64,000 nucleotides of DNA, taken from Eudoraea adriatica DSM 19308 (GTDB lineage Bacteria > Bacteroidota > Bacteroidia > Flavobacteriales > Flavobacteriaceae). Numbering within the stretch: position 1 is the first letter of the stretch; each line of letters opens with the position of its first letter. The position numbers and the translations under genes are program-made. Location: NCBI RefSeq assembly GCF_000382125.1, contig NZ_KB907548.1, positions 248,001-312,000 of the forward strand, given 5' to 3'. This document shows positions 1-64,000 of the stretch, piece after piece. The notes beneath the pieces were generated by a model. It ran no database searches, was not told the origin of the DNA, and saw only the letters and a program-made list of their open reading frames with translations.

Positions 1-2010
1 TTTTACACCATTAAAATAATGTGCATTCATTATGGGATAGAGCGTTTCATTAATCAGAGTAGATTTGCCACTACCTGAAACACCTGTCACTGCGATCATT
101 TTTCCCAAAGGGAATTCAACCGATATATTTTTCAGATTATTCCCTGTGCAACCTATCAGACTTATACTTTTCCCATTTCCTTTTCTTCTGGTTTCCGGAA
201 TGGGAATCTCCTTTTCTCCAGTAATAAATTGTGAAGTCAATGTATGTTGATCAATAAGTTCGGCCGGAGTCCCTTCTGATATTATTTCACCTCCGTGTTT
301 TCCTGCATAGGGACCAATATCAATGACATGATCTGCATTTTCTATCATATCACGGTCATGCTCAACAACAATCACAGAATTACCAATATCTCTAAGTGAT
401 TCCAATGATTTGATAAGACGATTGTTGTCGCGCTGATGCAGTCCAATACTGGGTTCATCCAGGATATATAAAACACCTACCAGCTGAGAACCTATTTGCG
501 TCGCAAGCCTTATTCGCTGCGCTTCTCCACCGGAAAGCGACTTTGAACTCCGATTCAGTGATAGATAATCAAGACCTACGTCTAACAAAAACTTTAATCT
601 GGATTTGATCTCTTTTATGATCTCTTCAGCAATCTTTCTTTGATTTCCTTCTAATTTAGAATCGAGTTGATCAAAAAAGCGTGCGAGATCAGAAATATCC
701 AGTTCACATAATTCTGCAATATTCCTGTCCTCAATTTTATAATAAAGTGATTCAATCTTCAATCTTGAACCATTACAGGCGGGACAGGTTCTTTTATCCA
801 TAAAATCCCTTGCCCAGCGCTTAATTGAGCTCGAAGTTGCCTGATGATACTGGTTTTTTATAAAGTTAGCTATACCCTCATAATCTATATGGTAGGACCT
901 TTTTACACCCAGAGTTTTGGAATCAATTTCAAACTTTTCGGAGCCACCATATAAGATGGTCTTAAGGGCTTCATCCGGAATGTTTTTTATGGCATCCGTA
1001 AGATCAAATTCGTATCGCTTGGCTATGGTTTCTAGTTGTTTAAATGCCCATGACTTTTTATATTCACCAAGAGGTGCAATACCTCCCGACTGGATAGATA
1101 ATTTTTTATTTGGAAAAATTTTATTTTCGTTTACCTCAAAAACATGGCCCAACCCATTACATTCTTTGCACATGCCCTTGGGAGAATTAAAGGAAAACGT
1201 ATTGGGCTCGGGTGTGGGATATGAAATCCCTGTGCTGGGACACATTAAGTCCCTGCTGAAATATCTTGGGATTGATTCGCCTTCTTCTAGAACCAGTAAA
1301 ACATTATCGCCGCTGTACATGGCCGTATTAATTGATTCAGAAAGTCTTTTGTTTAAATTTTCATTGTTATCGATTTTCAGTCGGTCAATTACGATTTCGA
1401 TATCATGTGTTTTATACCTGTCTACTTTCATTCCCTTGGTGATATCCATGATATTACCATCAACCCTAACTTTTACAAAGCCCTGTTTTCCAATTTGTTC
1501 GAAAAGTTCCCGATAATGTCCTTTCCTTGATTTAATTACCGGTGCAAGTATGTTTATCCTTTTTCCAAAATAACTTTCATTAATCAGTTCTTTAATTTTA
1601 TCATCACTATAGCTTACCATTTTTTCGCCGGTATTGTAACTATAGGCATCGGATGCCCTCGCAAACAATAATCTAAGAAAATCGTAAACTTCGGTAATTG
1701 TTCCTACGGTAGAGCGCGGTGATTTGGAAGTTGTTTTCTGTTCTATCGCGATAACAGGGGAAAGTCCATCAATTTTATCCACATCCGGACGCTCCAGACC
1801 TCCTAAAAACTGTCGTGCATAAGAAGCAAAGGTCTCTATATAGCGTCGCTGACCTTCAGCATAAATAGTGTCAAAGGCCAATGAAGATTTACCACTTCCT
1901 GAAAGCCCGGTAATTACGACCAGTTTCTCTCTTGGGATGGTTACGTCAATATTTTTCAAATTATGAACGCGGGCACCCTTTACTTCAATATTCTCTTCGT
2001 AATTTATCAT
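1..2010 (-). CDS. uvrA: UvrABC excinuclease subunit A, C-terminus cut by window edge
   Basis: UvrA is the damage-recognition ATPase of nucleotide excision repair; it loads UvrB on lesions. The first 670 residues are present, of roughly 940 usual for the family. Visible are the first Walker A (GLSGSGKS, residues 35-42), the ABC signature [17 protein letters not shown], the [12 protein letters not shown] Walker B region and, close to the edge, the second Walker [18 protein letters not shown] is also typical. The first zinc module is altered: where E. coli has CxxC it reads C257-P-S-T260, while C281-K-E-C284 is intact. The start ATG at 2010 gives the usual short N-terminus and lies 17 bases after a TACCTTTG -7 box. 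I am very sure of the identity. Confidence 0.97.
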
Positions 2011-2345
2011 GGAATCAGACAAAGTTGCAAAGGTACGTTTTTGACGACTAAAAAGGAAGCCTGGTTTATTTTGATTTTGTTAAAGAGTTGTAGATGAGCA
2101 ATTCCCAATTTCATTCCTGGTAACCTATTCCATAAATAGCCTGGGGTGCGGATATAACATACTATAAGATGACTGAAAATACCGGATGCAATTTTTCCTT
2201 GCCTTTAATTTGGCGCAAAAGGTTGTAATGCTTACAGCGGTAAATTACAGATTGGGTATATGGCATAAATAATTTAATATTTCAATAAATAGCTATTTAA
2301 GGTTTGGAGCCATTGCTTATTTCACATAAAATATCTTCTAAACTA
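2011..2345. other. Intergenic stretch without a gene
   Basis: This lies between the 3' end of the DUF4130 gene and the uvrA start. Apart from the uvrA -7 box I see only a 14-base perfect palindrome, TAAATAGCTATTTA at 2286-2299. There is no convincing ORF or terminator. Confidence 0.5.
2028..2035 (-). promoter_or_regulatory. Bacteroidota -7 element for uvrA
   Basis: TACCTTTG on the minus strand matches the TAnnTTTG -7 consensus exactly and lies 17 bases before the uvrA ATG. I see no good TTTG at the expected -33 distance. Confidence 0.5.
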
Positions 2346-3119
2346 TTACACTGCCTCCAGCTCTTCCTCATATTTCCCGGGCTGTTTGTTTAATTGATGT
2401 GTACGTGAATTATCAGAGATTAAAGATTTAACAGGGTTTTTAGCAAAATAAGCATTCCACATCTCAATAGCACCACTTGTATTGGTTTGAAAAGAATTGT
2501 TGAAGGCTCCGTAATTCGCAACTATTTCCATTGAATCTAAAGTTATTAATTGAATATTATGAAGGTCATAAAAAAGCCCATAGTTGCGTTTTATGTCATA
2601 TATTACCCATTGCCTGTCTCTAAAATTAGATCTGAAATGCTTTGATACAAGCGGCAGCAAGTTAAATTCCGGTCTGGAAATACTATAGTGAATTCCATCT
2701 GTGGAGACATTAAACCTCATGAATGCCTCCATCTGACTTTTCTTTTTACTCACCATATTTGCCAAATGATTTATTTTAGAAGCCATATCCTCAGCTAAAC
2801 CCAAATGACCCGGAGAATCTTTAGCTACTATTTCTTTAATGTATGAATAAAGCAAATATTCAATACCAGCTGTCTCGCTCAGAAAGGCAAAATAAATATT
2901 TTTCATTACGTGATTGCTTCTTCGGCTTATGCCATCCCAAACGCGTTTTGCTTTGGGAATCTGGGTCAAAATTGTTTGTGTATCCGTAAACAATCCTTTT
3001 TGTGCTTCATTTTTTCTTTGAATGTTAACAACATTGATTTTTTCATCAAATGCAATAAACACAGAAGTTAAAAAACCATTAAAACTTCCATCATACACCA
3101 AAATTTTTTCTTTTTCCAT
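2346..3119 (-). CDS. DUF4130 / TIGR03915-type putative DNA metabolism protein
   Basis: The opening (KILVYDGSFNGFLTSVFIAF) is typical of the family, and the central MEAFMRFNVSTDGIHYSISRPEFNLLPLV stretch contains the conserved core with RF and the later RQWVIYDIKRNYGLFYD. The family normally sits next to a radical SAM protein (TIGR03916) or is fused to UdgX-type uracil-DNA binding domains, so a DNA repair or modification role is presumed, but the reaction is unknown to me. At 257 residues it is full length, although its C-terminus (about 230-257) lacks the RYW-type ending I associate with the family. It follows a tiny gene by 5 bases and no radical SAM gene is adjacent. Both are probably controlled by the divergent S24 repressor. 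Confidence 0.8.
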   Translation of the reverse strand: MEKEKILVYDGSFNGFLTSVFIAFDEKINVVNIQRKNEAQKGLFTDTQTILTQIPKAKRVWDGISRRSNHVMKNIYFAFLSETAGIEYLLYSYIKEIVAKDSPGHLGLAEDMASKINHLANMVSKKKSQMEAFMRFNVSTDGIHYSISRPEFNLLPLVSKHFRSNFRDRQWVIYDIKRNYGLFYDLHNIQLITLDSMEIVANYGAFNNSFQTNTSGAIEMWNAYFAKNPVKSLISDNSRTHQLNKQPGKYEEELEAV

Positions 3120-3124
3120 AACGT

Positions 3125-3304
3125 TTAAAACAGGCTTAGTTGTTTGCTCATAGAATACTCAGATATATTTTCAGATATCTTAGGTTTAACTCTCAATGGC
3201 TTCTTATTTTTTTTTGCTTCTCTAAAACTTATTTTAGCAAAGCTATCATCAACTCCTCTTTGTGCCCACTGGCCAAGTTTTTTGGAAATAATTTCATCTA
3301 GCAT
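3125..3304 (-). CDS. Tiny basic protein with C-terminal QLSLF clamp-like motif
   Basis: This 59-residue, lysine-rich protein is of unrecognised family. It ends in KQLSLF, which matches the QLxLF beta-sliding-clamp binding pattern found at the C-terminus of translesion polymerases and other clamp partners. The frame stays open upstream to 3331, but that start would fall inside the operator cluster, so I prefer the ATG at 3304. It ends 5 bases before the DUF4130 gene, so translation may be coupled. It occupies the place where the radical SAM partner normally sits, so it could be a remnant of that gene's 3' end. The opposite-strand frame is hydrophobic and less plausible. Confidence 0.5.
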   Translation of the reverse strand: MLDEIISKKLGQWAQRGVDDSFAKISFREAKKNKKPLRVKPKISENISEYSMSKQLSLF

Positions 3305-3326
3305 AACTACGTTAATTTGTATATAA

Positions 3327-3391
3327 TCCAAAAATATGGAAAAAATCCTAAATTAGGAAATATTCCTAATTAATTTTGGATATATTCCAAA
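3327..3391. promoter_or_regulatory. Cluster of inverted repeats, likely S24 repressor operators
   Basis: Four related inverted repeats are packed into 65 bases: TCCA-N6-TGGA (3327-3340), TCCTAA-A-TTAGGA (3346-3358), AATTAGGAA-ATA-TTCCTAATT (3351-3371, 9-base perfect arms) and TTTGGA-N5-TCCAAA (3375-3391). All share a TAGGA/TTGGA half-site. They lie between the divergent tiny gene/DUF4130 unit and the XRE/S24 regulator, and the last one fills the space between the -33 and -7 elements of the regulator. This is what autorepression by a dimeric HTH protein should look like; the binding protein is inferred. Confidence 0.75.
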
Positions 3392-3404
3392 TTTTGTATC
3401 TTTG
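3375..3404 (+). promoter_or_regulatory. Bacteroidota promoter of the S24 regulator
   Basis: TTTG at 3375-3378 and TATCTTTG at 3397-3404 are separated by 18 bases, close to the phylum consensus. The predicted transcript has a leader of about 110 bases before the ATG at 3522. Confidence 0.7.
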
Positions 3405-3521
3405 GGTACCGTGAATTCGAAAATGTTCGGTGATAAGAATACCCAAATGGACTTTTAAAGGGCATTAAGAAAGAATCCGGTTTTCAATTTATGTATATAG
3501 GGAAAATATAAAATAAAAAAT

Positions 3522-4280
3522 ATGGGTGTAGAAAATGAGCTTACCATTAAGCGATTTATAGAAATAAGACGTGATTTGGGATATACGCAAACCGAATTTG
3601 CAAGTATCCTGGGAATTCCCAATACAACGGCCGATATAGAAAGGGGTCGCACCAAACTTTCCGGCAAGGTGGTCGTTGAATTGTTAAAACAATTTAAGGT
3701 GAATCCACTGTGGTTGTTCGGGGATAGTAATAATCAACATTTAAATTATTCGGGAACGAGCGTTATCCCAAAAGTTGTTACCGTAGATTCCTCTGATAAT
3801 GACAATATGATATTGGTAAATGCAAAGGCGGCCGCAGGGTATCCTCAAAATATTCAGGATACAAGCTGGTATAAACAACTACCGGCATTCGATCTTCCGC
3901 TTCCTGAATTCAGAAACGCTACCTACAGGGGCTTTCAGGTTGAAGGCGATAGCATGCTGCCTAATTTGCAGCCCGGGGAATGGGTTTTGGCTAAGGCTGT
4001 GGAAGGACTGGATGATCTTAATCCAAACAAGATGTATGTGGTGGTTCTTCACGATGCAGTATTGGTGAAGAAGATAGAGAAATTGCCGGGAAACTCAAAG
4101 ATTCTTTTAATATCACTCAATGAAATCTATCCACCTTATGAAATAGTGGCCGAACAGATTCAGGAACTTTGGCAGGTGAGCAGCAAAATAACTTTTGGTG
4201 TAGATGCTACTACGGAAAAAGGCTTGCTTAGACAGTTACAGGAATCTATGGAGGAGTTAAAAAATCAACTTAAAAAATAA
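3522..4280 (+). CDS. XRE-family repressor with S24 (LexA/UmuD-like) self-cleavage domain
   Basis: The N-terminus (about 8-66) is a helix-turn-helix of the XRE type (LGYTQTEFASILGIPNTTADIERGRT). The C-terminus is an S24 peptidase domain: an Ala105-Gly106 cleavage bond in AKAAAGYP, nucleophile Ser144 in EGDSMLP, and Lys183 (LVKK) as general base at about the LexA spacing. By family knowledge it should repress until activated RecA or another signal triggers autocleavage. The C-terminal 25 residues look like a short coiled coil. It is divergent from the tiny gene/DUF4130 unit and has repeats overlapping its own promoter, so it probably autoregulates and controls that unit. Whether it answers to RecA is inference. 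Confidence 0.9.
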   Translation: MGVENELTIKRFIEIRRDLGYTQTEFASILGIPNTTADIERGRTKLSGKVVVELLKQFKVNPLWLFGDSNNQHLNYSGTSVIPKVVTVDSSDNDNMILVNAKAAAGYPQNIQDTSWYKQLPAFDLPLPEFRNATYRGFQVEGDSMLPNLQPGEWVLAKAVEGLDDLNPNKMYVVVLHDAVLVKKIEKLPGNSKILLISLNEIYPPYEIVAEQIQELWQVSSKITFGVDATTEKGLLRQLQESMEELKNQLKK

Positions 4281-4340
4281 CCAGCGTAAAAACAGTGTTA
4301 TTTAGTGGAGAAAAAACTGCGAATCCAAACCTGTTCAGAT

Positions 4341-6023
4341 CTAAAAACCTACCGCAGTATCATCACCCCGTTTATCTGCACCACCTTCAAGACTGCCGTC
4401 TGGTAAAACCAAAATTGCATCTACTTTTCCCAAAATTGGTGTTGGCTCTTGATTAATATGGTACCCTTTGGATTCTAGTTCCTTTTTTAACTCTTCAGAA
4501 AAACCTTCCGTTTCAAAGACAATATGGTCTGGCAGCCATTGATGATGGAATCTAGGTGCATTTACGGATTCCTGCATACTTAAATTAAATTCATAGGTAT
4601 TTAGAATGGTCTGGGCAACGGCCGTAATTATGGTAGACCCCCCTGGCGAACCTACGACCATCCACAGTTCACCTTCTTTTTCAACAATAGTCGGCGTCAT
4701 TGAGCTCAGCATTCGTTTCTCAGGGGCTATGGAATTAGCTTCAGCGCCGATAAGACCAAACATATTTGGCACTCCCGGTTTGGCGCTGAAATCATCCATT
4801 TCATTATTTAAGAAGAACCCTAATTCATCACAATAAAGTTTAGACCCATATGCCCCGTTTAAGGTAGTGGTTACTGAAACAGCATTTCCCATCCGGTCAA
4901 CAATAGAATAATGGGTAGTCTCATTACTTTCCACAATTTCTATTTTGCCGTGCTCTACTTTACCGGAGGGTGTGGCCGCTTCAAAAGAAAAATCCTCCAT
5001 ACGGCTTTTTAAATAATTCTTACTTAATAAAACATCGAGAGGAATAACAACAAAATCCGGATCACCCAGGAAAAAGTTTCTGTCGGCATAGGCTCTCCGT
5101 GCGGCCTCGGTAAACAACTGAATAGATTTCGTGGAATTATGACCAAAGTCAGCGATGTCATAGGGCTCAATCATTTTAAAGATTTGATTTATCGTTACCC
5201 CGCCACTGCTTGGCGGACTCATTGAAATTATCCTTAAGTCTTTGTAATTGAATACTATAGGTTGTCTCCATTTAGCCTCGTACCTGGCCAAATCCTCCTC
5301 GGTTACATATCCGCCTTTTTCCTGTATAAACCTGGCAAGGATTTTGGCAGTTTCTCCTTTGTAGAATTCATCCCTTCCATTTATTGCTATTCTCCTCAAA
5401 GTATAGGCAAGGGCAGGATATCTAAGGGTATCCCCTGCATCACATTTATTATAAAATAATGTATTTTCCCCATTCACGCTTATAATCTGATCCCTATACT
5501 TCTCAAGTCTGGCGGCTTGTTTTGCCGTAACCTCAACCCCTTGCTCAACAAGTTCTATTACAGGGTCTATAATATCCTTTATAGGTAAAGAACCAAATTT
5601 ATTATGTACTTCAAAGATTCCGGCTATGGTTCCCGGAACACCCGCACCGCTTGCACCAATGGTACTCATCCCCGGAATAACATTACCCAGAGAATCCAGA
5701 TACATATCTTTATGAGCCGACAATGGCGCTTTTTCCCTATAATCAATACCGCCTATATTGCCATCATTTTTTCGGTATACCATAAAACCACCACCACCTA
5801 GATTGCCGGCAAAGGGATAGGCCACCGCCAAAGCAAGTTCAGTTCCAACCATTGCATCGAAAGCATTCCCTCCTTTTTGAAGTATATCTGAACCTATTTT
5901 TGATGCCTCTTTACGCGCGGATACTACCATGGCATTTTTGCTCACCACACCAGTTGGCGGATTTGGTTGCTTTTTACATTGTGTAAAAAGGATTAGCGCG
6001 AAGAGCAGAATTAGTATTCGCAT
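4341..6023 (-). CDS. ggt: Gamma-glutamyltransferase lipoprotein
   Basis: An Ntn-hydrolase that cleaves or transfers the gamma-glutamyl group of glutathione and related compounds in the periplasm. Signal peptide with lipobox FTQC (Cys16). The autoprocessing site is seen at ESNETTHYSIVD, so Thr369 should become the N-terminal nucleophile of the small subunit. GNLGGGGFMVYR and SSMTPTIV/GSPGGSTII are the other family signatures. Its 560 residues are a usual length. It overlaps the start region of the following gene in the transcript by 13 bases (ACP phosphodiesterase upstream), so the two are probably co-transcribed. It converges with the S24 regulator. Confidence 0.95.
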   Translation of the reverse strand: MRILILLFALILFTQCKKQPNPPTGVVSKNAMVVSARKEASKIGSDILQKGGNAFDAMVGTELALAVAYPFAGNLGGGGFMVYRKNDGNIGGIDYREKAPLSAHKDMYLDSLGNVIPGMSTIGASGAGVPGTIAGIFEVHNKFGSLPIKDIIDPVIELVEQGVEVTAKQAARLEKYRDQIISVNGENTLFYNKCDAGDTLRYPALAYTLRRIAINGRDEFYKGETAKILARFIQEKGGYVTEEDLARYEAKWRQPIVFNYKDLRIISMSPPSSGGVTINQIFKMIEPYDIADFGHNSTKSIQLFTEAARRAYADRNFFLGDPDFVVIPLDVLLSKNYLKSRMEDFSFEAATPSGKVEHGKIEIVESNETTHYSIVDRMGNAVSVTTTLNGAYGSKLYCDELGFFLNNEMDDFSAKPGVPNMFGLIGAEANSIAPEKRMLSSMTPTIVEKEGELWMVVGSPGGSTIITAVAQTILNTYEFNLSMQESVNAPRFHHQWLPDHIVFETEGFSEELKKELESKGYHINQEPTPILGKVDAILVLPDGSLEGGADKRGDDTAVGF

Positions 6024-6604
6024 ATTGAAATATATTTTTGTTTCGAAAAGGCTTCCAATTCCTTAAAAAAAGCGGTGAACTCAAGCTCAAATGAATCATA
6101 GTCTTTTTCCAGATCAAGAATGGCATAATTCATTTTACTCCTATTATTGGTCCTTCTGTTCATCCCGCTTAAAACCCTGCTTATCCCATCCATTTTGGCA
6201 TAATTGAGGAGCCAGTTATCGCTTATCATATAAGGAATCATTCGTTTAGTGCCTTCAGGCAGAATAGTAACATTTTCTTTCAGTAGATCGTAAAAATTTT
6301 CTACAAATAGTTCCAAAGGAATATCTGAATATTGCTTCCAGTTCTTCGCTAAAAAATGATCATAAAAAATATCAACTATTACCTGGCTATAGTGACTGTA
6401 ATTTTTATGTAATCTTTTGCTGCTGGTTTTAGCTACAGGGTGCGAATCCGTATAAGTATCTATTTCCCTGTGTAATAATATACCTTTTTGTATCCTGTCC
6501 GGCAGGTGTTTGTATTTATTGCCTCTTATGCTGTCTGCAATAAAGTTTCCAATGGTTATTTCATCATCTCCAAAAGAGAGATATATATGTGCTAAAAAAT
6601 TCAT
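6011..6604 (-). CDS. ACP phosphodiesterase-like protein (DUF479)
   Basis: The N-terminus MNFLAHIYLSFGDDEITIGNF, HREIDTYTDSHP and DIFYDHFLAKNW are the recognisable AcpH/DUF479 features, with His and Asp residues expected to bind metal. In E. coli AcpH removes the 4'-phosphopantetheine from acyl carrier protein; Bacteroidota homologues are annotated by similarity only. It has 197 residues, the usual length. Its 3' end overlaps ggt by 13 bases. Confidence 0.88.
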   Translation of the reverse strand: MNFLAHIYLSFGDDEITIGNFIADSIRGNKYKHLPDRIQKGILLHREIDTYTDSHPVAKTSSKRLHKNYSHYSQVIVDIFYDHFLAKNWKQYSDIPLELFVENFYDLLKENVTILPEGTKRMIPYMISDNWLLNYAKMDGISRVLSGMNRRTNNRSKMNYAILDLEKDYDSFELEFTAFFKELEAFSKQKYISICEY

Positions 6605-6671
6605 TTACCACGAATATAATCTTCACAAAGGAATTTACAAATTTGGAATGCAAGTTAATCAACAGGACGTG

Positions 6672-6679
6672 TATATTTG
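6672..6679 (+). promoter_or_regulatory. -7 element upstream of glmM
   Basis: TATATTTG matches TAnnTTTG and lies 20 bases before the glmM ATG. The nearest TTTG upstream (6642-6645) is 26 bases away, longer than usual. Confidence 0.5.
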
Positions 6680-6699
6680 CAAAAACAATTTAGACGCCT

Positions 6700-8088
6700 A
6701 TGACATTAATAAAATCGATATCGGGAATACGGGGAACAATAGGAGGGAAGCCAAATGAGAATCTCACTCCCATAGATACCGTAAAATTTGCGGCGGCATA
6801 TGGCACATGGCTTAAGGAATATTCCAATTCTGATAGCTTAAAAGTTGTTGTTGGGAGAGATGCCCGTCTTTCAGGGGAAATGATTCAGAATTTGGTAGTG
6901 TCTACATTAGTTGGACTTGGAATCGATGTCATAGACCTTGACTTGTCTACTACGCCTACCGTGGAAATAGCCGTTCCTTTAGAAAAAGCACATGGCGGTA
7001 TTATTCTTACTGCGAGTCACAATCCCAAACAATGGAATGCACTGAAACTATTAAATGAAAAAGGGGAGTTTCTAGATGCCGCTCAGGGGGCAATTATTCT
7101 GGAGTTGGCAGAAAAGGAAGATTTTCATTTTTCTGAGGTTGATGACCTTGGAACTATCACCAGAAATAACGCCTATATAGATATACATATCGATGAAGTC
7201 CTGAAATTGCCTTTAGTTAATGCAGATACCATAAAAAAAGCCGGCTTTAAGGTTGTTGTAGATGGAGTTAATTCTACCGGAGGTATAGCAATTCCAAAAT
7301 TACTGGAAACTTTAGGGGTAGAAGTAATCAAATTATATTGTGATCCTACAGGTCATTTTCCTCATAATCCTGAGCCACTAAAAGAGCATTTAGGAGATAT
7401 TTGTGAGCTGGTTGTAAAGGAAAAAGCCGATTTTGGAATAGTTGTCGACCCGGATGTAGACCGCTTAGCGTTTATTTGTAATGACGGAGAAATGTTTGGC
7501 GAAGAATATACCTTAGTGGCTTGTGCAGACTATGTACTTGGAAAAACCAAAGGAAATACAGTATCCAATTTATCTTCTTCCAGGGCACTCAGAGATATTA
7601 CCATTAAGCATAATGGTATTTATGAAGCTGCAGCCGTGGGCGAGGTGAATGTTGTAAAAAAAATGAAAGCCACCAATGCCATTATTGGGGGTGAAGGTAA
7701 TGGCGGAATTATTTATCCATCTAGTCATTATGGCAGGGATTCGCTTGTAGGTACCGCCTTATTCTTAATGCTTATGGCGGAGAAAGGAGGTTCGGTCAGA
7801 GAACTCAGAGACAGTTACCCGAGTTACTTTATGAGCAAGAAAAAAATTCAATTAACCCCTGCTCTCGATGTTGATAGGATATTGGTTTCAATTTCAGAAA
7901 GCTACAAAGACAACGAAGTCTCAACGATAGACGGGGTAAAAATAGATTTTGAAGAAAGTTGGGTGCACCTTAGAAAGTCTAATACCGAACCAATTATTCG
8001 AATATATACCGAAGCAAAGACTCAGGCCGAAGCTGATTCCTTAGCAGAGAAAATCATAAGTGAGATAAAGGTCATAGCCGGTATATAA
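6700..8088 (+). CDS. glmM: Phosphoglucosamine mutase-type phosphohexomutase
   Basis: Converts glucosamine-6-phosphate to glucosamine-1-phosphate for peptidoglycan and LPS. The phosphoserine loop TASHNP (Ser106), metal loop D250-P-D252-V-D254-R, sugar loop GEGNGG and C-terminal phosphate loop RKSNTEPIIRIY are all present. SGIRG near residue 8 supports the chosen start. In Bacteroidota this subgroup (462 residues) is annotated glmM, but a phosphomannomutase or phosphoglucomutase activity cannot be excluded from sequence. It is monocistronic and converges with the acyltransferase gene. Confidence 0.88.
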   Translation: MTLIKSISGIRGTIGGKPNENLTPIDTVKFAAAYGTWLKEYSNSDSLKVVVGRDARLSGEMIQNLVVSTLVGLGIDVIDLDLSTTPTVEIAVPLEKAHGGIILTASHNPKQWNALKLLNEKGEFLDAAQGAIILELAEKEDFHFSEVDDLGTITRNNAYIDIHIDEVLKLPLVNADTIKKAGFKVVVDGVNSTGGIAIPKLLETLGVEVIKLYCDPTGHFPHNPEPLKEHLGDICELVVKEKADFGIVVDPDVDRLAFICNDGEMFGEEYTLVACADYVLGKTKGNTVSNLSSSRALRDITIKHNGIYEAAAVGEVNVVKKMKATNAIIGGEGNGGIIYPSSHYGRDSLVGTALFLMLMAEKGGSVRELRDSYPSYFMSKKKIQLTPALDVDRILVSISESYKDNEVSTIDGVKIDFEESWVHLRKSNTEPIIRIYTEAKTQAEADSLAEKIISEIKVIAGI

Positions 8089-8127
8089 GATAAATAATTT
8101 GGACCGGCTTAGTCTGAATCCTCCGTT

Positions 8128-9015
8128 TTAAAGATATTCTGCAGGTACTTTATCTCTGTGTTTCCACCTGCGGTGTGTCCATAAATAATAAGCAGGATTC
8201 TTCAATATTTCTTCTTCGGTAAGGCGCAGGAACTTGTCAGTGATTTCATTCTCTTTGGTCTTACTACCTTCTACTGCAATTGGAACAAATTCAGTATTAT
8301 AATAACCACGTTTTACCTTGGTAACTTTTGCAAAGACAACGGCATGATTATACTTTCTGGCTAATATTTCAGGGCTATTGTACACGGGAACCTTAATATT
8401 CATAAATTCCGTCCAGTATTGCGCAAGGTGCGCCTGCGGGGATTGATCACTCACAATTCCGTATACTCCTTTAATTCCTTTTTGATGATTGCGTGCCATT
8501 GTGATTACAGTCTCCCTCTGGGAAATTGGTGTTGTACTCCAAATACCCCTGATTTTTTTAATCAACCTGTCAAAATAGACATTGCCAATTTTTTGATAGA
8601 TGGCAAACCCCTTAGATTTTAAATAAACATTGACTATGATACTCCACTCCCAATTTCCATAATGCGGAAACAAGACTAGTATACTGCGTTCTTTTTCCAA
8701 ATCAAGCAGCAAATCAATATTTGGCAACGCGTAACGCTTCTTTAATTCTTCTTCGCTGATATTCATGGTTTTAATGGTTTCCAGAAACATATCGCACATA
8801 TGCTTATAAAATGCCCTTTGGATACTTTTTTTCTCTTTTTCACTTTTGTCAGGAAAAACCAGGGTCAAATTTTTATACACCACTTTTTTTCTGTAACCCA
8901 CAACCCGGTAAACCAAAAAGTAAACCAGATCGGAAAAAAAATAAAAAAGCTTGTACGGCAGCACAGATATTAACCATAAAAACGGATAGGCAAGAATATA
9001 TACAAGAAGTTGCAT
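8128..9015 (-). CDS. Lipid A-type lysophospholipid acyltransferase (LpxL/HtrB-like)
   Basis: Transfers a secondary acyl chain to a lipid A precursor or a related lipid at the inner membrane. A hydrophobic N-terminal anchor is followed by the HYGNWE motif (HxxxxE, His118 to Glu123 from the start chosen here) and a SDQSPQAH stretch typical of the family; WTHRRWK near the C-terminus is also characteristic. The frame is open to 9036, but the ATG at 9015 is chosen because the -7 box at 9034-9041 would lie inside the longer version. It has 295 residues. It is divergent from the rhomboid gene. Confidence 0.9.
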   Translation of the reverse strand: MQLLVYILAYPFLWLISVLPYKLFYFFSDLVYFLVYRVVGYRKKVVYKNLTLVFPDKSEKEKKSIQRAFYKHMCDMFLETIKTMNISEEELKKRYALPNIDLLLDLEKERSILVLFPHYGNWEWSIIVNVYLKSKGFAIYQKIGNVYFDRLIKKIRGIWSTTPISQRETVITMARNHQKGIKGVYGIVSDQSPQAHLAQYWTEFMNIKVPVYNSPEILARKYNHAVVFAKVTKVKRGYYNTEFVPIAVEGSKTKENEITDKFLRLTEEEILKNPAYYLWTHRRWKHRDKVPAEYL

Positions 9016-9033
9016 GCTCGAAATAAATATGGG

Positions 9034-9051
9034 CAAATATAGCTATATTTG
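9034..9051. promoter_or_regulatory. Back-to-back -7 elements for two divergent genes
   Basis: CAAATATA-GC-TATATTTG is a perfect inverted repeat. Each arm reads TATATTTG, the -7 consensus, one for the acyltransferase (minus) and one for the rhomboid gene (plus). The two promoters would share about 18 bases and so probably compete for sigma factor. Confidence 0.65.
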
Positions 9052-9075
9052 GCGCTTAATTAAATTGGCAATTTT

Positions 9076-9723
9076 ATGAATTTACATCTTGCTACAATTG
9101 CAATAATGGTTGTAAATGTTTTGATATCCCTCAAAGGTTTCAACGATGTATTATTCTTTGATCGCTATAAGTTTGCAATTGGGGCCATAAAGGCCGGCCA
9201 GCGCGATAGAATGGTTACTTCAGGATTTCTGCATGTAGATATTTCCCACCTCTTCATGAATATGTTTACCTTATATTTCTTTGCACCTGTGGTAATTAGC
9301 TGGTTTGGCTGGGAAAAATTTTTAATTATTTATTTCATTAGCTTAATTGCAGGTAGTTTACTGGCGCTTTTCTTTCATAAAGATGAGCCTTTTTATAGTG
9401 CTGTAGGAGCCAGTGGGGCGGTCACGGGAATATTGTATGCGGCTATATTGCTTCAGCCAGATATGCGTCTTGGCATTATGTTTATACCAGTACCTGTCCC
9501 GGCCTATATTCTGGGTCTGGCCTATATGTTGTATTCCATTTATGGGATGAAAAAACGCCTGGGCAATATCGGGCATACTGCCCACTTTGGTGGAGCCATA
9601 GGCGGTTATGCCACAAGTTTGTTATTTAAACCAGATTTAATAATTACAGATACGCTTATGGTGATAATTCTGGCGGTTCCCATAATAATTCTGTTTATTC
9701 TCGAAAAATTAGGTAAAATTTAA
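9076..9723 (+). CDS. Rhomboid-family intramembrane serine protease
   Basis: A six-helix membrane protease of the minimal bacterial type, 215 residues. The catalytic dyad is visible: Ser113 in GASGAVTG and His170 in HTAHFGGAIGG. The oxyanion-region motif HLFMN (58-62) is also present. The substrate is unknown. It has its own -7 box (9044-9051) and a monocistronic layout. Confidence 0.95.
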   Translation: MNLHLATIAIMVVNVLISLKGFNDVLFFDRYKFAIGAIKAGQRDRMVTSGFLHVDISHLFMNMFTLYFFAPVVISWFGWEKFLIIYFISLIAGSLLALFFHKDEPFYSAVGASGAVTGILYAAILLQPDMRLGIMFIPVPVPAYILGLAYMLYSIYGMKKRLGNIGHTAHFGGAIGGYATSLLFKPDLIITDTLMVIILAVPIIILFILEKLGKI

Positions 9724-9741
9724 AAATAGAAGTTCTGAAAA

Positions 9742-9757
9742 GTAAGTATAAACTTAC
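9742..9757 (+). terminator. Small hairpin after the rhomboid gene
   Basis: GTAAGT-ATAA-ACTTAC can form a 6-bp stem 18 bases after the rhomboid stop codon. It lacks a clear T-run, so a terminator role is weak. Confidence 0.25.
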
Positions 9758-9885
9758 GCTAATATCAGAAATTACAAGATATCTGCTATAAATCTTACCG
9801 TTGGTCGAAAAAAGCCTTCATTTCATATACCTTTTTTGTTCTTTTGTCGTTAATTAATTGCCCAAATTAGTTAAATAACCTACAA

Positions 9886-11538
9886 ATGTTCCATAGAACC
9901 CCCTGTTTACTTTTAGTGATAATAGTCTTTTTTGTATCCTGTAGTGACGAAACCACGGTATTCGTTGACGAACAGCAGGAGAATCTCATTCTGGAAAATG
10001 ATTTTGCTAAGTTAAGCGGCAGTATTAATTTCGAAAATTCCGGGGTACTGGATATTTTTGAAGATGAACAGCTTACAAACAAGCTATACTCGGCTGACAA
10101 AGCCGATGAAGCGGGAGATTATCCATTTTCACTCGTTGCGCAGGTAAATCCGCCAAGGATCGGGGGGAGTACGGTTTTGACTGCATCACACGTTGATGTT
10201 GAAGGAGATTATGCCTATGTCTCCTACAACAAGGCAGGTGAAGATTATTATGGAGCCATTGATATTGTAAACGTGACAGACCCGCACAATCCTGTGGTAA
10301 CTTCACGACTCATCTATTTAAATTCCGATATTAACTCGTTAAAATATTCAAACGGATACCTGTATGCGGTTGGGGGTCTTAATAAAGAAGCATCTTTTAC
10401 AGCTACTTCCAGCTCATTTGTAACTAAAATAAAAATTAATGCCGGAGGCAGGATGGATTTAAGTGCCGGAATTCTTTATGGTTACCAGCCTGGTGATAAT
10501 GCAACCGATATAGAGGTCAACGGCAAGGAAGTTTATGTTACCAGTGGAAAAAACGGTTCTGTTACTATATACGACGTAAAAGATTTTACTGTTAAAAACG
10601 AAGAATTATTCTCAGACTTGCGTTCATTGGCATATGACAACAACAAGGTGGCCATACTGGATGCAGACTTTGGCTTACGCATTCTGGATGATAATTTAAA
10701 CACGGAAAAGGAAATTCCAATTAGTTCCGACTTCGGCACATTTACTAAAAGAACAGTTGATTTTTTGGATGATAAAATTGTTGTGGCCGAAGGTAGCAAA
10801 GGGGTTGGTTTATATTCGTACAGTTCTGGCACACTATTACAGTATATACCAATAAGTATTGATCCCAATAAGGAAGTAACAGGTGATATAGTCAATAATG
10901 CCGTTGCTTTTAATAAGGATGTAATATTTATGGCCAATGGTGGTGCCGGACTATCCTTATCTGAAGATAGAGGCCCTGGTGCTTCACCGTACGGAGTTTT
11001 AAAGATCGATGGTTCAGTGAATTATGTAGAATCAAAAGGAGACTATGCTTTCGCCGCTTCAGGAGCAGAAGGTCTGCAAATCATTAAATTAAATAGATTG
11101 TCACAAAGTCTGGCAGGGACTTGTGCGACGCTAACGGAATATGATGGCACATCTAAACTTGTGATCAACCAGGGGCAGGATATTGCCTTTAGAGGAGCAA
11201 AGCGATTTAATTCTATACAAGTAAGCGGTTCCTTATTAATGTGCGGTTCCTGGACAGTTAAGAATGATGTTGATATAAAAAGCAATAGCGGCCTTCTGGA
11301 AATGAATGGCAATCTTTTGGTGGGCAGGAATAGGGATAGGAAAGAAATTAATATTGAGGAAGGTGCTACCTTGCGTATTGAAGGAGATCTTACTATTTAT
11401 GGCGATTTGGATTTAAAAGACGGATCTACAATAGAATTTATTGGTTCTGATTCCGTAGTCAATATTTTTGGCGAGGTTAAAATTGGTGAAAATGTCACAA
11501 TAGCCGGTGAATTTGACGATGTTCAGAATAAGTTTTAA
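9886..11538 (+). CDS. LVIVD-repeat beta-propeller lipoprotein
   Basis: 550 residues with a lipobox FVSC (Cys19), so it should be a surface or periplasmic lipoprotein. The body contains repeated blocks ending in I-D-I-V/V-T-I-Y followed by a polar turn (for example AIDIVNVTDPHNPVV and SVTIYDVKDF), the LVIVD propeller pattern. The last 130 residues are different: a short strand-rich segment with recurring INIEEGATLRIEGDL-type repeats, resembling a right-handed beta-solenoid. The function is unknown. It is followed by a strong bidirectional terminator shared with the TlpA-like gene. Confidence 0.75.
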   Translation: MFHRTPCLLLVIIVFFVSCSDETTVFVDEQQENLILENDFAKLSGSINFENSGVLDIFEDEQLTNKLYSADKADEAGDYPFSLVAQVNPPRIGGSTVLTASHVDVEGDYAYVSYNKAGEDYYGAIDIVNVTDPHNPVVTSRLIYLNSDINSLKYSNGYLYAVGGLNKEASFTATSSSFVTKIKINAGGRMDLSAGILYGYQPGDNATDIEVNGKEVYVTSGKNGSVTIYDVKDFTVKNEELFSDLRSLAYDNNKVAILDADFGLRILDDNLNTEKEIPISSDFGTFTKRTVDFLDDKIVVAEGSKGVGLYSYSSGTLLQYIPISIDPNKEVTGDIVNNAVAFNKDVIFMANGGAGLSLSEDRGPGASPYGVLKIDGSVNYVESKGDYAFAASGAEGLQIIKLNRLSQSLAGTCATLTEYDGTSKLVINQGQDIAFRGAKRFNSIQVSGSLLMCGSWTVKNDVDIKSNSGLLEMNGNLLVGRNRDRKEINIEEGATLRIEGDLTIYGDLDLKDGSTIEFIGSDSVVNIFGEVKIGENVTIAGEFDDVQNKF

Positions 11539-11556
11539 GACCTATTGGACTCCATT

Positions 11557-11591
11557 AAAAAACCCTGATGCGATAAGCATCAGGGTTTTTT
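11557..11591. terminator. Bidirectional intrinsic terminator
   Basis: Stem CCCTGATGC (11563-11571), loop GATAA, and GCATCAGGG (11577-11585) are flanked by an A-run on the left and a T-run on the right. It lies between two convergent genes and should work in both directions. Confidence 0.92.
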
Positions 11592-11612
11592 ACTATTTTA
11601 TATTATAACTAA

Positions 11613-12722
11613 CTATTGAAGTAATTCACTGATTTTATTTTCTAATGCCGTTCCTCTTAAATTTTTAGCAATGATGATTCCATTTTCATCCAGGATGAAA
11701 GTTGCCGGGATCGACTTTACATTATAAAGTTCTGCTATTTCATCAAAATATTTGACATTTGAAACATGGTTCCATTCCAAACCATCATCTTCGATGGCCT
11801 TAGTCCAGTCTTCAAAGCGCCTGTCTAAAGAAACCCCCAGAATATTCAGACCTTTGTCGTGGTATTTTTTATAAACCTGAACCACATTGGGGTTTTCGGC
11901 CCTGCACGGTTTACACCAGGCTGCCCAGAAATCTACTATGGTTACTTTGCCCATCACATCCGTTAAAGCCAATTCATCTCCGGAAGGAGTAGGAGCAGAA
12001 AAATTTGGCGCCTTTACACCGATTGAGGTACTTACAAGCTTATCCAGACTAGTCTTAATTCGTTGACCGACAACAGTTTCCTTAATATTAGGAGTAAGCG
12101 CATCATACAATTCTTTAATTTCCTTTTCGGGAAGCACTTTTGTTTTCAGGACTTTTTCAATAATCAAAGCAGAAATCAGTGCTTCAGGGTTTTCCTTAGC
12201 AAATTTAAGTTCGTAAGTTTTAGCTTCTTCCTGTAATTCAAAATATTCATCCCTTAAGGAGGCCATGGTAGCCGTGTCCTGAATGGCAGAAGCATTCCGC
12301 ATTTCATCTGACATAGATTTTGCTCTTTGTGACATATCCCTTGACTCTTCTAGAAAATCGGCAAACAGATCATTCTGTAAAGTTCCTTTAATCTTAGCAT
12401 AACCCAGGCTGTCTTTCTGTGCATTTACTTCTATATTTCCATTTTCAATAACTATTGGGATATTGCCCCGAACACTGTTGATCAATAAATAGTGAAGCTC
12501 TGGCATTCCAGAAGAGCCGGTAAAAGTAAACTTACCGTTTTCTATAGTCGTGGTGTCTACTTCAATTAATTGATTGGATTCATCAGTTTTCTTAAGGAAG
12601 ACCTGGGTTCCATTCTCCACCTCACCACTTAGGGCACCTTCAATCTTAAATCCATCAGGCGTGGTGTTGCACGCTATAAGCATGCCTAATAGCAAAGTTG
12701 GTAGTATTAATTTTTTCATCAT
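11613..12722 (-). CDS. TlpA-like thiol-disulfide lipoprotein with N-terminal DUF4369-type domain
   Basis: A periplasmic or outer-membrane-anchored thioredoxin-fold oxidoreductase. Lipobox LIAC, then a beta-rich DUF4369-like domain (about 20-110), a helical linker with many charged residues, and a C-terminal AhpC/TSA-TlpA domain with active site WCKPC (269-273) and the cis-proline SIPATF. Members are thought to reduce cytochrome c or other extracytoplasmic disulfides. The start ATG at 12722 (MMKK) is chosen because a TACCTTTG -7 box at 12741-12748 overlaps the alternative TTG start. 369 residues. Confidence 0.9.
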   Translation of the reverse strand: MMKKLILPTLLLGMLIACNTTPDGFKIEGALSGEVENGTQVFLKKTDESNQLIEVDTTTIENGKFTFTGSSGMPELHYLLINSVRGNIPIVIENGNIEVNAQKDSLGYAKIKGTLQNDLFADFLEESRDMSQRAKSMSDEMRNASAIQDTATMASLRDEYFELQEEAKTYELKFAKENPEALISALIIEKVLKTKVLPEKEIKELYDALTPNIKETVVGQRIKTSLDKLVSTSIGVKAPNFSAPTPSGDELALTDVMGKVTIVDFWAAWCKPCRAENPNVVQVYKKYHDKGLNILGVSLDRRFEDWTKAIEDDGLEWNHVSNVKYFDEIAELYNVKSIPATFILDENGIIIAKNLRGTALENKISELLQ

Positions 12723-12740
12723 TTTTAAAAATAAGATGTG

Positions 12741-12748
12741 CAAAGGTA
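12741..12748 (-). promoter_or_regulatory. -7 element for the TlpA-like gene
   Basis: TACCTTTG on the minus strand, an exact TAnnTTTG match, 18 bases before the ATG. It decides the start by excluding the upstream TTG. Confidence 0.6.
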
Positions 12749-12823
12749 CTTATATAAGACAGAATAAAAAAAGTCCTTAGACATAAGATAATGTTAAGGA
12801 AAGATCTATAAAAAAGACTTGTT

Positions 12824-13336
12824 TCAGAATTGGTAGCGTATCCCCAGGGCGATATCAAAGTCAAAATTATCAGAGAAATCATTATATCCTATTATGCCAA
12901 GTTCTGGACGCAGATCAAAAGATAATAAGAGAGGAATGTCAAAATTATATTCTATCCCCACATTACCGGCTGCAAAGACAAATAACCCACCATCGGGAGT
13001 AAATGGTTCATTTCCGCCGCTGCCGGGTACTGGTTCAAAACTAGCACTTCCAAGTCCTCCACCCGCGCCATAGTACCAATTAAAATTACCATCAATATGC
13101 CTTACCCATTCATAAAGCCCTGATACTTTAAAAGCATCAAATTCCCTGCTGTCTCTCCAACCAAGATTTAATTCTAATCTGTGATATCTGCTTAGTAATC
13201 TTTGATAGGAAATTTCAGCGCCAAAACCATCACTGTCGCCCAGACGTAGACCGAGTGCATTGTCAGAAATTTCCTGTGCGCTGATTGTAATAGTAAAAAG
13301 ACACGATAGTAGTAAAACCGGATTAAAAATTTTCAT
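12824..13336 (-). CDS. Outer-membrane beta-barrel-like protein
   Basis: 170 residues with a type I signal peptide (cleavage likely after ITISA, before QEIS). The mature part alternates short beta strands rich in Gly, Tyr and Phe, contains GAGGGLGSA, and ends in GIRYQF with a terminal aromatic residue, as outer-membrane barrels do. It resembles the small eight-strand barrel proteins common in Bacteroidota. No specific function can be given. Confidence 0.7.
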   Translation of the reverse strand: MKIFNPVLLLSCLFTITISAQEISDNALGLRLGDSDGFGAEISYQRLLSRYHRLELNLGWRDSREFDAFKVSGLYEWVRHIDGNFNWYYGAGGGLGSASFEPVPGSGGNEPFTPDGGLFVFAAGNVGIEYNFDIPLLLSFDLRPELGIIGYNDFSDNFDFDIALGIRYQF

Positions 13337-13413
13337 ATGTTCTGATTTTAGTTTAGGTTTAAAATCTATCCCAGCTAATAAAAACTTAATTTTACACCTA
13401 AAATTGTTCTAGA

Positions 13414-16329
13414 TTGGATAAAAATCTGTTAATAGATCTTAAGAGCAGCCTGGCCGGCACTTTGCAATTTGACAAGTTATCAAGGGCTCTATATGCAACT
13501 GATGCATCGGTATACAGAAAAATACCCTTAGCGGTTGCTTTTCCAAAAGATGAAAGTGACATTATAAAACTTGTGCTTTTTGCAAAAAAAAATGGCATTG
13601 GGCTAATACCCAGGACTGCGGGCACGTCACTGGCCGGACAATGTGTTGGAGAGGGTATAGTGGTTGACGTATCCAAACATATGACTAAAATTCTTAAGCT
13701 CGATGTTGAAGGAAAAAGAGTTAGGGTTCAACCCGGGGTTATCAGAGATGAACTTAATCAATATCTCAAAGTTCACGGCTTGTTTTTCGGACCAAATACT
13801 TCAACTTCCAACCGCTGTATGATTGGAGGTATGGTTGGAAATAATTCAAGTGGTACAACATCCATTCAATATGGTGTTACCCGTGACAAAGTCATTTCTT
13901 TAAATACAATACTTTCTGATGGTTCCAGAGCAACCTTTGAGTCCATTACATCTGCAGAATACAAAGAAAAAATCGGCTTAAATAATCTTGAAGGAACCAT
14001 TTATCGTGCATTATTTTCCGAGCTTCAAAAAAAACAGACGCAGCAAAATATCAAAAAGGAATTTCCAAAGGATAGTATTCACAGGAGAAATACGGGTTAT
14101 GCCGTTGATGAATTATTGCACAGCAAACTTTTTGGGGGAAATGAGGAGGAAATTAATATTTGTAAACTGCTAAGCGGAAGCGAAGGAACTCTGGCCTTTA
14201 CAACAGAAATCACCTTGCAATTAGATGATAGTCCACCACCGGTTTCGGCGATGGTAGTAACTCACTACAAAACACTCGAGGATTGCCTCCAGGATGTTGT
14301 TCCGGTTATGAAGCATAATTTGCATCTGTGTGAAATGATGGATAAGGTAATTTTGGATTGCACGAAAAATAACAGAGAACAGTTAGCAAACCGATACTTT
14401 GTTGAAGGTGATCCTGCAGCTTTACTAATGTTAGAGTTGAAGGATGATTCTGAAGCAGCGCTTGAAGGAAATTTGAAAAAACTATTAAAAACGATAGAGA
14501 ATTCCGGACTGAGCTATTCCAGTCCCATCCTCAGGGGTATTGATATTAACAAAGCTATTTCACTTAGAAAAGCAGGTCTTGGCCTTTTAGGAAATATGGT
14601 AGGCGACAGGAAGGCGGTTGCCTGTATTGAAGACACAGCGGTTTCTTTGCCGGATTTAAAAGCTTTTATTGGGGAGTTCACGACGATTATGAAGGATTAT
14701 GGCCAGGACGCCGTTTATTATGCCCACGCAGGTGCCGGTGAGCTTCATTTAAGACCAATTTTAAATTTAAAGCGTTCTGAAGACGTCGCACTTTTCAGGG
14801 ATATTACCACAGATGTAGCTAAACTTACCAAAAAATACGGAGGCTCATTTAGCGGTGAGCATGGAGATGGCATCGTAAGAGCGGAATTTATACCGATGAT
14901 GCTTGGAGAGGAGAACTATGATTTACTGAAGCGTATAAAATCTTATTTTGATCCTGATCATATTTTTAATCCGGGTAAAATTGTGGATGCTTACCCTATG
15001 GACGAATCATTACGTTATGAAATTGATCGGAAGGAACCAAAGATCCGTACAATTTTTGATTTTTCCGATAGCCAGGGAATTTTGAAAGCCGCTGAAAAAT
15101 GCAATGGCAGCGGAGACTGTAGAAAAACCCATAATTCTTCCGGAGGGATGTGCCCGAGCTATCAGGCAACAAAGAATGAAAAGGACACAACCAGGGGCAG
15201 GGCAAATGCATTGCGCGAAGTGCTCACAAATTCAGGTGAACAAAACAGATTTGATTCAGAAGAATTGCTGGAGGTATTCGACCTCTGCCTGAGTTGCAAA
15301 GCCTGCGCAAGCGAATGCCCCAGCAATGTCGATGTTGCGACCTTAAAATCGGAGTTTTTATATCAATATCAGGAGGCAAACGGATATAAATTCAGAAATA
15401 TACTTTTTGCATATAATACCCGGTTAAATGCATTAGGCAGTAAGATTCCTGAATTAACCAATACAATTTATAATTCCCGGCCATTTAGCTATTTGATTAA
15501 GAAAATTTCAGGAATTGCTCCCGAAAGGAGGTTGCCAAAAGTTTCGAATATAAATTTAAATAAGCATCTTCAAAAACTTAATAATCAAGTATATAATAAA
15601 AATAAAGATGTTGTATTATATATTGATGAATTTACGCGATATCTGGATGTTAATCTTGGAAAAGACGCCATAGATTTATTATGTGGGTTGGGATATGGCG
15701 TACGTCTTTATTTTGGTGAAAGCGGACGAACGTTTATCTCAAAAGGATTTTTGAAACAGGCTAAAAAGCTTGCGGATAAAAATATCACAGCATTGCACGA
15801 ATATGCCTCGCAAGGCACTCCTATATTAGGCTTAGAGCCTTCTGCCATACTGACTTTCAGAGATGAATACAAAAGGTTTCATTTTGATACAAATAAAGTT
15901 GAAACAATTGCTGCCGCATCTTTTCTCATTGAAGAATTCCTGTCTGATGAAATAAAAAAAGGTAACATAGGCAAAGAACAGTTTACAAAGTCACCCGCCA
16001 TTATTAAAATCCACAATCACTGCCATCAAAAAGCACTATCAGATCAAAAAATCACTTTTGACATATTAAACCTCCCGGAAAATTATAAAGTAAGTATCAT
16101 TTCTTCCGGATGTTGTGGCATGGCCGGGTCTTTTGGTTATGAAGAGGAACATTATAATACCAGTATGCAAATTGGGGAATTAAAGTTGTTTCCCTCCATA
16201 AGAAGGTCTGGTGAAGAGGTAATAATTTCTGCTAACGGAACCAGTTGCAGGCACCAGATTTATGATGGCACGGGAAGACAGGCACAACACCCTGTGACTA
16301 TATTAAAAAATGCGCTATGCATCAATTGA
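13414..16329 (+). CDS. FAD-linked oxidase / Fe-S fusion (GlcD-GlcF or YdiJ-like)
   Basis: 971 residues. The N-terminal half is a PCMH-type FAD domain (PRTAGTSLAGQCVG, GGMVGNNSSG) followed by the FAD-oxidase C-domain with GEHGDG. The C-terminal half is a succinate dehydrogenase/glycolate oxidase-like Fe-S part: CNGSGDCRK, then CLSCKACASECP, and a CCG-type motif SGCCGMAGSFG. Relatives oxidise D-lactate, glycolate or D-2-hydroxyglutarate and pass electrons to the quinone pool; the substrate here is not decidable. The only usable start is TTG at 13414: a stop lies five codons upstream, and the first in-frame ATG is beyond the first FAD-binding motif. It overlaps the convergent phosphoesterase by 15 bases. 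Confidence 0.9.
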   Translation: MDKNLLIDLKSSLAGTLQFDKLSRALYATDASVYRKIPLAVAFPKDESDIIKLVLFAKKNGIGLIPRTAGTSLAGQCVGEGIVVDVSKHMTKILKLDVEGKRVRVQPGVIRDELNQYLKVHGLFFGPNTSTSNRCMIGGMVGNNSSGTTSIQYGVTRDKVISLNTILSDGSRATFESITSAEYKEKIGLNNLEGTIYRALFSELQKKQTQQNIKKEFPKDSIHRRNTGYAVDELLHSKLFGGNEEEINICKLLSGSEGTLAFTTEITLQLDDSPPPVSAMVVTHYKTLEDCLQDVVPVMKHNLHLCEMMDKVILDCTKNNREQLANRYFVEGDPAALLMLELKDDSEAALEGNLKKLLKTIENSGLSYSSPILRGIDINKAISLRKAGLGLLGNMVGDRKAVACIEDTAVSLPDLKAFIGEFTTIMKDYGQDAVYYAHAGAGELHLRPILNLKRSEDVALFRDITTDVAKLTKKYGGSFSGEHGDGIVRAEFIPMMLGEENYDLLKRIKSYFDPDHIFNPGKIVDAYPMDESLRYEIDRKEPKIRTIFDFSDSQGILKAAEKCNGSGDCRKTHNSSGGMCPSYQATKNEKDTTRGRANALREVLTNSGEQNRFDSEELLEVFDLCLSCKACASECPSNVDVATLKSEFLYQYQEANGYKFRNILFAYNTRLNALGSKIPELTNTIYNSRPFSYLIKKISGIAPERRLPKVSNINLNKHLQKLNNQVYNKNKDVVLYIDEFTRYLDVNLGKDAIDLLCGLGYGVRLYFGESGRTFISKGFLKQAKKLADKNITALHEYASQGTPILGLEPSAILTFRDEYKRFHFDTNKVETIAAASFLIEEFLSDEIKKGNIGKEQFTKSPAIIKIHNHCHQKALSDQKITFDILNLPENYKVSIISSGCCGMAGSFGYEEEHYNTSMQIGELKLFPSIRRSGEEVIISANGTSCRHQIYDGTGRQAQHPVTILKNALCIN

Positions 16330-17187
16330 TTCGTCTTCTCCTTGTTTTTGCTTTTGTCTGAATTCCTGTTTTGTTTCAAGGGAGTTAATAAGATCGCTTA
16401 ACTCCATTGATTTCAAATCTTCATCTGCAAAGAAAGGCGAAAGTTTGTCATAGCTATAATTATAGATTTTCCATCGTTTAAACGAATATTCCAAAGCAGT
16501 AAGGTTTTCTACCCAGTCACCGGAATTCAGATACGTACATTTTCTATTTTTTTTCTCAAAAGTTTCTTTTTCTGGCTGGTGAATATGCCCACATATAACA
16601 TAGTCATAACCCCTGTAAAGAGCAGTTTCTACAGCATTTTTCTTAAAGAGATTACTATATTTTTCGGCATTTTTTGCATTGCTTTTTATTTTCCCGCTTA
16701 AAGAATATTTTTCTTTTCCCAATTTGGTAAAGAACCAGTTTAGAACCCGATTAGAGTGAAGTAAAATTTGGAATCCGGTATCACCCATTTTAGCAAGCCT
16801 CTTTGATTGTGGAATAGAAATATCAAAAACATCTCCATGAAAAATCCAGGCTTTCCTGCCATCCATATTTAAAACTAAGTTGTCTTGAATAGACAAGTTC
16901 CCCATCCGGGTATAGCTGAACTTCCGTAGTTTTTCATCTTGGTTGCCGGTAATATAAATGACTTCGGTTCCCTTTGAAGCCATACTTATAATTTTTTTTA
17001 GAATCTTTAAATGTGATGCAGGAAAGAAGTGATTGTTAAACTGCCCTACATCAAGAATATCACCATTCAGGACTAGCTTTTTTGGTTCAATGCTACTTAA
17101 ATAAGCCATTAGCTCCTCTGCATGACAGTTGGGAGTGCCCAAATGCACATCCGATATTACCACTACTTCTAAACGACGCTTTTTCAA
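16315..17187 (-). CDS. LpxH-like metallophosphoesterase
   Basis: A calcineurin-type phosphoesterase with the metal motifs DVHLG, GDILD, GNQDE, HGD and GHIHQ in order. The length (290) and sequence are like the UDP-2,3-diacylglucosamine diphosphatase-type family of Bacteroidota, which acts in lipid A synthesis; this assignment is by similarity. The start must be TTG at 17187, as an in-frame TAA lies nine codons upstream and the first ATG would remove the DVHLG motif. The C-terminus is charged (Lys/Gln/Glu-rich). Confidence 0.85.
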   Translation of the reverse strand: MKKRRLEVVVISDVHLGTPNCHAEELMAYLSSIEPKKLVLNGDILDVGQFNNHFFPASHLKILKKIISMASKGTEVIYITGNQDEKLRKFSYTRMGNLSIQDNLVLNMDGRKAWIFHGDVFDISIPQSKRLAKMGDTGFQILLHSNRVLNWFFTKLGKEKYSLSGKIKSNAKNAEKYSNLFKKNAVETALYRGYDYVICGHIHQPEKETFEKKNRKCTYLNSGDWVENLTALEYSFKRWKIYNYSYDKLSPFFADEDLKSMELSDLINSLETKQEFRQKQKQGEDESIDA

Positions 17188-17326
17188 GGGATAAGGAAAT
17201 TTTCTGTAAAATTAAACCCATTGGTATAGTTTCATTTTAAATCAAAGTCATTATTGCTTAAAACTAAGGTTAAGTTTAACCTCATTAATTATTCATTTGT
17301 TACCTCACTATTAACTAAACCTGTGT

Positions 17327-17357
17327 TTTGTTTCCCATCATTTAACATCTATCTTTG
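17327..17357 (+). promoter_or_regulatory. Consensus Bacteroidota promoter upstream of aroC
   Basis: TTTG (17327-17330), 19 bases, TATCTTTG (17350-17357): an exact match to the phylum consensus in both boxes and in spacing. The aroC ATG is 53 bases downstream. Confidence 0.8.
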
Positions 17358-17410
17358 GCTATTGAAAAAAGAGTTAGTACTTCTAATTAGATATAAAAGC
17401 ATCTTGGCTT

Positions 17411-18475
17411 ATGGCAGGCAACACATTTGGAACACTTTTTAGACTCACTTCTTTTGGCGAATCTCATGGGAAGGCAATTGGTGGTGTTTTAGACGGGTGT
17501 CCGTCTGGGATAGAGCTGAATATGGAAGCAATACAGGAAGAGCTGGACAGAAGAAAACCCGGCCAGTCCTCTATAGTAACACAGCGTAAGGAGCCGGATA
17601 CCGTGGTTTTTTATTCCGGAATATTTGAGGGGCGGACTACCGGCACCCCAATTGGATTTGCGATTTATAATACAAATCAGAAATCAAAAGACTACTCACA
17701 TATAAAGGACTCATATCGCCCGTCTCATGCAGATTATGTTTATGACAAGAAATATGGTTTTAGAGACTATAGGGGAGGAGGCAGGAGTTCTGCTCGTGAA
17801 ACAGCCAGTCGTGTAGTAGCCGGGGCGATAGCCAAACAATTTTTAAATGAGGTTGTTATAAACGCCTATGTTTCGAGGGTTGGTTCAATTCAACTGGAAA
17901 AACCCTATTCAGAGCTGGACCTTAATCTAACCGAAAGCAATGCGGTGCGTTGTCCGGATCCTGATACAGCCGCCCTAATGGAATCATATATTAAAGAAAT
18001 CCGAAAGGAAGGTGATACCGTTGGTGGAATTATTAGCTGTGTTATCCAAAATGTCCCTGTTGGACTTGGCGAACCTGTTTTTGATAAGCTTCATGCCGAA
18101 CTTGGCAAAGCAATGTTATCCATTAATGCGGTCAAAGGTTTTGAATATGGCAGCGGTTTTGAAGGAGTTAAAATGAAAGGAAGTCTTCATAATGATCAAT
18201 TCAAACCAGATGGCAGTACAATTACCAATAATAGTGGCGGAATACAAGGAGGTATTAGCAATGGCATGGACATTTATTTCAATGTAGCCTTTAAGCCGGT
18301 TGCAACGGTAATTCAGCCTTATGAAACTATCGATAAAGATGGGAATATGGTTAAAACCCAGGGTAAGGGCCGACATGATCCGTGTGTTGTGCCAAGAGCA
18401 GTACCTATTGTAGAAGCAATGGCTGCTTTGGTACTTGCGGATTTTACTTTACTCAATAGAACTATCAAATTATAA
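17411..18475 (+). CDS. aroC: Chorismate synthase
   Basis: The last step of the shikimate pathway: EPSP to chorismate with reduced FMN. Diagnostic motifs are all seen: GESHG near the N-terminus, RRPG-type DRRKPGQ, the [10 protein letters not shown] loop, and the C-terminal [18 protein letters not shown]. 354 residues, the usual length. It has its own consensus promoter; the symporter gene follows after 59 bases. Confidence 0.98.
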
Positions 18476-18534
18476 ACCTTGTTTTTTAGGGGGTTTCCTG
18501 TCAAAATACTATCTTTCTAGCCTAAACTTTTTTT

Positions 18535-19860
18535 ATGAAGAAACTGGAATTGCATTGGCAAATCCTGATTGGGATGATCTTTGGTCTTCTTTTTGGCTTC
18601 GCAATGACTTATATTGATTGGGGTCGCGGTTTTGTGCAGGATTGGATCAACCCTTTTGGCACTATATTCGTTAAACTTCTCAAATTAATTGCAATTCCTC
18701 TTATCCTTGCTTCCTTAATTAAGGGAATTTCTGATTTAAAAGATATTTCAAAATTTAGAAATATTGGGCTTCGGACAATAGCAGTGTACATATGTACTAC
18801 AATAATAGCCATTAGTATTGGCCTGATTCTGGTTAATATTTTGAAGCCGGGGGATGGCATTTCAGATGAAACTATTACCAAATTAACGGAGACCTATGCT
18901 TCAGATAGCGGCGTAACTTCAAAAATAGAAGAAGCATCCAGGCAAAAAGAAGTAGGCCCATTGCAGTTTATGGAGGACATGGTTCCTGATAATGCATTTG
19001 GTGCGCTCAGTGATAACAGCCTAATGCTGCAGGTCATCTTTTTTACAATATTCCTGGGTATCGCAATGCTCTTAATAGGTGAAAAAAGGGCTAAACCGCT
19101 AAAAAAGTTTTTTGATTCGCTCAATGATGTCGTACTCAAAATGGTAGACCTTATTATGCTTACCGCTCCGGTGGCAGTTTTTGCATTGTTAGCCAATGTT
19201 GTCGTGTCTTCCGGGGACCCGGACCTTTTGCTGGCCTTGTTGAAATATGCCGGAGTAGTGGTTTTAGGGTTATTTTTAATGATTGTTTTTTATTGCCTGG
19301 TAGTTGCTTCTTATACGCAGAAAAACCCTTTCTGGTTTCTTAAAGAGATAAGTCCTGCGCAACTGTTGGCATTTTCCACAAGTTCCAGTGCAGCTACTCT
19401 GCCGGTAACCATGGAAAGGGTAGAAGAACATATTGGGGTAGACAAAGAAGTATCTAGTTTTGTTCTTCCCGTGGGTGCTACGATTAATATGGACGGAACG
19501 AGTTTATATCAGGGTGTTGCAGCCGTTTTTATTGCTCAGGCTCTCGATTTTAATCTCTCCCTTGGCGGCCAATTGACTATTGTCCTTACAGCATTGCTTG
19601 CGTCCATTGGTTCGGCCGCAGTTCCGGGTGCCGGAATGGTAATGCTGGTAATTGTTTTGGAATCTATTGGTTTTCCATCTGATAAGCTGGCTATAGGTCT
19701 GGCACTTATTTTTGCCGTAGATCGTCCTCTGGACATGTGCAGAACTATTATAAATGTTACCGGAGACGCTACTGTCTCAATGATTGTGGCCAAGTCTGTA
19801 GGGAAATTAGGGAAACCCCGCATAGAAGACTGGGATGAGTTTTATGAAGAAGTAAAATAA
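18535..19860 (+). CDS. Dicarboxylate/amino acid:cation symporter (DAACS, GltP/DctA type)
   Basis: A Na+- or H+-coupled carrier for glutamate, aspartate or C4-dicarboxylates in the inner membrane. The re-entrant loop serine motif FSTSSSAATLPVT, and NMDGTSLYQ, are the family's substrate and cation-binding signatures. 441 residues with about eight hydrophobic segments. A near-consensus -7 (TATCTTTC, 18510-18517) lies upstream. The ATP-grasp gene follows after only 15 bases, so the symporter may be co-transcribed with that three-gene unit. Confidence 0.93.
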   Translation: MKKLELHWQILIGMIFGLLFGFAMTYIDWGRGFVQDWINPFGTIFVKLLKLIAIPLILASLIKGISDLKDISKFRNIGLRTIAVYICTTIIAISIGLILVNILKPGDGISDETITKLTETYASDSGVTSKIEEASRQKEVGPLQFMEDMVPDNAFGALSDNSLMLQVIFFTIFLGIAMLLIGEKRAKPLKKFFDSLNDVVLKMVDLIMLTAPVAVFALLANVVVSSGDPDLLLALLKYAGVVVLGLFLMIVFYCLVVASYTQKNPFWFLKEISPAQLLAFSTSSSAATLPVTMERVEEHIGVDKEVSSFVLPVGATINMDGTSLYQGVAAVFIAQALDFNLSLGGQLTIVLTALLASIGSAAVPGAGMVMLVIVLESIGFPSDKLAIGLALIFAVDRPLDMCRTIINVTGDATVSMIVAKSVGKLGKPRIEDWDEFYEEVK

Positions 19861-19875
19861 GCTAAATTAAGTCTA

Positions 19876-20907
19876 ATGAACATTTGTTTTCTTATGTATC
19901 CTTGGGAGGAGATTGATCCTGAGAATGATACAAGCCTTGCATTAATTCATGAATGCGTTAAACGAAACCATGGTGTAGCTTTGTGCACTCCTGCTAATCT
20001 CACAATTCGCAATAGTGTTACCAATGCCTTTTGTACTGTAATAGGCAGAATGGAAAAAGTGCCCGGTAGTCTGAAATCTTTTTATAAAAAAGCAGAAATC
20101 AGGGAGGAAATGTTACCGTTGGCAGGTTTTGATGTTATTTTCATGAGAGCCAACCCGCCTCTTGACCCTATAATGTTGAATTTTTTGGATTCCGTAAAGG
20201 ATGATGTGTTCATAGTAAATTCACTGCAAGGATTAAGAGAGGCGAATAACAAACTATACACAGCGGCTTTTGGTGACAGCCATGATAATATTATTCCGGT
20301 TACGCATGTTTCTAAGAATAAAAATTATCTGGTTAAGCAGATCAAGGAATCCAAATCCGATAAAATGATCCTCAAGCCTTTAAATGGCTTTGGTGGTTCA
20401 GGGGTAATCCTGATTGAAAAGTCGGCTATGTCCAATATTAAATCGCTATTGGATTTTTATATTTCAAGTTCCGATGAATCCTCCAATTATGTTATTCTTC
20501 AGGAATATATTGAAGGGGCAGACCAGGGTGATGTTAGAATTTTGATTTTGAACGGTGAACCTATTGGTGCAATGCGACGCATTCCTGGCTCTGATGATCA
20601 TCGCTCCAATGTTTCGGCAGGTGGTTCAGTGGCAAAACATACGCTTACCAAACAGGAGAAAGCTTTATGTAAGCAAATAGGACCTAAGCTGGTAAAGGAT
20701 GGACTCTATTTTGTTGGAATAGATGTTATCGGCGGTAAATTGGTGGAAGTAAACGTTATGTCGCCGGGAGGGATAACTTATATGAACAAAGTCTACAAAA
20801 CAAAAATTCAGTCTAAAATAATAGACTTCGTAGAGAGTAAGGTAATGGATAAATTACAAGCTTTTAACAAGCGTTCCAGATTGCGAAATGAGGTTGAGAA
20901 TGCTTAA
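19876..20907 (+). CDS. Glutathione synthetase-like ATP-grasp ligase
   Basis: An ATP-grasp enzyme similar to GshB. KPLNGFGGSGV is the glycine-rich nucleotide loop, ILQEYIEGADQGDVRIL the ATP-binding and Mg region, and EVNVMSPGG the C-terminal metal loop. GshB joins glycine to gamma-glutamylcysteine, but no gamma-glutamylcysteine ligase gene is adjacent, and the next two genes are an amidohydrolase and a metallopeptidase, so the true carboxylate and amine substrates are open. 343 residues. Its 3' end overlaps the next gene (by 20 or 8 bases, depending on start). Confidence 0.85.
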   Translation: MNICFLMYPWEEIDPENDTSLALIHECVKRNHGVALCTPANLTIRNSVTNAFCTVIGRMEKVPGSLKSFYKKAEIREEMLPLAGFDVIFMRANPPLDPIMLNFLDSVKDDVFIVNSLQGLREANNKLYTAAFGDSHDNIIPVTHVSKNKNYLVKQIKESKSDKMILKPLNGFGGSGVILIEKSAMSNIKSLLDFYISSSDESSNYVILQEYIEGADQGDVRILILNGEPIGAMRRIPGSDDHRSNVSAGGSVAKHTLTKQEKALCKQIGPKLVKDGLYFVGIDVIGGKLVEVNVMSPGGITYMNKVYKTKIQSKIIDFVESKVMDKLQAFNKRSRLRNEVENA

Positions 20908-21727
20908 GCTTTCAGTTGCCGATATCATCTCCAATATTAAATCTGAGATTCCGTTTGAGGCAGTTTCAGATGATTATTCCTTTATTTTAAAAATAAGTGA
21001 TTATGCCCCCTATGTCTGTGCTGCAGTGCACAATGGACATCAATTCAGAAGATCTCTGTGGGATAATTGCCTCCATACTGAACACGAACGATGGTATGAA
21101 GAAGATCCCTGTACAAGCGATATGGTGGCGTCTCACCCTATTGTCTTAACCGGGTGTGACAGCAGATTTGAATATGATCTAAATCGGCCACCGGATGGTG
21201 CCATTTATTCAGATGCCTGGGGTAAGCCTTTGTGGAAAACGCCATTATCAGCCGAAGAGTACGATCATAGTATGCTTAAACATGCCTCGTTTTATAGTGT
21301 TGTACACGCTCTCATTGAACAAATTGAAAAGAAATACGGCAAGGCTATTGTTTTTGATATGCATAGTTATAACTGGAAGCGCTGGGACCGTGAAGTCCCT
21401 ACCTGGAATCTTGGAACCAGTAACATAGACAATAATCGTTATGGGGCCATAGTAAAGGGCTGGCAACAAAAGCTGGGAACAATTGAATTGCCGAATAATA
21501 TAAAATCCGATTGTAAAATTAACGACACCTTTCAGGGCAATGGATTTTTTCTGAAATATATTACAACAACTTTTGGCAATACGCTTGTTTTAGCAACTGA
21601 AATTGCAAAGATCTATTGTGACGAGCTCACTGCTATTATTTATCCCGAAGTAGTGCGTGCTGTGGAATTGCAACTAAAAGAAATAGTACCTTTGCAGGCT
21701 AAGGAATTTCACGAGAAAGATTTATGA
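20888..21727 (+). CDS. N-formylglutamate amidohydrolase-family protein
   Basis: HutG/FGase-like zinc amidohydrolase. Visible signatures are AAVHNGHQFR near residue 52 and VFDMHSYN, which carry the metal-binding Glu/His/Asp residues in relatives. In histidine breakdown the enzyme hydrolyses N-formylglutamate; no other hut gene is nearby, so here it may act on another acylated amino acid or peptide. ATG at 20888 and ATG at 20900 are both possible; I keep the first. It overlaps the ATP-grasp gene upstream and the QEGLA gene downstream (ATGA, 4 bases). Confidence 0.85.
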   Translation: MRLRMLKLSVADIISNIKSEIPFEAVSDDYSFILKISDYAPYVCAAVHNGHQFRRSLWDNCLHTEHERWYEEDPCTSDMVASHPIVLTGCDSRFEYDLNRPPDGAIYSDAWGKPLWKTPLSAEEYDHSMLKHASFYSVVHALIEQIEKKYGKAIVFDMHSYNWKRWDREVPTWNLGTSNIDNNRYGAIVKGWQQKLGTIELPNNIKSDCKINDTFQGNGFFLKYITTTFGNTLVLATEIAKIYCDELTAIIYPEVVRAVELQLKEIVPLQAKEFHEKDL

Positions 21728-22896
21728 TTACGGAAAATCAACGCCTGGCTATTCAATTTGAATATCCCAATGTAATAGAAGTAGATGACAACCTTGATCG
21801 TCTTATAAGGAACATTGAGTTGCTTAGCTATGTAAACCCCCTAAATGGTGAAAAGGAAAAACATAAGTTTTTTGCTTCCAAATTTGTAGAAGACCCCAAA
21901 TTTAAATACCCAAAATTAAAGTTCGATCCTTATAAGCTTCATCGCTTGTTCTATTCACAGCGGTTGGAGCGAATTCAGGATGCAGAACTAAAGAATTTAT
22001 ATACCGATATCATTTATTATTATGCCAATATGGTGCAATGTATCAAGACCATTGGCAAGGGAAAAGAGTTTTATTACAATTCCCTGAATATATATGGAAC
22101 CCCTACGGAAAAGGATGTTCAAAATGCAAAATTTATTCTTCATTTTGATGATGAACCTGGGGATGTTGAATTGGAAAAAGTCTTTTCAACGGAGGATGCA
22201 AAGGCATATTTTGAAGACTTTGCGGCAGCCTATGAATTTCCATTAAATATTAAATTTGCGACCCATATAGCAGCTGACGCAATGGTAAGCAATGCAACAA
22301 AAACATTGCTTTTAAAACGCAATAGCAGGTTTAGCCAAAACCAACTGCTAACTTTGGCAAATCATGAAATTGGGGTACATCTGGTAACTACTTTTAATGC
22401 TTCACTTCAGCCCTTAAAAATATTTTCAAATGGGTTCCCGAAAAATGTAGAAACTCAGGAAGGTTTGGCAGTTTTTAGTGAATACATGAGCGGTGCACTC
22501 ACAATTAAAAGACTTAAAGAATTAGCATATAGAGTTTTAGCTTCGGACAGTTTAATTAAAGGTTATAGTTTTGCAGATACTTTTGATTTAATACATAACC
22601 AGTACAAATTAAACAGGAATGATGCTTTTTCGATAACTTTAAGAGCACATAGAGGTGGTGGTTTTACAAAAGACCGACTGTATTTAAGCGGATTAAAAAA
22701 AATATACAAACGCTATAAAAATGGCGAGTCAATGGATGTATTACTCACCGGAAAAGTTGCACTTAATAATGCTGATCAAATAAAGTATCTGCAAAACTTA
22801 GGTTTAGCACAGCCAATTAGCCACAATAATCTGGCGTATTCGGAAAAGAGAAGTTCAAATGCCACGCTCGATTTTATTTTGAATAATTTAAAATAG
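21724..22896 (+). CDS. QEGLA-motif (DUF1704, MATCAP-like) putative metallopeptidase
   Basis: 390 residues. NHEIGVH (His214-Glu215-His219) is an HExxxH zinc site and ETQEGLAVFSEYM (QEGLA at 245-249) the family signature. Relatives are called flavohemoglobin expression-modulating QEGLA proteins in bacteria, while the related eukaryotic MATCAP proteins are tyrosine carboxypeptidases. I infer a carboxypeptidase-like activity. It overlaps the amidohydrolase gene by 4 bases, which argues for joint work with it and with the ATP-grasp ligase. It converges with the DCC gene with a single base between stops. Confidence 0.85.
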   Translation: MITENQRLAIQFEYPNVIEVDDNLDRLIRNIELLSYVNPLNGEKEKHKFFASKFVEDPKFKYPKLKFDPYKLHRLFYSQRLERIQDAELKNLYTDIIYYYANMVQCIKTIGKGKEFYYNSLNIYGTPTEKDVQNAKFILHFDDEPGDVELEKVFSTEDAKAYFEDFAAAYEFPLNIKFATHIAADAMVSNATKTLLLKRNSRFSQNQLLTLANHEIGVHLVTTFNASLQPLKIFSNGFPKNVETQEGLAVFSEYMSGALTIKRLKELAYRVLASDSLIKGYSFADTFDLIHNQYKLNRNDAFSITLRAHRGGGFTKDRLYLSGLKKIYKRYKNGESMDVLLTGKVALNNADQIKYLQNLGLAQPISHNNLAYSEKRSSNATLDFILNNLK

Positions 22897-22897
22897 T

Positions 22898-23311
22898 CTA
22901 ATCCAGAAATTTTGACTTTAGTTCCGGGGTTGGTACCATACATTCATTTTGTTTCCCAAACCAGTTATACCTGTTTTTGGCTATCAGATCGTAAACCCAA
23001 TCTCTTACAGGCCCTGGAACCCATTCAAAAACACCCAACAGGCGCCAGCCACCACCAAAGGTTTTACCAATCTCCAAAGCCGCAGATGATTTGGTGTAAT
23101 ATGCAGTATTAGGATCAATTAGTATGATTGAATCAATTTTTGATGTATCAATCCCCCTCTCTTTAAGAAGCGCTGTGGCTGCATCACTTTGCAAAGCTGC
23201 AAACTTGTAGAGGTTTTTCTTATCACGCTTAATTACAAACTGAATGGCACTATTGCAAAGATTGCAAACGCCATCGAACAATATAATTTTTTCTCCCTCC
23301 TTTAGTATCAC
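22898..23311 (-). CDS. DCC-family (DUF393) thiol-disulfide protein
   Basis: The family signature DGVCNLCN is near the N-terminus (CNLC at 16-19), a CxxC in a thioredoxin-like fold; 137 residues is normal. The only start before the motif is GTG at 23311, two codons after an in-frame TGA. Redox partner and substrate are unknown. Confidence 0.88.
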   Translation of the reverse strand: MILKEGEKIILFDGVCNLCNSAIQFVIKRDKKNLYKFAALQSDAATALLKERGIDTSKIDSIILIDPNTAYYTKSSAALEIGKTFGGGWRLLGVFEWVPGPVRDWVYDLIAKNRYNWFGKQNECMVPTPELKSKFLD

Positions 23312-23445
23312 CAGTCAAAAATAAAACCTATTAGCCAGAATCAGATATGTTTTATAACCAATTTAAGAAAGTTGGGGTTTGTTCTTTCCACGAATTTAAA
23401 TTAGGACAGTAATGAAAAAAAATCTTTCAATATTATTCTATGGGA

Positions 23446-25617
23446 CTACTTTTTGGCTTCAACCAATTCTAACTGATCCACACTTACATTGGTGGTAAAC
23501 ATCCCGTAATTGACAACTGCCTTATTTTTCTCGAGTTTATCAATGCTTCCCACTGCCCGGCCATCATGCATTCGCACCCTGTCACCTATTTTAAATACGG
23601 GTCTCGGTTTGTTCTTTTCCTGAATGACGGATTTTCTGCTTTCAATTTTCTTTTTCTCCCGGATTACCTTAACTTTTTTCTGCACCTCTTGCGAAGTTTC
23701 CAGTTTCTTTTGCCTTTCTGCTTTGGCCTGAGCAGCAGATTTCTTTTTCCGCTTGCTATTTTCCGTTTCTACAATACGCAAAAGTTCGGAGACAAGTACC
23801 CGTTTCTTTTTATCTAAAAAATACTTCTCAGCTACAGTGTTTACTTTATTGCCCAAATGTATCATTCGTTGATCATGATCATACAACTCCTGATAATTCT
23901 CTAATTTGGATTTGATCTTCGCATTTAGTTTTTCCAGCCTCATTGATTCATCCCGGGCTTTGGATTCTTCTTCTTTAAGCCGGGATCCGGTTTGGGCCAT
24001 CTTATTCCGTTCCTTTTGCATTTTGGCAATGGTGGCATCAAATCGCAATTTACCACGTTCAACCTTCTTTTTTGCCTTATTTATCAAGTTGTATGGAATC
24101 CCATTTTTCTGGGCCACTTCAAATGTGAAGGAACTACCCGGCTGCCCTAACTCCAATTGAAATGTTGGTTCCAGAGTTTTAGAATTAAAAAGCATATTCG
24201 CATTTGTAGTATGTGGCAATTCATCGGCTAAAGCCTTTAAATTGGCATAATGGGTGGTAATAACACCAAATGCACCACGGTCATAAAATACCTCTAAAAA
24301 TGCCTCAGCAAGAGCCCCGCCCAGTTCAGGGTCACTTCCGGTTCCAAATTCGTCAATTAGGAATAAGGTATTTTTGTTACACTTTCTAAGAAATTGATTC
24401 ATATTCTTAAGTCTGTAACTATAGGTGCTTAGATGATTTTCAATAGATTGATTATCTCCTATATCGGTAAGTATATTTTTAAACAAGCAAAGAGTACTGC
24501 GTTCATGTACAGGAATTAAAAGCCCGCTTTGTAACATAACCTGCAATAATCCAATGGTTTTGAGCGTAATACTTTTCCCTCCGGCGTTTGGACCTGAAAT
24601 TACAATTATCCTGTTTGCGGGGTGTAACTCAATAGTTTGCGGCCACGTCTTTTGTCCGCTTTTCTTGTTTGTTAAAAAAAGTAAAGGATGGAATGCATCA
24701 CGCAAATAGAGCTGGCTGTTTTCATTTATTTCGGGTAATAATGCATTCATCTCCCTTGCATATTTTGCCTTGGCAGCGGTAATATCAATCTGCGTCAGAT
24801 AACTTTGGTAATCACGAAGAAGAGCTCCATAGGGCCTTATTAGGTTTGTCAATTGATTAAGAATCCTTTGAACTTCCTCTTTTTCATCAAATTCAAGGTT
24901 ATTAAGCTCCCTGCTGTATTTTAATGACGCTTCCGGTTCTATATAAACAATACTACCCGTTTTGGAGGTTCCCATTACAGTCCCCTTTACCTTTCGTCTG
25001 TACATGGCTTTAACCGCCAATACACGTCGATTTTCTACTACAGATTCTCTGATTTCGTCTAAAAAATCAGCGGCCTGACTAGTGTTAAGCGCAGTAATAA
25101 AACTTTGATTGATTTTACTTTTAACCTGGTTTATTTGCCTGCGTATTATTTTTAAATCGTCTGAAGCATTGTCTTTTACCTCGCCAAAACGATCGATAAC
25201 CAAATCAATATTCGAATTTATCTCGGAATTGGATTCAATTTCTTCAGTGCACTTATATAATAATGGATAATAATCTTTAAACTTTTTAAAGAACTTCTTA
25301 TGGGTATTTATCGCAGTACAGATGTGGGCAATCCTCCTGAAACCTGGAATTTCTAATGTTGTGTTCTCTATTTTGAGCAGTTTTAATTCATTGTTTATAG
25401 CATCAAAACCGTGATTAGGAATCTTATTTTCATTACTAAATGATGCCAGATATTCTGAAGTTCGCCCAAGGACTTCTAATAAATCTTCTTTTTCTGATAT
25501 TGGTTGAATAGCAAGGGCACCTTCCTTTCCCAAGTCGGTACTGCAGTGGCCGGACAGTTGTTCTAGCACCAAAGGGAATTCTAAATCTTGTAAGGTTTTT
25601 TTATCTATTGTTTGCAT
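23446..25617 (-). CDS. MutS2-family ATPase without Smr domain
   Basis: The architecture is an N-terminal clamp-like region with long helices, an ABC-type ATPase core with Walker A GPNAGGKS (about residue 345) and Walker B LFLIDEFGTGSDP, ITTHYANLK, then a long charged coiled coil (about 500-660) and a small KOW-like beta end (FKIGDRVRMHDGRAVGSI). Classic MutS2 proteins have a C-terminal Smr nuclease domain; none is seen here. Known roles of the family are recombination control and rescue of stalled ribosomes. The ATG at 25617 is chosen because a -7 box at 25637-25644 lies just upstream. 723 residues. Confidence 0.88.
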   Translation of the reverse strand: MQTIDKKTLQDLEFPLVLEQLSGHCSTDLGKEGALAIQPISEKEDLLEVLGRTSEYLASFSNENKIPNHGFDAINNELKLLKIENTTLEIPGFRRIAHICTAINTHKKFFKKFKDYYPLLYKCTEEIESNSEINSNIDLVIDRFGEVKDNASDDLKIIRRQINQVKSKINQSFITALNTSQAADFLDEIRESVVENRRVLAVKAMYRRKVKGTVMGTSKTGSIVYIEPEASLKYSRELNNLEFDEKEEVQRILNQLTNLIRPYGALLRDYQSYLTQIDITAAKAKYAREMNALLPEINENSQLYLRDAFHPLLFLTNKKSGQKTWPQTIELHPANRIIVISGPNAGGKSITLKTIGLLQVMLQSGLLIPVHERSTLCLFKNILTDIGDNQSIENHLSTYSYRLKNMNQFLRKCNKNTLFLIDEFGTGSDPELGGALAEAFLEVFYDRGAFGVITTHYANLKALADELPHTTNANMLFNSKTLEPTFQLELGQPGSSFTFEVAQKNGIPYNLINKAKKKVERGKLRFDATIAKMQKERNKMAQTGSRLKEEESKARDESMRLEKLNAKIKSKLENYQELYDHDQRMIHLGNKVNTVAEKYFLDKKKRVLVSELLRIVETENSKRKKKSAAQAKAERQKKLETSQEVQKKVKVIREKKKIESRKSVIQEKNKPRPVFKIGDRVRMHDGRAVGSIDKLEKNKAVVNYGMFTTNVSVDQLELVEAKK

Positions 25618-25636
25618 TAGCGATAATTGCAGGTGG

Positions 25637-25644
25637 CAAAGGTA
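25637..25644 (-). promoter_or_regulatory. -7 element for the MutS2-family gene
   Basis: TACCTTTG on the minus strand, 19 bases before the chosen ATG. It rules out the longer frame to 25680. Confidence 0.6.
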
Positions 25645-25834
25645 TGGAATAGGTGTGATTTTGAAAATTCTAAAGTGCAATGCGCAAAAACAAACCTATA
25701 GAAATAAAAACCGAGTGATCCGGGCCTGGTAAAATATGTGGCAATTTCAATGTGAAAGGCAATAATCCTGTATAAACAGCTGTTTAATAGCTAGAGAACA
25801 TTTATTGTATTGAATTATAAGTGTGCTGTTTTAT

Positions 25835-26899
25835 ATGAAAGGAGATTACATTAGTGTTTATTTACTGCTACTACTTCTGATAGTGGTTGGTTGCAGTACT
25901 ACCAGGAATGTTGATATTCAGACCCTGGAGCCTGCCCCTGTTTCTCTTTCTGATACCATTAAAAGAATAGGTATCATTGGAGGGAAAGTCCATTTAACGG
26001 AAGAGAAAGAACAAACGGGTCTACATCAGTTTATTTATAGAGAAGATCAACGGCTTGCAATAGAAGCCAGGGATGCGGCAATTATTGGCCTTTATAATGA
26101 ACTGGCTGCAGACAAGCGTTTTGACACTATTATATTGATAGAGGACATTGTGCAAAATGAGTCAGATTCTGAACTCCAAGGGAATTATTTAAACTGGGAA
26201 ACAATTGAAGCTTTATGCCATGAACATATGGTTGATGCCATTTTTTCTATGGCATATTATGATTCGGACACAAGAGTATCTCTAAAAAAGACCACGATGG
26301 AGCAATTTAATCTGTTGCGCGTTAAAGAAAAAGTTGCAGCGCACCAGATTACGCTTGAAACTTTAATTGAAAACGGATGGCGAATTTATGACCCGACTAA
26401 TAAGCTGTTAATTGATGAATTTACGTCTAATAATCAGATTGTTTCCACTGCCAAAGGACTTGATCCTTATGAAGCACTACAGGCAATAGAAGGCAGAACA
26501 GAAAATATTTTAGAACAAAGCACAAAAACAGGGAGTTCCTACGGCGCAAGGTTGCAACCCTATGAGCATAGTATTACAAGAGAATATTATGTAAAATGTA
26601 CGCCGATATTTGAACAGGCAGGGACCTTTACTTCATCCGGTGATTGGGAATCGGCAGCAACCCTGTGGAAAAAAGAAGCGGATAATCCGGATCCGAAAAT
26701 AAATGGTAAAGCATGTTACAACCTCGCTATCTTAAATGAGCGAAACCATAATTTGACTTCTGCAATGGACTGGGCGACCAGGGCTTATTCTCAATACCAA
26801 TCCAAGAAATTTGCAGCATATATAGAAGCCCTGAAGTTCCGAATGAAGCAAAATGACTTACTTCAATTGCAACAATCAGAATCCTTCCCTTCCAAATAG
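25835..26899 (+). CDS. DUF6340-like lipoprotein
   Basis: Signal peptide with lipobox VVGC, then a mixed alpha/beta body with IKRIGIIGG, EARDAAIIGLYNELAADKRFD and, near the end, a tetratricopeptide-like helical segment (ACYNLAILNERNHNLTSAMDWATRAY). It resembles lipoproteins of the DUF6340 type in Bacteroidota; the name is from memory of the family and the function is unknown. The ATG at 25835 is preferred to a GTG at 25823. Confidence 0.65.
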   Translation: MKGDYISVYLLLLLLIVVGCSTTRNVDIQTLEPAPVSLSDTIKRIGIIGGKVHLTEEKEQTGLHQFIYREDQRLAIEARDAAIIGLYNELAADKRFDTIILIEDIVQNESDSELQGNYLNWETIEALCHEHMVDAIFSMAYYDSDTRVSLKKTTMEQFNLLRVKEKVAAHQITLETLIENGWRIYDPTNKLLIDEFTSNNQIVSTAKGLDPYEALQAIEGRTENILEQSTKTGSSYGARLQPYEHSITREYYVKCTPIFEQAGTFTSSGDWESAATLWKKEADNPDPKINGKACYNLAILNERNHNLTSAMDWATRAYSQYQSKKFAAYIEALKFRMKQNDLLQLQQSESFPSK

Positions 26900-26988
26900 T
26901 TTTGCCTTAAGACTGGAACTTCACATTAGATTTGGTAAAGTGGTTATTATTGATTTAATTTTATCACTTATACTTAGCCCTTTGTTAA

Positions 26989-27654
26989 ATGAATGTTACT
27001 ATTGATCCCAGCTGGCATAATCAGCTGCAATCAGAATTCCAAAAACCATATTTTGATACCCTGGTACAGTTTGTTAAGGATGAATATAGTTCAGCAACAT
27101 GCTACCCTAAAGGAAACAATATATTTGCCGCCTTTGACCACTCTAATTTTGAGTTAACCAAAGTGGTTATTATTGGTCAGGACCCTTACCATGGCCCCAA
27201 CCAGGCCAATGGACTGTGTTTTTCAGTAAAAGACGGAATCCCGCATCCGCCATCCCTGATGAACATATTCAAAGAATTAGAGCGCGATATTGGGAGACCT
27301 TACCCAAAAAGCGGTAACCTCAAACACTGGGCGGATCAGGGTGTTTTGTTGCTGAATGCCACACTAACTGTTAGGGCACATAGTGCCGGGAGTCATCAAA
27401 ATAAAGGATGGGAAGTTTTTACAGATGCTGTTATACAAAAGCTTTCGGCTGAGAAGGAAGGATTGGTATTTCTGTTGTGGGGAGGATTTGCCAAAAAGAA
27501 GATCGCATTGATTGACAGTTCTAAACACCACATTCTTACAAGCGGTCACCCATCGCCTTTAAGCGCCAACAGGGGCCTGTGGTTCGGCAACAAACATTTC
27601 AGCAAGACGAATGAATTATTGAAGAAAATGGGTAAAACACCTATAAACTGGTGA
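26989..27654 (+). CDS. ung: Uracil-DNA glycosylase, family 1
   Basis: Removes uracil from DNA as the first step of base excision repair. The water-activating loop GQDPYHGP (Asp65, His68) and the leucine-intercalation loop HPSPLSA (His187) are both intact, as is LLLNATLTV. 221 residues is a standard length. Its end overlaps the convergent periplasmic-binding-like gene by 14 bases. Confidence 0.98.
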   Translation: MNVTIDPSWHNQLQSEFQKPYFDTLVQFVKDEYSSATCYPKGNNIFAAFDHSNFELTKVVIIGQDPYHGPNQANGLCFSVKDGIPHPPSLMNIFKELERDIGRPYPKSGNLKHWADQGVLLLNATLTVRAHSAGSHQNKGWEVFTDAVIQKLSAEKEGLVFLLWGGFAKKKIALIDSSKHHILTSGHPSPLSANRGLWFGNKHFSKTNELLKKMGKTPINW

Positions 27655-28492
27655 TCAGCTTATCTATATCAGATTTATTGTCTATCAATTTTAATTTAAA
27701 CAGATAATCCTGAACCATATCAATTGTTTCAGTGCTTAACTGCGACTGGCTCCATTGGGTCATGCTTAACCATTCCCGCACATCTTCAATTCGTTGTTCA
27801 TATTTGTTGGCAATTGTCTGGTCAATACGGGGGATATGTTTAAATTCTGTGCTGTAAGTATTAATGACTTCTAAAATATGCCGAAGAGTTCCTTTATGGT
27901 TTTTCAGAAAAGATTCAGTAGCTGCCACAACAAAACAAGGCCATGGGGTAGGGCAATCTGCGATTCTTCTGAATATCCCTGAATCAACAATAGGTTTCGT
28001 TGTAAAGTGTTCCCACATAAAATAATCTGCTTTACCCAATTTAAGGGCTTCGATGGCACCATCCAGGGTATTTACTACTTGGAAATTAAGTGAAGATGTA
28101 TCCCATCCATTAGATTTTGCATTTACAAAGGACATTAGGTGACTTCCGCTGCCATATCTGCTGATTGCCACTGTTGCATTTTGCAGTTCCTCTACATTTT
28201 GGAATTTACTATCTGTAGCTACATGGATACCCCATTGAAGTGGAGTTCCGATATACTCCTGTACTATTTTTACGGTATTACCTTCAATAATACTTTTCAC
28301 AATACCTTCTGTAAGAACAATTGCCAAATCTGTCTGTTCAGTTGCCAACAGTTCACTCATCTTCCCGGTACCTTCAGGAACATCTTTCCAAACCAGGTTA
28401 ATTCCCCTGTTTTCAAAAGCGCCTTCTTCTATAGCCATAAGCCATGGAAGGTTAAAATGTTCGGGCACTCCCGCAATCTTAACAGTTTTCAA
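27641..28492 (-). CDS. SsuA/THI5-like substrate-binding protein without signal peptide
   Basis: A type 2 periplasmic-binding-protein fold: MAIEEGAFENRGINLVW, a TDLAIVLTEG hinge, GSGSHLMS and KADYFMWEHF. There is no signal peptide or lipobox and no ABC transporter gene nearby, so it is probably cytoplasmic, perhaps a sensor or a THI5-like enzyme. The start is TTG at 28492, overlapping the TGA of the upstream nucleoside phosphorylase as TTGA. Linked genes suggest a nucleoside or pyrimidine-related ligand, which is inference. Confidence 0.78.
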   Translation of the reverse strand: MKTVKIAGVPEHFNLPWLMAIEEGAFENRGINLVWKDVPEGTGKMSELLATEQTDLAIVLTEGIVKSIIEGNTVKIVQEYIGTPLQWGIHVATDSKFQNVEELQNATVAISRYGSGSHLMSFVNAKSNGWDTSSLNFQVVNTLDGAIEALKLGKADYFMWEHFTTKPIVDSGIFRRIADCPTPWPCFVVAATESFLKNHKGTLRHILEVINTYSTEFKHIPRIDQTIANKYEQRIEDVREWLSMTQWSQSQLSTETIDMVQDYLFKLKLIDNKSDIDKLITSL

Positions 28493-29361
28493 TAGTCTGT
28501 GAGTTTTTCAAGCGTATACTTAATAAGGGCATCGATAGTCTTTACCGGGTCTTTAGAAAATTTACCTGTACTTCTATTGGCCAGAATACAATTCATGGAC
28601 GCTGCCCTGTGTCCCAGTAATTTGGAAAGCCCATAAATGGCAGATGTTTCCATTTCCAGATTCGTAATCCTCATTCCATTATACTCAAAAGAGCTTAACT
28701 TGGAATTCAGGTCATTGTCCTCCAATAGTAATCGCAATCTGCGTCCCTGTGGTCCATAGAAACCAACATTTGTGCCTGTGAAGCCCATAATAACCTTATC
28801 TGAGCGTAGTTTTTCAGTTAATTGAACATCAGACTCCACTACGTAGGGAATAGACTTAAAAACAGACCATGCCGTATGGTCTATAAAGGCAAGCTGAATT
28901 TCAGGGTATTGAATGTGTTCACTCTCGTAAAAATGAAGCACATTATCAAAACCAATAGCATACTCACTGAGTATAAAGGAATCTGTTTCAATATTCGGCT
29001 GAATTCCACCTGATGTACCAATACGGATTATGTCCAGACTGGTTTTATTTTCTTTTATTGTGCGGGTCTCGAAATCGATATTAACCAATGCATCCAGTTC
29101 ATTGATTACGATATCAATATTATCTGCGCCAATACCTGTGGAAACTACAGAAATTCTGGTTCCGTTAAGCATTCCCGTATGCGTGATGAATTCTCTTTTA
29201 CCCTTAACTATTTCCAGTGTGTCAAAATATTTGGAAATTAATGGAACCCTGTTTTGATCGCCTACAAGAATAACAGTTTCTGCAAGGTCTTCGGGTAGTA
29301 GATTAAGATGGTATATACTGCTATCAGCATTAAGAATGAGCTCGGAAGCACTCAGCTGCAT
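28489..29361 (-). CDS. Nucleoside phosphorylase (uridine phosphorylase-like)
   Basis: Phosphorolysis of a nucleoside to base and ribose-1-phosphate. Features are the phosphate-binding VSTGIGADNIDI region, IGTSGGIQ, and NLEMETSAIYGL, the ribose-binding signature of the PNP/UDP superfamily. 290 residues. Substrate preference cannot be read from the sequence. It is one base from the DUF1835 gene upstream and overlaps the binding-protein gene downstream, so the three form an operon. Confidence 0.9.
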   Translation of the reverse strand: MQLSASELILNADSSIYHLNLLPEDLAETVILVGDQNRVPLISKYFDTLEIVKGKREFITHTGMLNGTRISVVSTGIGADNIDIVINELDALVNIDFETRTIKENKTSLDIIRIGTSGGIQPNIETDSFILSEYAIGFDNVLHFYESEHIQYPEIQLAFIDHTAWSVFKSIPYVVESDVQLTEKLRSDKVIMGFTGTNVGFYGPQGRRLRLLLEDNDLNSKLSSFEYNGMRITNLEMETSAIYGLSKLLGHRAASMNCILANRSTGKFSKDPVKTIDALIKYTLEKLTDY

Positions 29362-29362
29362 A

Positions 29363-30295
29363 CTACAGTTTTAAAATTCTGTCGGATTCGGTATTATATA
29401 GGAAATTATATTTCAAAGCACCTCCAAGGTAGTCTTCATTGTCTCTTATCTGAGAATAATAATTGGTTTGCCCATCTAGTATTTCTTTTCCTTTTGCAGT
29501 TAAACGTACAGGATTGAAAGAAGAAAAAAGAGGCCGCAAATTAGAAATTACACGTTCGTACTGTGTATCGCCAAAACCATAAAAACCTTGATTTTCAAGT
29601 AGTTTACTCAATAATTGCCTTTTCGATTTCGGTTTTTGTTGAAGGGAATATTCCAGCACGCGGTTCTCCAATTCGTTCAGGCCATTTTTTATAGTGGGAA
29701 ATCTTTTTAGATGAACTTTAATGGCATCGGCCAGATATTCAAACTGGTAATTGTCAAAATCTATTAGATTTTCTAATCGGATCGGGTTATCGCTGCAATA
29801 CAATTGCCAGACATAATCCGCATACTCTATATCATTCTGGGAAAGCTTAATCTTGTTTTTGTAAGAGTGCAAAATCTGTTCATCATTAAGTTCGCTAAGC
29901 CCGTACAAACGATTTGTTTCATCCTCATCCCCACTGCATACTAAATAGATTTCAGCATATCGCCTGTGTTTCTTTAACCAACTTAAGACAGCGAGCATAT
30001 TTATCTGGCAAAATAGGTCGTATTCAAACCAAAGTATAATCTGATCTTGTTGTTTATGATTACAAAGAGAACGATATTCTTTTAAGGTCTTCTCAACAAA
30101 CCAGGACTTACTGACCTTGTAATTTTTATGAAGAAAATCAAAACGAGTTTTCCAAAACGATTCACTACCTACATTAGTTTCCGTTTTTCCCTCACAAAGC
30201 ATTTCCCGCCAGGTGATTATATCGCCCTTAAGTTTTAGTGATTTTAACTTTTGGGTGAAACTATCCCCGTTGGTGATATGCAATTGGGAACTCAT
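29363..30295 (-). CDS. DUF1835-family protein
   Basis: The N-terminal LHITNGDSFTQKL, GDIITWREMLCEG and the central QIILWFEYDLFCQINMLAVL are the recognisable DUF1835 features; the C-terminus has a winged-helix-like segment (LTAKGKEILDG). The biochemical role is not known to me. 310 residues; first gene of the operon with the nucleoside phosphorylase and binding protein. Confidence 0.82.
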   Translation of the reverse strand: MSSQLHITNGDSFTQKLKSLKLKGDIITWREMLCEGKTETNVGSESFWKTRFDFLHKNYKVSKSWFVEKTLKEYRSLCNHKQQDQIILWFEYDLFCQINMLAVLSWLKKHRRYAEIYLVCSGDEDETNRLYGLSELNDEQILHSYKNKIKLSQNDIEYADYVWQLYCSDNPIRLENLIDFDNYQFEYLADAIKVHLKRFPTIKNGLNELENRVLEYSLQQKPKSKRQLLSKLLENQGFYGFGDTQYERVISNLRPLFSSFNPVRLTAKGKEILDGQTNYYSQIRDNEDYLGGALKYNFLYNTESDRILKL

Positions 30296-30436
30296 TATGA
30301 TTAGGTAGTTTAGTTTATAACATTTAAAAGTAACATTTAATCGAAAAAAACAAAAACAAATTAACAGAAAAACCTCTGAAATTATAGTTAAATTTTTTTA
30401 ACCGGATTATTTGAGAATATAAAAACGTGCTCAAAG

Positions 30437-30766
30437 TTAACCTCCCACGCGTTTTGTCCTAAAACCCATTTCCTGCAGCAAGGTCATTATTTTGTCTCTG
30501 AAATCCCCCTGAATTATTATGGAATTGTTTTTAAATGTACCACCTACACTTAATTTTTTCTTCAAATCCTTTGCTAATTTTTTAAAGTCTTTTTCAGCTC
30601 CGTTGTACCCCTCCAAAATAGTGATCGGCTTACCTTTTCTTTTTTCATATTTACAGATTATGGGCTCTTTCTGAAGCCATAGTTCCGGCTTCTTTTCATT
30701 TATTTTTTCTGGCTCTGAAGAAATGTGGTCAGGAAATAAGTGCTTTAATTGATCTTTTAAATCCAT
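30437..30766 (-). CDS. SUI1/eIF1-like translation factor (YciH type)
   Basis: 109 residues. The C-terminal half is an SUI1 fold with RKGKPITILEGYNG, KKLAKDLKKKLSVGGTFKNNSIIIQGD and an MGFRTKRVGG end. Homologues affect start-codon selection, possibly under stress. The N-terminal third is a variable charged extension. Confidence 0.92.
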   Translation of the reverse strand: MDLKDQLKHLFPDHISSEPEKINEKKPELWLQKEPIICKYEKRKGKPITILEGYNGAEKDFKKLAKDLKKKLSVGGTFKNNSIIIQGDFRDKIMTLLQEMGFRTKRVGG

Positions 30767-30862
30767 TTTAAAATTGAAATAAAATCAGGTAAAAAATATG
30801 TATAAAAATATTTTAATATTCTGTAAAATAATATATTATATAATACTACTTAAAGTAATAAA

Positions 30863-31813
30863 TCATTTTTTAATTAATCCCAGTTCAACAAGGCGTTCAT
30901 TCAAAAATTCTCCTGCTGTAATATCCTCAAAGCGCTTAGGGTGTGTCTCATCAATACAATTATCCAGGCAATTTAGAGGCATACTACTTATGGGGTGCAT
31001 AAAAAAAGGAATAGAATATCTGGAAGTATTCCATAATTCGCGGGGAGGATTAACAACCCTGTGCACTGTAGATTTTAATTTTTCGTTCGACAGGCGCGAA
31101 AGCATATCGCCAACATTGATCATTAACTGATCCGTCGTGGCGATTGCATCAATCCATTCGCCCTTATGATTTTGAACCTGAAGGCCTCTGCCATGTGCTC
31201 CCATCAGCAAAGTTATGAGGTTTATATCTCCGTGAGCAGCCGCTCTCACTGCATTTTTAGGTTCATTAACAATTGGAGGATAGTGAATTGGTCTTAAAAT
31301 AGAATTACCATTCTTAATATAACCATCAAAGTAAGTTTCAGGAAGATTCAGATGAAGCGCCAGTGCTCTTAGCACGTATTTGGCAGTCTTCTCCAGCATC
31401 TTATAAGTTTCTTTGCCAACTGTATTGAATTTTGGCAATTCTCTTACGATTACATTTTCCGGGTATTCCTTTTCAAGTATTGGGTCATCTTCAACATACT
31501 GACCAAAATGCCAAAACTCCTTTAAGTCTCCTTCCTTTCTTCCTTTTGCATGCTCTTTGCCAAAGGATGTATAGCCTCTTTGACCTCCAATACCCTCTAT
31601 TTCATAAGAATCCTTCACACTCTGAGGTAATTCGAAGAATTTTTTAACTTCCCCATATAAATCTTTGACCAGTTCATCAGAAAGAAAATGACCACTGAGG
31701 GCCACAAAGCCAATATTTTCAAAAGCGCTGCCAATTTCTTTCGTAAACTTCTCTTTTCGCACCGGATTGCCGCTAGTATAATCTCTAAGGTCTACACTGG
31801 GAATTTTGCTCAT
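30863..31813 (-). CDS. Isopenicillin N synthase-like 2-oxoglutarate/Fe(II) oxygenase
   Basis: 316 residues in the double-stranded beta-helix family. The Fe(II) ligands are seen as His194-x-Asp196 (AHGDINLIT) and His251 (STVHRVVNP), with Arg265 in RYSIPFF binding the cosubstrate carboxylate. N-terminal VDLRDY and GFVALSGH match the DIOX_N part. The substrate is unknown; relatives act on small hydrophobic or amino-acid-derived compounds. It has its own promoter (31836-31864) and stands alone. Confidence 0.9.
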   Translation of the reverse strand: MSKIPSVDLRDYTSGNPVRKEKFTKEIGSAFENIGFVALSGHFLSDELVKDLYGEVKKFFELPQSVKDSYEIEGIGGQRGYTSFGKEHAKGRKEGDLKEFWHFGQYVEDDPILEKEYPENVIVRELPKFNTVGKETYKMLEKTAKYVLRALALHLNLPETYFDGYIKNGNSILRPIHYPPIVNEPKNAVRAAAHGDINLITLLMGAHGRGLQVQNHKGEWIDAIATTDQLMINVGDMLSRLSNEKLKSTVHRVVNPPRELWNTSRYSIPFFMHPISSMPLNCLDNCIDETHPKRFEDITAGEFLNERLVELGLIKK

Positions 31814-31835
31814 GGCTATGGTTTTATAGTCCTTT

Positions 31836-31864
31836 CAAAGTTACTAATTATTATATGTAAACAA
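31836..31864 (-). promoter_or_regulatory. Promoter of the 2OG oxygenase gene
   Basis: On the minus strand, TTG (31862-31864), 18 bases, TAACTTTG (31836-31843). The ATG follows 22 bases after the -7 box. Confidence 0.6.
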
Positions 31865-31943
31865 GCGTGGATTTCTGCTGTTTTATTGAACTCAATTTTG
31901 TTACATTTATACCCGTTTATAGTGACAATATATTCATTAAATT

Positions 31944-33920
31944 ATGCAATATTTAAGCAAGGGGATTAGCAAGGAAAAGCTGCTTGAGCTCTACCGGGCT
32001 ATGTTAAAGCCAAGGATGATTGAAGAAAAAATGCTCATACTCTTGCGTCAGGGAAAGATATCTAAATGGTTTAGTGGTATTGGACAGGAAGCAATTTCCG
32101 TAGGAGTTGCCAGTGCCTTGAACAAGGATGAATATATTCTTCCAATGCACAGAAACCTGGGAGTTTTTACAACACGGGGCATACCTTTATTTCGATTATT
32201 TACCCAATGGCAGGGTAAGTCCAGTGGGTTTACAAATGGCCGTGATCGAAGTTTTCATTTCGGAACTCAGGAATATAAGATTGTCGGCATGATTTCCCAT
32301 CTGGGACCTCAACTTGGGGTAGCAGATGGTATTGCCCTGGCGGACCTTCTTAAAAAAAGACAAAAAGTAACAGCTGTTTTTACAGGGGAAGGAGCCACTA
32401 GTGAAGGTGATTTCCATGAAGCGCTCAATGTGGCCGCAGTGTGGGATTTACCCGTACTATTTTGTATTGAAAACAATGGGTATGGACTTTCTACACCAAT
32501 TTCCGAGCAGTTTAAATGCGAGCATATAGCAGATAAAGGTAAAGGCTATGGAATGGAAGCCCATATAATAAATGGAAATAATATCCTTGAAGTCTACAGC
32601 AAAGTCAATGAGTTATGTGAAAGCATCCGAAAAGAGCCAAGGCCGGTATTATTGGAATTCAAAACATTCCGAATGCGCGGGCATGAAGAAGCTAGCGGCA
32701 CTAAATATGTGCCTAAGAAAATGCTGGAGGAGTGGGCTGCTATGGATCCAATAGAAAATTATGTAGAATATTTGCACGCACAGGGGGTTCTTTCTGAGGA
32801 AAAGGAAGTTGAATTTAAAAAAGAGATTATTCATGAAATAGATGAAAACCTACAGCTGGCATACGCGGAAAGAGAAGTAGAATTTGATGAAAGTAAAGAA
32901 TTAAATGATGTCTATAAAGAATTTATATATCAAGATATTAAGCCAAATAATGAATCACAAAATATTCGCCTTGTAGATGCAATTTCTGAAGGCCTCAAGC
33001 AATCTATGGAAAAGCATGATAATTTGGTAATTCTGGGTCAGGATATTGCCGATTATGGAGGCGTCTTCAAAATAACAGAGGGGTTTGTAGAAGCTTTTGG
33101 GGCGGATCGGGTAAGAAATACACCTATATGTGAATCGGCAATTGTATCCGCAGCCATGGGGCTTTCTATTAACGGAATAAAATCTGTAATGGAAATGCAA
33201 TTTGGTGATTTTGTCAGTTCAGGTTTTAACCCTATTGTCAATTACCTGGCAAAAGTTCACTATCGGTGGAATGAAAATGCAGATGTGGTAATTAGAATGC
33301 CATGTGGTGCAGGCGTGGGAGCCGGACCGTTTCATTCCCAGACCAATGAGGCGTGGTTCACAAAAACTCCCGGATTAAAGGTAGTATATCCTGCTTTCCC
33401 TTATGATGCAAAAGGGCTTTTGGCAACGGCAATTAATGATCCGAACCCAGTAATGTTTTTTGAACATAAAGCGCTTTATCGCAGTGTTTACCAGGAGGTT
33501 CCCACTTCCTATTATACATTGCCATTTGGAAAAGCCACCCTGTTGAAAGAAGGTGAAGAAGTTTCAATAGTCACATACGGTGCTGGTGTTCACTGGGCTC
33601 TTGAATGTTTGGAGCAACATCCCGAAATACGAGCAGATCTTTTAGATTTGCGCACACTTCAACCTTTAGACACTCAAGCAATTTATGAATCTGTAAAAAA
33701 GACAGGGAAATTAATTATTCTACAGGAAGATAGTATGTTTGGAGGGATTGCCAGTGATATAGCTGCCCTTGTGATGGAGGATTGTTTTGAATTCTTAGAT
33801 GCTCCGGTGAAACGGGTTGCGAGTATGGAAACTCCGGTCCCATTTGCCAAATCATTGGAAAATAATTATTTACCCAAAGAAAGATTTCGGACCTCCTTAA
33901 TTGAGTTGATGGAATATTAA
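31944..33920 (+). CDS. Fused E1 alpha/beta of a 2-oxoacid (branched-chain type) dehydrogenase
   Basis: 658 residues. The first half is E1 alpha, with thiamine-diphosphate motif GEGATSEGDFHEAL...ENNGYG. The second half is E1 beta (QDIADYGGVFKITEGF; VIRMPCGAGVGAGPFHSQ; LLDLRTLQPLD). It decarboxylates a 2-oxoacid and passes the acyl group to lipoyl E2; E2 and E3 genes are not in this window. The fused form is common in Bacteroidota. It is monocistronic as far as can be seen. Confidence 0.93.
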   Translation: MQYLSKGISKEKLLELYRAMLKPRMIEEKMLILLRQGKISKWFSGIGQEAISVGVASALNKDEYILPMHRNLGVFTTRGIPLFRLFTQWQGKSSGFTNGRDRSFHFGTQEYKIVGMISHLGPQLGVADGIALADLLKKRQKVTAVFTGEGATSEGDFHEALNVAAVWDLPVLFCIENNGYGLSTPISEQFKCEHIADKGKGYGMEAHIINGNNILEVYSKVNELCESIRKEPRPVLLEFKTFRMRGHEEASGTKYVPKKMLEEWAAMDPIENYVEYLHAQGVLSEEKEVEFKKEIIHEIDENLQLAYAEREVEFDESKELNDVYKEFIYQDIKPNNESQNIRLVDAISEGLKQSMEKHDNLVILGQDIADYGGVFKITEGFVEAFGADRVRNTPICESAIVSAAMGLSINGIKSVMEMQFGDFVSSGFNPIVNYLAKVHYRWNENADVVIRMPCGAGVGAGPFHSQTNEAWFTKTPGLKVVYPAFPYDAKGLLATAINDPNPVMFFEHKALYRSVYQEVPTSYYTLPFGKATLLKEGEEVSIVTYGAGVHWALECLEQHPEIRADLLDLRTLQPLDTQAIYESVKKTGKLIILQEDSMFGGIASDIAALVMEDCFEFLDAPVKRVASMETPVPFAKSLENNYLPKERFRTSLIELMEY

Positions 33921-34001
33921 AAATATACCCCTGATTTAAAGAACCTGAATCAATAAATTTTTTACTTTAGTTACTTCAAAAATTATTACAAATAATCCTT
34001 T

Positions 34002-34511
34002 ATGAAAAATACAGTTTATTTAATTCTGGCAATACTATTGGTTGCATGTTCTGCAACGAATACAGCTACTTCCCAATCTTCTCAAATGAAGAAAAAAACC
34101 CTTAAAGGAACCTGGTCTCTGACCAATATTCGTTTTGTTGGAGAAGAAGGGCTTTATAAAACAGATTTGTTTGGAATTGCCGATTCGCCTTGTTATAAAG
34201 GAGGTGAATGGATGTTTATTCCAAACAACGGAACGGGCAGATTTTCTATTAACGGGTCTGACAGATGCCAGGAAGGTACGCATCGTATTCTTTGGTCTTT
34301 CTATGAGCCAGGAGATGGAAGTACAGAACTCCAATTTAAATTGGTGGACAACAAAAATAAACCACTAAGTGGTGAAAAAAGTGGCTACCGAATGAATATA
34401 GAAAGCTTAAGTGAATCTAATGTGGTATTTAGAGTAAAGGTTGATTATAATGGAAAACCCTTCGATGTGGTCCTGACTTTAGACAAGGTTTCAAAAGATG
34501 TTACGCTTTAA
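34002..34511 (+). CDS. Lipocalin-like lipoprotein
   Basis: 169 residues, lipobox VAC (Cys16). The body begins with LKGTWSLTNIRF, the GxW start of lipocalin-like domains, and continues as alternating strands to the end. There are two Cys residues in the mature part that could form a disulfide. The ligand is unknown. The OmpA-family gene starts 28 bases downstream, so the two are probably co-transcribed. Confidence 0.7.
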   Translation: MKNTVYLILAILLVACSATNTATSQSSQMKKKTLKGTWSLTNIRFVGEEGLYKTDLFGIADSPCYKGGEWMFIPNNGTGRFSINGSDRCQEGTHRILWSFYEPGDGSTELQFKLVDNKNKPLSGEKSGYRMNIESLSESNVVFRVKVDYNGKPFDVVLTLDKVSKDVTL

Positions 34512-34539
34512 AAAAAAACGAACTCAAAATAGTATTCAG

Positions 34540-35214
34540 ATGACAAGAAAATTTACAAGTTTCCTATTGGTTGGTATGATGTTCCTTACATTAAACAGCA
34601 GTTGTAATGCCATTAAAAATTCCAATAAAACGCAACGAGGTGCTGCCATAGGTGGAGCGGGAGGCGCAGTAGTTGGGGGCCTAATTGGCGGAAATATTGG
34701 AGGTGCCTTAATTGGTGCGGCAATAGGTGGAGTTGCAGGGGGTCTTATTGGAAATAAGATGGACAAGCAGGCACAGAAAATTGAAAATGAAATTCCAGGT
34801 GCAGATGTAAAACGTGTGGGAGAAGGGATACATATAATTTTTGATGATAAAAGTGGTGTAAACTTTGCTTTTGACAGTTCGGAATTAACAGCTGAAGCCA
34901 AGTCAAACCTCGATAAAGTTGCCGAAATATTTAATGAATTTCCAGACACGGATTTAATGATACAGGGATATACGGATAGTGTAGGTAATGATGAGTATAA
35001 TCTAAAGTTATCAAAAAGGCGGGCCGAAGCTGTTGCTCAATATATAGCCAATGCAGGCGTGGCAAAAAGCAGAATGACCGTTGAGGGATTTGGCGAGGCC
35101 TCACCAAGATTTGACAATGCTACTAAAGACGGACAGGCCAAAAACAGGAGGGTAGAAATTGGAGTATCTGCCAATAAACAAATGATTGAAGATGCCAAGG
35201 CTCAGGCCAATTAG
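34540..35214 (+). CDS. OmpA-family lipoprotein with glycine zipper
   Basis: 225 residues. The order is a signal peptide with an NSSC lipobox, a glycine-zipper membrane segment (repeating GGxxGG, about 35-75), and a C-terminal OmpA peptidoglycan-binding domain (FAFDSSELTAEAKSNLDKVA, GYTDSVGNDEYNLKLSKRRAEAV, NRRVEI). It should link the outer membrane to peptidoglycan. The ATG at 34540 gives a proper signal peptide; an upstream frame to 34498 overlaps the previous gene. A strong terminator follows. Confidence 0.92.
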   Translation: MTRKFTSFLLVGMMFLTLNSSCNAIKNSNKTQRGAAIGGAGGAVVGGLIGGNIGGALIGAAIGGVAGGLIGNKMDKQAQKIENEIPGADVKRVGEGIHIIFDDKSGVNFAFDSSELTAEAKSNLDKVAEIFNEFPDTDLMIQGYTDSVGNDEYNLKLSKRRAEAVAQYIANAGVAKSRMTVEGFGEASPRFDNATKDGQAKNRRVEIGVSANKQMIEDAKAQAN

Positions 35215-35245
35215 CTTTTGTTAATCAGTTAATAATTAAGTATAG

Positions 35246-35270
35246 CCCGACTTATAAGTCGGGTTTTTTT
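35246..35270 (+). terminator. Intrinsic terminator after the OmpA-family gene
   Basis: CCCGACTT-AT-AAGTCGGG (35246-35263) followed by seven T. It separates the lipocalin/OmpA unit from the polyketide operon. Confidence 0.92.
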
Positions 35271-35295
35271 ATACAAAAACAGTTATCTTCAAAAA

Positions 35296-36417
35296 GTGGA
35301 ACAATTTGATGTAATCATAATAGGGGGAGGATTAGCCGGGCTAACTTCCGCTATTCATCTGGCCGGCGAAGGGTATAAATTGCTTCTTATAGAACGATAT
35401 CCTTATCCGCATCACAAAGTATGTGGTGAATATGTGTCTAATGAAGTAGTCCCTTATCTTAAAAGTCTTGGGGTAACACTACCCAAAGTGGCTGCTATAG
35501 ATACGCTTCAATTATCTACAAAACACGGAAAATTACTTCAAACAAAATTGCCCCTGGGTGGTTTTGGAATCAGCAGATATACTTTTGATAATGCTCTCTA
35601 TAAAAGAGCACTTTCTCTGGGAGTCTCTGTTAAATTTGAAACCGTTAAAAATGTTACATATTTAAATGATTCATTCACCATAGACACAGAAAATGAAAAC
35701 AGCTATTCGGCCAAAGTAGCAATCGGGGCTTACGGTAAACGATCGGGTCTGGATAAACAGCTGAATCGAAATTTCATATACAAAAATGCGCCATGGATAG
35801 GAGTAAAAGCCCATTATGCTTTCCCGGAATTTCCTGAGAACTTAGTGGCGCTGCATAATTTTGAAGGTGGCTACGGGGGCTTATCCAAAACTGAGTCCGG
35901 AGCAGTAAATTTTTGCTATCTGACCTCTTATAAAAGTTTTCAAACTGTAAAAAGCATTGAGAAGTTTAATTCCAATATTGTGGCCAGGAACAAATTTTTA
36001 AATCACTTTCTAAGGCACGCAAAACCTCTTTTCGACCAACCTATGAGTATTGCACAAGTGTCCTTCGAATCCAAACAGACAATAAAGGACCATATTCTTA
36101 TGTGCGGCGATACGGCAGGTTTGATCCATCCACTCTGCGGTAACGGTATGGCCATGGCCATACATAGCGCTAAACTTGCATCAGAGAGAATTGACAATTT
36201 CTTTAAAGAGTCTGGTTATAACCGAAGTAAAATGGAGTCTGATTACAGCAAAAAATGGAAAAGCACATTCAAACGACGGTTGCAAACCGGCAGGGCCTTA
36301 CAGGCTATTTTATTAAGTGCACGGGCTTCTGATATCCTTATGGGAACGATCACTAAATCCCCTGGGTTAATCAGATCGCTAATTAAAAGAACACATGGTA
36401 AACCAATAGCCTTATGA
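35296..36417 (+). CDS. FAD-dependent oxidoreductase of the polyketide operon
   Basis: 373 residues. The Rossmann FAD motif IIIGGGLAGLTSA opens the protein, KVCGEYVS follows the first strand-helix unit, and CGDTAGLIHPLCGNGMAMAIHSA is the second FAD motif. This is the geranylgeranyl reductase/UbiH-like class of flavoproteins, so hydroxylation or reduction of a lipid-like aromatic is plausible. The start is GTG at 35296, about 26 bases after the terminator, with TATCTTCA near 35284 as an imperfect -7. First gene of the eight-gene operon; it overlaps the methyltransferase by ATGA. Confidence 0.85.
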   Translation: MEQFDVIIIGGGLAGLTSAIHLAGEGYKLLLIERYPYPHHKVCGEYVSNEVVPYLKSLGVTLPKVAAIDTLQLSTKHGKLLQTKLPLGGFGISRYTFDNALYKRALSLGVSVKFETVKNVTYLNDSFTIDTENENSYSAKVAIGAYGKRSGLDKQLNRNFIYKNAPWIGVKAHYAFPEFPENLVALHNFEGGYGGLSKTESGAVNFCYLTSYKSFQTVKSIEKFNSNIVARNKFLNHFLRHAKPLFDQPMSIAQVSFESKQTIKDHILMCGDTAGLIHPLCGNGMAMAIHSAKLASERIDNFFKESGYNRSKMESDYSKKWKSTFKRRLQTGRALQAILLSARASDILMGTITKSPGLIRSLIKRTHGKPIAL

Positions 36418-37142
36418 TGGATTTTCAATATAGAAATACAGAGCCCGAATTAATGGACAAACCAAATGTCCCCATTGATATACTCCGGTTGGTTTTTAGG
36501 GATATTAATAAAAGTAATCGCTATTTAGGAGGCAATGCAATTACACTGGCTAATGTTTGTAAGCTGATTAAATTATTTCCCGGGAAGCAATATACAATAG
36601 CAGACATGGGCTGTGGCGATGGGGAAATGCTTAGGCAAATTGCCGGTCATTTTAGGAATAAGGAGACAGAAGTTGTCTTAATTGGCCTGGATCTCAATGA
36701 AAATGCATTAGCTATAGCTCGAGAATTATCAGTTGATTTTCCCGAGATTACATTCTTAAAACAGGACATTTTGGCTTTGAAGCCACAGGATTTTAACTGT
36801 GATATACTGCTCTGTACACTTACAATGCATCATTTTAGCAATGCGCAAATACCATTATTCCTGTCTAAATTCACAAAATTGGCCAAAATTGGCATAGTTA
36901 TCAATGACTTGCAAAGAAGTGCGCTCTCATATTATCTTTTTAAAGGGTTTAGTGCTATTTTTATAAAAACAAAAATTGCAAAACATGATGGTCTCATCTC
37001 AATTAAAAGTGGATTTAAGAAAAAAGACTTAATAACTTTTTCAAAAGATTTAACTCATACAACTCATACTATTAATTGGAAATGGGCTTTTAGATATGTA
37101 TGGGTAATTCAGACATCTCGACTAAGCCAATCATATGAATAA
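36414..37142 (+). CDS. Class I SAM-dependent methyltransferase
   Basis: 242 residues. Motif I IADMGCGDGEMLRQIA, an acidic end of strand 2 in LIGLDLNENAL, and CDILLCTLTMHHF are the usual SAM-binding elements. It likely methylates an oxygen or carbon of the operon's product. It shows no signal peptide. It overlaps both neighbours (4 bases with the FAD gene, 8 with the polyketide synthase). Confidence 0.88.
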   Translation: MMDFQYRNTEPELMDKPNVPIDILRLVFRDINKSNRYLGGNAITLANVCKLIKLFPGKQYTIADMGCGDGEMLRQIAGHFRNKETEVVLIGLDLNENALAIARELSVDFPEITFLKQDILALKPQDFNCDILLCTLTMHHFSNAQIPLFLSKFTKLAKIGIVINDLQRSALSYYLFKGFSAIFIKTKIAKHDGLISIKSGFKKKDLITFSKDLTHTTHTINWKWAFRYVWVIQTSRLSQSYE

Positions 37143-38190
37143 TGTACGAATAGCAACTGTGGCTAAAACATTGCCGCCTTACTGCAGGGAAACTAGGCAT
37201 ATTCTTCCTTTTGTTGAGTTATGGCTTAGCGGACAGGAAGATAGGTTCAGAAGAAAAGTAGTGAAGATATTTGAGGGAGCAGCAGTAGACAAGCGCTACG
37301 GAATTATGGGGATTGAAGATGTCTTTACCGCTACCAGTCTTGAGGCTAAAAACGATATTTATGTAAGGGAAGTAAAAAAATTAGGGACATCTGTACTTAG
37401 GAAAGCATTAAATGAGAGCAACTGGAAGGCAGATTCCCTGGATTATATAATTACGGTAAGCTGCACAGGTATAATGATTCCATCGTTAGATGCGTATATT
37501 GTAAATGATCTTGAGCTAAGACAGGATATTGTACGCCTGCCAGTAACTGAAATGGGTTGTGCAGCTGGTGTTTCAGGACTTATTTACGCCGCCAACTTTT
37601 TAAGGGCAAATCCAGGTAAACGTGCGGCCGTGATAGCTGTGGAAAGCCCAACGGCAACATTCCAGCTTACAGATTTTTCTATGGCAAACATGGTCAGCGC
37701 AGCTATATTCGGGGATGGTGCAGCTTGTGTTTTGTTGACTTCTGAAGAAGATGCCGATGGACCTAAAATTGTGGCAGAAGAAATGTATCATTTTAGGAAT
37801 GCCACACATATGATGGGGTTCGACCTGACAAACACAGGTCTTAAAATGATTCTTGACCCCTCTGTTCCCGAAACCATTGCAGAGCATTTTCCGAAAATAA
37901 TACATCCTTTTTTAGAAAAAAACGGCACTTCTATTGAGCAGGTAGATCATTTAGTCTTTCATCCCGGTGGAAAGAAGATTGTCCAGACCGTTGAAGAATT
38001 ATTCGGAAAGTTAGGGAAAAACATAGATGATACGCGTGAAACGTTGCGTTTGTATGGGAATATGAGCAGTGCAACGGTGCTTTATGTGCTGGAACGCTTT
38101 ATGTCTAAAGAAATTGGTAAAGGGGAGCAAGGGTTGCTACTGAGTTTCGGACCTGGATTTTCGGCTCAACGTGTTTTGCTGGAGTGGTAA
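37135..38190 (+). CDS. Type III polyketide synthase (chalcone synthase-like)
   Basis: 351 residues of the chalcone/stilbene synthase superfamily. The catalytic triad is intact: Cys142 in EMGCAAGVSGL, His276 in VFHPGG and Asn309 in YGNMSSATV. Such enzymes extend a CoA- or ACP-bound starter with malonyl-CoA and close a ring (alkylresorcinol, pyrone or phloroglucinol). Placement beside acyl carrier protein, ketosynthase, dehydratase and reductase genes suggests a specially made fatty acyl starter. Confidence 0.93.
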   Translation: MNNVRIATVAKTLPPYCRETRHILPFVELWLSGQEDRFRRKVVKIFEGAAVDKRYGIMGIEDVFTATSLEAKNDIYVREVKKLGTSVLRKALNESNWKADSLDYIITVSCTGIMIPSLDAYIVNDLELRQDIVRLPVTEMGCAAGVSGLIYAANFLRANPGKRAAVIAVESPTATFQLTDFSMANMVSAAIFGDGAACVLLTSEEDADGPKIVAEEMYHFRNATHMMGFDLTNTGLKMILDPSVPETIAEHFPKIIHPFLEKNGTSIEQVDHLVFHPGGKKIVQTVEELFGKLGKNIDDTRETLRLYGNMSSATVLYVLERFMSKEIGKGEQGLLLSFGPGFSAQRVLLEW

Positions 38191-38209
38191 GAACGAAAAA
38201 TTTAATTAA

Positions 38210-39001
38210 GTGGACAAACTAAAAACAAAAAATTGGGCACTAATATTGGGAGGCAGCAAGGGTCTTGGTCTTGCATCGGCAATAAAGCTGGCACAGAACG
38301 GCTACCATATACTTGTTGTTCATCGGGACCGTAATATGGATATGAAAGGTATAGCCAATGACTTTATGAAAATAACTGCAACGGGAGTGTTGTTTAAGAG
38401 TTATAATCAGGATGCTATATTAAAGGACAGCAGAGATAAATTAACACAAAAAATTAAGGATTTTCTTCCTGAAGGTCATAAGATAAAGGTTTTGGTGCAC
38501 AGTATTGCCAAGGGTAACCTTAAACCAATGCATTCCTCAAAGGAAAAAGAACTAAGTAACCAGGATTTTCAGATTACGATTAATGCAATGGCCTTAAGTC
38601 TCTATGATTGGACCCAGGCATTAATTAAGGCGGCTTTATTCGCCGAGGATACAAGGATCATTTCATTTACCAGTGAAGGTTCTACAAAAGCAATAGCTAA
38701 CTATGGTGCTGTTGGGGCCGCAAAAGCCGCACTAGAAGCTATTTCCAGAAATATGGCTATGGAGTTTGCAACTTTAGGCATAAAAACCAATTGCATACAG
38801 GCCGGGGTCACAGATACAGAATCGCTAAGACGTATTCCGGGCAGTGAAATTTTAATAGAACAGGCAAAGTTAAAAAATCCAGGTGCACGGCTTACCACTC
38901 CAGAGGATATAGCTGATGTAGTCTATTTGTTATGCACAGAAGAGGCAAAATGGATAAATGGAACTGTGATTAAGGTAGATGGAGGTGAAAGTTTAACTTA
39001 A
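38210..39001 (+). CDS. SDR reductase, FabI-like enoyl-ACP reductase
   Basis: 263 residues. The nucleotide motif GGSKGLG (14-20) is at the N-terminus. The catalytic pair is Tyr165-x6-Lys172, the spacing of FabI-type enoyl-ACP reductases rather than the Tyr-x3-Lys of ketoreductases. The C-terminus has INGTVIKVDGGES. I therefore expect double-bond reduction on the ACP-bound chain. GTG start at 38210, directly after an in-frame TAA and 19 bases after the polyketide synthase. Confidence 0.82.
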   Translation: MDKLKTKNWALILGGSKGLGLASAIKLAQNGYHILVVHRDRNMDMKGIANDFMKITATGVLFKSYNQDAILKDSRDKLTQKIKDFLPEGHKIKVLVHSIAKGNLKPMHSSKEKELSNQDFQITINAMALSLYDWTQALIKAALFAEDTRIISFTSEGSTKAIANYGAVGAAKAALEAISRNMAMEFATLGIKTNCIQAGVTDTESLRRIPGSEILIEQAKLKNPGARLTTPEDIADVVYLLCTEEAKWINGTVIKVDGGESLT

Positions 39002-39004
39002 ATC

Positions 39005-39460
39005 ATGGAAATTAATAAAATCTTAGAAAAGTTACCATATTCCAAACAATTTTTGTTTGTAGATAGCTTGTCAAATATAGATGAAAATGGCGTTACGGGT
39101 AGTTTTCATTTTTGTGAAGATCTTGAATTTTACAAAGGCCATTTTAAACAATTTCCGGTAACCCCGGGGGTTATTCTTACAGAATGTTGTGCTCAAATCG
39201 GATTGGTATGCCTGGGTATTTTTTTGCTCTCGGAAGAACCAGACAGCAATCTGGATAATCTAACTGTGGCATTCAGTGGTTCTGAAATGGAATTTTACCT
39301 TCCGGTATACCCCGGAGAGACTGTATTTGTACACTCAGAAAAGGATTATTTCAGATTCAATAAATTAAAGTGTAAAGTAAAAATGTATAATACTTCTAAG
39401 GAATTGGTATGCAAAGGTGAATTAGCCGGAATGATAAAAAATTCTGCGAATGGAAGATAG
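39005..39460 (+). CDS. FabZ/FabA-like 3-hydroxyacyl-ACP dehydratase
   Basis: A hotdog-fold protein of 151 residues. KGHFKQFPVTPGVILTE holds the expected active-site His46 and Glu60 with the dehydratase GHFPxxPVxPG pattern slightly changed (KQFPVTPG). It should remove water from the 3-hydroxyacyl chain. 3 bases after the reductase; its end overlaps the ketosynthase start by 11 bases. Confidence 0.88.
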   Translation: MEINKILEKLPYSKQFLFVDSLSNIDENGVTGSFHFCEDLEFYKGHFKQFPVTPGVILTECCAQIGLVCLGIFLLSEEPDSNLDNLTVAFSGSEMEFYLPVYPGETVFVHSEKDYFRFNKLKCKVKMYNTSKELVCKGELAGMIKNSANGR

Positions 39461-40724
39461 AGTAGTAGTGACAGGTTTAGGTATTTGTGCCCCAAATGGC
39501 GTAACGCTTAACGACTTTACCAATAGCCTGAAGAAAGGTATTAGTGGAATAAGTTTTCAACAAAAATTAAAAGATTTGAATTTTGGCTGTCAAGTAGCTG
39601 GTATACCAGATATTAATGAAGGTTATATAAATAGATACTTTACGCCTTTGCAGCTTAGAGGTTTAAATGCAAGCGGACTTGTTTATGGAGTTATTGCAGG
39701 GACAGATGCATGGACAGATGCCGGTTTGACCAAGGCACAGGAAGATGAGCCTGATTGGGATAGTGGAATCATTTTTGGAACGGGTATTTTAGGGGTTGAT
39801 AAATTCCGCGAATCAATTCATCTGGTAGATGCAGGGAATACCAGGAGGCTGGGAAGCACCTCAGTTATCCAAACAATGGCAAGCGGCATAAGTGCTTATT
39901 TGGGGGGGATACTTGGTTCTGGTAACCAGGTTACTACTAATTCCTCTGCCTGCACTACGGGTACCGAAGGCGTAATAATGGCCTATGACCGGATACGTTC
40001 AGGCAAAGCGAAACGCATTTTGACCGGAAGTTGTAGTGACAGCGGACCCTATGTATGGGGTGGCTTTGATGCAATGCGCATTCTCCCTAGAAAGTATAAT
40101 GATACACCTTCTAATGCCAGCAGGCCATTGAGCGCTTCTGCTTCCGGATTTGTTCCAGGGAGTGGGGCAGGGGCTTTGGTATTGGAATCATTGACGAGTG
40201 CCAAAAAAAGAGGCGCAAAAATATACGCTGAAGTTTTGGGTGGCGCCATAAATAGTGGTGGTCAAAGAGGGGGTGGTAGTATGACCGCCCCGAATAGCCT
40301 GTCTGTACAGCGGTGCATAAAATTGGCATTAAAAAATTCCGGAATAGAAAGTAAGGATATTGACGCTATAAATGGTCATTTAACAGCTACCGGAAAAGAC
40401 CCTGTTGAAGTGCTCAACTGGAGCCTCGCATTGGGGCGATCCGGACTAAATTTTCCTTTTATTAATTCTTTTAAAGGAATTATGGGCCATGGCCTTGCTG
40501 CTGCAGGCAGTATGGAATGTGTTGGGGCATTGCTGCAATTTAGAGAAGAGCAAATTTTTGGAAATGTAAATATCGAAGATTTGCATCCCGAAATAGAAAA
40601 ACTGGTTGATAAATCCCGTATACCCTTAAAGACCATAAACTTTATACCTAAAACAATCGCAAAAGCAAGTTTTGGTTTTGGGGATGTAAATGCTTGTGTT
40701 ATTTTTAGCAACTTTAAGGATTAA
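39450..40724 (+). CDS. Beta-ketoacyl-ACP synthase (FabF/FabB-like)
   Basis: 424 residues, thiolase fold. Active-site Cys168 (NSSACTTG), first His310 in NGHLTATGKDP and Lys342/His347 in NSFKGIMGHGLAAAG are present, so it should be catalytic. The first His motif departs from the usual HGTGT (here GHLTATG) and the second region has KGIMGH in place of KSxxGH. This divergence suggests a specialised enzyme, not the housekeeping FabF. Confidence 0.9.
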   Translation: MEDRVVVTGLGICAPNGVTLNDFTNSLKKGISGISFQQKLKDLNFGCQVAGIPDINEGYINRYFTPLQLRGLNASGLVYGVIAGTDAWTDAGLTKAQEDEPDWDSGIIFGTGILGVDKFRESIHLVDAGNTRRLGSTSVIQTMASGISAYLGGILGSGNQVTTNSSACTTGTEGVIMAYDRIRSGKAKRILTGSCSDSGPYVWGGFDAMRILPRKYNDTPSNASRPLSASASGFVPGSGAGALVLESLTSAKKRGAKIYAEVLGGAINSGGQRGGGSMTAPNSLSVQRCIKLALKNSGIESKDIDAINGHLTATGKDPVEVLNWSLALGRSGLNFPFINSFKGIMGHGLAAAGSMECVGALLQFREEQIFGNVNIEDLHPEIEKLVDKSRIPLKTINFIPKTIAKASFGFGDVNACVIFSNFKD

Positions 40725-40733
40725 AAAAATACT

Positions 40734-40994
40734 ATGAAAGAAGAAAAATATTATCAACAATTGAAAGGGATAGTAAAGCCCTATTTGCCCGAGGATATAT
40801 CCGTTGATGACATATCACCAGACAGTCATTTTATAAATGAACTCAACATTAATTCTGCTAACCTGGTAGATATTGTTCTTGATGTGGAAGATGCTTTTGA
40901 AATTACACTTGAAAATGATGACATGGATGAAATGCAAACAGTGAATGATGCAATGGCTATTATCAATAAAAAACGTAGTTCCAAGGAGCAATGA
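40734..40994 (+). CDS. Acyl carrier protein of the polyketide operon
   Basis: 86 residues, acidic, four-helix type. The phosphopantetheine site is Ser41 in LNINSANLVDIV, where the common DSL motif is replaced by NSA. It is likely a dedicated carrier for the ketosynthase, dehydratase and reductase beside it. 9 bases after the ketosynthase and overlapping the next gene by ATGA. Confidence 0.9.
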   Translation: MKEEKYYQQLKGIVKPYLPEDISVDDISPDSHFINELNINSANLVDIVLDVEDAFEITLENDDMDEMQTVNDAMAIINKKRSSKEQ

Positions 40995-41422
40995 AATCGT
41001 TTTATTCCTGGGCCGTTGAAAAGTTAAAGGTAGATTACAGGCTAATATTCACCTATTGCATTATTTATTTTGCGTGGGGTATGTTCATGAACTGGTTGGG
41101 CAATGAGTTGGAGATTGCTAGGTTTACCTTTTGGTGGCAGGTAATCAGCTGCTATATTTTATATATGGTTCCAATTTCTTTATTGCTGCGAAAACTCCCT
41201 TTCCATATGCAATATGCCTATGGACTGGTGGCAATGGGGCTATTGGAATTCGGAGGCTATTTCTTTAAAACATCCTATGCGTTTCCTGACAATATCCTGG
41301 ATGAACTAATTGGGATTCGAAACTTCACTCTCGGGATGGCACTTTTCTTTGCTTTGTATTTTCCTCTTGGGAATTGGGCTGTAGGTAAAATCTATGCGTA
41401 TATTTTTAAAATTAGAGAATAG
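40991..41422 (+). CDS. Small integral membrane protein ending the polyketide operon
   Basis: 143 residues with four hydrophobic segments (about 18-38, 45-65, 73-92 and 108-130) and no recognised domain. It has many aromatic residues. Translational coupling to the ACP gene puts it in the operon, so a role in placing or exporting a lipid product at the membrane is possible, but this is inference. Confidence 0.75.
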   Translation: MKSFYSWAVEKLKVDYRLIFTYCIIYFAWGMFMNWLGNELEIARFTFWWQVISCYILYMVPISLLLRKLPFHMQYAYGLVAMGLLEFGGYFFKTSYAFPDNILDELIGIRNFTLGMALFFALYFPLGNWAVGKIYAYIFKIRE

Positions 41423-41468
41423 GCTCAAAGTAAATATTTGGATAGGATTTATTTTTAGACAAGGAATA

Positions 41469-41975
41469 TTAACCTAATTCAAGAATCAGGTTTATTTCTA
41501 CTTTGTTGTCTTCCCTGCCTTTTTTAATATGGATATTAAAATCGGAACAAAATAGTATAGCAGCCCCTCTTAGTATATTTCCATCCTGATCAAAATACCA
41601 TGTAAGATTTTTAGAGATTCCTTTGATCGTGATCTTTCCAACAACTTTAAATCCATTCTCAACTAAACTGACTTCTGAACTTTTAAATGTGATTAGAGGG
41701 TACTCTTCTTCGTCAAAATATTTACTGCTTTTCAAATGCCAGTCACGCAAAAAATTCCCTGTTTTTAATGTGCCTACAGCAACAGAACCTTCAAATTTTG
41801 AATTAGTAAGTTCTTTAAGGGAAATTTCAGATGAAGACTCAAAGCCTTCAATTGAACCATCAACATCTTTAGAAACGAAGACAAATTCAATTCGCGCAGA
41901 AGTAATATCCTGTTGGGCATTCAAAACCTGGATTGCTAAAAAAAAGACGATCAGGACTTTGGAATAGAACTTCAT
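41469..41975 (-). CDS. YceI-family secreted lipid-binding-like protein
   Basis: 168 residues with a type I signal peptide (cleavage near LNAQ). Strands with VGTLKTGNFLRDWHLKSSKYFDEEEYPLITFKSSEV match the YceI beta-barrel, which binds isoprenoid-like molecules in characterised cases. It converges with the polyketide operon; a shared role is possible but not shown. Confidence 0.85.
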   Translation of the reverse strand: MKFYSKVLIVFFLAIQVLNAQQDITSARIEFVFVSKDVDGSIEGFESSSEISLKELTNSKFEGSVAVGTLKTGNFLRDWHLKSSKYFDEEEYPLITFKSSEVSLVENGFKVVGKITIKGISKNLTWYFDQDGNILRGAAILFCSDFNIHIKKGREDNKVEINLILELG

Positions 41976-42125
41976 GAGATATCTGTTTTGCAGTCTTTAC
42001 CCAAAGGTAATTAAAACTTAGAAACGATAAAGTGGTTATTTTACTCGTTTTACTGTGTGGAAGCCAGGGAAATATTATAGTACATTTCATTTATAATCAG
42101 TACTTTGCAAAAGAGAACAAAAGCA

Positions 42126-42485
42126 ATGCGATTCTTTTATACCTTACATCTAAGAAGTTATGGAATAGCTGTTTTTTTATGTGCTATGACCACTACAGCG
42201 TACTGCCAGGAAGAGTTTCAAAATAGTATTAAAAAAGAAGTTACAATAAAACAGAGGACCGTCCTGGAGAGGTTTGATTCTGATCTGGTAATTTCTCCTG
42301 AAGAGAGGATGAGGCTAAAATTAAACCGTAGGTCTGCCATTCAGAAACGGCTGGAAATCATAGACACTTTAAACATTTCTCAAAGACAAAGGCGCAGGTT
42401 ACTTAAAGAGCTTTATCGTTCCCCTTTTTCCAACGAATGGAATAAGGTAATTGCCGACCTTGAATTTGAGGAAACAACACACTAA
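42126..42485 (+). CDS. Small secreted protein, paralogue of the one at 54942
   Basis: 119 residues with a type I signal peptide (cleavage near TAYC-QEE). The mature part is basic and helical. Its core, from RRSAIQKRLEIIDTLNIS to LLKELYR, matches KEILLKRGLIDSMDIS to LVRDLYR of the 54942 gene, so the two belong to one family I cannot name. The ATG at 42126 is chosen over a TTG at 42105. Confidence 0.65.
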   Translation: MRFFYTLHLRSYGIAVFLCAMTTTAYCQEEFQNSIKKEVTIKQRTVLERFDSDLVISPEERMRLKLNRRSAIQKRLEIIDTLNISQRQRRRLLKELYRSPFSNEWNKVIADLEFEETTH

Positions 42486-42737
42486 ATCTATTTGGTTTAA
42501 ATGATTTAATGGTCTAATAATCCTTTTAATGATCCGGAGTTACACTCATTTTTGCAAGTGGATAAAGCATAGCGTCTTTTTCGGGTTAAGAAAATCCGGA
42601 AATTATATTAAAGTTAAGCAGTTTAAGAAATAGTTAAAATTCAGTTATATGATTATAAGGCATTCTTTTTTTGTCAAATATTTCGTACATTAAAGGCACA
42701 AATTGGTTTAACGAAGCCCCCCAAAAATTACAATATT

Positions 42738-43079
42738 ATGACTGCAACAGGACCCATTTCAGGTGTTCCCACTAACTCCAGTAGCAATGATGCCTTGTTG
42801 CGACTGGAACGCTACAACCGGAACCTGCTATCACTCGAAGAAAAATTAAAATCGTATGTATGTGAGCCAAAAACCCGCAGTTTATATGAGAGAATGGAAT
42901 CATTAAAAAATAGTTTGGAGAATTTAAAAAATTCTAACCGCGAGATTATCTCTGCCCTGAAAGATCATAAGTTATACTTTGAGGATGCAAAAGAGCGCAT
43001 TAGAGAACAATTGGAAACTTATAAAGCATTAGAATTAAAAGTTCTGGAATATATTGGCATGGCCAGATTACACAGCTAG
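42738..43079 (+). CDS. Small coiled-coil protein of unknown function
   Basis: 113 residues. Residues 20-110 show heptad-like Leu/Ile spacing (LLRLERYNRNLLSLEEKL; LKNSLENLKNSNREI), so it should be an alpha-helical coiled coil. It has no signal peptide and one Cys. It is preceded by a 250-base gene-free stretch and converges with terC 9 bases away. I recognise no family. Confidence 0.6.
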   Translation: MTATGPISGVPTNSSSNDALLRLERYNRNLLSLEEKLKSYVCEPKTRSLYERMESLKNSLENLKNSNREIISALKDHKLYFEDAKERIREQLETYKALELKVLEYIGMARLHS

Positions 43080-43088
43080 GGACAATTT

Positions 43089-44045
43089 TTAAAAGTCTTC
43101 TGTAGCTTCCTGCTTGTGGGGAATTAATAAGGAAAATATAACTCCACTTAAAAGCGACACAACAATGACCGTTAGAGAGATCCATTCACGAACATGAACG
43201 TAATGAGAAAAAATCATTTTGAACCCTACAAATGCCAATATTACAACAAGACTGTAATGTATAAATCGAAATTTAGTCAACATTCTTGAAACCAGAAAAT
43301 ACATAGATCGTAATCCCAGTATTGCAAGGATATTGGAACTAAACACAATGAACGGATCTGCAGTAATAGCAAGAATAGCCGGAATGCTGTCTAAAGCGAA
43401 CATTACATCGGTAATCTCAATCACTATAAGTGCTACAAATAATGGCGTCGCAACCGTTAATCCCATTTTCTTTATAAAAAAATTATGCCCTCTTATTACA
43501 GTTGTAATAGGATATATTTTTTTAATTTGTTTAAATACAAAAGATTCCTTAGGGTTAAAATCTGAATTTCCTGTTTTCAGCATTTTATAAGAAGTATATA
43601 GCAGAAAAGCACCAAAGGCATATATTATCCATTCAAACTCGTTAACTAACGCCACTCCAAACAGGATCATAAACGCCCTGAAAACTATTGCTCCCAGGAT
43701 TCCCCAAAATAAAACACGGTGCTGGTAAATAGGAGGAATGCCAAAAGCTGAAAAGATAACGGCAATAACAAACACATTATCAATGCTCAGGGAAAGTTCA
43801 ATTAAATATCCTGTTATATATTTTAAAACCGCGTCTCCCGGAGTTAAATCAGTTGGATTATCGATAATGCCGCTGGAGAATAGCCAGTAGATCATCCCAC
43901 TAAAGCTCATAGCTACGGTAAACCAAATACTTGTCCAGATACCGGCTTCTTTAGATCGTATTACATGATCTTTCTTATTAAATACACCGAGATCGAGTGC
44001 AAGAAAAATAAGAACAAGGAAGATAAAGGCACCCCAGATTATCAT
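43089..44045 (-). CDS. TerC/Alx-family integral membrane protein
   Basis: 318 residues with about nine hydrophobic segments. The acidic motifs ELSLSIDNVFV and DVMFALDSIPA are the metal-binding signatures of the family, whose characterised members export Mn2+ (metallation of secreted proteins) or give tellurite resistance. No neighbour explains its regulation. Confidence 0.92.
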   Translation of the reverse strand: MIIWGAFIFLVLIFLALDLGVFNKKDHVIRSKEAGIWTSIWFTVAMSFSGMIYWLFSSGIIDNPTDLTPGDAVLKYITGYLIELSLSIDNVFVIAVIFSAFGIPPIYQHRVLFWGILGAIVFRAFMILFGVALVNEFEWIIYAFGAFLLYTSYKMLKTGNSDFNPKESFVFKQIKKIYPITTVIRGHNFFIKKMGLTVATPLFVALIVIEITDVMFALDSIPAILAITADPFIVFSSNILAILGLRSMYFLVSRMLTKFRFIHYSLVVILAFVGFKMIFSHYVHVREWISLTVIVVSLLSGVIFSLLIPHKQEATEDF

Positions 44046-44181
44046 GCAAATATTAATTAGCTCGCTAATATAAGAATCGTTTTTATAATTTTGGAATGGT
44101 AGTTGGATTATATAAATTATATTAACAACCTATAGTAATTAGCGAACTATAAATTCTTAACTTGGAAGATAAATCACTAGT

Positions 44182-44550
44182 ATGAAAGACCTCTTTAAAA
44201 ATTTCATTAAGACCCAAATAATTTTACTTACCCTGGTATGTGTTCATACCGCAAGTGCCCAATTTGTACCTCAAAATGAAGCCGAAGAGCAAGCTGCTAA
44301 ACTTGTGCAGGCGTATCAGTCAGAAGTAGGGATGACTATAGAGCAAGCCTCTGCTGTATATGCAAAGATTGTTGAAGTAATAGCCAAAGAGAATTCAATA
44401 AGAAATAGCAAAGCTACTGAGGAACAAAAGAAAAAGAGCCTTATGGATTTATCAAAAGAGGAAACGAAACATATGAGTACTATTCTGGACTCAAAGCAAT
44501 TCAAGGAATACAAGAAGATGAAGGAGAGATTACAACCCATGGGTTTGTAG
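44182..44550 (+). CDS. Small secreted helical protein
   Basis: 122 residues with a clear signal peptide ending TASAQ. The mature part is helical, charged and ends QFKEYKKMKERLQPMGL, resembling the Spy/CpxP-like helical proteins of Bacteroidota, though no LTxxQ motif is certain. Function unknown. Confidence 0.6.
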   Translation: MKDLFKNFIKTQIILLTLVCVHTASAQFVPQNEAEEQAAKLVQAYQSEVGMTIEQASAVYAKIVEVIAKENSIRNSKATEEQKKKSLMDLSKEETKHMSTILDSKQFKEYKKMKERLQPMGL

Positions 44551-44697
44551 TCTCTAGTTTGAATTAATTTAATTTATCAGCCCCTTGATTGTTTATAGCT
44601 CTGATCAAATTTTTAGTGCCGTTAAATTTTCGTTAATTCCTGCATACTATCTGGATTCCCTTTGAAAATTGAATATTTTTAAGAAAACTAAAGAGTT

Positions 44698-45813
44698 ATG
44701 AAAGCATTAAAATGGGGGCTTGCACTTACCGGAATCATTCTGATATTTGTTGCGGCCGGAACAGAAAAGACATCAAAATTAACTTCAAATTTCACTAAAG
44801 GTAATCCGGGAATAGCTTCCATGGATAAATTGGCTTTTGGACCAGAAGGTATACTATTGATTGGTGACACCAAAAACGCCGCAATTTATGCCATAAACAC
44901 TATGGACTTCAAAGAGAAGTCTGAGGCAGAAGAAGTGGACCTGGAAGCATTTGATCAAAAAATAGCATCTTCTTTAGGTACAACGGCAGATCAAATTCAA
45001 ATAAATGACATGGCCGTTAATCCGATATCGAAAAGCATTTACTTTTCTATAAATATTATTGATGGAACTCCGGTATTACTTAGGTTAAAAGGGCAGGAAT
45101 TTGAACATATTTCCCTGCAAGATGTTAGTTACGATAAGATAGAACTGGAAAATGCGGTAGGAATAAATGCAGAAGATAAAAGGGGTCGGCCTTTACGCGT
45201 TTGGGCTATCTCTGATCTTAAATATCACAAGGGTAAGGTTCTTGTTTCCGGCTTAAGCAACAAAGAGTTTGGTTCAACCTTCCGAAGTATTTCTTTTCCT
45301 TTTGATGATAAGCAGGACTATGCGTCTTTGGAAATCTGGCATGCAGCTCATGGGCAATATGAAACTCATGCACCAATTAAAACCTTCGATATTATAGAAT
45401 TGGATAAAACGGACTATTTAATGGCTAGCTATACCTGCACACCCCTTGTTCTGTTTCCATTAGATGATTTAAAGACTGGTGTTCATGCCAAAGGCAGAAC
45501 TGTGGCTGAACTCGGAGCAGGGAACTCTCCCCTCGATATGATTTCCTACGAGAAAGAAGGAAAGAAGTATTTCCTTATGTCTAACAGTAACCGACCCGTT
45601 ATGCGCATTAAATATGATGAAATAGCAGATTTTAAAGAAACATTGACAGAACCGGTGGAAGAATTTGCAGCAACGGAGGGTGTAGCATATGATAATCTGC
45701 CTTTCCCATATGTTTTGCAAATGGATATTCTGGATGATAAAAATGTAATTTATTTACAAAGGACAGCAGAGGGGGATTTGGTATTAAGGAGTAGAACTAC
45801 CAAATGGATGTAA
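44698..45813 (+). CDS. Secreted beta-propeller-like protein of unknown function
   Basis: 371 residues with an N-terminal signal or anchor (residues 4-23) and a beta-rich body with several SMDKLAFGPEGILLIGDTKNA-type blocks, as in NHL or quinoprotein propellers. It contains DLKYHKGKVLVSGLSNKEFGST. Its 3' end overlaps the next gene by 10 bases, so the two are translationally coupled. Confidence 0.65.
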   Translation: MKALKWGLALTGIILIFVAAGTEKTSKLTSNFTKGNPGIASMDKLAFGPEGILLIGDTKNAAIYAINTMDFKEKSEAEEVDLEAFDQKIASSLGTTADQIQINDMAVNPISKSIYFSINIIDGTPVLLRLKGQEFEHISLQDVSYDKIELENAVGINAEDKRGRPLRVWAISDLKYHKGKVLVSGLSNKEFGSTFRSISFPFDDKQDYASLEIWHAAHGQYETHAPIKTFDIIELDKTDYLMASYTCTPLVLFPLDDLKTGVHAKGRTVAELGAGNSPLDMISYEKEGKKYFLMSNSNRPVMRIKYDEIADFKETLTEPVEEFAATEGVAYDNLPFPYVLQMDILDDKNVIYLQRTAEGDLVLRSRTTKWM

Positions 45814-46895
45814 TCGGGGGTTTAAATAATTTTAAAAAGATCAGGTTTACCCTGGTCTTTTTTTATGTTTTATTTCTCCTTTCTTGTGGTTCGAAAGATG
45901 CTATTCAGAATGTTGATCTTCAGTACCAGGACTCAAGTGCCATCGGGGTTTCCTTTGAAACAAGTGATGTAAATGATTTAAAGTTTTTTCTAAAGGGGGA
46001 AACTAAAACTTCTATTTTGGGCGAAATTAAGTCCTCCGGACATAAGCATCATTTTACTCCCGTTATACCATTTAGAGCAGCCCAAACCTATGAGATAAGG
46101 CAAGGAGGGAGGCGTTTGTATTCTTTTAAAGTGAAAGACCTAAAGAATCCTGATAGACCGGAACTAATTACTATTTACCCAACTAAGGATACAGTACCTG
46201 AGAATCTATTGAAAATGTATTTAATTTTTTCAACACCCATGCAGGAAGTGGGAAATGCCTCAGACTTTATTAGTGTCTTTAATGAAACTGAGCAACGAGA
46301 AGTGGAACTTTTTCTGAATTTAGAAAAAGACTTGTGGGACAAGGATCACACAAGACTTACCCTGTGGTTGGATCCCGGGCGGATTAAGACGGGTCTCATA
46401 CCTAATAAGTTAATGGGCCTTCCTCTCAGGCAAGGACATAGTTATACGATTACTGTTTTGGGGAATTGGAAATCGGCCAGGGGTATTCCATTACCTAAAA
46501 ATTACATAAAGAAAATCGTTGCAGGAAAAAGAGACAATCAGATGCCCGATATATTAAACTGGGAGCTATCAGACCCTGCGGCTAATTCAAAAGAGGCTTT
46601 AAAGATTTCCTTTGGTGAAAGCATGGATGCCATCCTTGCCAGGGAATCCCTTCAAATTCACTATAAAGGAGAAATTCCGGTAGAAGGGAACTACACGCTT
46701 GGGGAATACGAAAATACAATTGTTTTTACACCTAAAGATAGCTGGAATGAAGGAGTATATGACATTTCATCTGACTCCAAAATAGAAGATCTCGCCGGCA
46801 ATAATATGAATCATCTTTTTGATACAAATAATGAGGAAATAAAAAAACCTACTTCGTCAGAAACGCATTACAAAAGGTCTTTTACCGTTTTTTGA
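45804..46895 (+). CDS. Ig-like lipoprotein coupled to the propeller protein
   Basis: 363 residues with lipobox LLSC (Cys28). The body has Ig-like repeats: an N-terminal unit, then ITIYPTKDTVPENLLKMYLIFSTPM and KISFGESMDA ... ILARESL, a pattern of bacterial SbsA-type Ig domains. Its 10-base overlap with the propeller gene argues that the two products work together at the cell surface. Function unknown. Confidence 0.65.
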   Translation: MDVIGGLNNFKKIRFTLVFFYVLFLLSCGSKDAIQNVDLQYQDSSAIGVSFETSDVNDLKFFLKGETKTSILGEIKSSGHKHHFTPVIPFRAAQTYEIRQGGRRLYSFKVKDLKNPDRPELITIYPTKDTVPENLLKMYLIFSTPMQEVGNASDFISVFNETEQREVELFLNLEKDLWDKDHTRLTLWLDPGRIKTGLIPNKLMGLPLRQGHSYTITVLGNWKSARGIPLPKNYIKKIVAGKRDNQMPDILNWELSDPAANSKEALKISFGESMDAILARESLQIHYKGEIPVEGNYTLGEYENTIVFTPKDSWNEGVYDISSDSKIEDLAGNNMNHLFDTNNEEIKKPTSSETHYKRSFTVF

Positions 46896-46962
46896 ATTTT
46901 TCCTTCCAATACAATCCAGAAAGTACAGATTTTTGCTTATTTTCAGCGGAAAATTATATGTT

Positions 46963-49900
46963 ATGAAGATTATCAAAAGTATTTTATTTGCCTTTGTTTT
47001 TTATCCGGTACTGGTATTTAACATCCAGGCTCAGGAAACAAAAGAAGACCTTTACCAGGGGTTGAAATTTCGAAGTATTGGCCCTGCCTTTACATCGGGC
47101 CGGGTAGCGGATATTGCTATTCATCCCGATAATGAAAATGTATGGTATATTGCTATTGGATCTGGCGGGGTATGGAAAACCGTAAATTCGGGGACAACAT
47201 GGACACCAATTTTTGATAAGGAAACAACCTATTCAATTGGCTGCGTGACTATCGATCCAAATGCGCCAAGTACTATTTGGGTAGGATCGGGTGAAAATGT
47301 AGGAGGTCGTCATGTAGGTTTTGGCGATGGAATATATGTTAGTAAAGACGACGGCAAGACCTGGAAAAATATGGGTCTTAAGAAATCTGAACACATTTCG
47401 AAAATCGTAATTCATCCCGAAAATTCAGATATCCTGTGGGTTGTAGCACAAGGGCCACTTTGGAGCAAAGGCGGTGAGCGAGGTGTATACAAGTCAGTTG
47501 ATGGAGGTGCAAGCTGGAATAAAACTTTGGGAAATCAAGAGTGGACAGGCGCTACAGACCTGTTGATTGATCCAACAAATCCCGATGTGCTTTATGCCGC
47601 TACATGGGACAGGCACAGGACTGTTGCTGCCTATATGGGTGGCGGCCCGGGCTCGGGAATACATAAAAGTACAGATGGTGGCGAAACCTGGGACAAGCTA
47701 AGCACCGGAATTCCAAAAGTAAATTTGGGAAAAATTGGACTTGCCATGAACCCGTTTAATCCTAAGATGATCTATGCTGCCATTGAATTGGAGCGCCTTA
47801 CCGGTGGGATCTTTGTTTCTACTAATGGCGGTCAGTCCTGGAGCAAGGAATCGAATACTGTTTCCGGGGGTACAGGACCACATTACTATCAGGAACTATA
47901 TGCTTCTCCCCATGAAGAAGGCAGGCTTTATCTGATGAATAATTATGTAAAAATTTCTGAAGATCATGGAAAAACCTTCGTGAATATGAACGAAGAAGGG
48001 AAGCATGTCGACAGTCATGCTATGGCTTTTAAAGCTTCTGATCCTAATTATGTTCTCTTTGGTACGGATGGCGGTTTGTATGAAAGTTTCGACCATACCA
48101 AAACATGGAAATTTATAGCTAACCTTCCCGTGACGCAATATTACAAGGTGGCTGTAGATGATAGTGAGCCATTTTATAATATCTATGGCGGAACCCAGGA
48201 CAATGGGTCACACGGTGGTCCTTCCAGAACCAGAAATGAAGCAGGAATTCTTAATTCGGACTGGTGGATTACATTGGGTGCTGATGGTCACCAGTCCGCT
48301 ACTGAACCGGGGAATCCTGATATTACCTATGGGGAGTTTCAGCAGGGCGTCTTATGGCGCATAGACCAGACTACCGGGGAGACGGTGTTTATTCAGCCTC
48401 AGCCTGCTGCAGGTGAACCTGCGGAACGTTTTAACTGGGATGCTCCTATTCTGGTAAGTCCACACAAACCCACCAGAATTTACTTTGCTTCCCAACGTGT
48501 CTGGAAATCAGAGAACAGGGGAGATGAATGGCGGGCCATTTCTAAGGACCTTACGCGGAACCAGGAACGTTTGGCTTTGCCTATAATGGGTGGCCAGCAA
48601 AGCTGGGATAATGCCTGGGATGTAAATGCGATGTCTAATTACAACACTATCACTTCACTGGCTGAATCTCCGAAACAGGAAGGCTTGCTTTATGCCGGGA
48701 CGGATGACGGAATCATACAGGTTTCTGAAGATGGAGGTGCAAATTGGCGAAAAGTGGAATTAAGCGCTATTAAGGGGTTGCCGTCCACACCATTTGTAAA
48801 CGATGTACGCGCAGACCTTTTTGACGCTAATATTGTATATGCGGCTCTGGATAATCATAAATACGGGGATTATAAACCTTATTTATTGAAAAGCACAGAT
48901 AAAGGCCGGACCTGGAGTTTAATGAATGGAAACCTCCCGAAACAACTTCTTACCTGGCGCTTGGTACAGGATCACATTGAGAAAGACCTGCTTTTTGCTG
49001 CCACAGAAAATGGGGTCTATTTTACAGCGAATGGGGGAGGTAGCTGGCACCAGTTAAAAGGAGGTTTACCCACAATTGCAATGCGCGATATTACAATTCA
49101 AAGAAGAGAGAACGATTTGGTAGCAGCTTCTTTTGGGAGAGGTTTTTATATTCTTGATGATATTACCCCATTACGCGAATTTAACGCTGCCGTAAGGAAT
49201 GCGGAAGCGACACTTTTTGATGTTAAACCGGCCTATTGGTATGTACCCAAATCTGCGCGCTACGCCCAGGGTAGCAATGAGTACGCAGCTAAAAACCCTG
49301 AATTCGGAGCAATTTTTACATACTACCTGAAGGATTCACTCACCTCGTTAAAGTATGCGCGCAAATTAGCAGAAAAAGGAAAAGCTTCTGTACCATTTCC
49401 CGGTTGGGAAGCTCTGGAAGCTGAGAAAGTGCAGCAACAGCCCAAGTTCTTGCTTACAGTTAAAGACAGCAAGGGGCAAGTAGTTAAAATGGTTGAAGGG
49501 ACCAATAAAAAAGGATTCAACCGTGTAAACTGGGCCCTGGACGTTGCAGATAGAGGTGGCGAAGATCTTAAGCCGGCAAAAGAAATGGATAATTATTATA
49601 GTAGTAGCGTTATGGTTACTCCAGGAGACTATTCGGTTACATTATCCAAGCTCGTAGATGGCCAGTTAGCACAAGTGGGAGGTCCTAAGAGTTTTAAAGT
49701 AGTGCCTCTGACTGAAGGTGCATTAAAGGGTGCTTCTTATGAAGAAATAGACGCCTTCAGAGAAGCGTATGAGGTATTTCAACAAGATTTAAAGGCCACT
49801 AATACCGTTTTAAAAGAAAGTGCCTTAAAAGTAGCGGCTATGCAGCGCGCTTTGCAGAAAGCGACATCCCCTTCTGCTGATCTTGCTCAAAAATTACATG

Positions 49901-50205
49901 CAGCCCGAACCTTGCTTCAGGAGATGGATTCCAAAGTAAATGGAAATCCTGCCAGGAATGAAATAGGGGAAAGGAATGAACCAAGACCTAATTCAGGGGA
50001 TTCCATTGGTCGTCGTGCTCTGACAAGCAGTACCTATGGGCCAACGGCAAATCACAAAGCAGCTTTTGGTGCTGCCCGGACTTTGTTGATGGATATAAAA
50101 TTGGAGCTCAAGGGGTTTGTGGAATCACAATTGCCATCGCTTGAAGCTGCGGTGAAAGATGCAGGGGCACCATGGATTGAAGGACAGGGATTAATTCAGA
50201 ATTAG
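46963..50205 (+). CDS. Large secreted VPS10/sortilin-like BNR-repeat protein
   Basis: About 1080 residues with a signal peptide ending NIQAQ. The first 730 residues form beta-propeller blades with repeated DGGxTW/S-x-DxGxTW (Asp-box) elements such as DDGKTW, DGGASW and DGGETWDK. The C-terminal part (about 800-1080) has a small beta domain then a helical region with coiled-coil spacing. Bacteroidota relatives are called glycosyl hydrolases, but no catalytic residues are evident to me. The ATG at 46963 is preferred over a TTG at 46933. Confidence 0.85.
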   Translation: MKIIKSILFAFVFYPVLVFNIQAQETKEDLYQGLKFRSIGPAFTSGRVADIAIHPDNENVWYIAIGSGGVWKTVNSGTTWTPIFDKETTYSIGCVTIDPNAPSTIWVGSGENVGGRHVGFGDGIYVSKDDGKTWKNMGLKKSEHISKIVIHPENSDILWVVAQGPLWSKGGERGVYKSVDGGASWNKTLGNQEWTGATDLLIDPTNPDVLYAATWDRHRTVAAYMGGGPGSGIHKSTDGGETWDKLSTGIPKVNLGKIGLAMNPFNPKMIYAAIELERLTGGIFVSTNGGQSWSKESNTVSGGTGPHYYQELYASPHEEGRLYLMNNYVKISEDHGKTFVNMNEEGKHVDSHAMAFKASDPNYVLFGTDGGLYESFDHTKTWKFIANLPVTQYYKVAVDDSEPFYNIYGGTQDNGSHGGPSRTRNEAGILNSDWWITLGADGHQSATEPGNPDITYGEFQQGVLWRIDQTTGETVFIQPQPAAGEPAERFNWDAPILVSPHKPTRIYFASQRVWKSENRGDEWRAISKDLTRNQERLALPIMGGQQSWDNAWDVNAMSNYNTITSLAESPKQEGLLYAGTDDGIIQVSEDGGANWRKVELSAIKGLPSTPFVNDVRADLFDANIVYAALDNHKYGDYKPYLLKSTDKGRTWSLMNGNLPKQLLTWRLVQDHIEKDLLFAATENGVYFTANGGGSWHQLKGGLPTIAMRDITIQRRENDLVAASFGRGFYILDDITPLREFNAAVRNAEATLFDVKPAYWYVPKSARYAQGSNEYAAKNPEFGAIFTYYLKDSLTSLKYARKLAEKGKASVPFPGWEALEAEKVQQQPKFLLTVKDSKGQVVKMVEGTNKKGFNRVNWALDVADRGGEDLKPAKEMDNYYSSSVMVTPGDYSVTLSKLVDGQLAQVGGPKSFKVVPLTEGALKGASYEEIDAFREAYEVFQQDLKATNTVLKESALKVAAMQRALQKATSPSADLAQKLHAARTLLQEMDSKVNGNPARNEIGERNEPRPNSGDSIGRRALTSSTYGPTANHKAAFGAARTLLMDIKLELKGFVESQLPSLEAAVKDAGAPWIEGQGLIQN

Positions 50206-50229
50206 AATTATTAATCTTTAAATATATAC

Positions 50230-50260
50230 CCGGGAATTTTTGCAATTCCCGGTTTTTTTT
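50230..50260 (+). terminator. Intrinsic terminator after the VPS10-like gene
   Basis: CCGGGAATT (50230-50238), loop TTTGC, AATTCCCGG (50244-50252), followed by eight T. Confidence 0.92.
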
Positions 50261-50335
50261 GATCTGGTTAAGGTCAGGAACTCCCTATTCGGATTATTTT
50301 GTTAATCCAAGTGATAGATGAAAACTCTTTGGTTT

Positions 50336-51547
50336 CTAAAACGGGCTCTGAGTACCCTTTTTTGAAAGGAAGAAAAATGCCAAAACCACAAAAGACAGAA
50401 TCCCACAGACCAAAAACCCAATAAACATGGGAAGCACGCTGTTTATAACAAAATGCCCGATATATGTACTTATTGCAACTCCCATGATAGTTGCAATAAA
50501 TCCGGTAATGGCGGCACCTATACCTGCTATATGCCCAATCGGTTCCATAGCAAGAGCGCGCAGGTTGCCAAAAAGAAAACCTACCGCAAAAAATTGCAGG
50601 GCAAAGAAGGTAAGCAGGATTCCAAATGAGGGATTTCCGGAACCGGCAAACAAAACTATGTAAAGTAAAGAGGTTACTACATAAGCCGCCATGGAAATAG
50701 TCACCAAACGTAACATCCCATAGCGCAATACCAATGTGCCATTAAGTAGGGTAGCAGTCCCTATGGTAATAGCCAGGGCAGCAAAAATATACGGAAAGGA
50801 TTCTTTTAAGGCATATTGTTCCTGAAAAATCTGTTGTGCGGTACTTAGATAGACCAAAAATGATCCGGTAATAAAGCCCCAGATTAAAGTAAATAGCATG
50901 GTTTGCTTGTAATTAAACAATTCCTTGTAACCACTAATAAAGACACTGCCACGAAAGGAAGTTCTTTTACGGGGGATAAGTGTTTCCGGTTGTCTCCTCC
51001 AGAACCAGATCGCGACCAGTATCCCAAATACTACCTGGATATGAAATATGGCTTCCCAGCCGTAGAAATCAAGAATCCATTTTCCTAAGGTTGGTGCAAT
51101 TATTGGGACAAGGATAAAAATTACCGTAACAAAAGACATAACACGGGCCATATAGTCCCCATTATATTTATCACGGATCATAGCAATGCTTATTGTTCTT
51201 GGTGCTGATAGGGAAACGCCCTGCAGGATCCGGCCTGTTATCATCAATTCCAGACTTTGGGAATATACACATAGCAGACTCGCAAAAATAAAAAGTCCGA
51301 AGCCCATGTATACAACGGGTTTTCGACCTATACTATCAGATACAGGACCAAACAATAGTGGCCCGGTACCCAGACCTAAAAAGAAAAGTGTGATCAGCAA
51401 TTGGTTATGGGCAGGGTTAGTGGCACCGACTGCATCCCCAATTATATCCAGAGCAGGTAATAAAGCATCTAAAGCCAGGGCAGCAATAGACATGAGGGCT
51501 GCCATAAGGCCTACAAATTCTAGCTGGGATTGCACTTTTTTTACCAT
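50336..51547 (-). CDS. MFS multidrug efflux transporter, Bcr/CflA type
   Basis: 403 residues with about 12 hydrophobic segments. FGPVSDSIGRKPVVYMGF is the loop 2-3 MFS signature and LDALLPALDIIGDAVG the first-helix pattern of the Bcr/CflA drug-resistance branch. The ATG at 51547 is chosen because a TACTTTTG -7 box at 51552-51559 lies just upstream of it. Confidence 0.92.
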   Translation of the reverse strand: MVKKVQSQLEFVGLMAALMSIAALALDALLPALDIIGDAVGATNPAHNQLLITLFFLGLGTGPLLFGPVSDSIGRKPVVYMGFGLFIFASLLCVYSQSLELMITGRILQGVSLSAPRTISIAMIRDKYNGDYMARVMSFVTVIFILVPIIAPTLGKWILDFYGWEAIFHIQVVFGILVAIWFWRRQPETLIPRKRTSFRGSVFISGYKELFNYKQTMLFTLIWGFITGSFLVYLSTAQQIFQEQYALKESFPYIFAALAITIGTATLLNGTLVLRYGMLRLVTISMAAYVVTSLLYIVLFAGSGNPSFGILLTFFALQFFAVGFLFGNLRALAMEPIGHIAGIGAAITGFIATIMGVAISTYIGHFVINSVLPMFIGFLVCGILSFVVLAFFFLSKKGTQSPF

Positions 51548-51551
51548 CCGG

Positions 51552-51559
51552 CAAAAGTA
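51552..51559 (-). promoter_or_regulatory. -7 element for the MFS transporter
   Basis: TACTTTTG on the minus strand, 4 bases before the ATG, an exact TAnnTTTG match. It would give a nearly leaderless transcript, so the assignment is tentative. Confidence 0.4.
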
Positions 51560-51611
51560 CATTAATCCACAGAAAGAAACTTAGCTATTATGAAGGATCT
51601 GATGAAGAAAT

Positions 51612-51749
51612 TTAGAATAACTCAAAAACATAGCCCAGCAACCAATAGAGAACTATAAATACAAAAATGGTTCCGAAGCAGCCACATTTTCCGCCCCCTA
51701 TTTTATTTGCGCCAATGGCCGCAAGTATTGCTCTGACCAGGTTTTTCAT
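51612..51749 (-). CDS. Small Cys/Gly-motif membrane protein
   Basis: 45 residues. It starts MKNLVRAILAAIGANK, has GGGKCGCFG, then a hydrophobic helix of 20 residues ending in LLGYVFELF. I recall similar short GGGCGCFG proteins in Flavobacteria but cannot name a family. The next small membrane protein follows upstream in the transcript, 42 bases away, so the two may be one unit. Confidence 0.5.
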   Translation of the reverse strand: MKNLVRAILAAIGANKIGGGKCGCFGTIFVFIVLYWLLGYVFELF

Positions 51750-51791
51750 AAGGATTAATAATTATCTTTCAGAAGATACGAAAAAACGTAT

Positions 51792-51989
51792 TTACAATTC
51801 AAGATGTTTCAACACTTCGTAAACAATAAATGCCGGCCACAAAAGGGCTTTGATAAATCCTATTACACCGGTCCAAAAGCTTGTGGCCATTTGAATATAA
51901 TATACGGCAGCACCCAAAAGACCTAGCCCATATACCGCATTTGAAGCCTGGTTGGTGTTTGTAATGTTTTTCGTGGACATATTTACCAT
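51792..51989 (-). CDS. Small membrane protein
   Basis: About 65 residues with two hydrophobic segments (GLGLLGAAVYYIQMATSFW and a segment with GFIKALLWPAFIVYEVL). ATGs at 51989 and 51980 are both possible; I use the first. It has the look of short Flavobacteriaceae membrane proteins of unknown role. Confidence 0.55.
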   Translation of the reverse strand: MVNMSTKNITNTNQASNAVYGLGLLGAAVYYIQMATSFWTGVIGFIKALLWPAFIVYEVLKHLEL

Positions 51990-52129
51990 TTTAGATTGCA
52001 AAATTCCGTTGCATAATTTCGGTCACCTATGATATAGGTCATGTACATCCCTAAAATACAAAAATGACGGGTGAAAGAAGAAGAAATCTGAATATGTTGT
52101 ACATTTAGAAAGCAATAAGTTACAACAGG

Positions 52130-52498
52130 ATGAAGATTAGAATTTTAGGAAATTCAGTGCGTTTCAGGCTTACCCGTTCAGAAGTAAACTCCCTTTGCAA
52201 TAAAGGTTACATAGAAAATAAAACGAATTTTGATACCAATGTTTTTACATACGCGGTCAGATTAGTATCTGATTCAGAAAAACTAAACGCAAAATTCATG
52301 GACAATACCATTACTCTAAATCTTCCTAAGGCCCTGGGAGCGAATTGGCATAAAACAGAGCAAGTAGGATTTAGCGAAACTATTAGTTTTATGAACAATG
52401 GGAGCTTATCCCTCTTATTAGAAAAAGATTTTACCTGTCTGGATGAGCGCGCTGAGGATCAATCAGACAATTACCCTAATCCTAAAGCATTACTTTAA
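52130..52498 (+). CDS. Conserved protein preceding the YdeP-type oxidoreductase
   Basis: 122 residues, beta-rich, starting MKIRILGNSVRFRLTRSEV. It contains LNLPKALGANW and ends in a charged tail. No signal peptide, so it should be cytoplasmic. The molybdopterin gene starts 4 bases later, so it may be an accessory or maturation factor for that enzyme. It resembles a Bacteroidota DUF that I cannot confirm (DUF7009 from memory). Confidence 0.6.
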   Translation: MKIRILGNSVRFRLTRSEVNSLCNKGYIENKTNFDTNVFTYAVRLVSDSEKLNAKFMDNTITLNLPKALGANWHKTEQVGFSETISFMNNGSLSLLLEKDFTCLDERAEDQSDNYPNPKALL

Positions 52499-52502
52499 GT
52501 AA

Positions 52503-54809
52503 ATGACTAAAAAAATCTATAAAAGAAATGTTTGTGTTAGGGGGCCGGATAGGTTTTCTGAAATCAAAATAACCAATCCTAAACCTTATGCCGCAGGAAA
52601 AGAAGGGATTGCCGCAGCCATGAAGCACAGCTTTAAAGAAATGGGTGTTTTTAGAGCTATGTCTACTTTATTGCATATGAATCAGAAGGATGGTTTTGAT
52701 TGTCCGAGTTGTGCATGGCCAGATCCCGAAAAACCTTCCAGAATAGGGGAGTATTGTGAAAACGGTGCTAAGGCCTTGGCAGATGAGGCTACTACCTCCC
52801 ACATAGGATCAGAATTCTTTGCAGAATATTCGGTGGAAGAATTGTCTCTGAGAAATGATTATGAACTAAATGCATTGGGCAGGTTGGCCGAGCCATTGGT
52901 TTTACGGAAAGGCAATATTCATTATGAGGCTATTGCATGGGAAGAGGCCTTTAGTCTTATTGCGGATGAACTGCACAGTCTACAAAGTCCTGACCAGGCT
53001 ATATTCTATACTTCCGGGCGCTCAAGTAATGAAGCTGCGTTCTTGTATGGTTTGTTTGCAAGAGCTTTCGGGACAAATAATTTACCTGATTGTTCCAACA
53101 TGTGCCACGAATCGAGTGGGGTAGCACTTTCAGAAACTCTTGGAATAGGTAAAGGGTCTGTAAAGCTTGAAGATTTATATGGGGCAGAAGTGATCATTGT
53201 AGCAGGGCAAAACCCCGGAACCAATCATCCCCGGATGCTATCAGCCTTGGAGAAATGCAAGGAAAACGGCGGTTGCATTATTAGTATCAATCCCCTCGAG
53301 GAATCCGGACTGATAAATTTTAAAAATCCCCAGCGCTTAAAGGGCTTGTTGGGTTCGGGAGAACAGATAACAGACCTTCACCTCCAGGTAAAGATAAATC
53401 AGGATATCCCATTGATTAAGTTAATCCTAAAAAAACTGGCTGTATTGGACAAGCTGGAGGGTAATATCTTTGACGCAGACTTTATTGAGAAATATACAGT
53501 AGGAGCAGAGGCTTTATTAAAGGATTTGGATTGCTATTCTGAAAAAGAACTTCTTGCGCTAAGCGGTGTTCCTGTTGAAAAAGTGGATGCAGCTGTAAAT
53601 TTATTGGCGGGGAAACAGAAAATAATAGTTTGCTGGGCCATGGGGTTAACCCAGCATAAGAATGGCGTAGAAACCATAAGGGAATATGTAAATCTGTTAT
53701 TGCTAAAGGGTGCTATAGGCAGACCTTATAGTGGCACATGTCCGGTTAGGGGTCATAGTAACGTGCAGGGAGACAGGAGTGTGGGTATCATGCATTATAT
53801 CGACAAGGGATTTAATAAGCGAATTGAAACCCATTTGGGATTTACACCACCTGCTGAGGCGGGCTTAGATGTAGTAGGAGCTATGCGGGCCATGCATGAT
53901 GGTGAAGCAAAAATATTTATGGCCCTTGGAGGAAATTTTTTAATGGCAGCATCAGATACGGATTATACGGCAGAAGCTTTGCAACGCTGCGAACTTACGG
54001 TACAGGTTAGCACGAAGCTTAACCGAAGTCATCTTGTAACTGGCAAAACAGCTTTGATTTTACCTAACTATGGTCGTTCTGAGAAGGAAGCCGGGGGGAC
54101 TAATTGCTTTGTCACTGTAGAAAATAGCATGGGACGGGTTCGCGCATCAAAAGGAGTGCTGAAACCGGTATCTGAGAACCTGAAGAGTGAGCCGGAACTG
54201 ATTGCAACTCTCGCTGATACATATTTTAAAGGTGCGCATCCTGTGAATTGGAAGCTTTTGGGAGGCGATTACAGCAAGATCAGGGAAATGATAGATAAGG
54301 TCGCCAAAGGCTTCGAAAATACCGAATCAAGAGCTAATGGCGTCGGCTACTATCTGCCTAATAACGTCAGGGAACGAGATTTCAGCAAGTTACCGGGCGG
54401 CAAAGCCAGAATAACAATAAATAAGCTGCCGGAACATAGACTTGAGTCCGATGAATTTATGTTAATGACGATACGGTCTCACGATCAGTTTAATACAACT
54501 ATCTATGGAATGGACGATAGATACCGTGGGGTATATAATGAACGGAGAATTGTGTTTATGAATCCGGACGATATGGCAGAAAATAATTTTGAAAAATTGG
54601 AGGTAGTGAATCTGAGCAGTAGGTACGATGCCAGGACCAGAACTGCCTATAATTTTATGGTTTTGCCTTATAAAATTCCAAAAGGTAATTTGGCAGCCTA
54701 TTTTCCGGAGACAAATGCCCTGGTGCCTTATAATCAATTTGCCGATAGAAGTCGTACTCCAATTAGTAAATCTATCAAAGTGCGGGTGTGTAAACGGCAA
54801 TCGTCATAA
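52503..54809 (+). CDS. FdhF/YdeP-family molybdopterin oxidoreductase
   Basis: 768 residues. Early Cys motif DCPSCAWPDP (where Mo-enzymes carry a [4Fe-4S] cluster), then molybdopterin-binding repeats (IFYTSGRSSNEAAFL; CSNMCHESSG; GQNPGTNHPR; NGVETIREYVNL) and a C-terminal MopB domain (LMTIRSHDQFNTTIYGMDDRYRGV). Relatives are called formate dehydrogenase-like, but the YdeP branch has no clear activity. No signal peptide, so a cytoplasmic enzyme. Its upstream neighbour may be an accessory protein. Confidence 0.9.
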   Translation: MTKKIYKRNVCVRGPDRFSEIKITNPKPYAAGKEGIAAAMKHSFKEMGVFRAMSTLLHMNQKDGFDCPSCAWPDPEKPSRIGEYCENGAKALADEATTSHIGSEFFAEYSVEELSLRNDYELNALGRLAEPLVLRKGNIHYEAIAWEEAFSLIADELHSLQSPDQAIFYTSGRSSNEAAFLYGLFARAFGTNNLPDCSNMCHESSGVALSETLGIGKGSVKLEDLYGAEVIIVAGQNPGTNHPRMLSALEKCKENGGCIISINPLEESGLINFKNPQRLKGLLGSGEQITDLHLQVKINQDIPLIKLILKKLAVLDKLEGNIFDADFIEKYTVGAEALLKDLDCYSEKELLALSGVPVEKVDAAVNLLAGKQKIIVCWAMGLTQHKNGVETIREYVNLLLLKGAIGRPYSGTCPVRGHSNVQGDRSVGIMHYIDKGFNKRIETHLGFTPPAEAGLDVVGAMRAMHDGEAKIFMALGGNFLMAASDTDYTAEALQRCELTVQVSTKLNRSHLVTGKTALILPNYGRSEKEAGGTNCFVTVENSMGRVRASKGVLKPVSENLKSEPELIATLADTYFKGAHPVNWKLLGGDYSKIREMIDKVAKGFENTESRANGVGYYLPNNVRERDFSKLPGGKARITINKLPEHRLESDEFMLMTIRSHDQFNTTIYGMDDRYRGVYNERRIVFMNPDDMAENNFEKLEVVNLSSRYDARTRTAYNFMVLPYKIPKGNLAAYFPETNALVPYNQFADRSRTPISKSIKVRVCKRQSS

Positions 54810-54941
54810 AAGACTAATAGAGGTACCTAAATTATTGGTCGTTACTATTCGCTGTTGATCGAATAAAACGTTTATAAGTCAAACCCCTATGGTTTGTTAA
54901 GGAAAATGGCTTAAATTGGGTTTGCATACGAGACACTTAAA

Positions 54942-55271
54942 ATGAAAAAAGATCTATTGCTTTTATTTTGCATCGGCCTAAGTGCCATTTGCTCATCTAA
55001 TGTTTTAGCCCAGCAAGGAACTCAATCAGGGACTATAATAAATTCAGAAGAGGAAGAAGGCCCAAAACTATTTAAATTTGAACCAGATTATCAGGCTGCC
55101 GAGGAGGTACAACGTAAAGAAATACTTTTGAAAAGGGGTTTAATAGATTCTATGGATATCTCAGAAGGTAAGCGTCAAAAACTTGTACGGGATCTCTACA
55201 GGAATAAGGATTCCAAACGCCTGACCAAAATTCTGCTGGCAAATAATAAGTTTGAGGAATTAGAGGACTAA
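54942..55271 (+). CDS. Small secreted protein, paralogue of the one at 42126
   Basis: 109 residues with a signal peptide ending SNVLAQ. After an acidic stretch (SEEEEG) comes the conserved core VQRKEILLKRGLIDSMDIS ... RDLYRNKD shared with the 42126 protein. The gene 6 bases downstream is a BNR lipoprotein, suggesting an operon. Function unknown. Confidence 0.65.
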   Translation: MKKDLLLLFCIGLSAICSSNVLAQQGTQSGTIINSEEEEGPKLFKFEPDYQAAEEVQRKEILLKRGLIDSMDISEGKRQKLVRDLYRNKDSKRLTKILLANNKFEELED

Positions 55272-55276
55272 CTTAT

Positions 55277-56497
55277 ATGAAAAGAGATTCCTTTTACGCT
55301 CTGGTTTTAATATTTATATTACTATTTTCTTGTAGCGAAAAAGCTAAAAAAGAAATAAGGAAGGTTCATTATATTGATTCCCCTGCTGCAATTAATACTT
55401 CATTACCCAGTTTGTTTTCCTCCGATGAAAAAACTCTCTTGTCCTGGGTAGAAATGAGGAATGATACTTTGGCAATTCTATTCTATACGGAACTCGAAAA
55501 TGGAAAATGGCAGGCCCCAAGGGAAACCCTGAGAGGTGAGGACTGGTTTGTGAATTGGGCCGATTTCCCAATGATCACAGAAAATAATGGACATTTATTG
55601 TCTCATGTACTGAAGAAAACTTCTCCGGACACTTATTCCTATGATATTAGGTTAAATATACGCCCCAGGGATTCCACGAATTGGATAACAGATTTACCCT
55701 TACATACTGATGCAACGCCAACGGAACACGGATTTGTAACGGCCTTGCCTTATGAAGAAGACACCTTTTTTATAAGCTGGCTGGATGGTAGGAACACTCT
55801 GGAAAAGGAAGACGGTTCCAGGGGTGCAATGACACTTCGGGCTGCAGAGGTTTCTTATAATGGGGAAGTATCTAATGAATTTGTCCTGGATTCCAGAACC
55901 TGCGATTGCTGCCAAACTACTGCTGCGCTTACTTCTAATGGACCTATAGTGATTTACAGGGACCGTACGGAAAATGAAATAAGGGACATTAGTATTGTAA
56001 GGAATGTAGCCGGAAATTGGACTTCTCCAAAAACGATATATCCGGATAAATGGAACATAAAGGGCTGCCCTGTTAATGGTCCCAAGGCCGCAAGTTCAGG
56101 AAATAACCTGGCAGTAGCCTGGTTTACCGCTGCTAATGACCAACCTAAGGTAAACCTTGTATTTTCAAACGATGGTGGGGTCAGTTTTGATAATCCAATC
56201 AGGATAGATGATGCCACTGCAATAGGCAGGGTAGATGTATTATTACTCGGGAAAGGGACTGCAATAGTAAGCTGGATGCAAATTGAAAATAAAGCTGCGG
56301 TGCTGAAGGCGGTAAAAGCAGATAGTAGCGGAAGCAAGGGAGAACCGGTTATAATAGCCAGGCTGGAAGGATCTCGTGGTACCGGTTTCCCTCAAATGGA
56401 ATTGGTTGGGGATAAGGTTTATTTTGCATGGACAGATATATCCGAAGGAGGAAGCAGTGTAAAAACGGCCTATGTTAATGCAGACAAGTTCCAATAA
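55277..56497 (+). CDS. Sialidase-like beta-propeller lipoprotein with CDCC motif
   Basis: 406 residues with lipobox LFSC (Cys18). The body is a BNR/sialidase-like propeller with repeated VxFSNDGGVSF-type elements. It contains RTCDCCQTT, a Cys-rich motif, and a later KGCPVNGP; these Cys residues could bind metal or form disulfides. I see no catalytic Asp/Glu/Tyr set, so sialidase activity is not claimed. It follows the small secreted protein by 6 bases. Confidence 0.7.
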   Translation: MKRDSFYALVLIFILLFSCSEKAKKEIRKVHYIDSPAAINTSLPSLFSSDEKTLLSWVEMRNDTLAILFYTELENGKWQAPRETLRGEDWFVNWADFPMITENNGHLLSHVLKKTSPDTYSYDIRLNIRPRDSTNWITDLPLHTDATPTEHGFVTALPYEEDTFFISWLDGRNTLEKEDGSRGAMTLRAAEVSYNGEVSNEFVLDSRTCDCCQTTAALTSNGPIVIYRDRTENEIRDISIVRNVAGNWTSPKTIYPDKWNIKGCPVNGPKAASSGNNLAVAWFTAANDQPKVNLVFSNDGGVSFDNPIRIDDATAIGRVDVLLLGKGTAIVSWMQIENKAAVLKAVKADSSGSKGEPVIIARLEGSRGTGFPQMELVGDKVYFAWTDISEGGSSVKTAYVNADKFQ

Positions 56498-56564
56498 CTT
56501 ATGGTAAATCAATAGTATAGAATCGTACTCAAAGTTAAAGACCCACATCATTTATCTTTTTCTT

Positions 56565-57413
56565 ATGGATTTAAAGAAGGCCATTTATTTTATGCTGCTG
56601 AGCACTCTGGCCTTCACATTTATGAACGGCCTTCTGAAATTACTCACTGCATACAGTGCTTATCAGATGGTTTTTTTCAGATCGCTGGGATCACTTTTCT
56701 TTACTTTTGGATTTTTGTTGAATAAGCGCATTCCGATTTTAGGAACACACCGTAAACTATTGGTATTAAGAGGTTTAGTTGGTTCTACTTCAATGGTTTT
56801 ATTTTTTATGGCCTTGCATTATATGCCGTTGGGTTCTGCGGTAGGGTTACGATATATAGCACCAATATTTGCAGCAATTTTTGCCATTTTGCTGCTCAGG
56901 GAAAAGGTGAAACCTGTGCAATGGCTATTTTTTGTCATCTCTTTTTCAGGAGTTTTGGTTTTAAAGGGACTGGACCGGAATATCCCATTAATGGGTTTGG
57001 CATTGGTACTTATAGCTTCTGTTTTTAGTGGGCTTGTATATATCATAATTCGCAAAATAGGCAGCAGGGAACATCCGGTAGTTATAGTAAATTATTTTAT
57101 GTGTATTGCTACAATCATTGGTGGGGTGGGAGCCATTTTTAATTGGAAAACTCCTGTTGGAATAGATTGGCTCTTATTATCCAGCCTTGGTGTATTTGGT
57201 TATTTTGGGCAGTTGTTTATGACCAAAGCATTTCAAATGGGGGAGACAAATGCAATAGCACCTTTAAAATACCTTGAGGTATTTTTTGCGGTTATCGTTG
57301 GAGTTATATTTTTAGGAGAGGCATATGTAATCTGGAGTTTTGTTGGCCTGGCAATGATAATAGGCGGTTTATTGCTCAACATTTGGTTTAAACAGCGACT
57401 ACTAAAGAAATAG
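56565..57413 (+). CDS. DMT-family (EamA) transporter
   Basis: 282 residues with ten hydrophobic segments in two similar halves, as in EamA carriers: YQMVFFRSLGSLFFTF; MPLGSAVGLRYIAPIFAAIFAILLL; APLKYLEVFFAVIVGVIFLGE. The substrate is unknown. A TATCTTTT at 56553-56560 may be its -7 box. Confidence 0.9.
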   Translation: MDLKKAIYFMLLSTLAFTFMNGLLKLLTAYSAYQMVFFRSLGSLFFTFGFLLNKRIPILGTHRKLLVLRGLVGSTSMVLFFMALHYMPLGSAVGLRYIAPIFAAIFAILLLREKVKPVQWLFFVISFSGVLVLKGLDRNIPLMGLALVLIASVFSGLVYIIIRKIGSREHPVVIVNYFMCIATIIGGVGAIFNWKTPVGIDWLLLSSLGVFGYFGQLFMTKAFQMGETNAIAPLKYLEVFFAVIVGVIFLGEAYVIWSFVGLAMIIGGLLLNIWFKQRLLKK

Positions 57414-57520
57414 AGTTTACGATGGGAGGGAGGGAGTGAAAAAAATTTTATAAATATATTAAAAAAATGGATCTGAATTTATTATCTTATTGATAATTAA
57501 TACATTATAATTATTTAATA

Positions 57521-58084
57521 ATGATAAAGGGGTTTGTAGTATTAGGGTTAATGGTGGTTATATGGAGCTGCGGAAGTACCCAGAAAACGGGAAATTCGGC
57601 AATACAAAACAGGGTATTGGAGCAAATGGTGAAACAAAAATCCTTTCAAATTGTTTCTGAATGGGCACAGCCCATGAATACAAATGCAATGAATAGAATT
57701 GCCGGAAGTGGATTGCTGTTACCGGGAAATTCTGGCAGTAATATTAGTCTGATTGCCAATCCGAATTATCTGAAGATGAAGGGCGATTCCGTCACTGCTT
57801 ATTTGCCTTATTTTGGGGAACGCCAATTATCCGGAGGATATGGTGTTGCAAATGCTGTTGAATTTAAAGGTCTTCCTGATAAACTAAAAATAGCGTGGAA
57901 TTCTAAGAAAGAAACCTACACAATAGGCTTTACGATTAAAGAAAAATCAGAGGTATTTCAGGTAAGCGTAACCTTATTTAACAGTCTGACCAGCCATATA
58001 ACAATTAACAGTTCGCAGCGTAATTTTATCCGCTATATAGGCAAAGTCTCAGAACTGCCCAAAGAGGAAGTTGACCTTCAGTGA
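57521..58084 (+). CDS. DUF4251-like lipoprotein
   Basis: 187 residues with lipobox WSC (Cys17). The mature part has SFQIVSEWAQPMNTNAMN and SVTAYLPYFGERQLSGGYG, matching Bacteroidota DUF4251 proteins. Function unknown. Confidence 0.8.
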   Translation: MIKGFVVLGLMVVIWSCGSTQKTGNSAIQNRVLEQMVKQKSFQIVSEWAQPMNTNAMNRIAGSGLLLPGNSGSNISLIANPNYLKMKGDSVTAYLPYFGERQLSGGYGVANAVEFKGLPDKLKIAWNSKKETYTIGFTIKEKSEVFQVSVTLFNSLTSHITINSSQRNFIRYIGKVSELPKEEVDLQ

Positions 58085-58100
58085 TTGTAAACTTGAAAAC

Positions 58101-58133
58101 AAAAAAAATCCCGACTTATATTCAAGACGGGAT
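58101..58133 (-). terminator. Terminator downstream of the lipoprotein pair
   Basis: ATCCCG-A-CTT ... AAG-A-CGGGAT (58108-58133) forms a hairpin with one mismatch. On the minus strand it is followed by a run of T (A-run 58101-58108 on plus), so it ends the transcript of the lipoprotein genes and faces the DUF4251 gene. Confidence 0.75.
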
Positions 58134-58159
58134 GTATTTAGTCTTTAAACCGGAAATGC

Positions 58160-58603
58160 CTAATTTGCGTTGATACCAATATCTGCTATAGCTACAACCA
58201 CATCGGGGTTAGCACTGCTTTCCTGTTTGCTTACATGCCCATCCAGATTTAAGAGCTTATCAAAATCAATTGGTGTACCGTCATCTAACTGGGTTACCAC
58301 AGTAGTACTCACCGCACGGGTACAGGGCTCCAGGGTAATGGCAATAGGGCCACCTTCTGCAGCTGTATTAAAACGGATATTTGCAGGGTGTTCGTCAGTG
58401 TTTGTATTGGTTAATTCAATGAGAATGGTAGTGTTGTCATTGCTATCCCGGGTAAATGACGCGGTACCGGTAATACCCGAAGCATTCACAGAACTTAATT
58501 GGTAATCGATTTGATCAACAATTATTTCATTTACACCAGTGGGTTCTATATTATCACTTTTATCGCAACTAACTAACAGTGCCAGAGCGATGAATATTAT
58601 AGG
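58160..58603 (-). pseudogene. Start-less duplicate of the neighbouring lipoprotein gene
   Basis: The frame from 58603 to 58160 reads PIIFIALALLVSCDKSDNIEPTG and continues with high identity to the intact gene at 58854-59318, including the end DIGINAN, but no ATG/GTG/TTG precedes the signal-peptide part; an in-frame TAA (58604-58606) is directly upstream. The upstream DNA aligns with the intact copy's leader (AGAAAATAACC) and then jumps to the codons TTC-ATC-GCT, so about 35 bases with the start codon and first residues were lost. A GTG at 58487-58489 would make a 109-residue protein without signal peptide. The Cys of the intact copy's CTCAV is Arg here (CTRAV). A sequencing error cannot be excluded. 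Confidence 0.75.
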
Positions 58604-58853
58604 TTATTTTCTTACATAAATTTACGAAACAAACGAATATTTTTGAAATAAAAAGCATTTAATTCGTCGAGATAATCTAATATCTCGCTTTTTGGGCTTT
58701 TCAAATTTGTAACAGCCAATAAAGTTGGATTTTGTCTTTATCTGTTTGCAAGCAACGGAAAGTACCTTTTTGAATAAAGGAAAATATATAAAATTATAAA
58801 CCCCGACTTTTGATTAAGCCAAGGTTTGATTATTTTTTCAGCTAAACAAAAGC
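58604..58853. other. Short gene-free stretch between the duplicates
   Basis: AT-rich DNA between the two copies. Apart from the duplicated leader at about 58600-58618 I see no gene or clear hairpin here. Confidence 0.4.
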
Positions 58854-59318
58854 TTAGTTTGCGTTGAGACCAATATCCACCACCGAAACAACGGCTGGGT
58901 TTGAAGGAGAATCCTGGATGCTAACATGACCATCCAGATTTAAGAGTTTGTCAAAATCAATAGGCGTACCGTCATCTAATTGGGTTACTACAGTAGTGCT
59001 TACAGCGCAGGTACAAGGTTCCAAGGTTATAGCAATAGGACCGCCTTCAGCAGCGCTATTAAAGCGCACGTAAGCGGGATGTTCCTCTGTATTGGTATTT
59101 TCAAGCTGAATCAGTATGGTCGTATTATCATTGCTATCTCTTGTAAGCGTAGCTATTCCCGTAATACCTGAACCATTTACGGAAATCAAATTATATGCTA
59201 ATTCATCTACTATAATTTCATTTACTCCTGTGGGTTCTATGTTATCGTCTTTTCCGCAACTTGAAAGAATCGTTAAAGCGATAAACAACAAATAATAAGG
59301 GGCCTTTCTCATTTTCAT
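58854..59318 (-). CDS. Small lipoprotein with conserved acidic-beta domain (intact copy)
   Basis: 154 residues with lipobox LSSC (Cys21). The mature part is beta-rich: GSGITGIATLTRDSNDNTTILIQLENTN, GGPIAITLEPCTCAVSTT and IDFDKLLNLDGHVSI, a fold I would compare with small calcium- or ligand-binding lipoproteins but cannot name. It is the functional twin of the adjacent pseudogene. Confidence 0.75.
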   Translation of the reverse strand: MKMRKAPYYLLFIALTILSSCGKDDNIEPTGVNEIIVDELAYNLISVNGSGITGIATLTRDSNDNTTILIQLENTNTEEHPAYVRFNSAAEGGPIAITLEPCTCAVSTTVVTQLDDGTPIDFDKLLNLDGHVSIQDSPSNPAVVSVVDIGLNAN

Positions 59319-59797
59319 TTTTTATATGGTTATTTTCTATTACGAATTTATATAAAGAAATTGCTCAACATATTAGAATTAAATAATTTTTCGGTAAAAG
59401 GTGCTTTTATACGGTTAAAGATGCTATTTGTATAATTGGAGTCCCGGATTTTTACATTATAAAAATAAATTTATTCCGAAAAGGAAACTATACCAAGATA
59501 ATACTGTAGGAAGGGTATTTAAAAATACTATTTTACATAATATAAATTATAGTACAAATATACTTGTAGCGTAAAACGGCACATACCTTGTATTTGATAT
59601 AATTTTAGCAATAGCGACACGCCGGTGTTCTATATCGTCAACAATTATATCAAAGTCGTTTTACTGGAAAGTTTGCTCATATTGGTAAACTATAATTCTG
59701 GCGAATTACCAATAGTGACCATTAAAGTAACAATTAAGGAAAATAAAAAACGCCTTACCAATGCGATAAGACGTTTATTCTATGTTAGGATTGACTG
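59319..59797. other. Gene-free AT-rich region
   Basis: About 480 bases, very AT-rich. It holds the terminator of the SlyD-like gene near its right end and one CAAATATA (-7-like on minus) near 59553-59560. I see no ORF with plausible coding content. Confidence 0.4.
59748..59776 (-). terminator. Terminator of the SlyD-like gene
   Basis: AAACG-C-CTTA (59748-59757) pairs with TAAG-A-CGTTT (59767-59776), one mismatch. On the minus strand it is followed by a T-run (A-rich 59740-59750 on plus). Confidence 0.75.
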
Positions 59798-60226
59798 TTA
59801 TAGTATTTCAACCAATTCCAAATCAAACACAAGATCCTGGCCCGCTAAGGGATGGTTTGCATCAATAATAATATCTTCAGCTTCAATTTTTGCAATTCTG
59901 AATTGTTGTTGAGATCCATCGGGATTATTGCCTACTAAACCCATTCCAACTTCCGGCTTAATGTCTTCTGGAAGATCTGATTTAGGAACTTTATGAAAAA
60001 GTGCCTCATTAACTTCGCCATAGGCTTCATGTTTTTCTATTCTGATTGTTTTCTTCTCATTTACCGCCATATCTATCAGGCCTTTTTCAAAGCCTGAAAT
60101 CAACTGGCCTTTACCAAGTTCTACTTGTAATGGTTCTCGTTCCAATGAACTATCAAAAACTTGTCCATCATTTAGTTTCCCGGTATAATGAACTTTTACC
60201 ACGTCATTTTCTCTTACTTTACTCAT
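59798..60226 (-). CDS. SlyD-like FKBP peptidyl-prolyl isomerase
   Basis: 142 residues. The FKBP core (VKVHYTGKLNDGQVFDSS, GFEKGLIDMAVNEKKTIRI, then EVNEALFHKVPKSDLPEDI as the IF insert and DANHPLAGQDLVFDLELVEI) marks the SlyD type, a folding helper. It lacks the His-rich metal tail of E. coli SlyD. It has a TATCTTTG -7 box 33 bases upstream. Confidence 0.95.
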   Translation of the reverse strand: MSKVRENDVVKVHYTGKLNDGQVFDSSLEREPLQVELGKGQLISGFEKGLIDMAVNEKKTIRIEKHEAYGEVNEALFHKVPKSDLPEDIKPEVGMGLVGNNPDGSQQQFRIAKIEAEDIIIDANHPLAGQDLVFDLELVEIL

Positions 60227-60259
60227 AATTATTAGTTTGTAATTTTATAAAAAACGTTG

Positions 60260-60267
60260 CAAAGATA
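60260..60267 (-). promoter_or_regulatory. -7 element for the SlyD-like gene
   Basis: TATCTTTG on the minus strand, exact consensus, 33 bases before the ATG. Confidence 0.6.
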
Positions 60268-60351
60268 AGTGGTATACTATGGTTAAAAGAAGGAATTCCA
60301 AAAAACATTACTTTCTACAAATTCTTTCTTTTTAGATTGCTCCCTCCCAAT

Positions 60352-60481
60352 TACATAAATTATGAATTAAATTGGATTTCATATATTGTTTATCCTATTT
60401 CTCACACTCCCCTTCGTTCTGCTTTGGCGAACAGACATAACCGGGAAGTTTAAAGAACAATCAATACAAGTAATTTATGTA
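60352..60481. repeat. Pair of 11-base inverted repeats around 108 bases
   Basis: TACATAAATTA (60352-60362) and TAATTTATGTA (60471-60481) are exact inverted repeats. The enclosed DNA is richer in C and G than its surroundings. I see no target duplication. It could be a short non-autonomous element remnant, or chance in AT-rich DNA. Confidence 0.3.
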
Positions 60482-60501
60482 TAGTTGGATTTAGCCAAAT
60501 T

Positions 60502-60891
60502 TTAAGAGGTCATAATCGCATCTACTTCAATTTCAATCAACCATTCCGGGTTTATAAAATGGGATACTTGCATAATGGTATCTACAGGTTTTATGGTTTT
60601 AAAATAAGAAGCTCTTACGTCGGCAGCGCCTTTCCAATCTTCTATATTGGTTAATAGCATTCGCGTTCTAACTACATCATTAAAACTTGAACCAGCTTTT
60701 TCTAATGCCCTTTTAATAGTTTCCAGGCATTGTTTTGTTTGAATTGAAATATCACCAATACCCACGGTATTTCCATTTGCATCCATTGGTGCTGTTCCAC
60801 CAATTGTAATGTATGGACCAACTTTTACCGCGCGACTGAATCCAACAATATCTTCATATGGACTTCCACCTGATATTAACTCTCTTTTCAT
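60502..60891 (-). CDS. RidA/YjgF-family protein
   Basis: 129 residues. Family signatures GGTAPMDANGN, IQTKQCLETIKRALEKAGSS and VVRTRMLLTNIEDW are present, plus an acidic end EIEVDAIM. RidA hydrolyses reactive enamine/imine intermediates; another branch is 2-aminomuconate deaminase. Its place after a dioxygenase-like cupin fits the deaminase idea but does not prove it. Last gene of the MarR operon, 27 bases after the cupin gene. Confidence 0.9.
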   Translation of the reverse strand: MKRELISGGSPYEDIVGFSRAVKVGPYITIGGTAPMDANGNTVGIGDISIQTKQCLETIKRALEKAGSSFNDVVRTRMLLTNIEDWKGAADVRASYFKTIKPVDTIMQVSHFINPEWLIEIEVDAIMTS

Positions 60892-60918
60892 CTCTATACT
60901 TTTTAAAATTGAATAAAA

Positions 60919-61644
60919 CTAATCGTTTTTCATTCTTCTCATTTGTTCATTTGCCTTATTGAAAATATTGCGTATTACTTCGCCATTGGAAGGTTCTTCA
61001 TTAAGAGTCTCCGGATCCCACTGGCTTCGCTCCGTAGCAAAGAAATCTCCTCCATAAATATGAAGCCCTCCGGTAAATCGATTAAGCGGATTTGTTACAG
61101 AATGGATAGCTTTTGTATTCAGCGTGGCAACATCTCCGGCAAATAGACATCTTACATCATCAGCCTCTAGTCCTTTCTCGCTTCGCCTCCAAATAATATT
61201 ATCTTCTCTTCCGGTGTAGATCCCAATATTTGCCCACATATGATGATTGTGAGGCATTAAATTCATTTGAGGTGTCCATGATGCCGCAAAAATTGTTAGT
61301 TCCTTGGATCGAAGAAAAACCTTTAAACCTGCCTCAGTTGGCTCTCCAATTGCCTTCAGCATTGCTGTAGGATTAGATACACCTTTTGCTAAAACCTCTT
61401 TAACAGCTTCCTGTGGATCAGAATCTTTATTGGCAGCAATACAATCTTCAATAAATTTTTGCATTTCAATTAATTCATTTTCCTCCACAGGAATAATTCG
61501 TTCTCCATGATCCAGGGCATCCATGGATACCTCTGTCATTGCAGATGATGCATAGGAAGGAAGCGTAGTGAAAGCCAATCCCAACCCTAAAGTTTTGATC
61601 ATTCCTCTGCGTGATATTTCTGAATCACTTTTTGATTTAAACAT
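60919..61644 (-). CDS. Tat-exported cupin, cysteine dioxygenase-like
   Basis: 241 residues. The N-terminus SRRGMIKTLG (11-20) is a twin-arginine signal, with a hydrophobic stretch ending about residue 36. The double-stranded beta-helix part has His132-x-His134 (PHNHHMW) and His181 (AIHSVTNP), the three-His iron site of the thiol dioxygenase family, and GIYTGREDNIIWRR. The substrate is unknown. Export through Tat is unusual for this family as I know it. It lies 9 bases after the MarR gene. Confidence 0.82.
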   Translation of the reverse strand: MFKSKSDSEISRRGMIKTLGLGLAFTTLPSYASSAMTEVSMDALDHGERIIPVEENELIEMQKFIEDCIAANKDSDPQEAVKEVLAKGVSNPTAMLKAIGEPTEAGLKVFLRSKELTIFAASWTPQMNLMPHNHHMWANIGIYTGREDNIIWRRSEKGLEADDVRCLFAGDVATLNTKAIHSVTNPLNRFTGGLHIYGGDFFATERSQWDPETLNEEPSNGEVIRNIFNKANEQMRRMKND

Positions 61645-61653
61645 AATGTGATT

Positions 61654-62145
61654 TTAGTGTTTAACTTTTTGGTATTCGCTATTAAAGCGTTCATTAAAAG
61701 GAATAGCCCTTAATGATTCCTCAATTTCATCCAGATGCTTAATTATTGACAGGTCTTTATCTAACATCTTATAAATAGCATTCTCGCAACTGTGCCATAT
61801 TTGTTCTAATTCAGGAAGTAAGTCAATAGATTTTTGAGCTAGTTTTATATTTTGTTTTCTTTTGTCTATAGTGTCCTTTTCAGAAACTAAATAACCTTTT
61901 GCAGTCATTTTTTTAAGCATGACAACCATAGATGGATGTGTATAACCCAGTTGTTCCGCAATTTCCACCATTGTTATCACGTCATTCTCTTGTAATAATT
62001 TGAATACTAAATGCCAACTTGGCTCAATATCTATTTCAATTTCCTTAAAAAATTTTCGCGTATCATGAGACATCCTATCACTTATACGCTTTAATCTATT
62101 GTCTAAAGCCTTGTATCCGAGCTCTTTAATGAAATCCCTTTCCAT
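61654..62145 (-). CDS. MarR-family transcriptional regulator
   Basis: 163 residues. The winged helix spans about 30-110: LLQENDVITMVEIAEQLGYTHPSMVVMLKKMTAKGYLVSEKDTIDKRKQNIKL. The ATG at 62145 is preferred to a TTG two codons upstream; the -7 box lies 18 bases away. First gene of the operon with the cupin and RidA. A near-perfect inverted repeat lies over the promoter, so it probably autorepresses. Confidence 0.93.
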   Translation of the reverse strand: MERDFIKELGYKALDNRLKRISDRMSHDTRKFFKEIEIDIEPSWHLVFKLLQENDVITMVEIAEQLGYTHPSMVVMLKKMTAKGYLVSEKDTIDKRKQNIKLAQKSIDLLPELEQIWHSCENAIYKMLDKDLSIIKHLDEIEESLRAIPFNERFNSEYQKVKH

Positions 62146-62163
62146 TTTCAAAGTTTAATAAAC

Positions 62164-62171
62164 CAAATATA
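62164..62171 (-). promoter_or_regulatory. -7 element of the MarR operon
   Basis: TATATTTG on the minus strand, exact TAnnTTTG, 18 bases before the MarR ATG. Confidence 0.65.
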
Positions 62172-62182
62172 GTAAAATATAA

Positions 62183-62206
62183 TTAGTTGACTACATAGTT
62201 AACTAA
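62183..62206. promoter_or_regulatory. Likely MarR operator
   Basis: TTAGTTGACTA-CA-TAGTTAACTAA: 11-base arms, 10 of 11 matching, with a 2-base centre, the size of a MarR dimer site. It lies over the -33 region of the operon, upstream of the -7 box, so binding should block transcription. Confidence 0.8.
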
Positions 62207-62305
62207 ATATATTCCTGGAATACCATTCATGGATCCAAATTAGTTCTACTTCGCAGGACTGCATAAAGGCCCTACCCTACCTGGAAATTTATAATAAGTC
62301 GTTGA

Positions 62306-63055
62306 CTAAAGGGTCTTAATTTTTATATTTCGAAACCAGACATCGGAGAACCAGTCCTGAAGGCCTATATGACCCTTTGTGGCCAAACCAAATTCCGGAA
62401 ATACCTTAAAGCTTGAAGCTGCAACCCTTTCCATCCAGGCATCTGTAGTAAAATCTGCCTGTGCCGTTAACTTCCTGTTAAGGTAGAATTCTATTTTTCC
62501 ATCGATATGCTTAATGGTTGAAGTATTCCATTGTCCGGCGGGGTTTGTTTCTACAGCATTGAGTTGTGGTGCAAAGCCATAGAGGCAGCCCGAACGTTTG
62601 GTCTCAATAGCATAGTCCATATGGCTGGGGTCTAAAAGTTGGTATTCCGGTCCGGTATGCCAGGTAGCAGGTTTGTCAGATTTCTCCTGTACATTGATAA
62701 AGATTCCGCTATTGCCACTTTCAGAGAGTTTCCATTCAAAAGTAAGCTCGTAATTTTCGAATTCCATATCGGTTACCAAATCCCCGTGCTGGCCCGTTCC
62801 TTCTTTTGAATTGCAGTAAAGCTCACCATTCACAACTTTCCAAACCGATGTTGTATCCGGGTAGTTATACAAATGCCATCCTGCCGTAGTCTTGCCATCA
62901 AATAGTAAAGTCCATCCTTCGGATTTTTCTTCATCGGTTAAGTGATTGTGTTCTACTATTCGCTGTGATGCTGTTTTGATATCTGTTTTCTTTTCGCTTT
63001 TGCAAGCTATTACAAGAAAAAGAAGCGTAAAAATGATATAAATCCTGTTGAGCAT
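62306..63055 (-). CDS. DUF1080-like (3-keto-disaccharide hydrolase-type) lipoprotein
   Basis: 249 residues with lipobox VIAC (Cys18). GWTLLFDGKTTAGWHLY, ELTFEWKLSESGNSGIFINVQ and GHIGLQDWFSDVWFRNIKIK are the concanavalin-like DUF1080 features. The family is linked to sugar hydrolysis, often of keto-disaccharides; no sugar genes are adjacent here. Monocistronic as far as I see. Confidence 0.85.
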   Translation of the reverse strand: MLNRIYIIFTLLFLVIACKSEKKTDIKTASQRIVEHNHLTDEEKSEGWTLLFDGKTTAGWHLYNYPDTTSVWKVVNGELYCNSKEGTGQHGDLVTDMEFENYELTFEWKLSESGNSGIFINVQEKSDKPATWHTGPEYQLLDPSHMDYAIETKRSGCLYGFAPQLNAVETNPAGQWNTSTIKHIDGKIEFYLNRKLTAQADFTTDAWMERVAASSFKVFPEFGLATKGHIGLQDWFSDVWFRNIKIKTL

Positions 63056-63256
63056 AGTTTGAAATCTGATTTATTATATTTCTAAATATACTCAAAATGT
63101 ATACACTTAAGAATGGCTATACAATTAAATAGCGCTGCCCAGGAATTAGTACCGCACCTATCACAGGCAGAGAAATGTTATCAATAGATGAAAATAAGGT
63201 CGGGCTATTTCAATTCCGGAATGATTTTATAAAAGGATGCATAAGTTTAGGCCTGC

Positions 63257-64000
63257 TTACGAAATACCATAGGTTTCTACATTTTTATCAATTTGACGAA
63301 CGAGCCCCTTTAAAAAATTACCAGGGCCAATTTCTGTAAAATCAGTTGCACCATCTTCTATCATGTGGAGTATGGTATGCCTCCACATAACAGGATGTGT
63401 CATTTGATCAATCAAATTTTTCTTGATTAGTTCAATGTCCACACTTGGGCGACCTGCGACATTCTGGTAAATGGGACAAATTGGCTTTTTGAATTCGGTT
63501 TCGTCTATGGCTATTGTAAACTCTTCAATTATGGGTTCCATAAAGGGAGAGTGAAATGCACCACTTACAGGTAAATTTACCACTGCCTTAGCTCCCGGAC
63601 TTAATTTATCACAAGCTTCTTTCAGGGCTTTCTTTTCACCTGAAATAACAACCTGATGTAGTGCATTATAGTTGGCGGGGACCACTACGCCGTCTACGTG
63701 ATCACAGATATCCCTTACAATAACATCGTATAATCCCACTACAACGGCCATCCCTGTATTTTCAACTTCACAGACTTTTTGCATAGCCGAGGCTCGTTTG
63801 GCTATAAGCTTCAGAGCCGATTCAAAATCTAAGGATCCTATAGCGGCTAAAGCTGAAAATTCACCTAAAGAATGCCCTGCTACCATATCTGGTTTAAAAT
63901 CGGACCCCAGGATTTTAGTCAGAATGTATGAATGCAAAAAAATAGCTGGTTGTGCAAACTTTGTTTGTTTCAAATCAGCGGCAGATCCTTTAAACATTAT
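63257..64000 (-). CDS. fabD: Malonyl-CoA:ACP transacylase, N-terminus cut by window edge
   Basis: Transfers malonyl from CoA to ACP in fatty acid synthesis. The active-site motif GHSLGEFSAL, the AFHSPFM stretch with the second catalytic His and GPGNFLKGLVRQID are present. The frame continues past position 64000, so roughly 45 N-terminal residues are missing. It could also feed malonyl units to the polyketide operon. Confidence 0.96.
   Translation of the reverse strand: MMFKGSAADLKQTKFAQPAIFLHSYILTKILGSDFKPDMVAGHSLGEFSALAAIGSLDFESALKLIAKRASAMQKVCEVENTGMAVVVGLYDVIVRDICDHVDGVVVPANYNALHQVVISGEKKALKEACDKLSPGAKAVVNLPVSGAFHSPFMEPIIEEFTIAIDETEFKKPICPIYQNVAGRPSVDIELIKKNLIDQMTHPVMWRHTILHMIEDGATDFTEIGPGNFLKGLVRQIDKNVETYGIS

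Follow-up and report, generated by a model that had tools for sequence, protein, structure and literature searches.

The eight genes between positions 35296 and 41422 of the window (the whole 64,000-nt stretch analyzed, from Eudoraea adriatica DSM 19308, NZ_KB907548.1 positions 248,001-312,000, to which all coordinates refer) probably act together as an assembly line whose product is a ring-headed lipid. In this reading, to which we give a probability of roughly 0.63, an acyl chain made on a private acyl carrier protein (ACP) would receive a ring from a type III polyketide synthase (T3PKS), followed by methylation and oxidation. The operon is best read as a fusion of two parts, the known three-gene module for phenolic lipids or polyketide quinones (srs, pkq, hid) and a type II cassette dedicated to making the acyl chain. 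T3PKS clusters in flavobacteria are already tallied in antiSMASH surveys, one of which attributes to them 10.74% of the gene clusters in 2,680 Flavobacteriaceae and Weeksellaceae genomes, with no product named in its available portion (PMC10734526). Our search of the open-license literature found neither a description of this operon nor its product.

Gene content of the operon

All eight open reading frames run in one direction with intact catalytic residues, and the junctions between them measure, in gene order, -4, -8, +19, +3, -11, +9 and -4 bases, in exact agreement with a sequence-only reading of this DNA that had claimed eight same-strand genes with gaps of -11 to +19. Pfam and NCBIfam searches confirmed the assignments of genes 1-7 and returned no family match for the eighth protein (40991..41422). 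Because the gene order is conserved over 120 distinct loci (counts below), a chance arrangement is excluded.

35296..36417, + strand: FAD-dependent oxidoreductase of the hydroxylase/halogenase/geranylgeranyl-reductase superfamily, 373 aa, GTG start; 120/120 loci
36414..37142, + strand: SAM-dependent methyltransferase (Pfam/NCBIfam), 242 aa; 120/120 loci
37135..38190, + strand: T3PKS, C142/H276/N309, 351 aa; 120/120 loci (which were chosen by it)
38210..39001, + strand: FabL-like enoyl-ACP reductase of the SDR type, Y165-x6-K172, 263 aa, accessory; 99/120 loci
39005..39460, + strand: FabZ-type 3-hydroxyacyl-ACP dehydratase (DH), H46/E60, 151 aa; 118/120 loci
39450..40724, + strand: FabF/FabB-type ketosynthase (KS), C168/H310/K342/H347, 424 aa; 118/120 loci
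40734..40994, + strand: ACP, S41 within an I-N-S-A motif, 86 aa; 114/120 loci
40991..41422, + strand: small integral membrane protein, 143 aa, lineage-specific accessory; 46/120 loci

The type II set is thus represented by ACP, KS, DH and, in 99 of the 120 loci, enoyl reductase, all with their catalytic residues. The reductase had been called FabI-like, but a FabL-like assignment fits better, with 165 bits to the NCBIfam FabL model (below its curated cut-off of 328) and 3oic as the closest solved chain. Nor does it belong to the operon core as had been proposed: it is missing in 21 of the 120 loci, so the operon need not saturate the chain, and in all 10 genomes tested among those that lack it in the operon no ortholog was found anywhere at E<=1e-25. 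The four-helix membrane protein was likewise struck from the core on its count of loci. Its AlphaFold2 model (pLDDT 82.6) has no match in the PDB at E<=0.001, and it was not retained as a candidate exporter.

No ketoreductase was found in the operon by the Pfam and NCBIfam searches, the single SDR being the Y-x6-K, FabL-like protein; the earlier suggestion that FabG is borrowed agrees with a FabG elsewhere in the genome that passes its NCBIfam cut-off. Neither a ligase nor a thioesterase turned up when the eight proteins were searched in this way. Just one other KS (34%) is present in the genome at E<=1e-10. Phosphopantetheinylation of the ACP is supported indirectly by the invariant S41, by a phosphopantetheinyl transferase (PPTase) gene that follows the ACP gene in 33 of the 120 loci, and by one PPTase match elsewhere in this genome.

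The oxidoreductase and methyltransferase genes accompany the T3PKS in every locus. The best NCBIfam model for the methyltransferase is PRK06202, at 111 bits under a cut-off of 243. Matches to the FAD enzyme, including those from a Foldseek search with its AlphaFold2 model (pLDDT 88.8), comprise hydroxylases, halogenases and geranylgeranyl reductases, so that the model is compatible with a hydroxylase and a reductase alike.

Distribution and conservation in Flavobacteriaceae

Among 249 sampled Flavobacteriaceae genomes, 85 carry a T3PKS of the sharply bounded clade to which the operon enzyme belongs. The order over the 120 loci is FAD oxidoreductase, methyltransferase, T3PKS, (enoyl reductase), DH, KS and ACP. 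A KS ortholog (E<=1e-70) occurs in 84 of the 85 genomes with the T3PKS clade vs none of the 164 without it. In the one exception (G138) the PKS is present but no KS ortholog was found, the contig ends just past a partial DH match, and only a KS of 36% sits elsewhere. DH and KS are in place in 118 of the 120 loci and moved or interrupted in the remaining two; the DH-KS-ACP set is located elsewhere yet retained in G144 and G190, and interrupted but complete in L151. The ACP went undetected in six loci, in four of which the contig stops at the KS. Homologous operons lacking the fatty-acid genes, the observation that the sequence-only reading had named as speaking against it, are therefore not what we found, and its claim that the T3PKS is coupled to a dedicated subset of type II fatty acid synthase proteins is supported by the conservation of KS and DH together with the co-occurrence of the KS.

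Every residue that had been named was found and is conserved among relatives. Counting the distinct loci whose best local alignment spans the residue, conservation is complete for PKS C142/H276/N309 (120/120), KS C168 (117/117), KS H310/K342/H347 (115/115), DH H46/E60 (119/119), ACP S41 (115/115) and SDR K172 (99/99), while SDR Y165 is kept in 98 of 99. Protein distances were compared over 93 loci between the set genes and the adjacent OmpA-family gene: pairs within the set correlate with r of 0.58-0.83, the highest being PKS-KS at 0.83, whereas set genes correlate less well with the OmpA-family neighbor (r 0.46-0.59). A second distance comparison, with 112 loci plus the window, gave r of 0.53-0.82.

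Outside this clade, 14 distant Bacteroidota T3PKSs were examined, to which the operon PKS is about 30% identical. These were dropped as carriers of the cassette, since at their loci (L064-L077) homologs of the operon DH, KS or ACP were found in 0 of 14 at E<=1e-4. Homologs of the operon methyltransferase and FAD proteins adjoin distant T3PKSs at L077 and L171. A plasmid search gave no relative of the FAD enzyme, PKS or KS above 60% identity, and an Azospirillum plasmid match considered as an ArsB-like protein was rejected, as by eye it looked like a protein of the KAS III type and lay near a flagellin-like ORF.

Comparison with known systems

The same three enzyme types, T3PKS, methyltransferase and FAD oxidoreductase, stand adjacent in pkqABC of M. 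smegmatis, srs of S. griseus, hidABC of cyanobacteria and a planctomycete operon, a likeness that refers to enzyme types side by side and not to a sequence comparison of the FAD and methyltransferase proteins with PkqB/PkqC or HidA/HidB. In the accessible portions of the reports on pkqABC, hidABC and the planctomycete operon, such trios are linked with alkylresorcinols and with quinones, the products being long-chain resorcinols and quinones that are methylated or oxidized (PMC9927152, PMC8086630, PMC10896814). In contrast to all four of these operons, the present one also encodes KS, DH and ACP, in most loci an enoyl reductase and in some a PPTase. It shares with the ars operon of Azotobacter vinelandii a dedicated fatty acid synthase beside the T3PKS (there the type I ArsA/D), but here the synthase consists of discrete type II proteins and a type I megasynthase is absent; there is one PKS and not two, the methyltransferase and FAD enzyme are extra, and the operon has no ketoreductase.

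Aryl polyene clusters contain a second KS or chain-length factor, a ketoreductase and an aryl ligase. The operon resembles the aryl polyene/flexirubin clusters of Bacteroidota in its discrete KS, FabZ-type DH and ACP, but none of those further components is among its eight proteins, and the T3PKS would make the ring. A similar pairing is found on plasmid pLA3 of Novosphingobium pentaromativorans, with an ACP-KS-T3PKS-FAD monooxygenase set and a divergent methyltransferase. The PKS, FAD and methyltransferase proteins of pLA3 are 30%, 29% and 32% identical to those of the operon, while its KS is only 25% identical, its ACP has no significant similarity, and no dehydratase or enoyl reductase is annotated in the row.

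Proposed pathway and alternatives

We infer the acyl transfer, the type of ring and its decorations, as well as where the product resides and what it does, as follows. KS, FabZ-type DH and, in this strain, the FabL-type enoyl reductase would synthesize or elongate an acyl chain carried by the private ACP, borrowing FabG, PPTase and (by assumption) malonyl loading from the cell. The T3PKS would then accept this chain. As the operon encodes neither ligase nor thioesterase, the simplest route would be a handover by the ACP itself; direct transfer of ACP-bound chains from ArsA to ArsB/C in Azotobacter vinelandii, as described in the available part of a review, offers a precedent (PMC6274091). The T3PKS would add malonyl units and close the ring, more likely to an alkylresorcinol than to a pyrone, and the methyltransferase and FAD oxidoreductase would methylate and oxidize that ring, leading toward an envelope lipid of the methoxy-hydroquinone or quinone type.

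The choice of ring draws on residue F229 of the PKS, invariant in 120/120 loci, with M238 (119/120) nine residues further on, the same spacing as between G284 and Met293 of ArsC. A tryptophan in ArsB (W281, where ArsC has G284) favors the resorcinol, according to the same review (PMC6274091). F229, a bulky residue, is probably at this cyclization-control position, a correspondence to W281 that comes from alignment to PKS11, the closest solved structure, and from residue spacing, not from the ArsB/ArsC sequences themselves. PKS11 has a tryptophan at the equivalent position, yet it is named an alpha-pyrone synthase; a bulky residue is therefore not decisive for the type of ring.

The name of PKS11 also speaks for alkylpyrones in place of resorcinols, with the methyltransferase O-methylating the pyrone, as BpsB of Bacillus does, and the FAD enzyme oxidizing the product elsewhere. 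We consider this unlikely, given the bulky, invariant F229 and the FAD oxidoreductase beside methyltransferase and T3PKS, the pattern of the published quinone and resorcinol operons so far as their accessible portions describe them. Similarly unlikely is a reversed order of steps, in which the T3PKS would make an aromatic starter from malonyl-CoA in the manner of DpgA, and KS and DH would extend it, once loaded on the ACP, to an aryl-alkyl or aryl-polyene product. DpgA is accompanied by hydratase partners, DpgB/D; no hydratase of this kind is among the eight proteins, nor is a ligase or acyltransferase by which the ACP could be charged with an aromatic acyl group. Although the PKS scores higher against DpgA than against any other NCBIfam model (170 bits, the cut-off of 425 not being reached) and the loci without a dedicated enoyl reductase would suit this order, the closest solved relative is PKS11 and the FAD-methyltransferase-T3PKS trio fits alkylresorcinol and quinone operons. 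Also in its favor, the available text of a 2018 genome paper mentions a 'T3pks-arylpolyene' cluster in Aequorivita and states, with data not shown, that its PKS and a T3PKS from Zobellia are 69% identical (PMC6139392).

That the trio and an unrelated fatty-acid cassette share no pathway, and happen to be neighbors within a conserved chromosomal context, is very improbable. This context is strongly conserved: of the 113 loci that have at least 4 kb of upstream sequence, 87 carry a BCKDH E1 gene (31944-33920 in the window) there in the same orientation as the operon. However, 13 loci without the E1 and OmpA neighbors keep the full core (L047, L048, L050, L052, L054, L055, L058-L063, L082). The absence of the KS ortholog from genomes without the PKS clade, retention of the cassette where it is placed elsewhere, and the closer agreement of distances within the set than with the OmpA neighbor also argue against it.

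In a further, tentative and rather unlikely reading, the chain may be unsaturated or polyenoic, built tail first with the ring last, the reverse of the order in aryl polyenes. The result would be a resorcinol- or quinone-headed polyene lipid, full in lineages that have lost the enoyl reductase and reduced in those that keep it.

Should the operon produce a methylated quinone lipid, one in three of the Flavobacteriaceae sampled (85/249 genomes) would hold an undescribed lipid. It would perhaps be an extra respiratory quinone, since the available text on actinobacteria reports alternative respiratory quinones as products of such trios (PMC9927152), and the operon would parallel, with type II proteins, what is described for Azotobacter, where a dedicated fatty acid synthase feeds a type III PKS. 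Its gene content opens dependence on the ACP to direct test.

Upstream elements and neighboring genes

Three further features flank the operon.

35244..35265, + strand: terminator-like hairpin with a T run, separating the operon from the OmpA-family gene upstream of it
35284..35289, + strand: promoter-like TATCTT element, beginning 12 bases ahead of the GTG codon that starts gene 1
41469..41975, - strand: YceI-family protein (PF04264), convergent neighbor, uncertain member

A run of at least five T was found in 97 of 121 upstream regions; terminator-like sites number five in the scanned region vs 5.4 expected from shuffles, which makes the hairpin weak by itself. Of the 121 operons, 90 have TANCTT within the 25 bases upstream, and in 81 it stands at -12 or -13, compared with a mean of 9.1 and a maximum of 17 in 200 shuffles, the pattern having been picked post hoc after the sequences were viewed. 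This element is a putative Bacteroidota -7 element, and the transcript that it gives may have no leader. The strict promoter motif TAnnTTTG was set aside, being upstream of only 4 of 121.

The BCKDH E1 was rejected as a starter-unit supplier; its absence from the 13 loci listed above, which have enough upstream sequence, led us to judge it chromosomal context and not a member. Of the 120 loci, 43 have a YceI gene no more than 2.5 kb away from the operon, three of them directly upstream on the same strand, and the YceI protein is a possible lipid carrier.

Operon anatomy and protein families

The type III polyketide synthase (PKS) operon of Eudoraea adriatica is real, conserved and widespread. 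Judged by its predicted proteins, it is of the known phenolic-lipid type that combines such a synthase with a methyltransferase and a FAD-dependent oxidoreductase; the new element is a dedicated type II acyl cassette, and the product is a predicted one. The eight same-strand genes with gaps of -11 to +19 bases described in the sequence-only reading agree with the open reading frames, whose junctions are -4, -8, +19, +3, -11, +9 and -4 bases:

35296-41422, eight genes, all on one strand: FAD-dependent oxidoreductase, methyltransferase, PKS, FabL-like enoyl reductase (SDR), dehydratase (DH), ketosynthase (KS), acyl carrier protein (ACP), membrane protein

Pfam and NCBIfam place genes 1-3 among FAD-dependent oxidoreductases, SAM methyltransferases and chalcone/stilbene-synthase-type PKSs, and genes 4-7 among SDRs, FabA/FabZ-fold dehydratases, ketoacyl synthases and phosphopantetheine-binding proteins, with no family from either for gene 8 (143 aa). 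Among solved structures, the PKS comes closest to PKS11 (170 bits), the SDR to enoyl-ACP reductase 3oic, the KS to beta-ketoacyl synthases 3u0f/3lrf, the DH to FabZ-type dehydratases, and the FAD protein to a flavin halogenase and a digeranylgeranylglycerophospholipid reductase; the methyltransferase had no solved-chain match at E<=0.001. By NCBIfam the KS scores 240 bits as FabF and 226 bits as FabB, each under the cut-off.

Coupling of the PKS to the acyl cassette

In an even sample of 249 Flavobacteriaceae genomes, including the window's own (3.9 Mb), the PKS finds a match at E<=1e-40 in 86: 85 orthologues (59-100% identity) and one 31% match (G072). The operon KS has an orthologue in 84 genomes, all of which carry the PKS (Fisher p about 1e-66, a calculation that ignores shared ancestry). 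Among the 85 PKS-clade genomes it is absent from G138 only, where loss and an assembly gap cannot be told apart because the PKS contig ends just beyond a partial DH match, at 9 kb from the SDR, and elsewhere in the genome only a 36% KS was found.

We read 120 distinct loci: 46 unnamed, hand-picked for spread (40 of the 85 PKS genomes plus 6 from a phylum survey), and 80 named, which are the best 80 of 529 matches and thus biased to high identity, less 6 duplicates. FAD, methyltransferase and PKS genes are present in all 120, DH and KS in 118 each, and ACP in 114; these six genes are the core. Catalytic residues are invariant across the loci wherever the alignment covers them, one SDR tyrosine being the sole exception. 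Four of the six loci missing the ACP end at the KS; one of the six (L051, genome G144) keeps DH-KS-ACP on another contig, and one (L151) has DH, KS, ACP and a phosphopantetheinyl transferase (PPTase) gene downstream, split by insertions and without the SDR. Genome G190 retains DH-KS-ACP 355 kb off. Protein distances over 93 loci correlate better within the set, at r 0.58 (PKS-ACP, the ACP being a short protein) to 0.83 (PKS-KS), than between set genes and the adjoining OmpA-family gene (0.46-0.59), although the two ranges touch. The core idea of the sequence-only reading, a type III PKS coupled to a dedicated acyl cassette, stands.

Accessory genes and functions encoded elsewhere

Two proposed operon parts, the enoyl reductase and the membrane protein, prove to be accessories, found at 99 and 46 of the 120 loci and with 8 and 7 changes of state on the PKS tree, respectively. 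The reductase is absent beside the PKS in 21 loci, and a genome-wide search at E<=1e-25 found no orthologue in 10 of 10 tested genomes lacking it there, while both known-holder genomes scored as positive controls. A PPTase gene follows the ACP in 33 loci (PF01648 in 4/4 proteins tested), and YceI lies in the operon in 3. MMPL-family transporter genes follow the PPTase within the operon at two loci (L047 by PF03176, L054 by similarity) and possibly encode lipid exporters; L047 also has a 186-aa ORF ahead of the DH gene that, by eye, resembles a REP-type transposase.

Outside the operon, the window's genome contains a single PPTase match (C2:389946) and one FabG passing the NCBIfam cut-off. Only one further KS (34% identical) turned up in it at E<=1e-10, so that search gave no sign of an aryl-polyene-like KS set.

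Distribution

The closest named relatives among the matches listed, a listing that may omit records closely similar to the window's genome, are uncultured Eudoraea (PKS identity 94% and 90%). In the phylum survey, 166 of 395 genomes match the PKS at E<=1e-30, and 33 are orthologues at 66% or more, 30 inside the family and 3 outside; identity falls to 33% at the next match listed. On a quick tree with SH-aLRT values only, the PKS clade is fully supported and sits on a long stem. Its three members from other families nest within the flavobacterial tree, a placement that points to movement of the set out of Flavobacteriaceae. At L056 (G191), the PKS branch is unusually long (0.92) and the KS is reported with an internal TGA, so the set may be decaying there as a unit.

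Proposed mechanism and ring type

According to the review PMC6274091, the ACP of ArsA hands its chains straight to the Azotobacter type III PKSs ArsB/C. In E. adriatica the acyl chain would be built on the operon's own ACP and passed directly to the PKS, which fits the lack of a ligase or thioesterase in the operon, and the FAD-methyltransferase-PKS trio would convert it to a ring lipid. Operons combining a type III PKS, methyltransferase and oxidoreductase are described as yielding methylated, oxidised long-chain resorcinols and quinones (PMC9927152, PMC8086630, PMC10896814), among them hierridin B from hidABC (PMC8086630, PMC10896814) and the pkqABC polyketide quinones, alternative electron carriers (PMC9927152). 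The PKS has an invariant F229, with M238 nine residues further, the spacing of ArsC G284 and Met293 given in PMC6274091. These residues point weakly to a resorcinol ring, since PKS11, named a pyrone synthase, has Trp at the position of F229.

In the mostly open-licence literature available, Flavobacteriaceae type III PKS clusters appear as antiSMASH counts or mentions (PMC10734526, PMC7440613, PMC9323603, PMC7477175) and as one 'T3pks-arylpolyene' cluster, data not shown (PMC6139392). We found no description there of the gene order, PKS-cassette coupling or product, and a subscription-journal account is possible.

Upstream region, neighbours and distant homologues

The upstream OmpA-family gene ends in a terminator-like hairpin. 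TANCTT, a pattern picked after viewing the sequences, occurs within 25 bases upstream in 90 of 121 operons (9.1 in shuffles); in 81 of the 121 it starts 12-13 bases 5' of the FAD gene start, so transcription may begin close to the start codon. In 43 of 120 loci a YceI gene is found no more than 2.5 kb away, and in 3 of these it sits immediately upstream in the same orientation; a planctomycete type III PKS operon is also described as having a lipid/isoprenoid-binding protein gene (PMC10896814). Further upstream in the window lie:

31944-33920, BCKDH-type E1 gene (E1_dh and transketolase domains)
19876-22893, consecutive and preceded by a dicarboxylate symporter gene: glutathione-synthetase-like ATP-grasp, N-formylglutamate amidohydrolase-like and MATCAP-family peptidase genes

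The E1 gene, upstream on the operon's strand in 87 of 113 relatives, was considered as a set member and judged conserved context instead. ARAGORN found no tRNA or tmRNA genes in window 1-64000.

Plasmid pLA3 of Novosphingobium pentaromativorans (L171, 976-5050) carries another such set, ACP-KS-type III PKS-FAD monooxygenase plus a divergent methyltransferase. The KS there shares only 25% identity with that of the operon, so type III PKSs may have acquired carrier proteins and ketosynthases on more than one occasion. On a Hymenobacter sp. DG01 plasmid (L170, 119-5128), a FAD-enzyme homologue (33%) sits beside isonitrile synthase and TauD-like dioxygenase genes, a different predicted pathway context.
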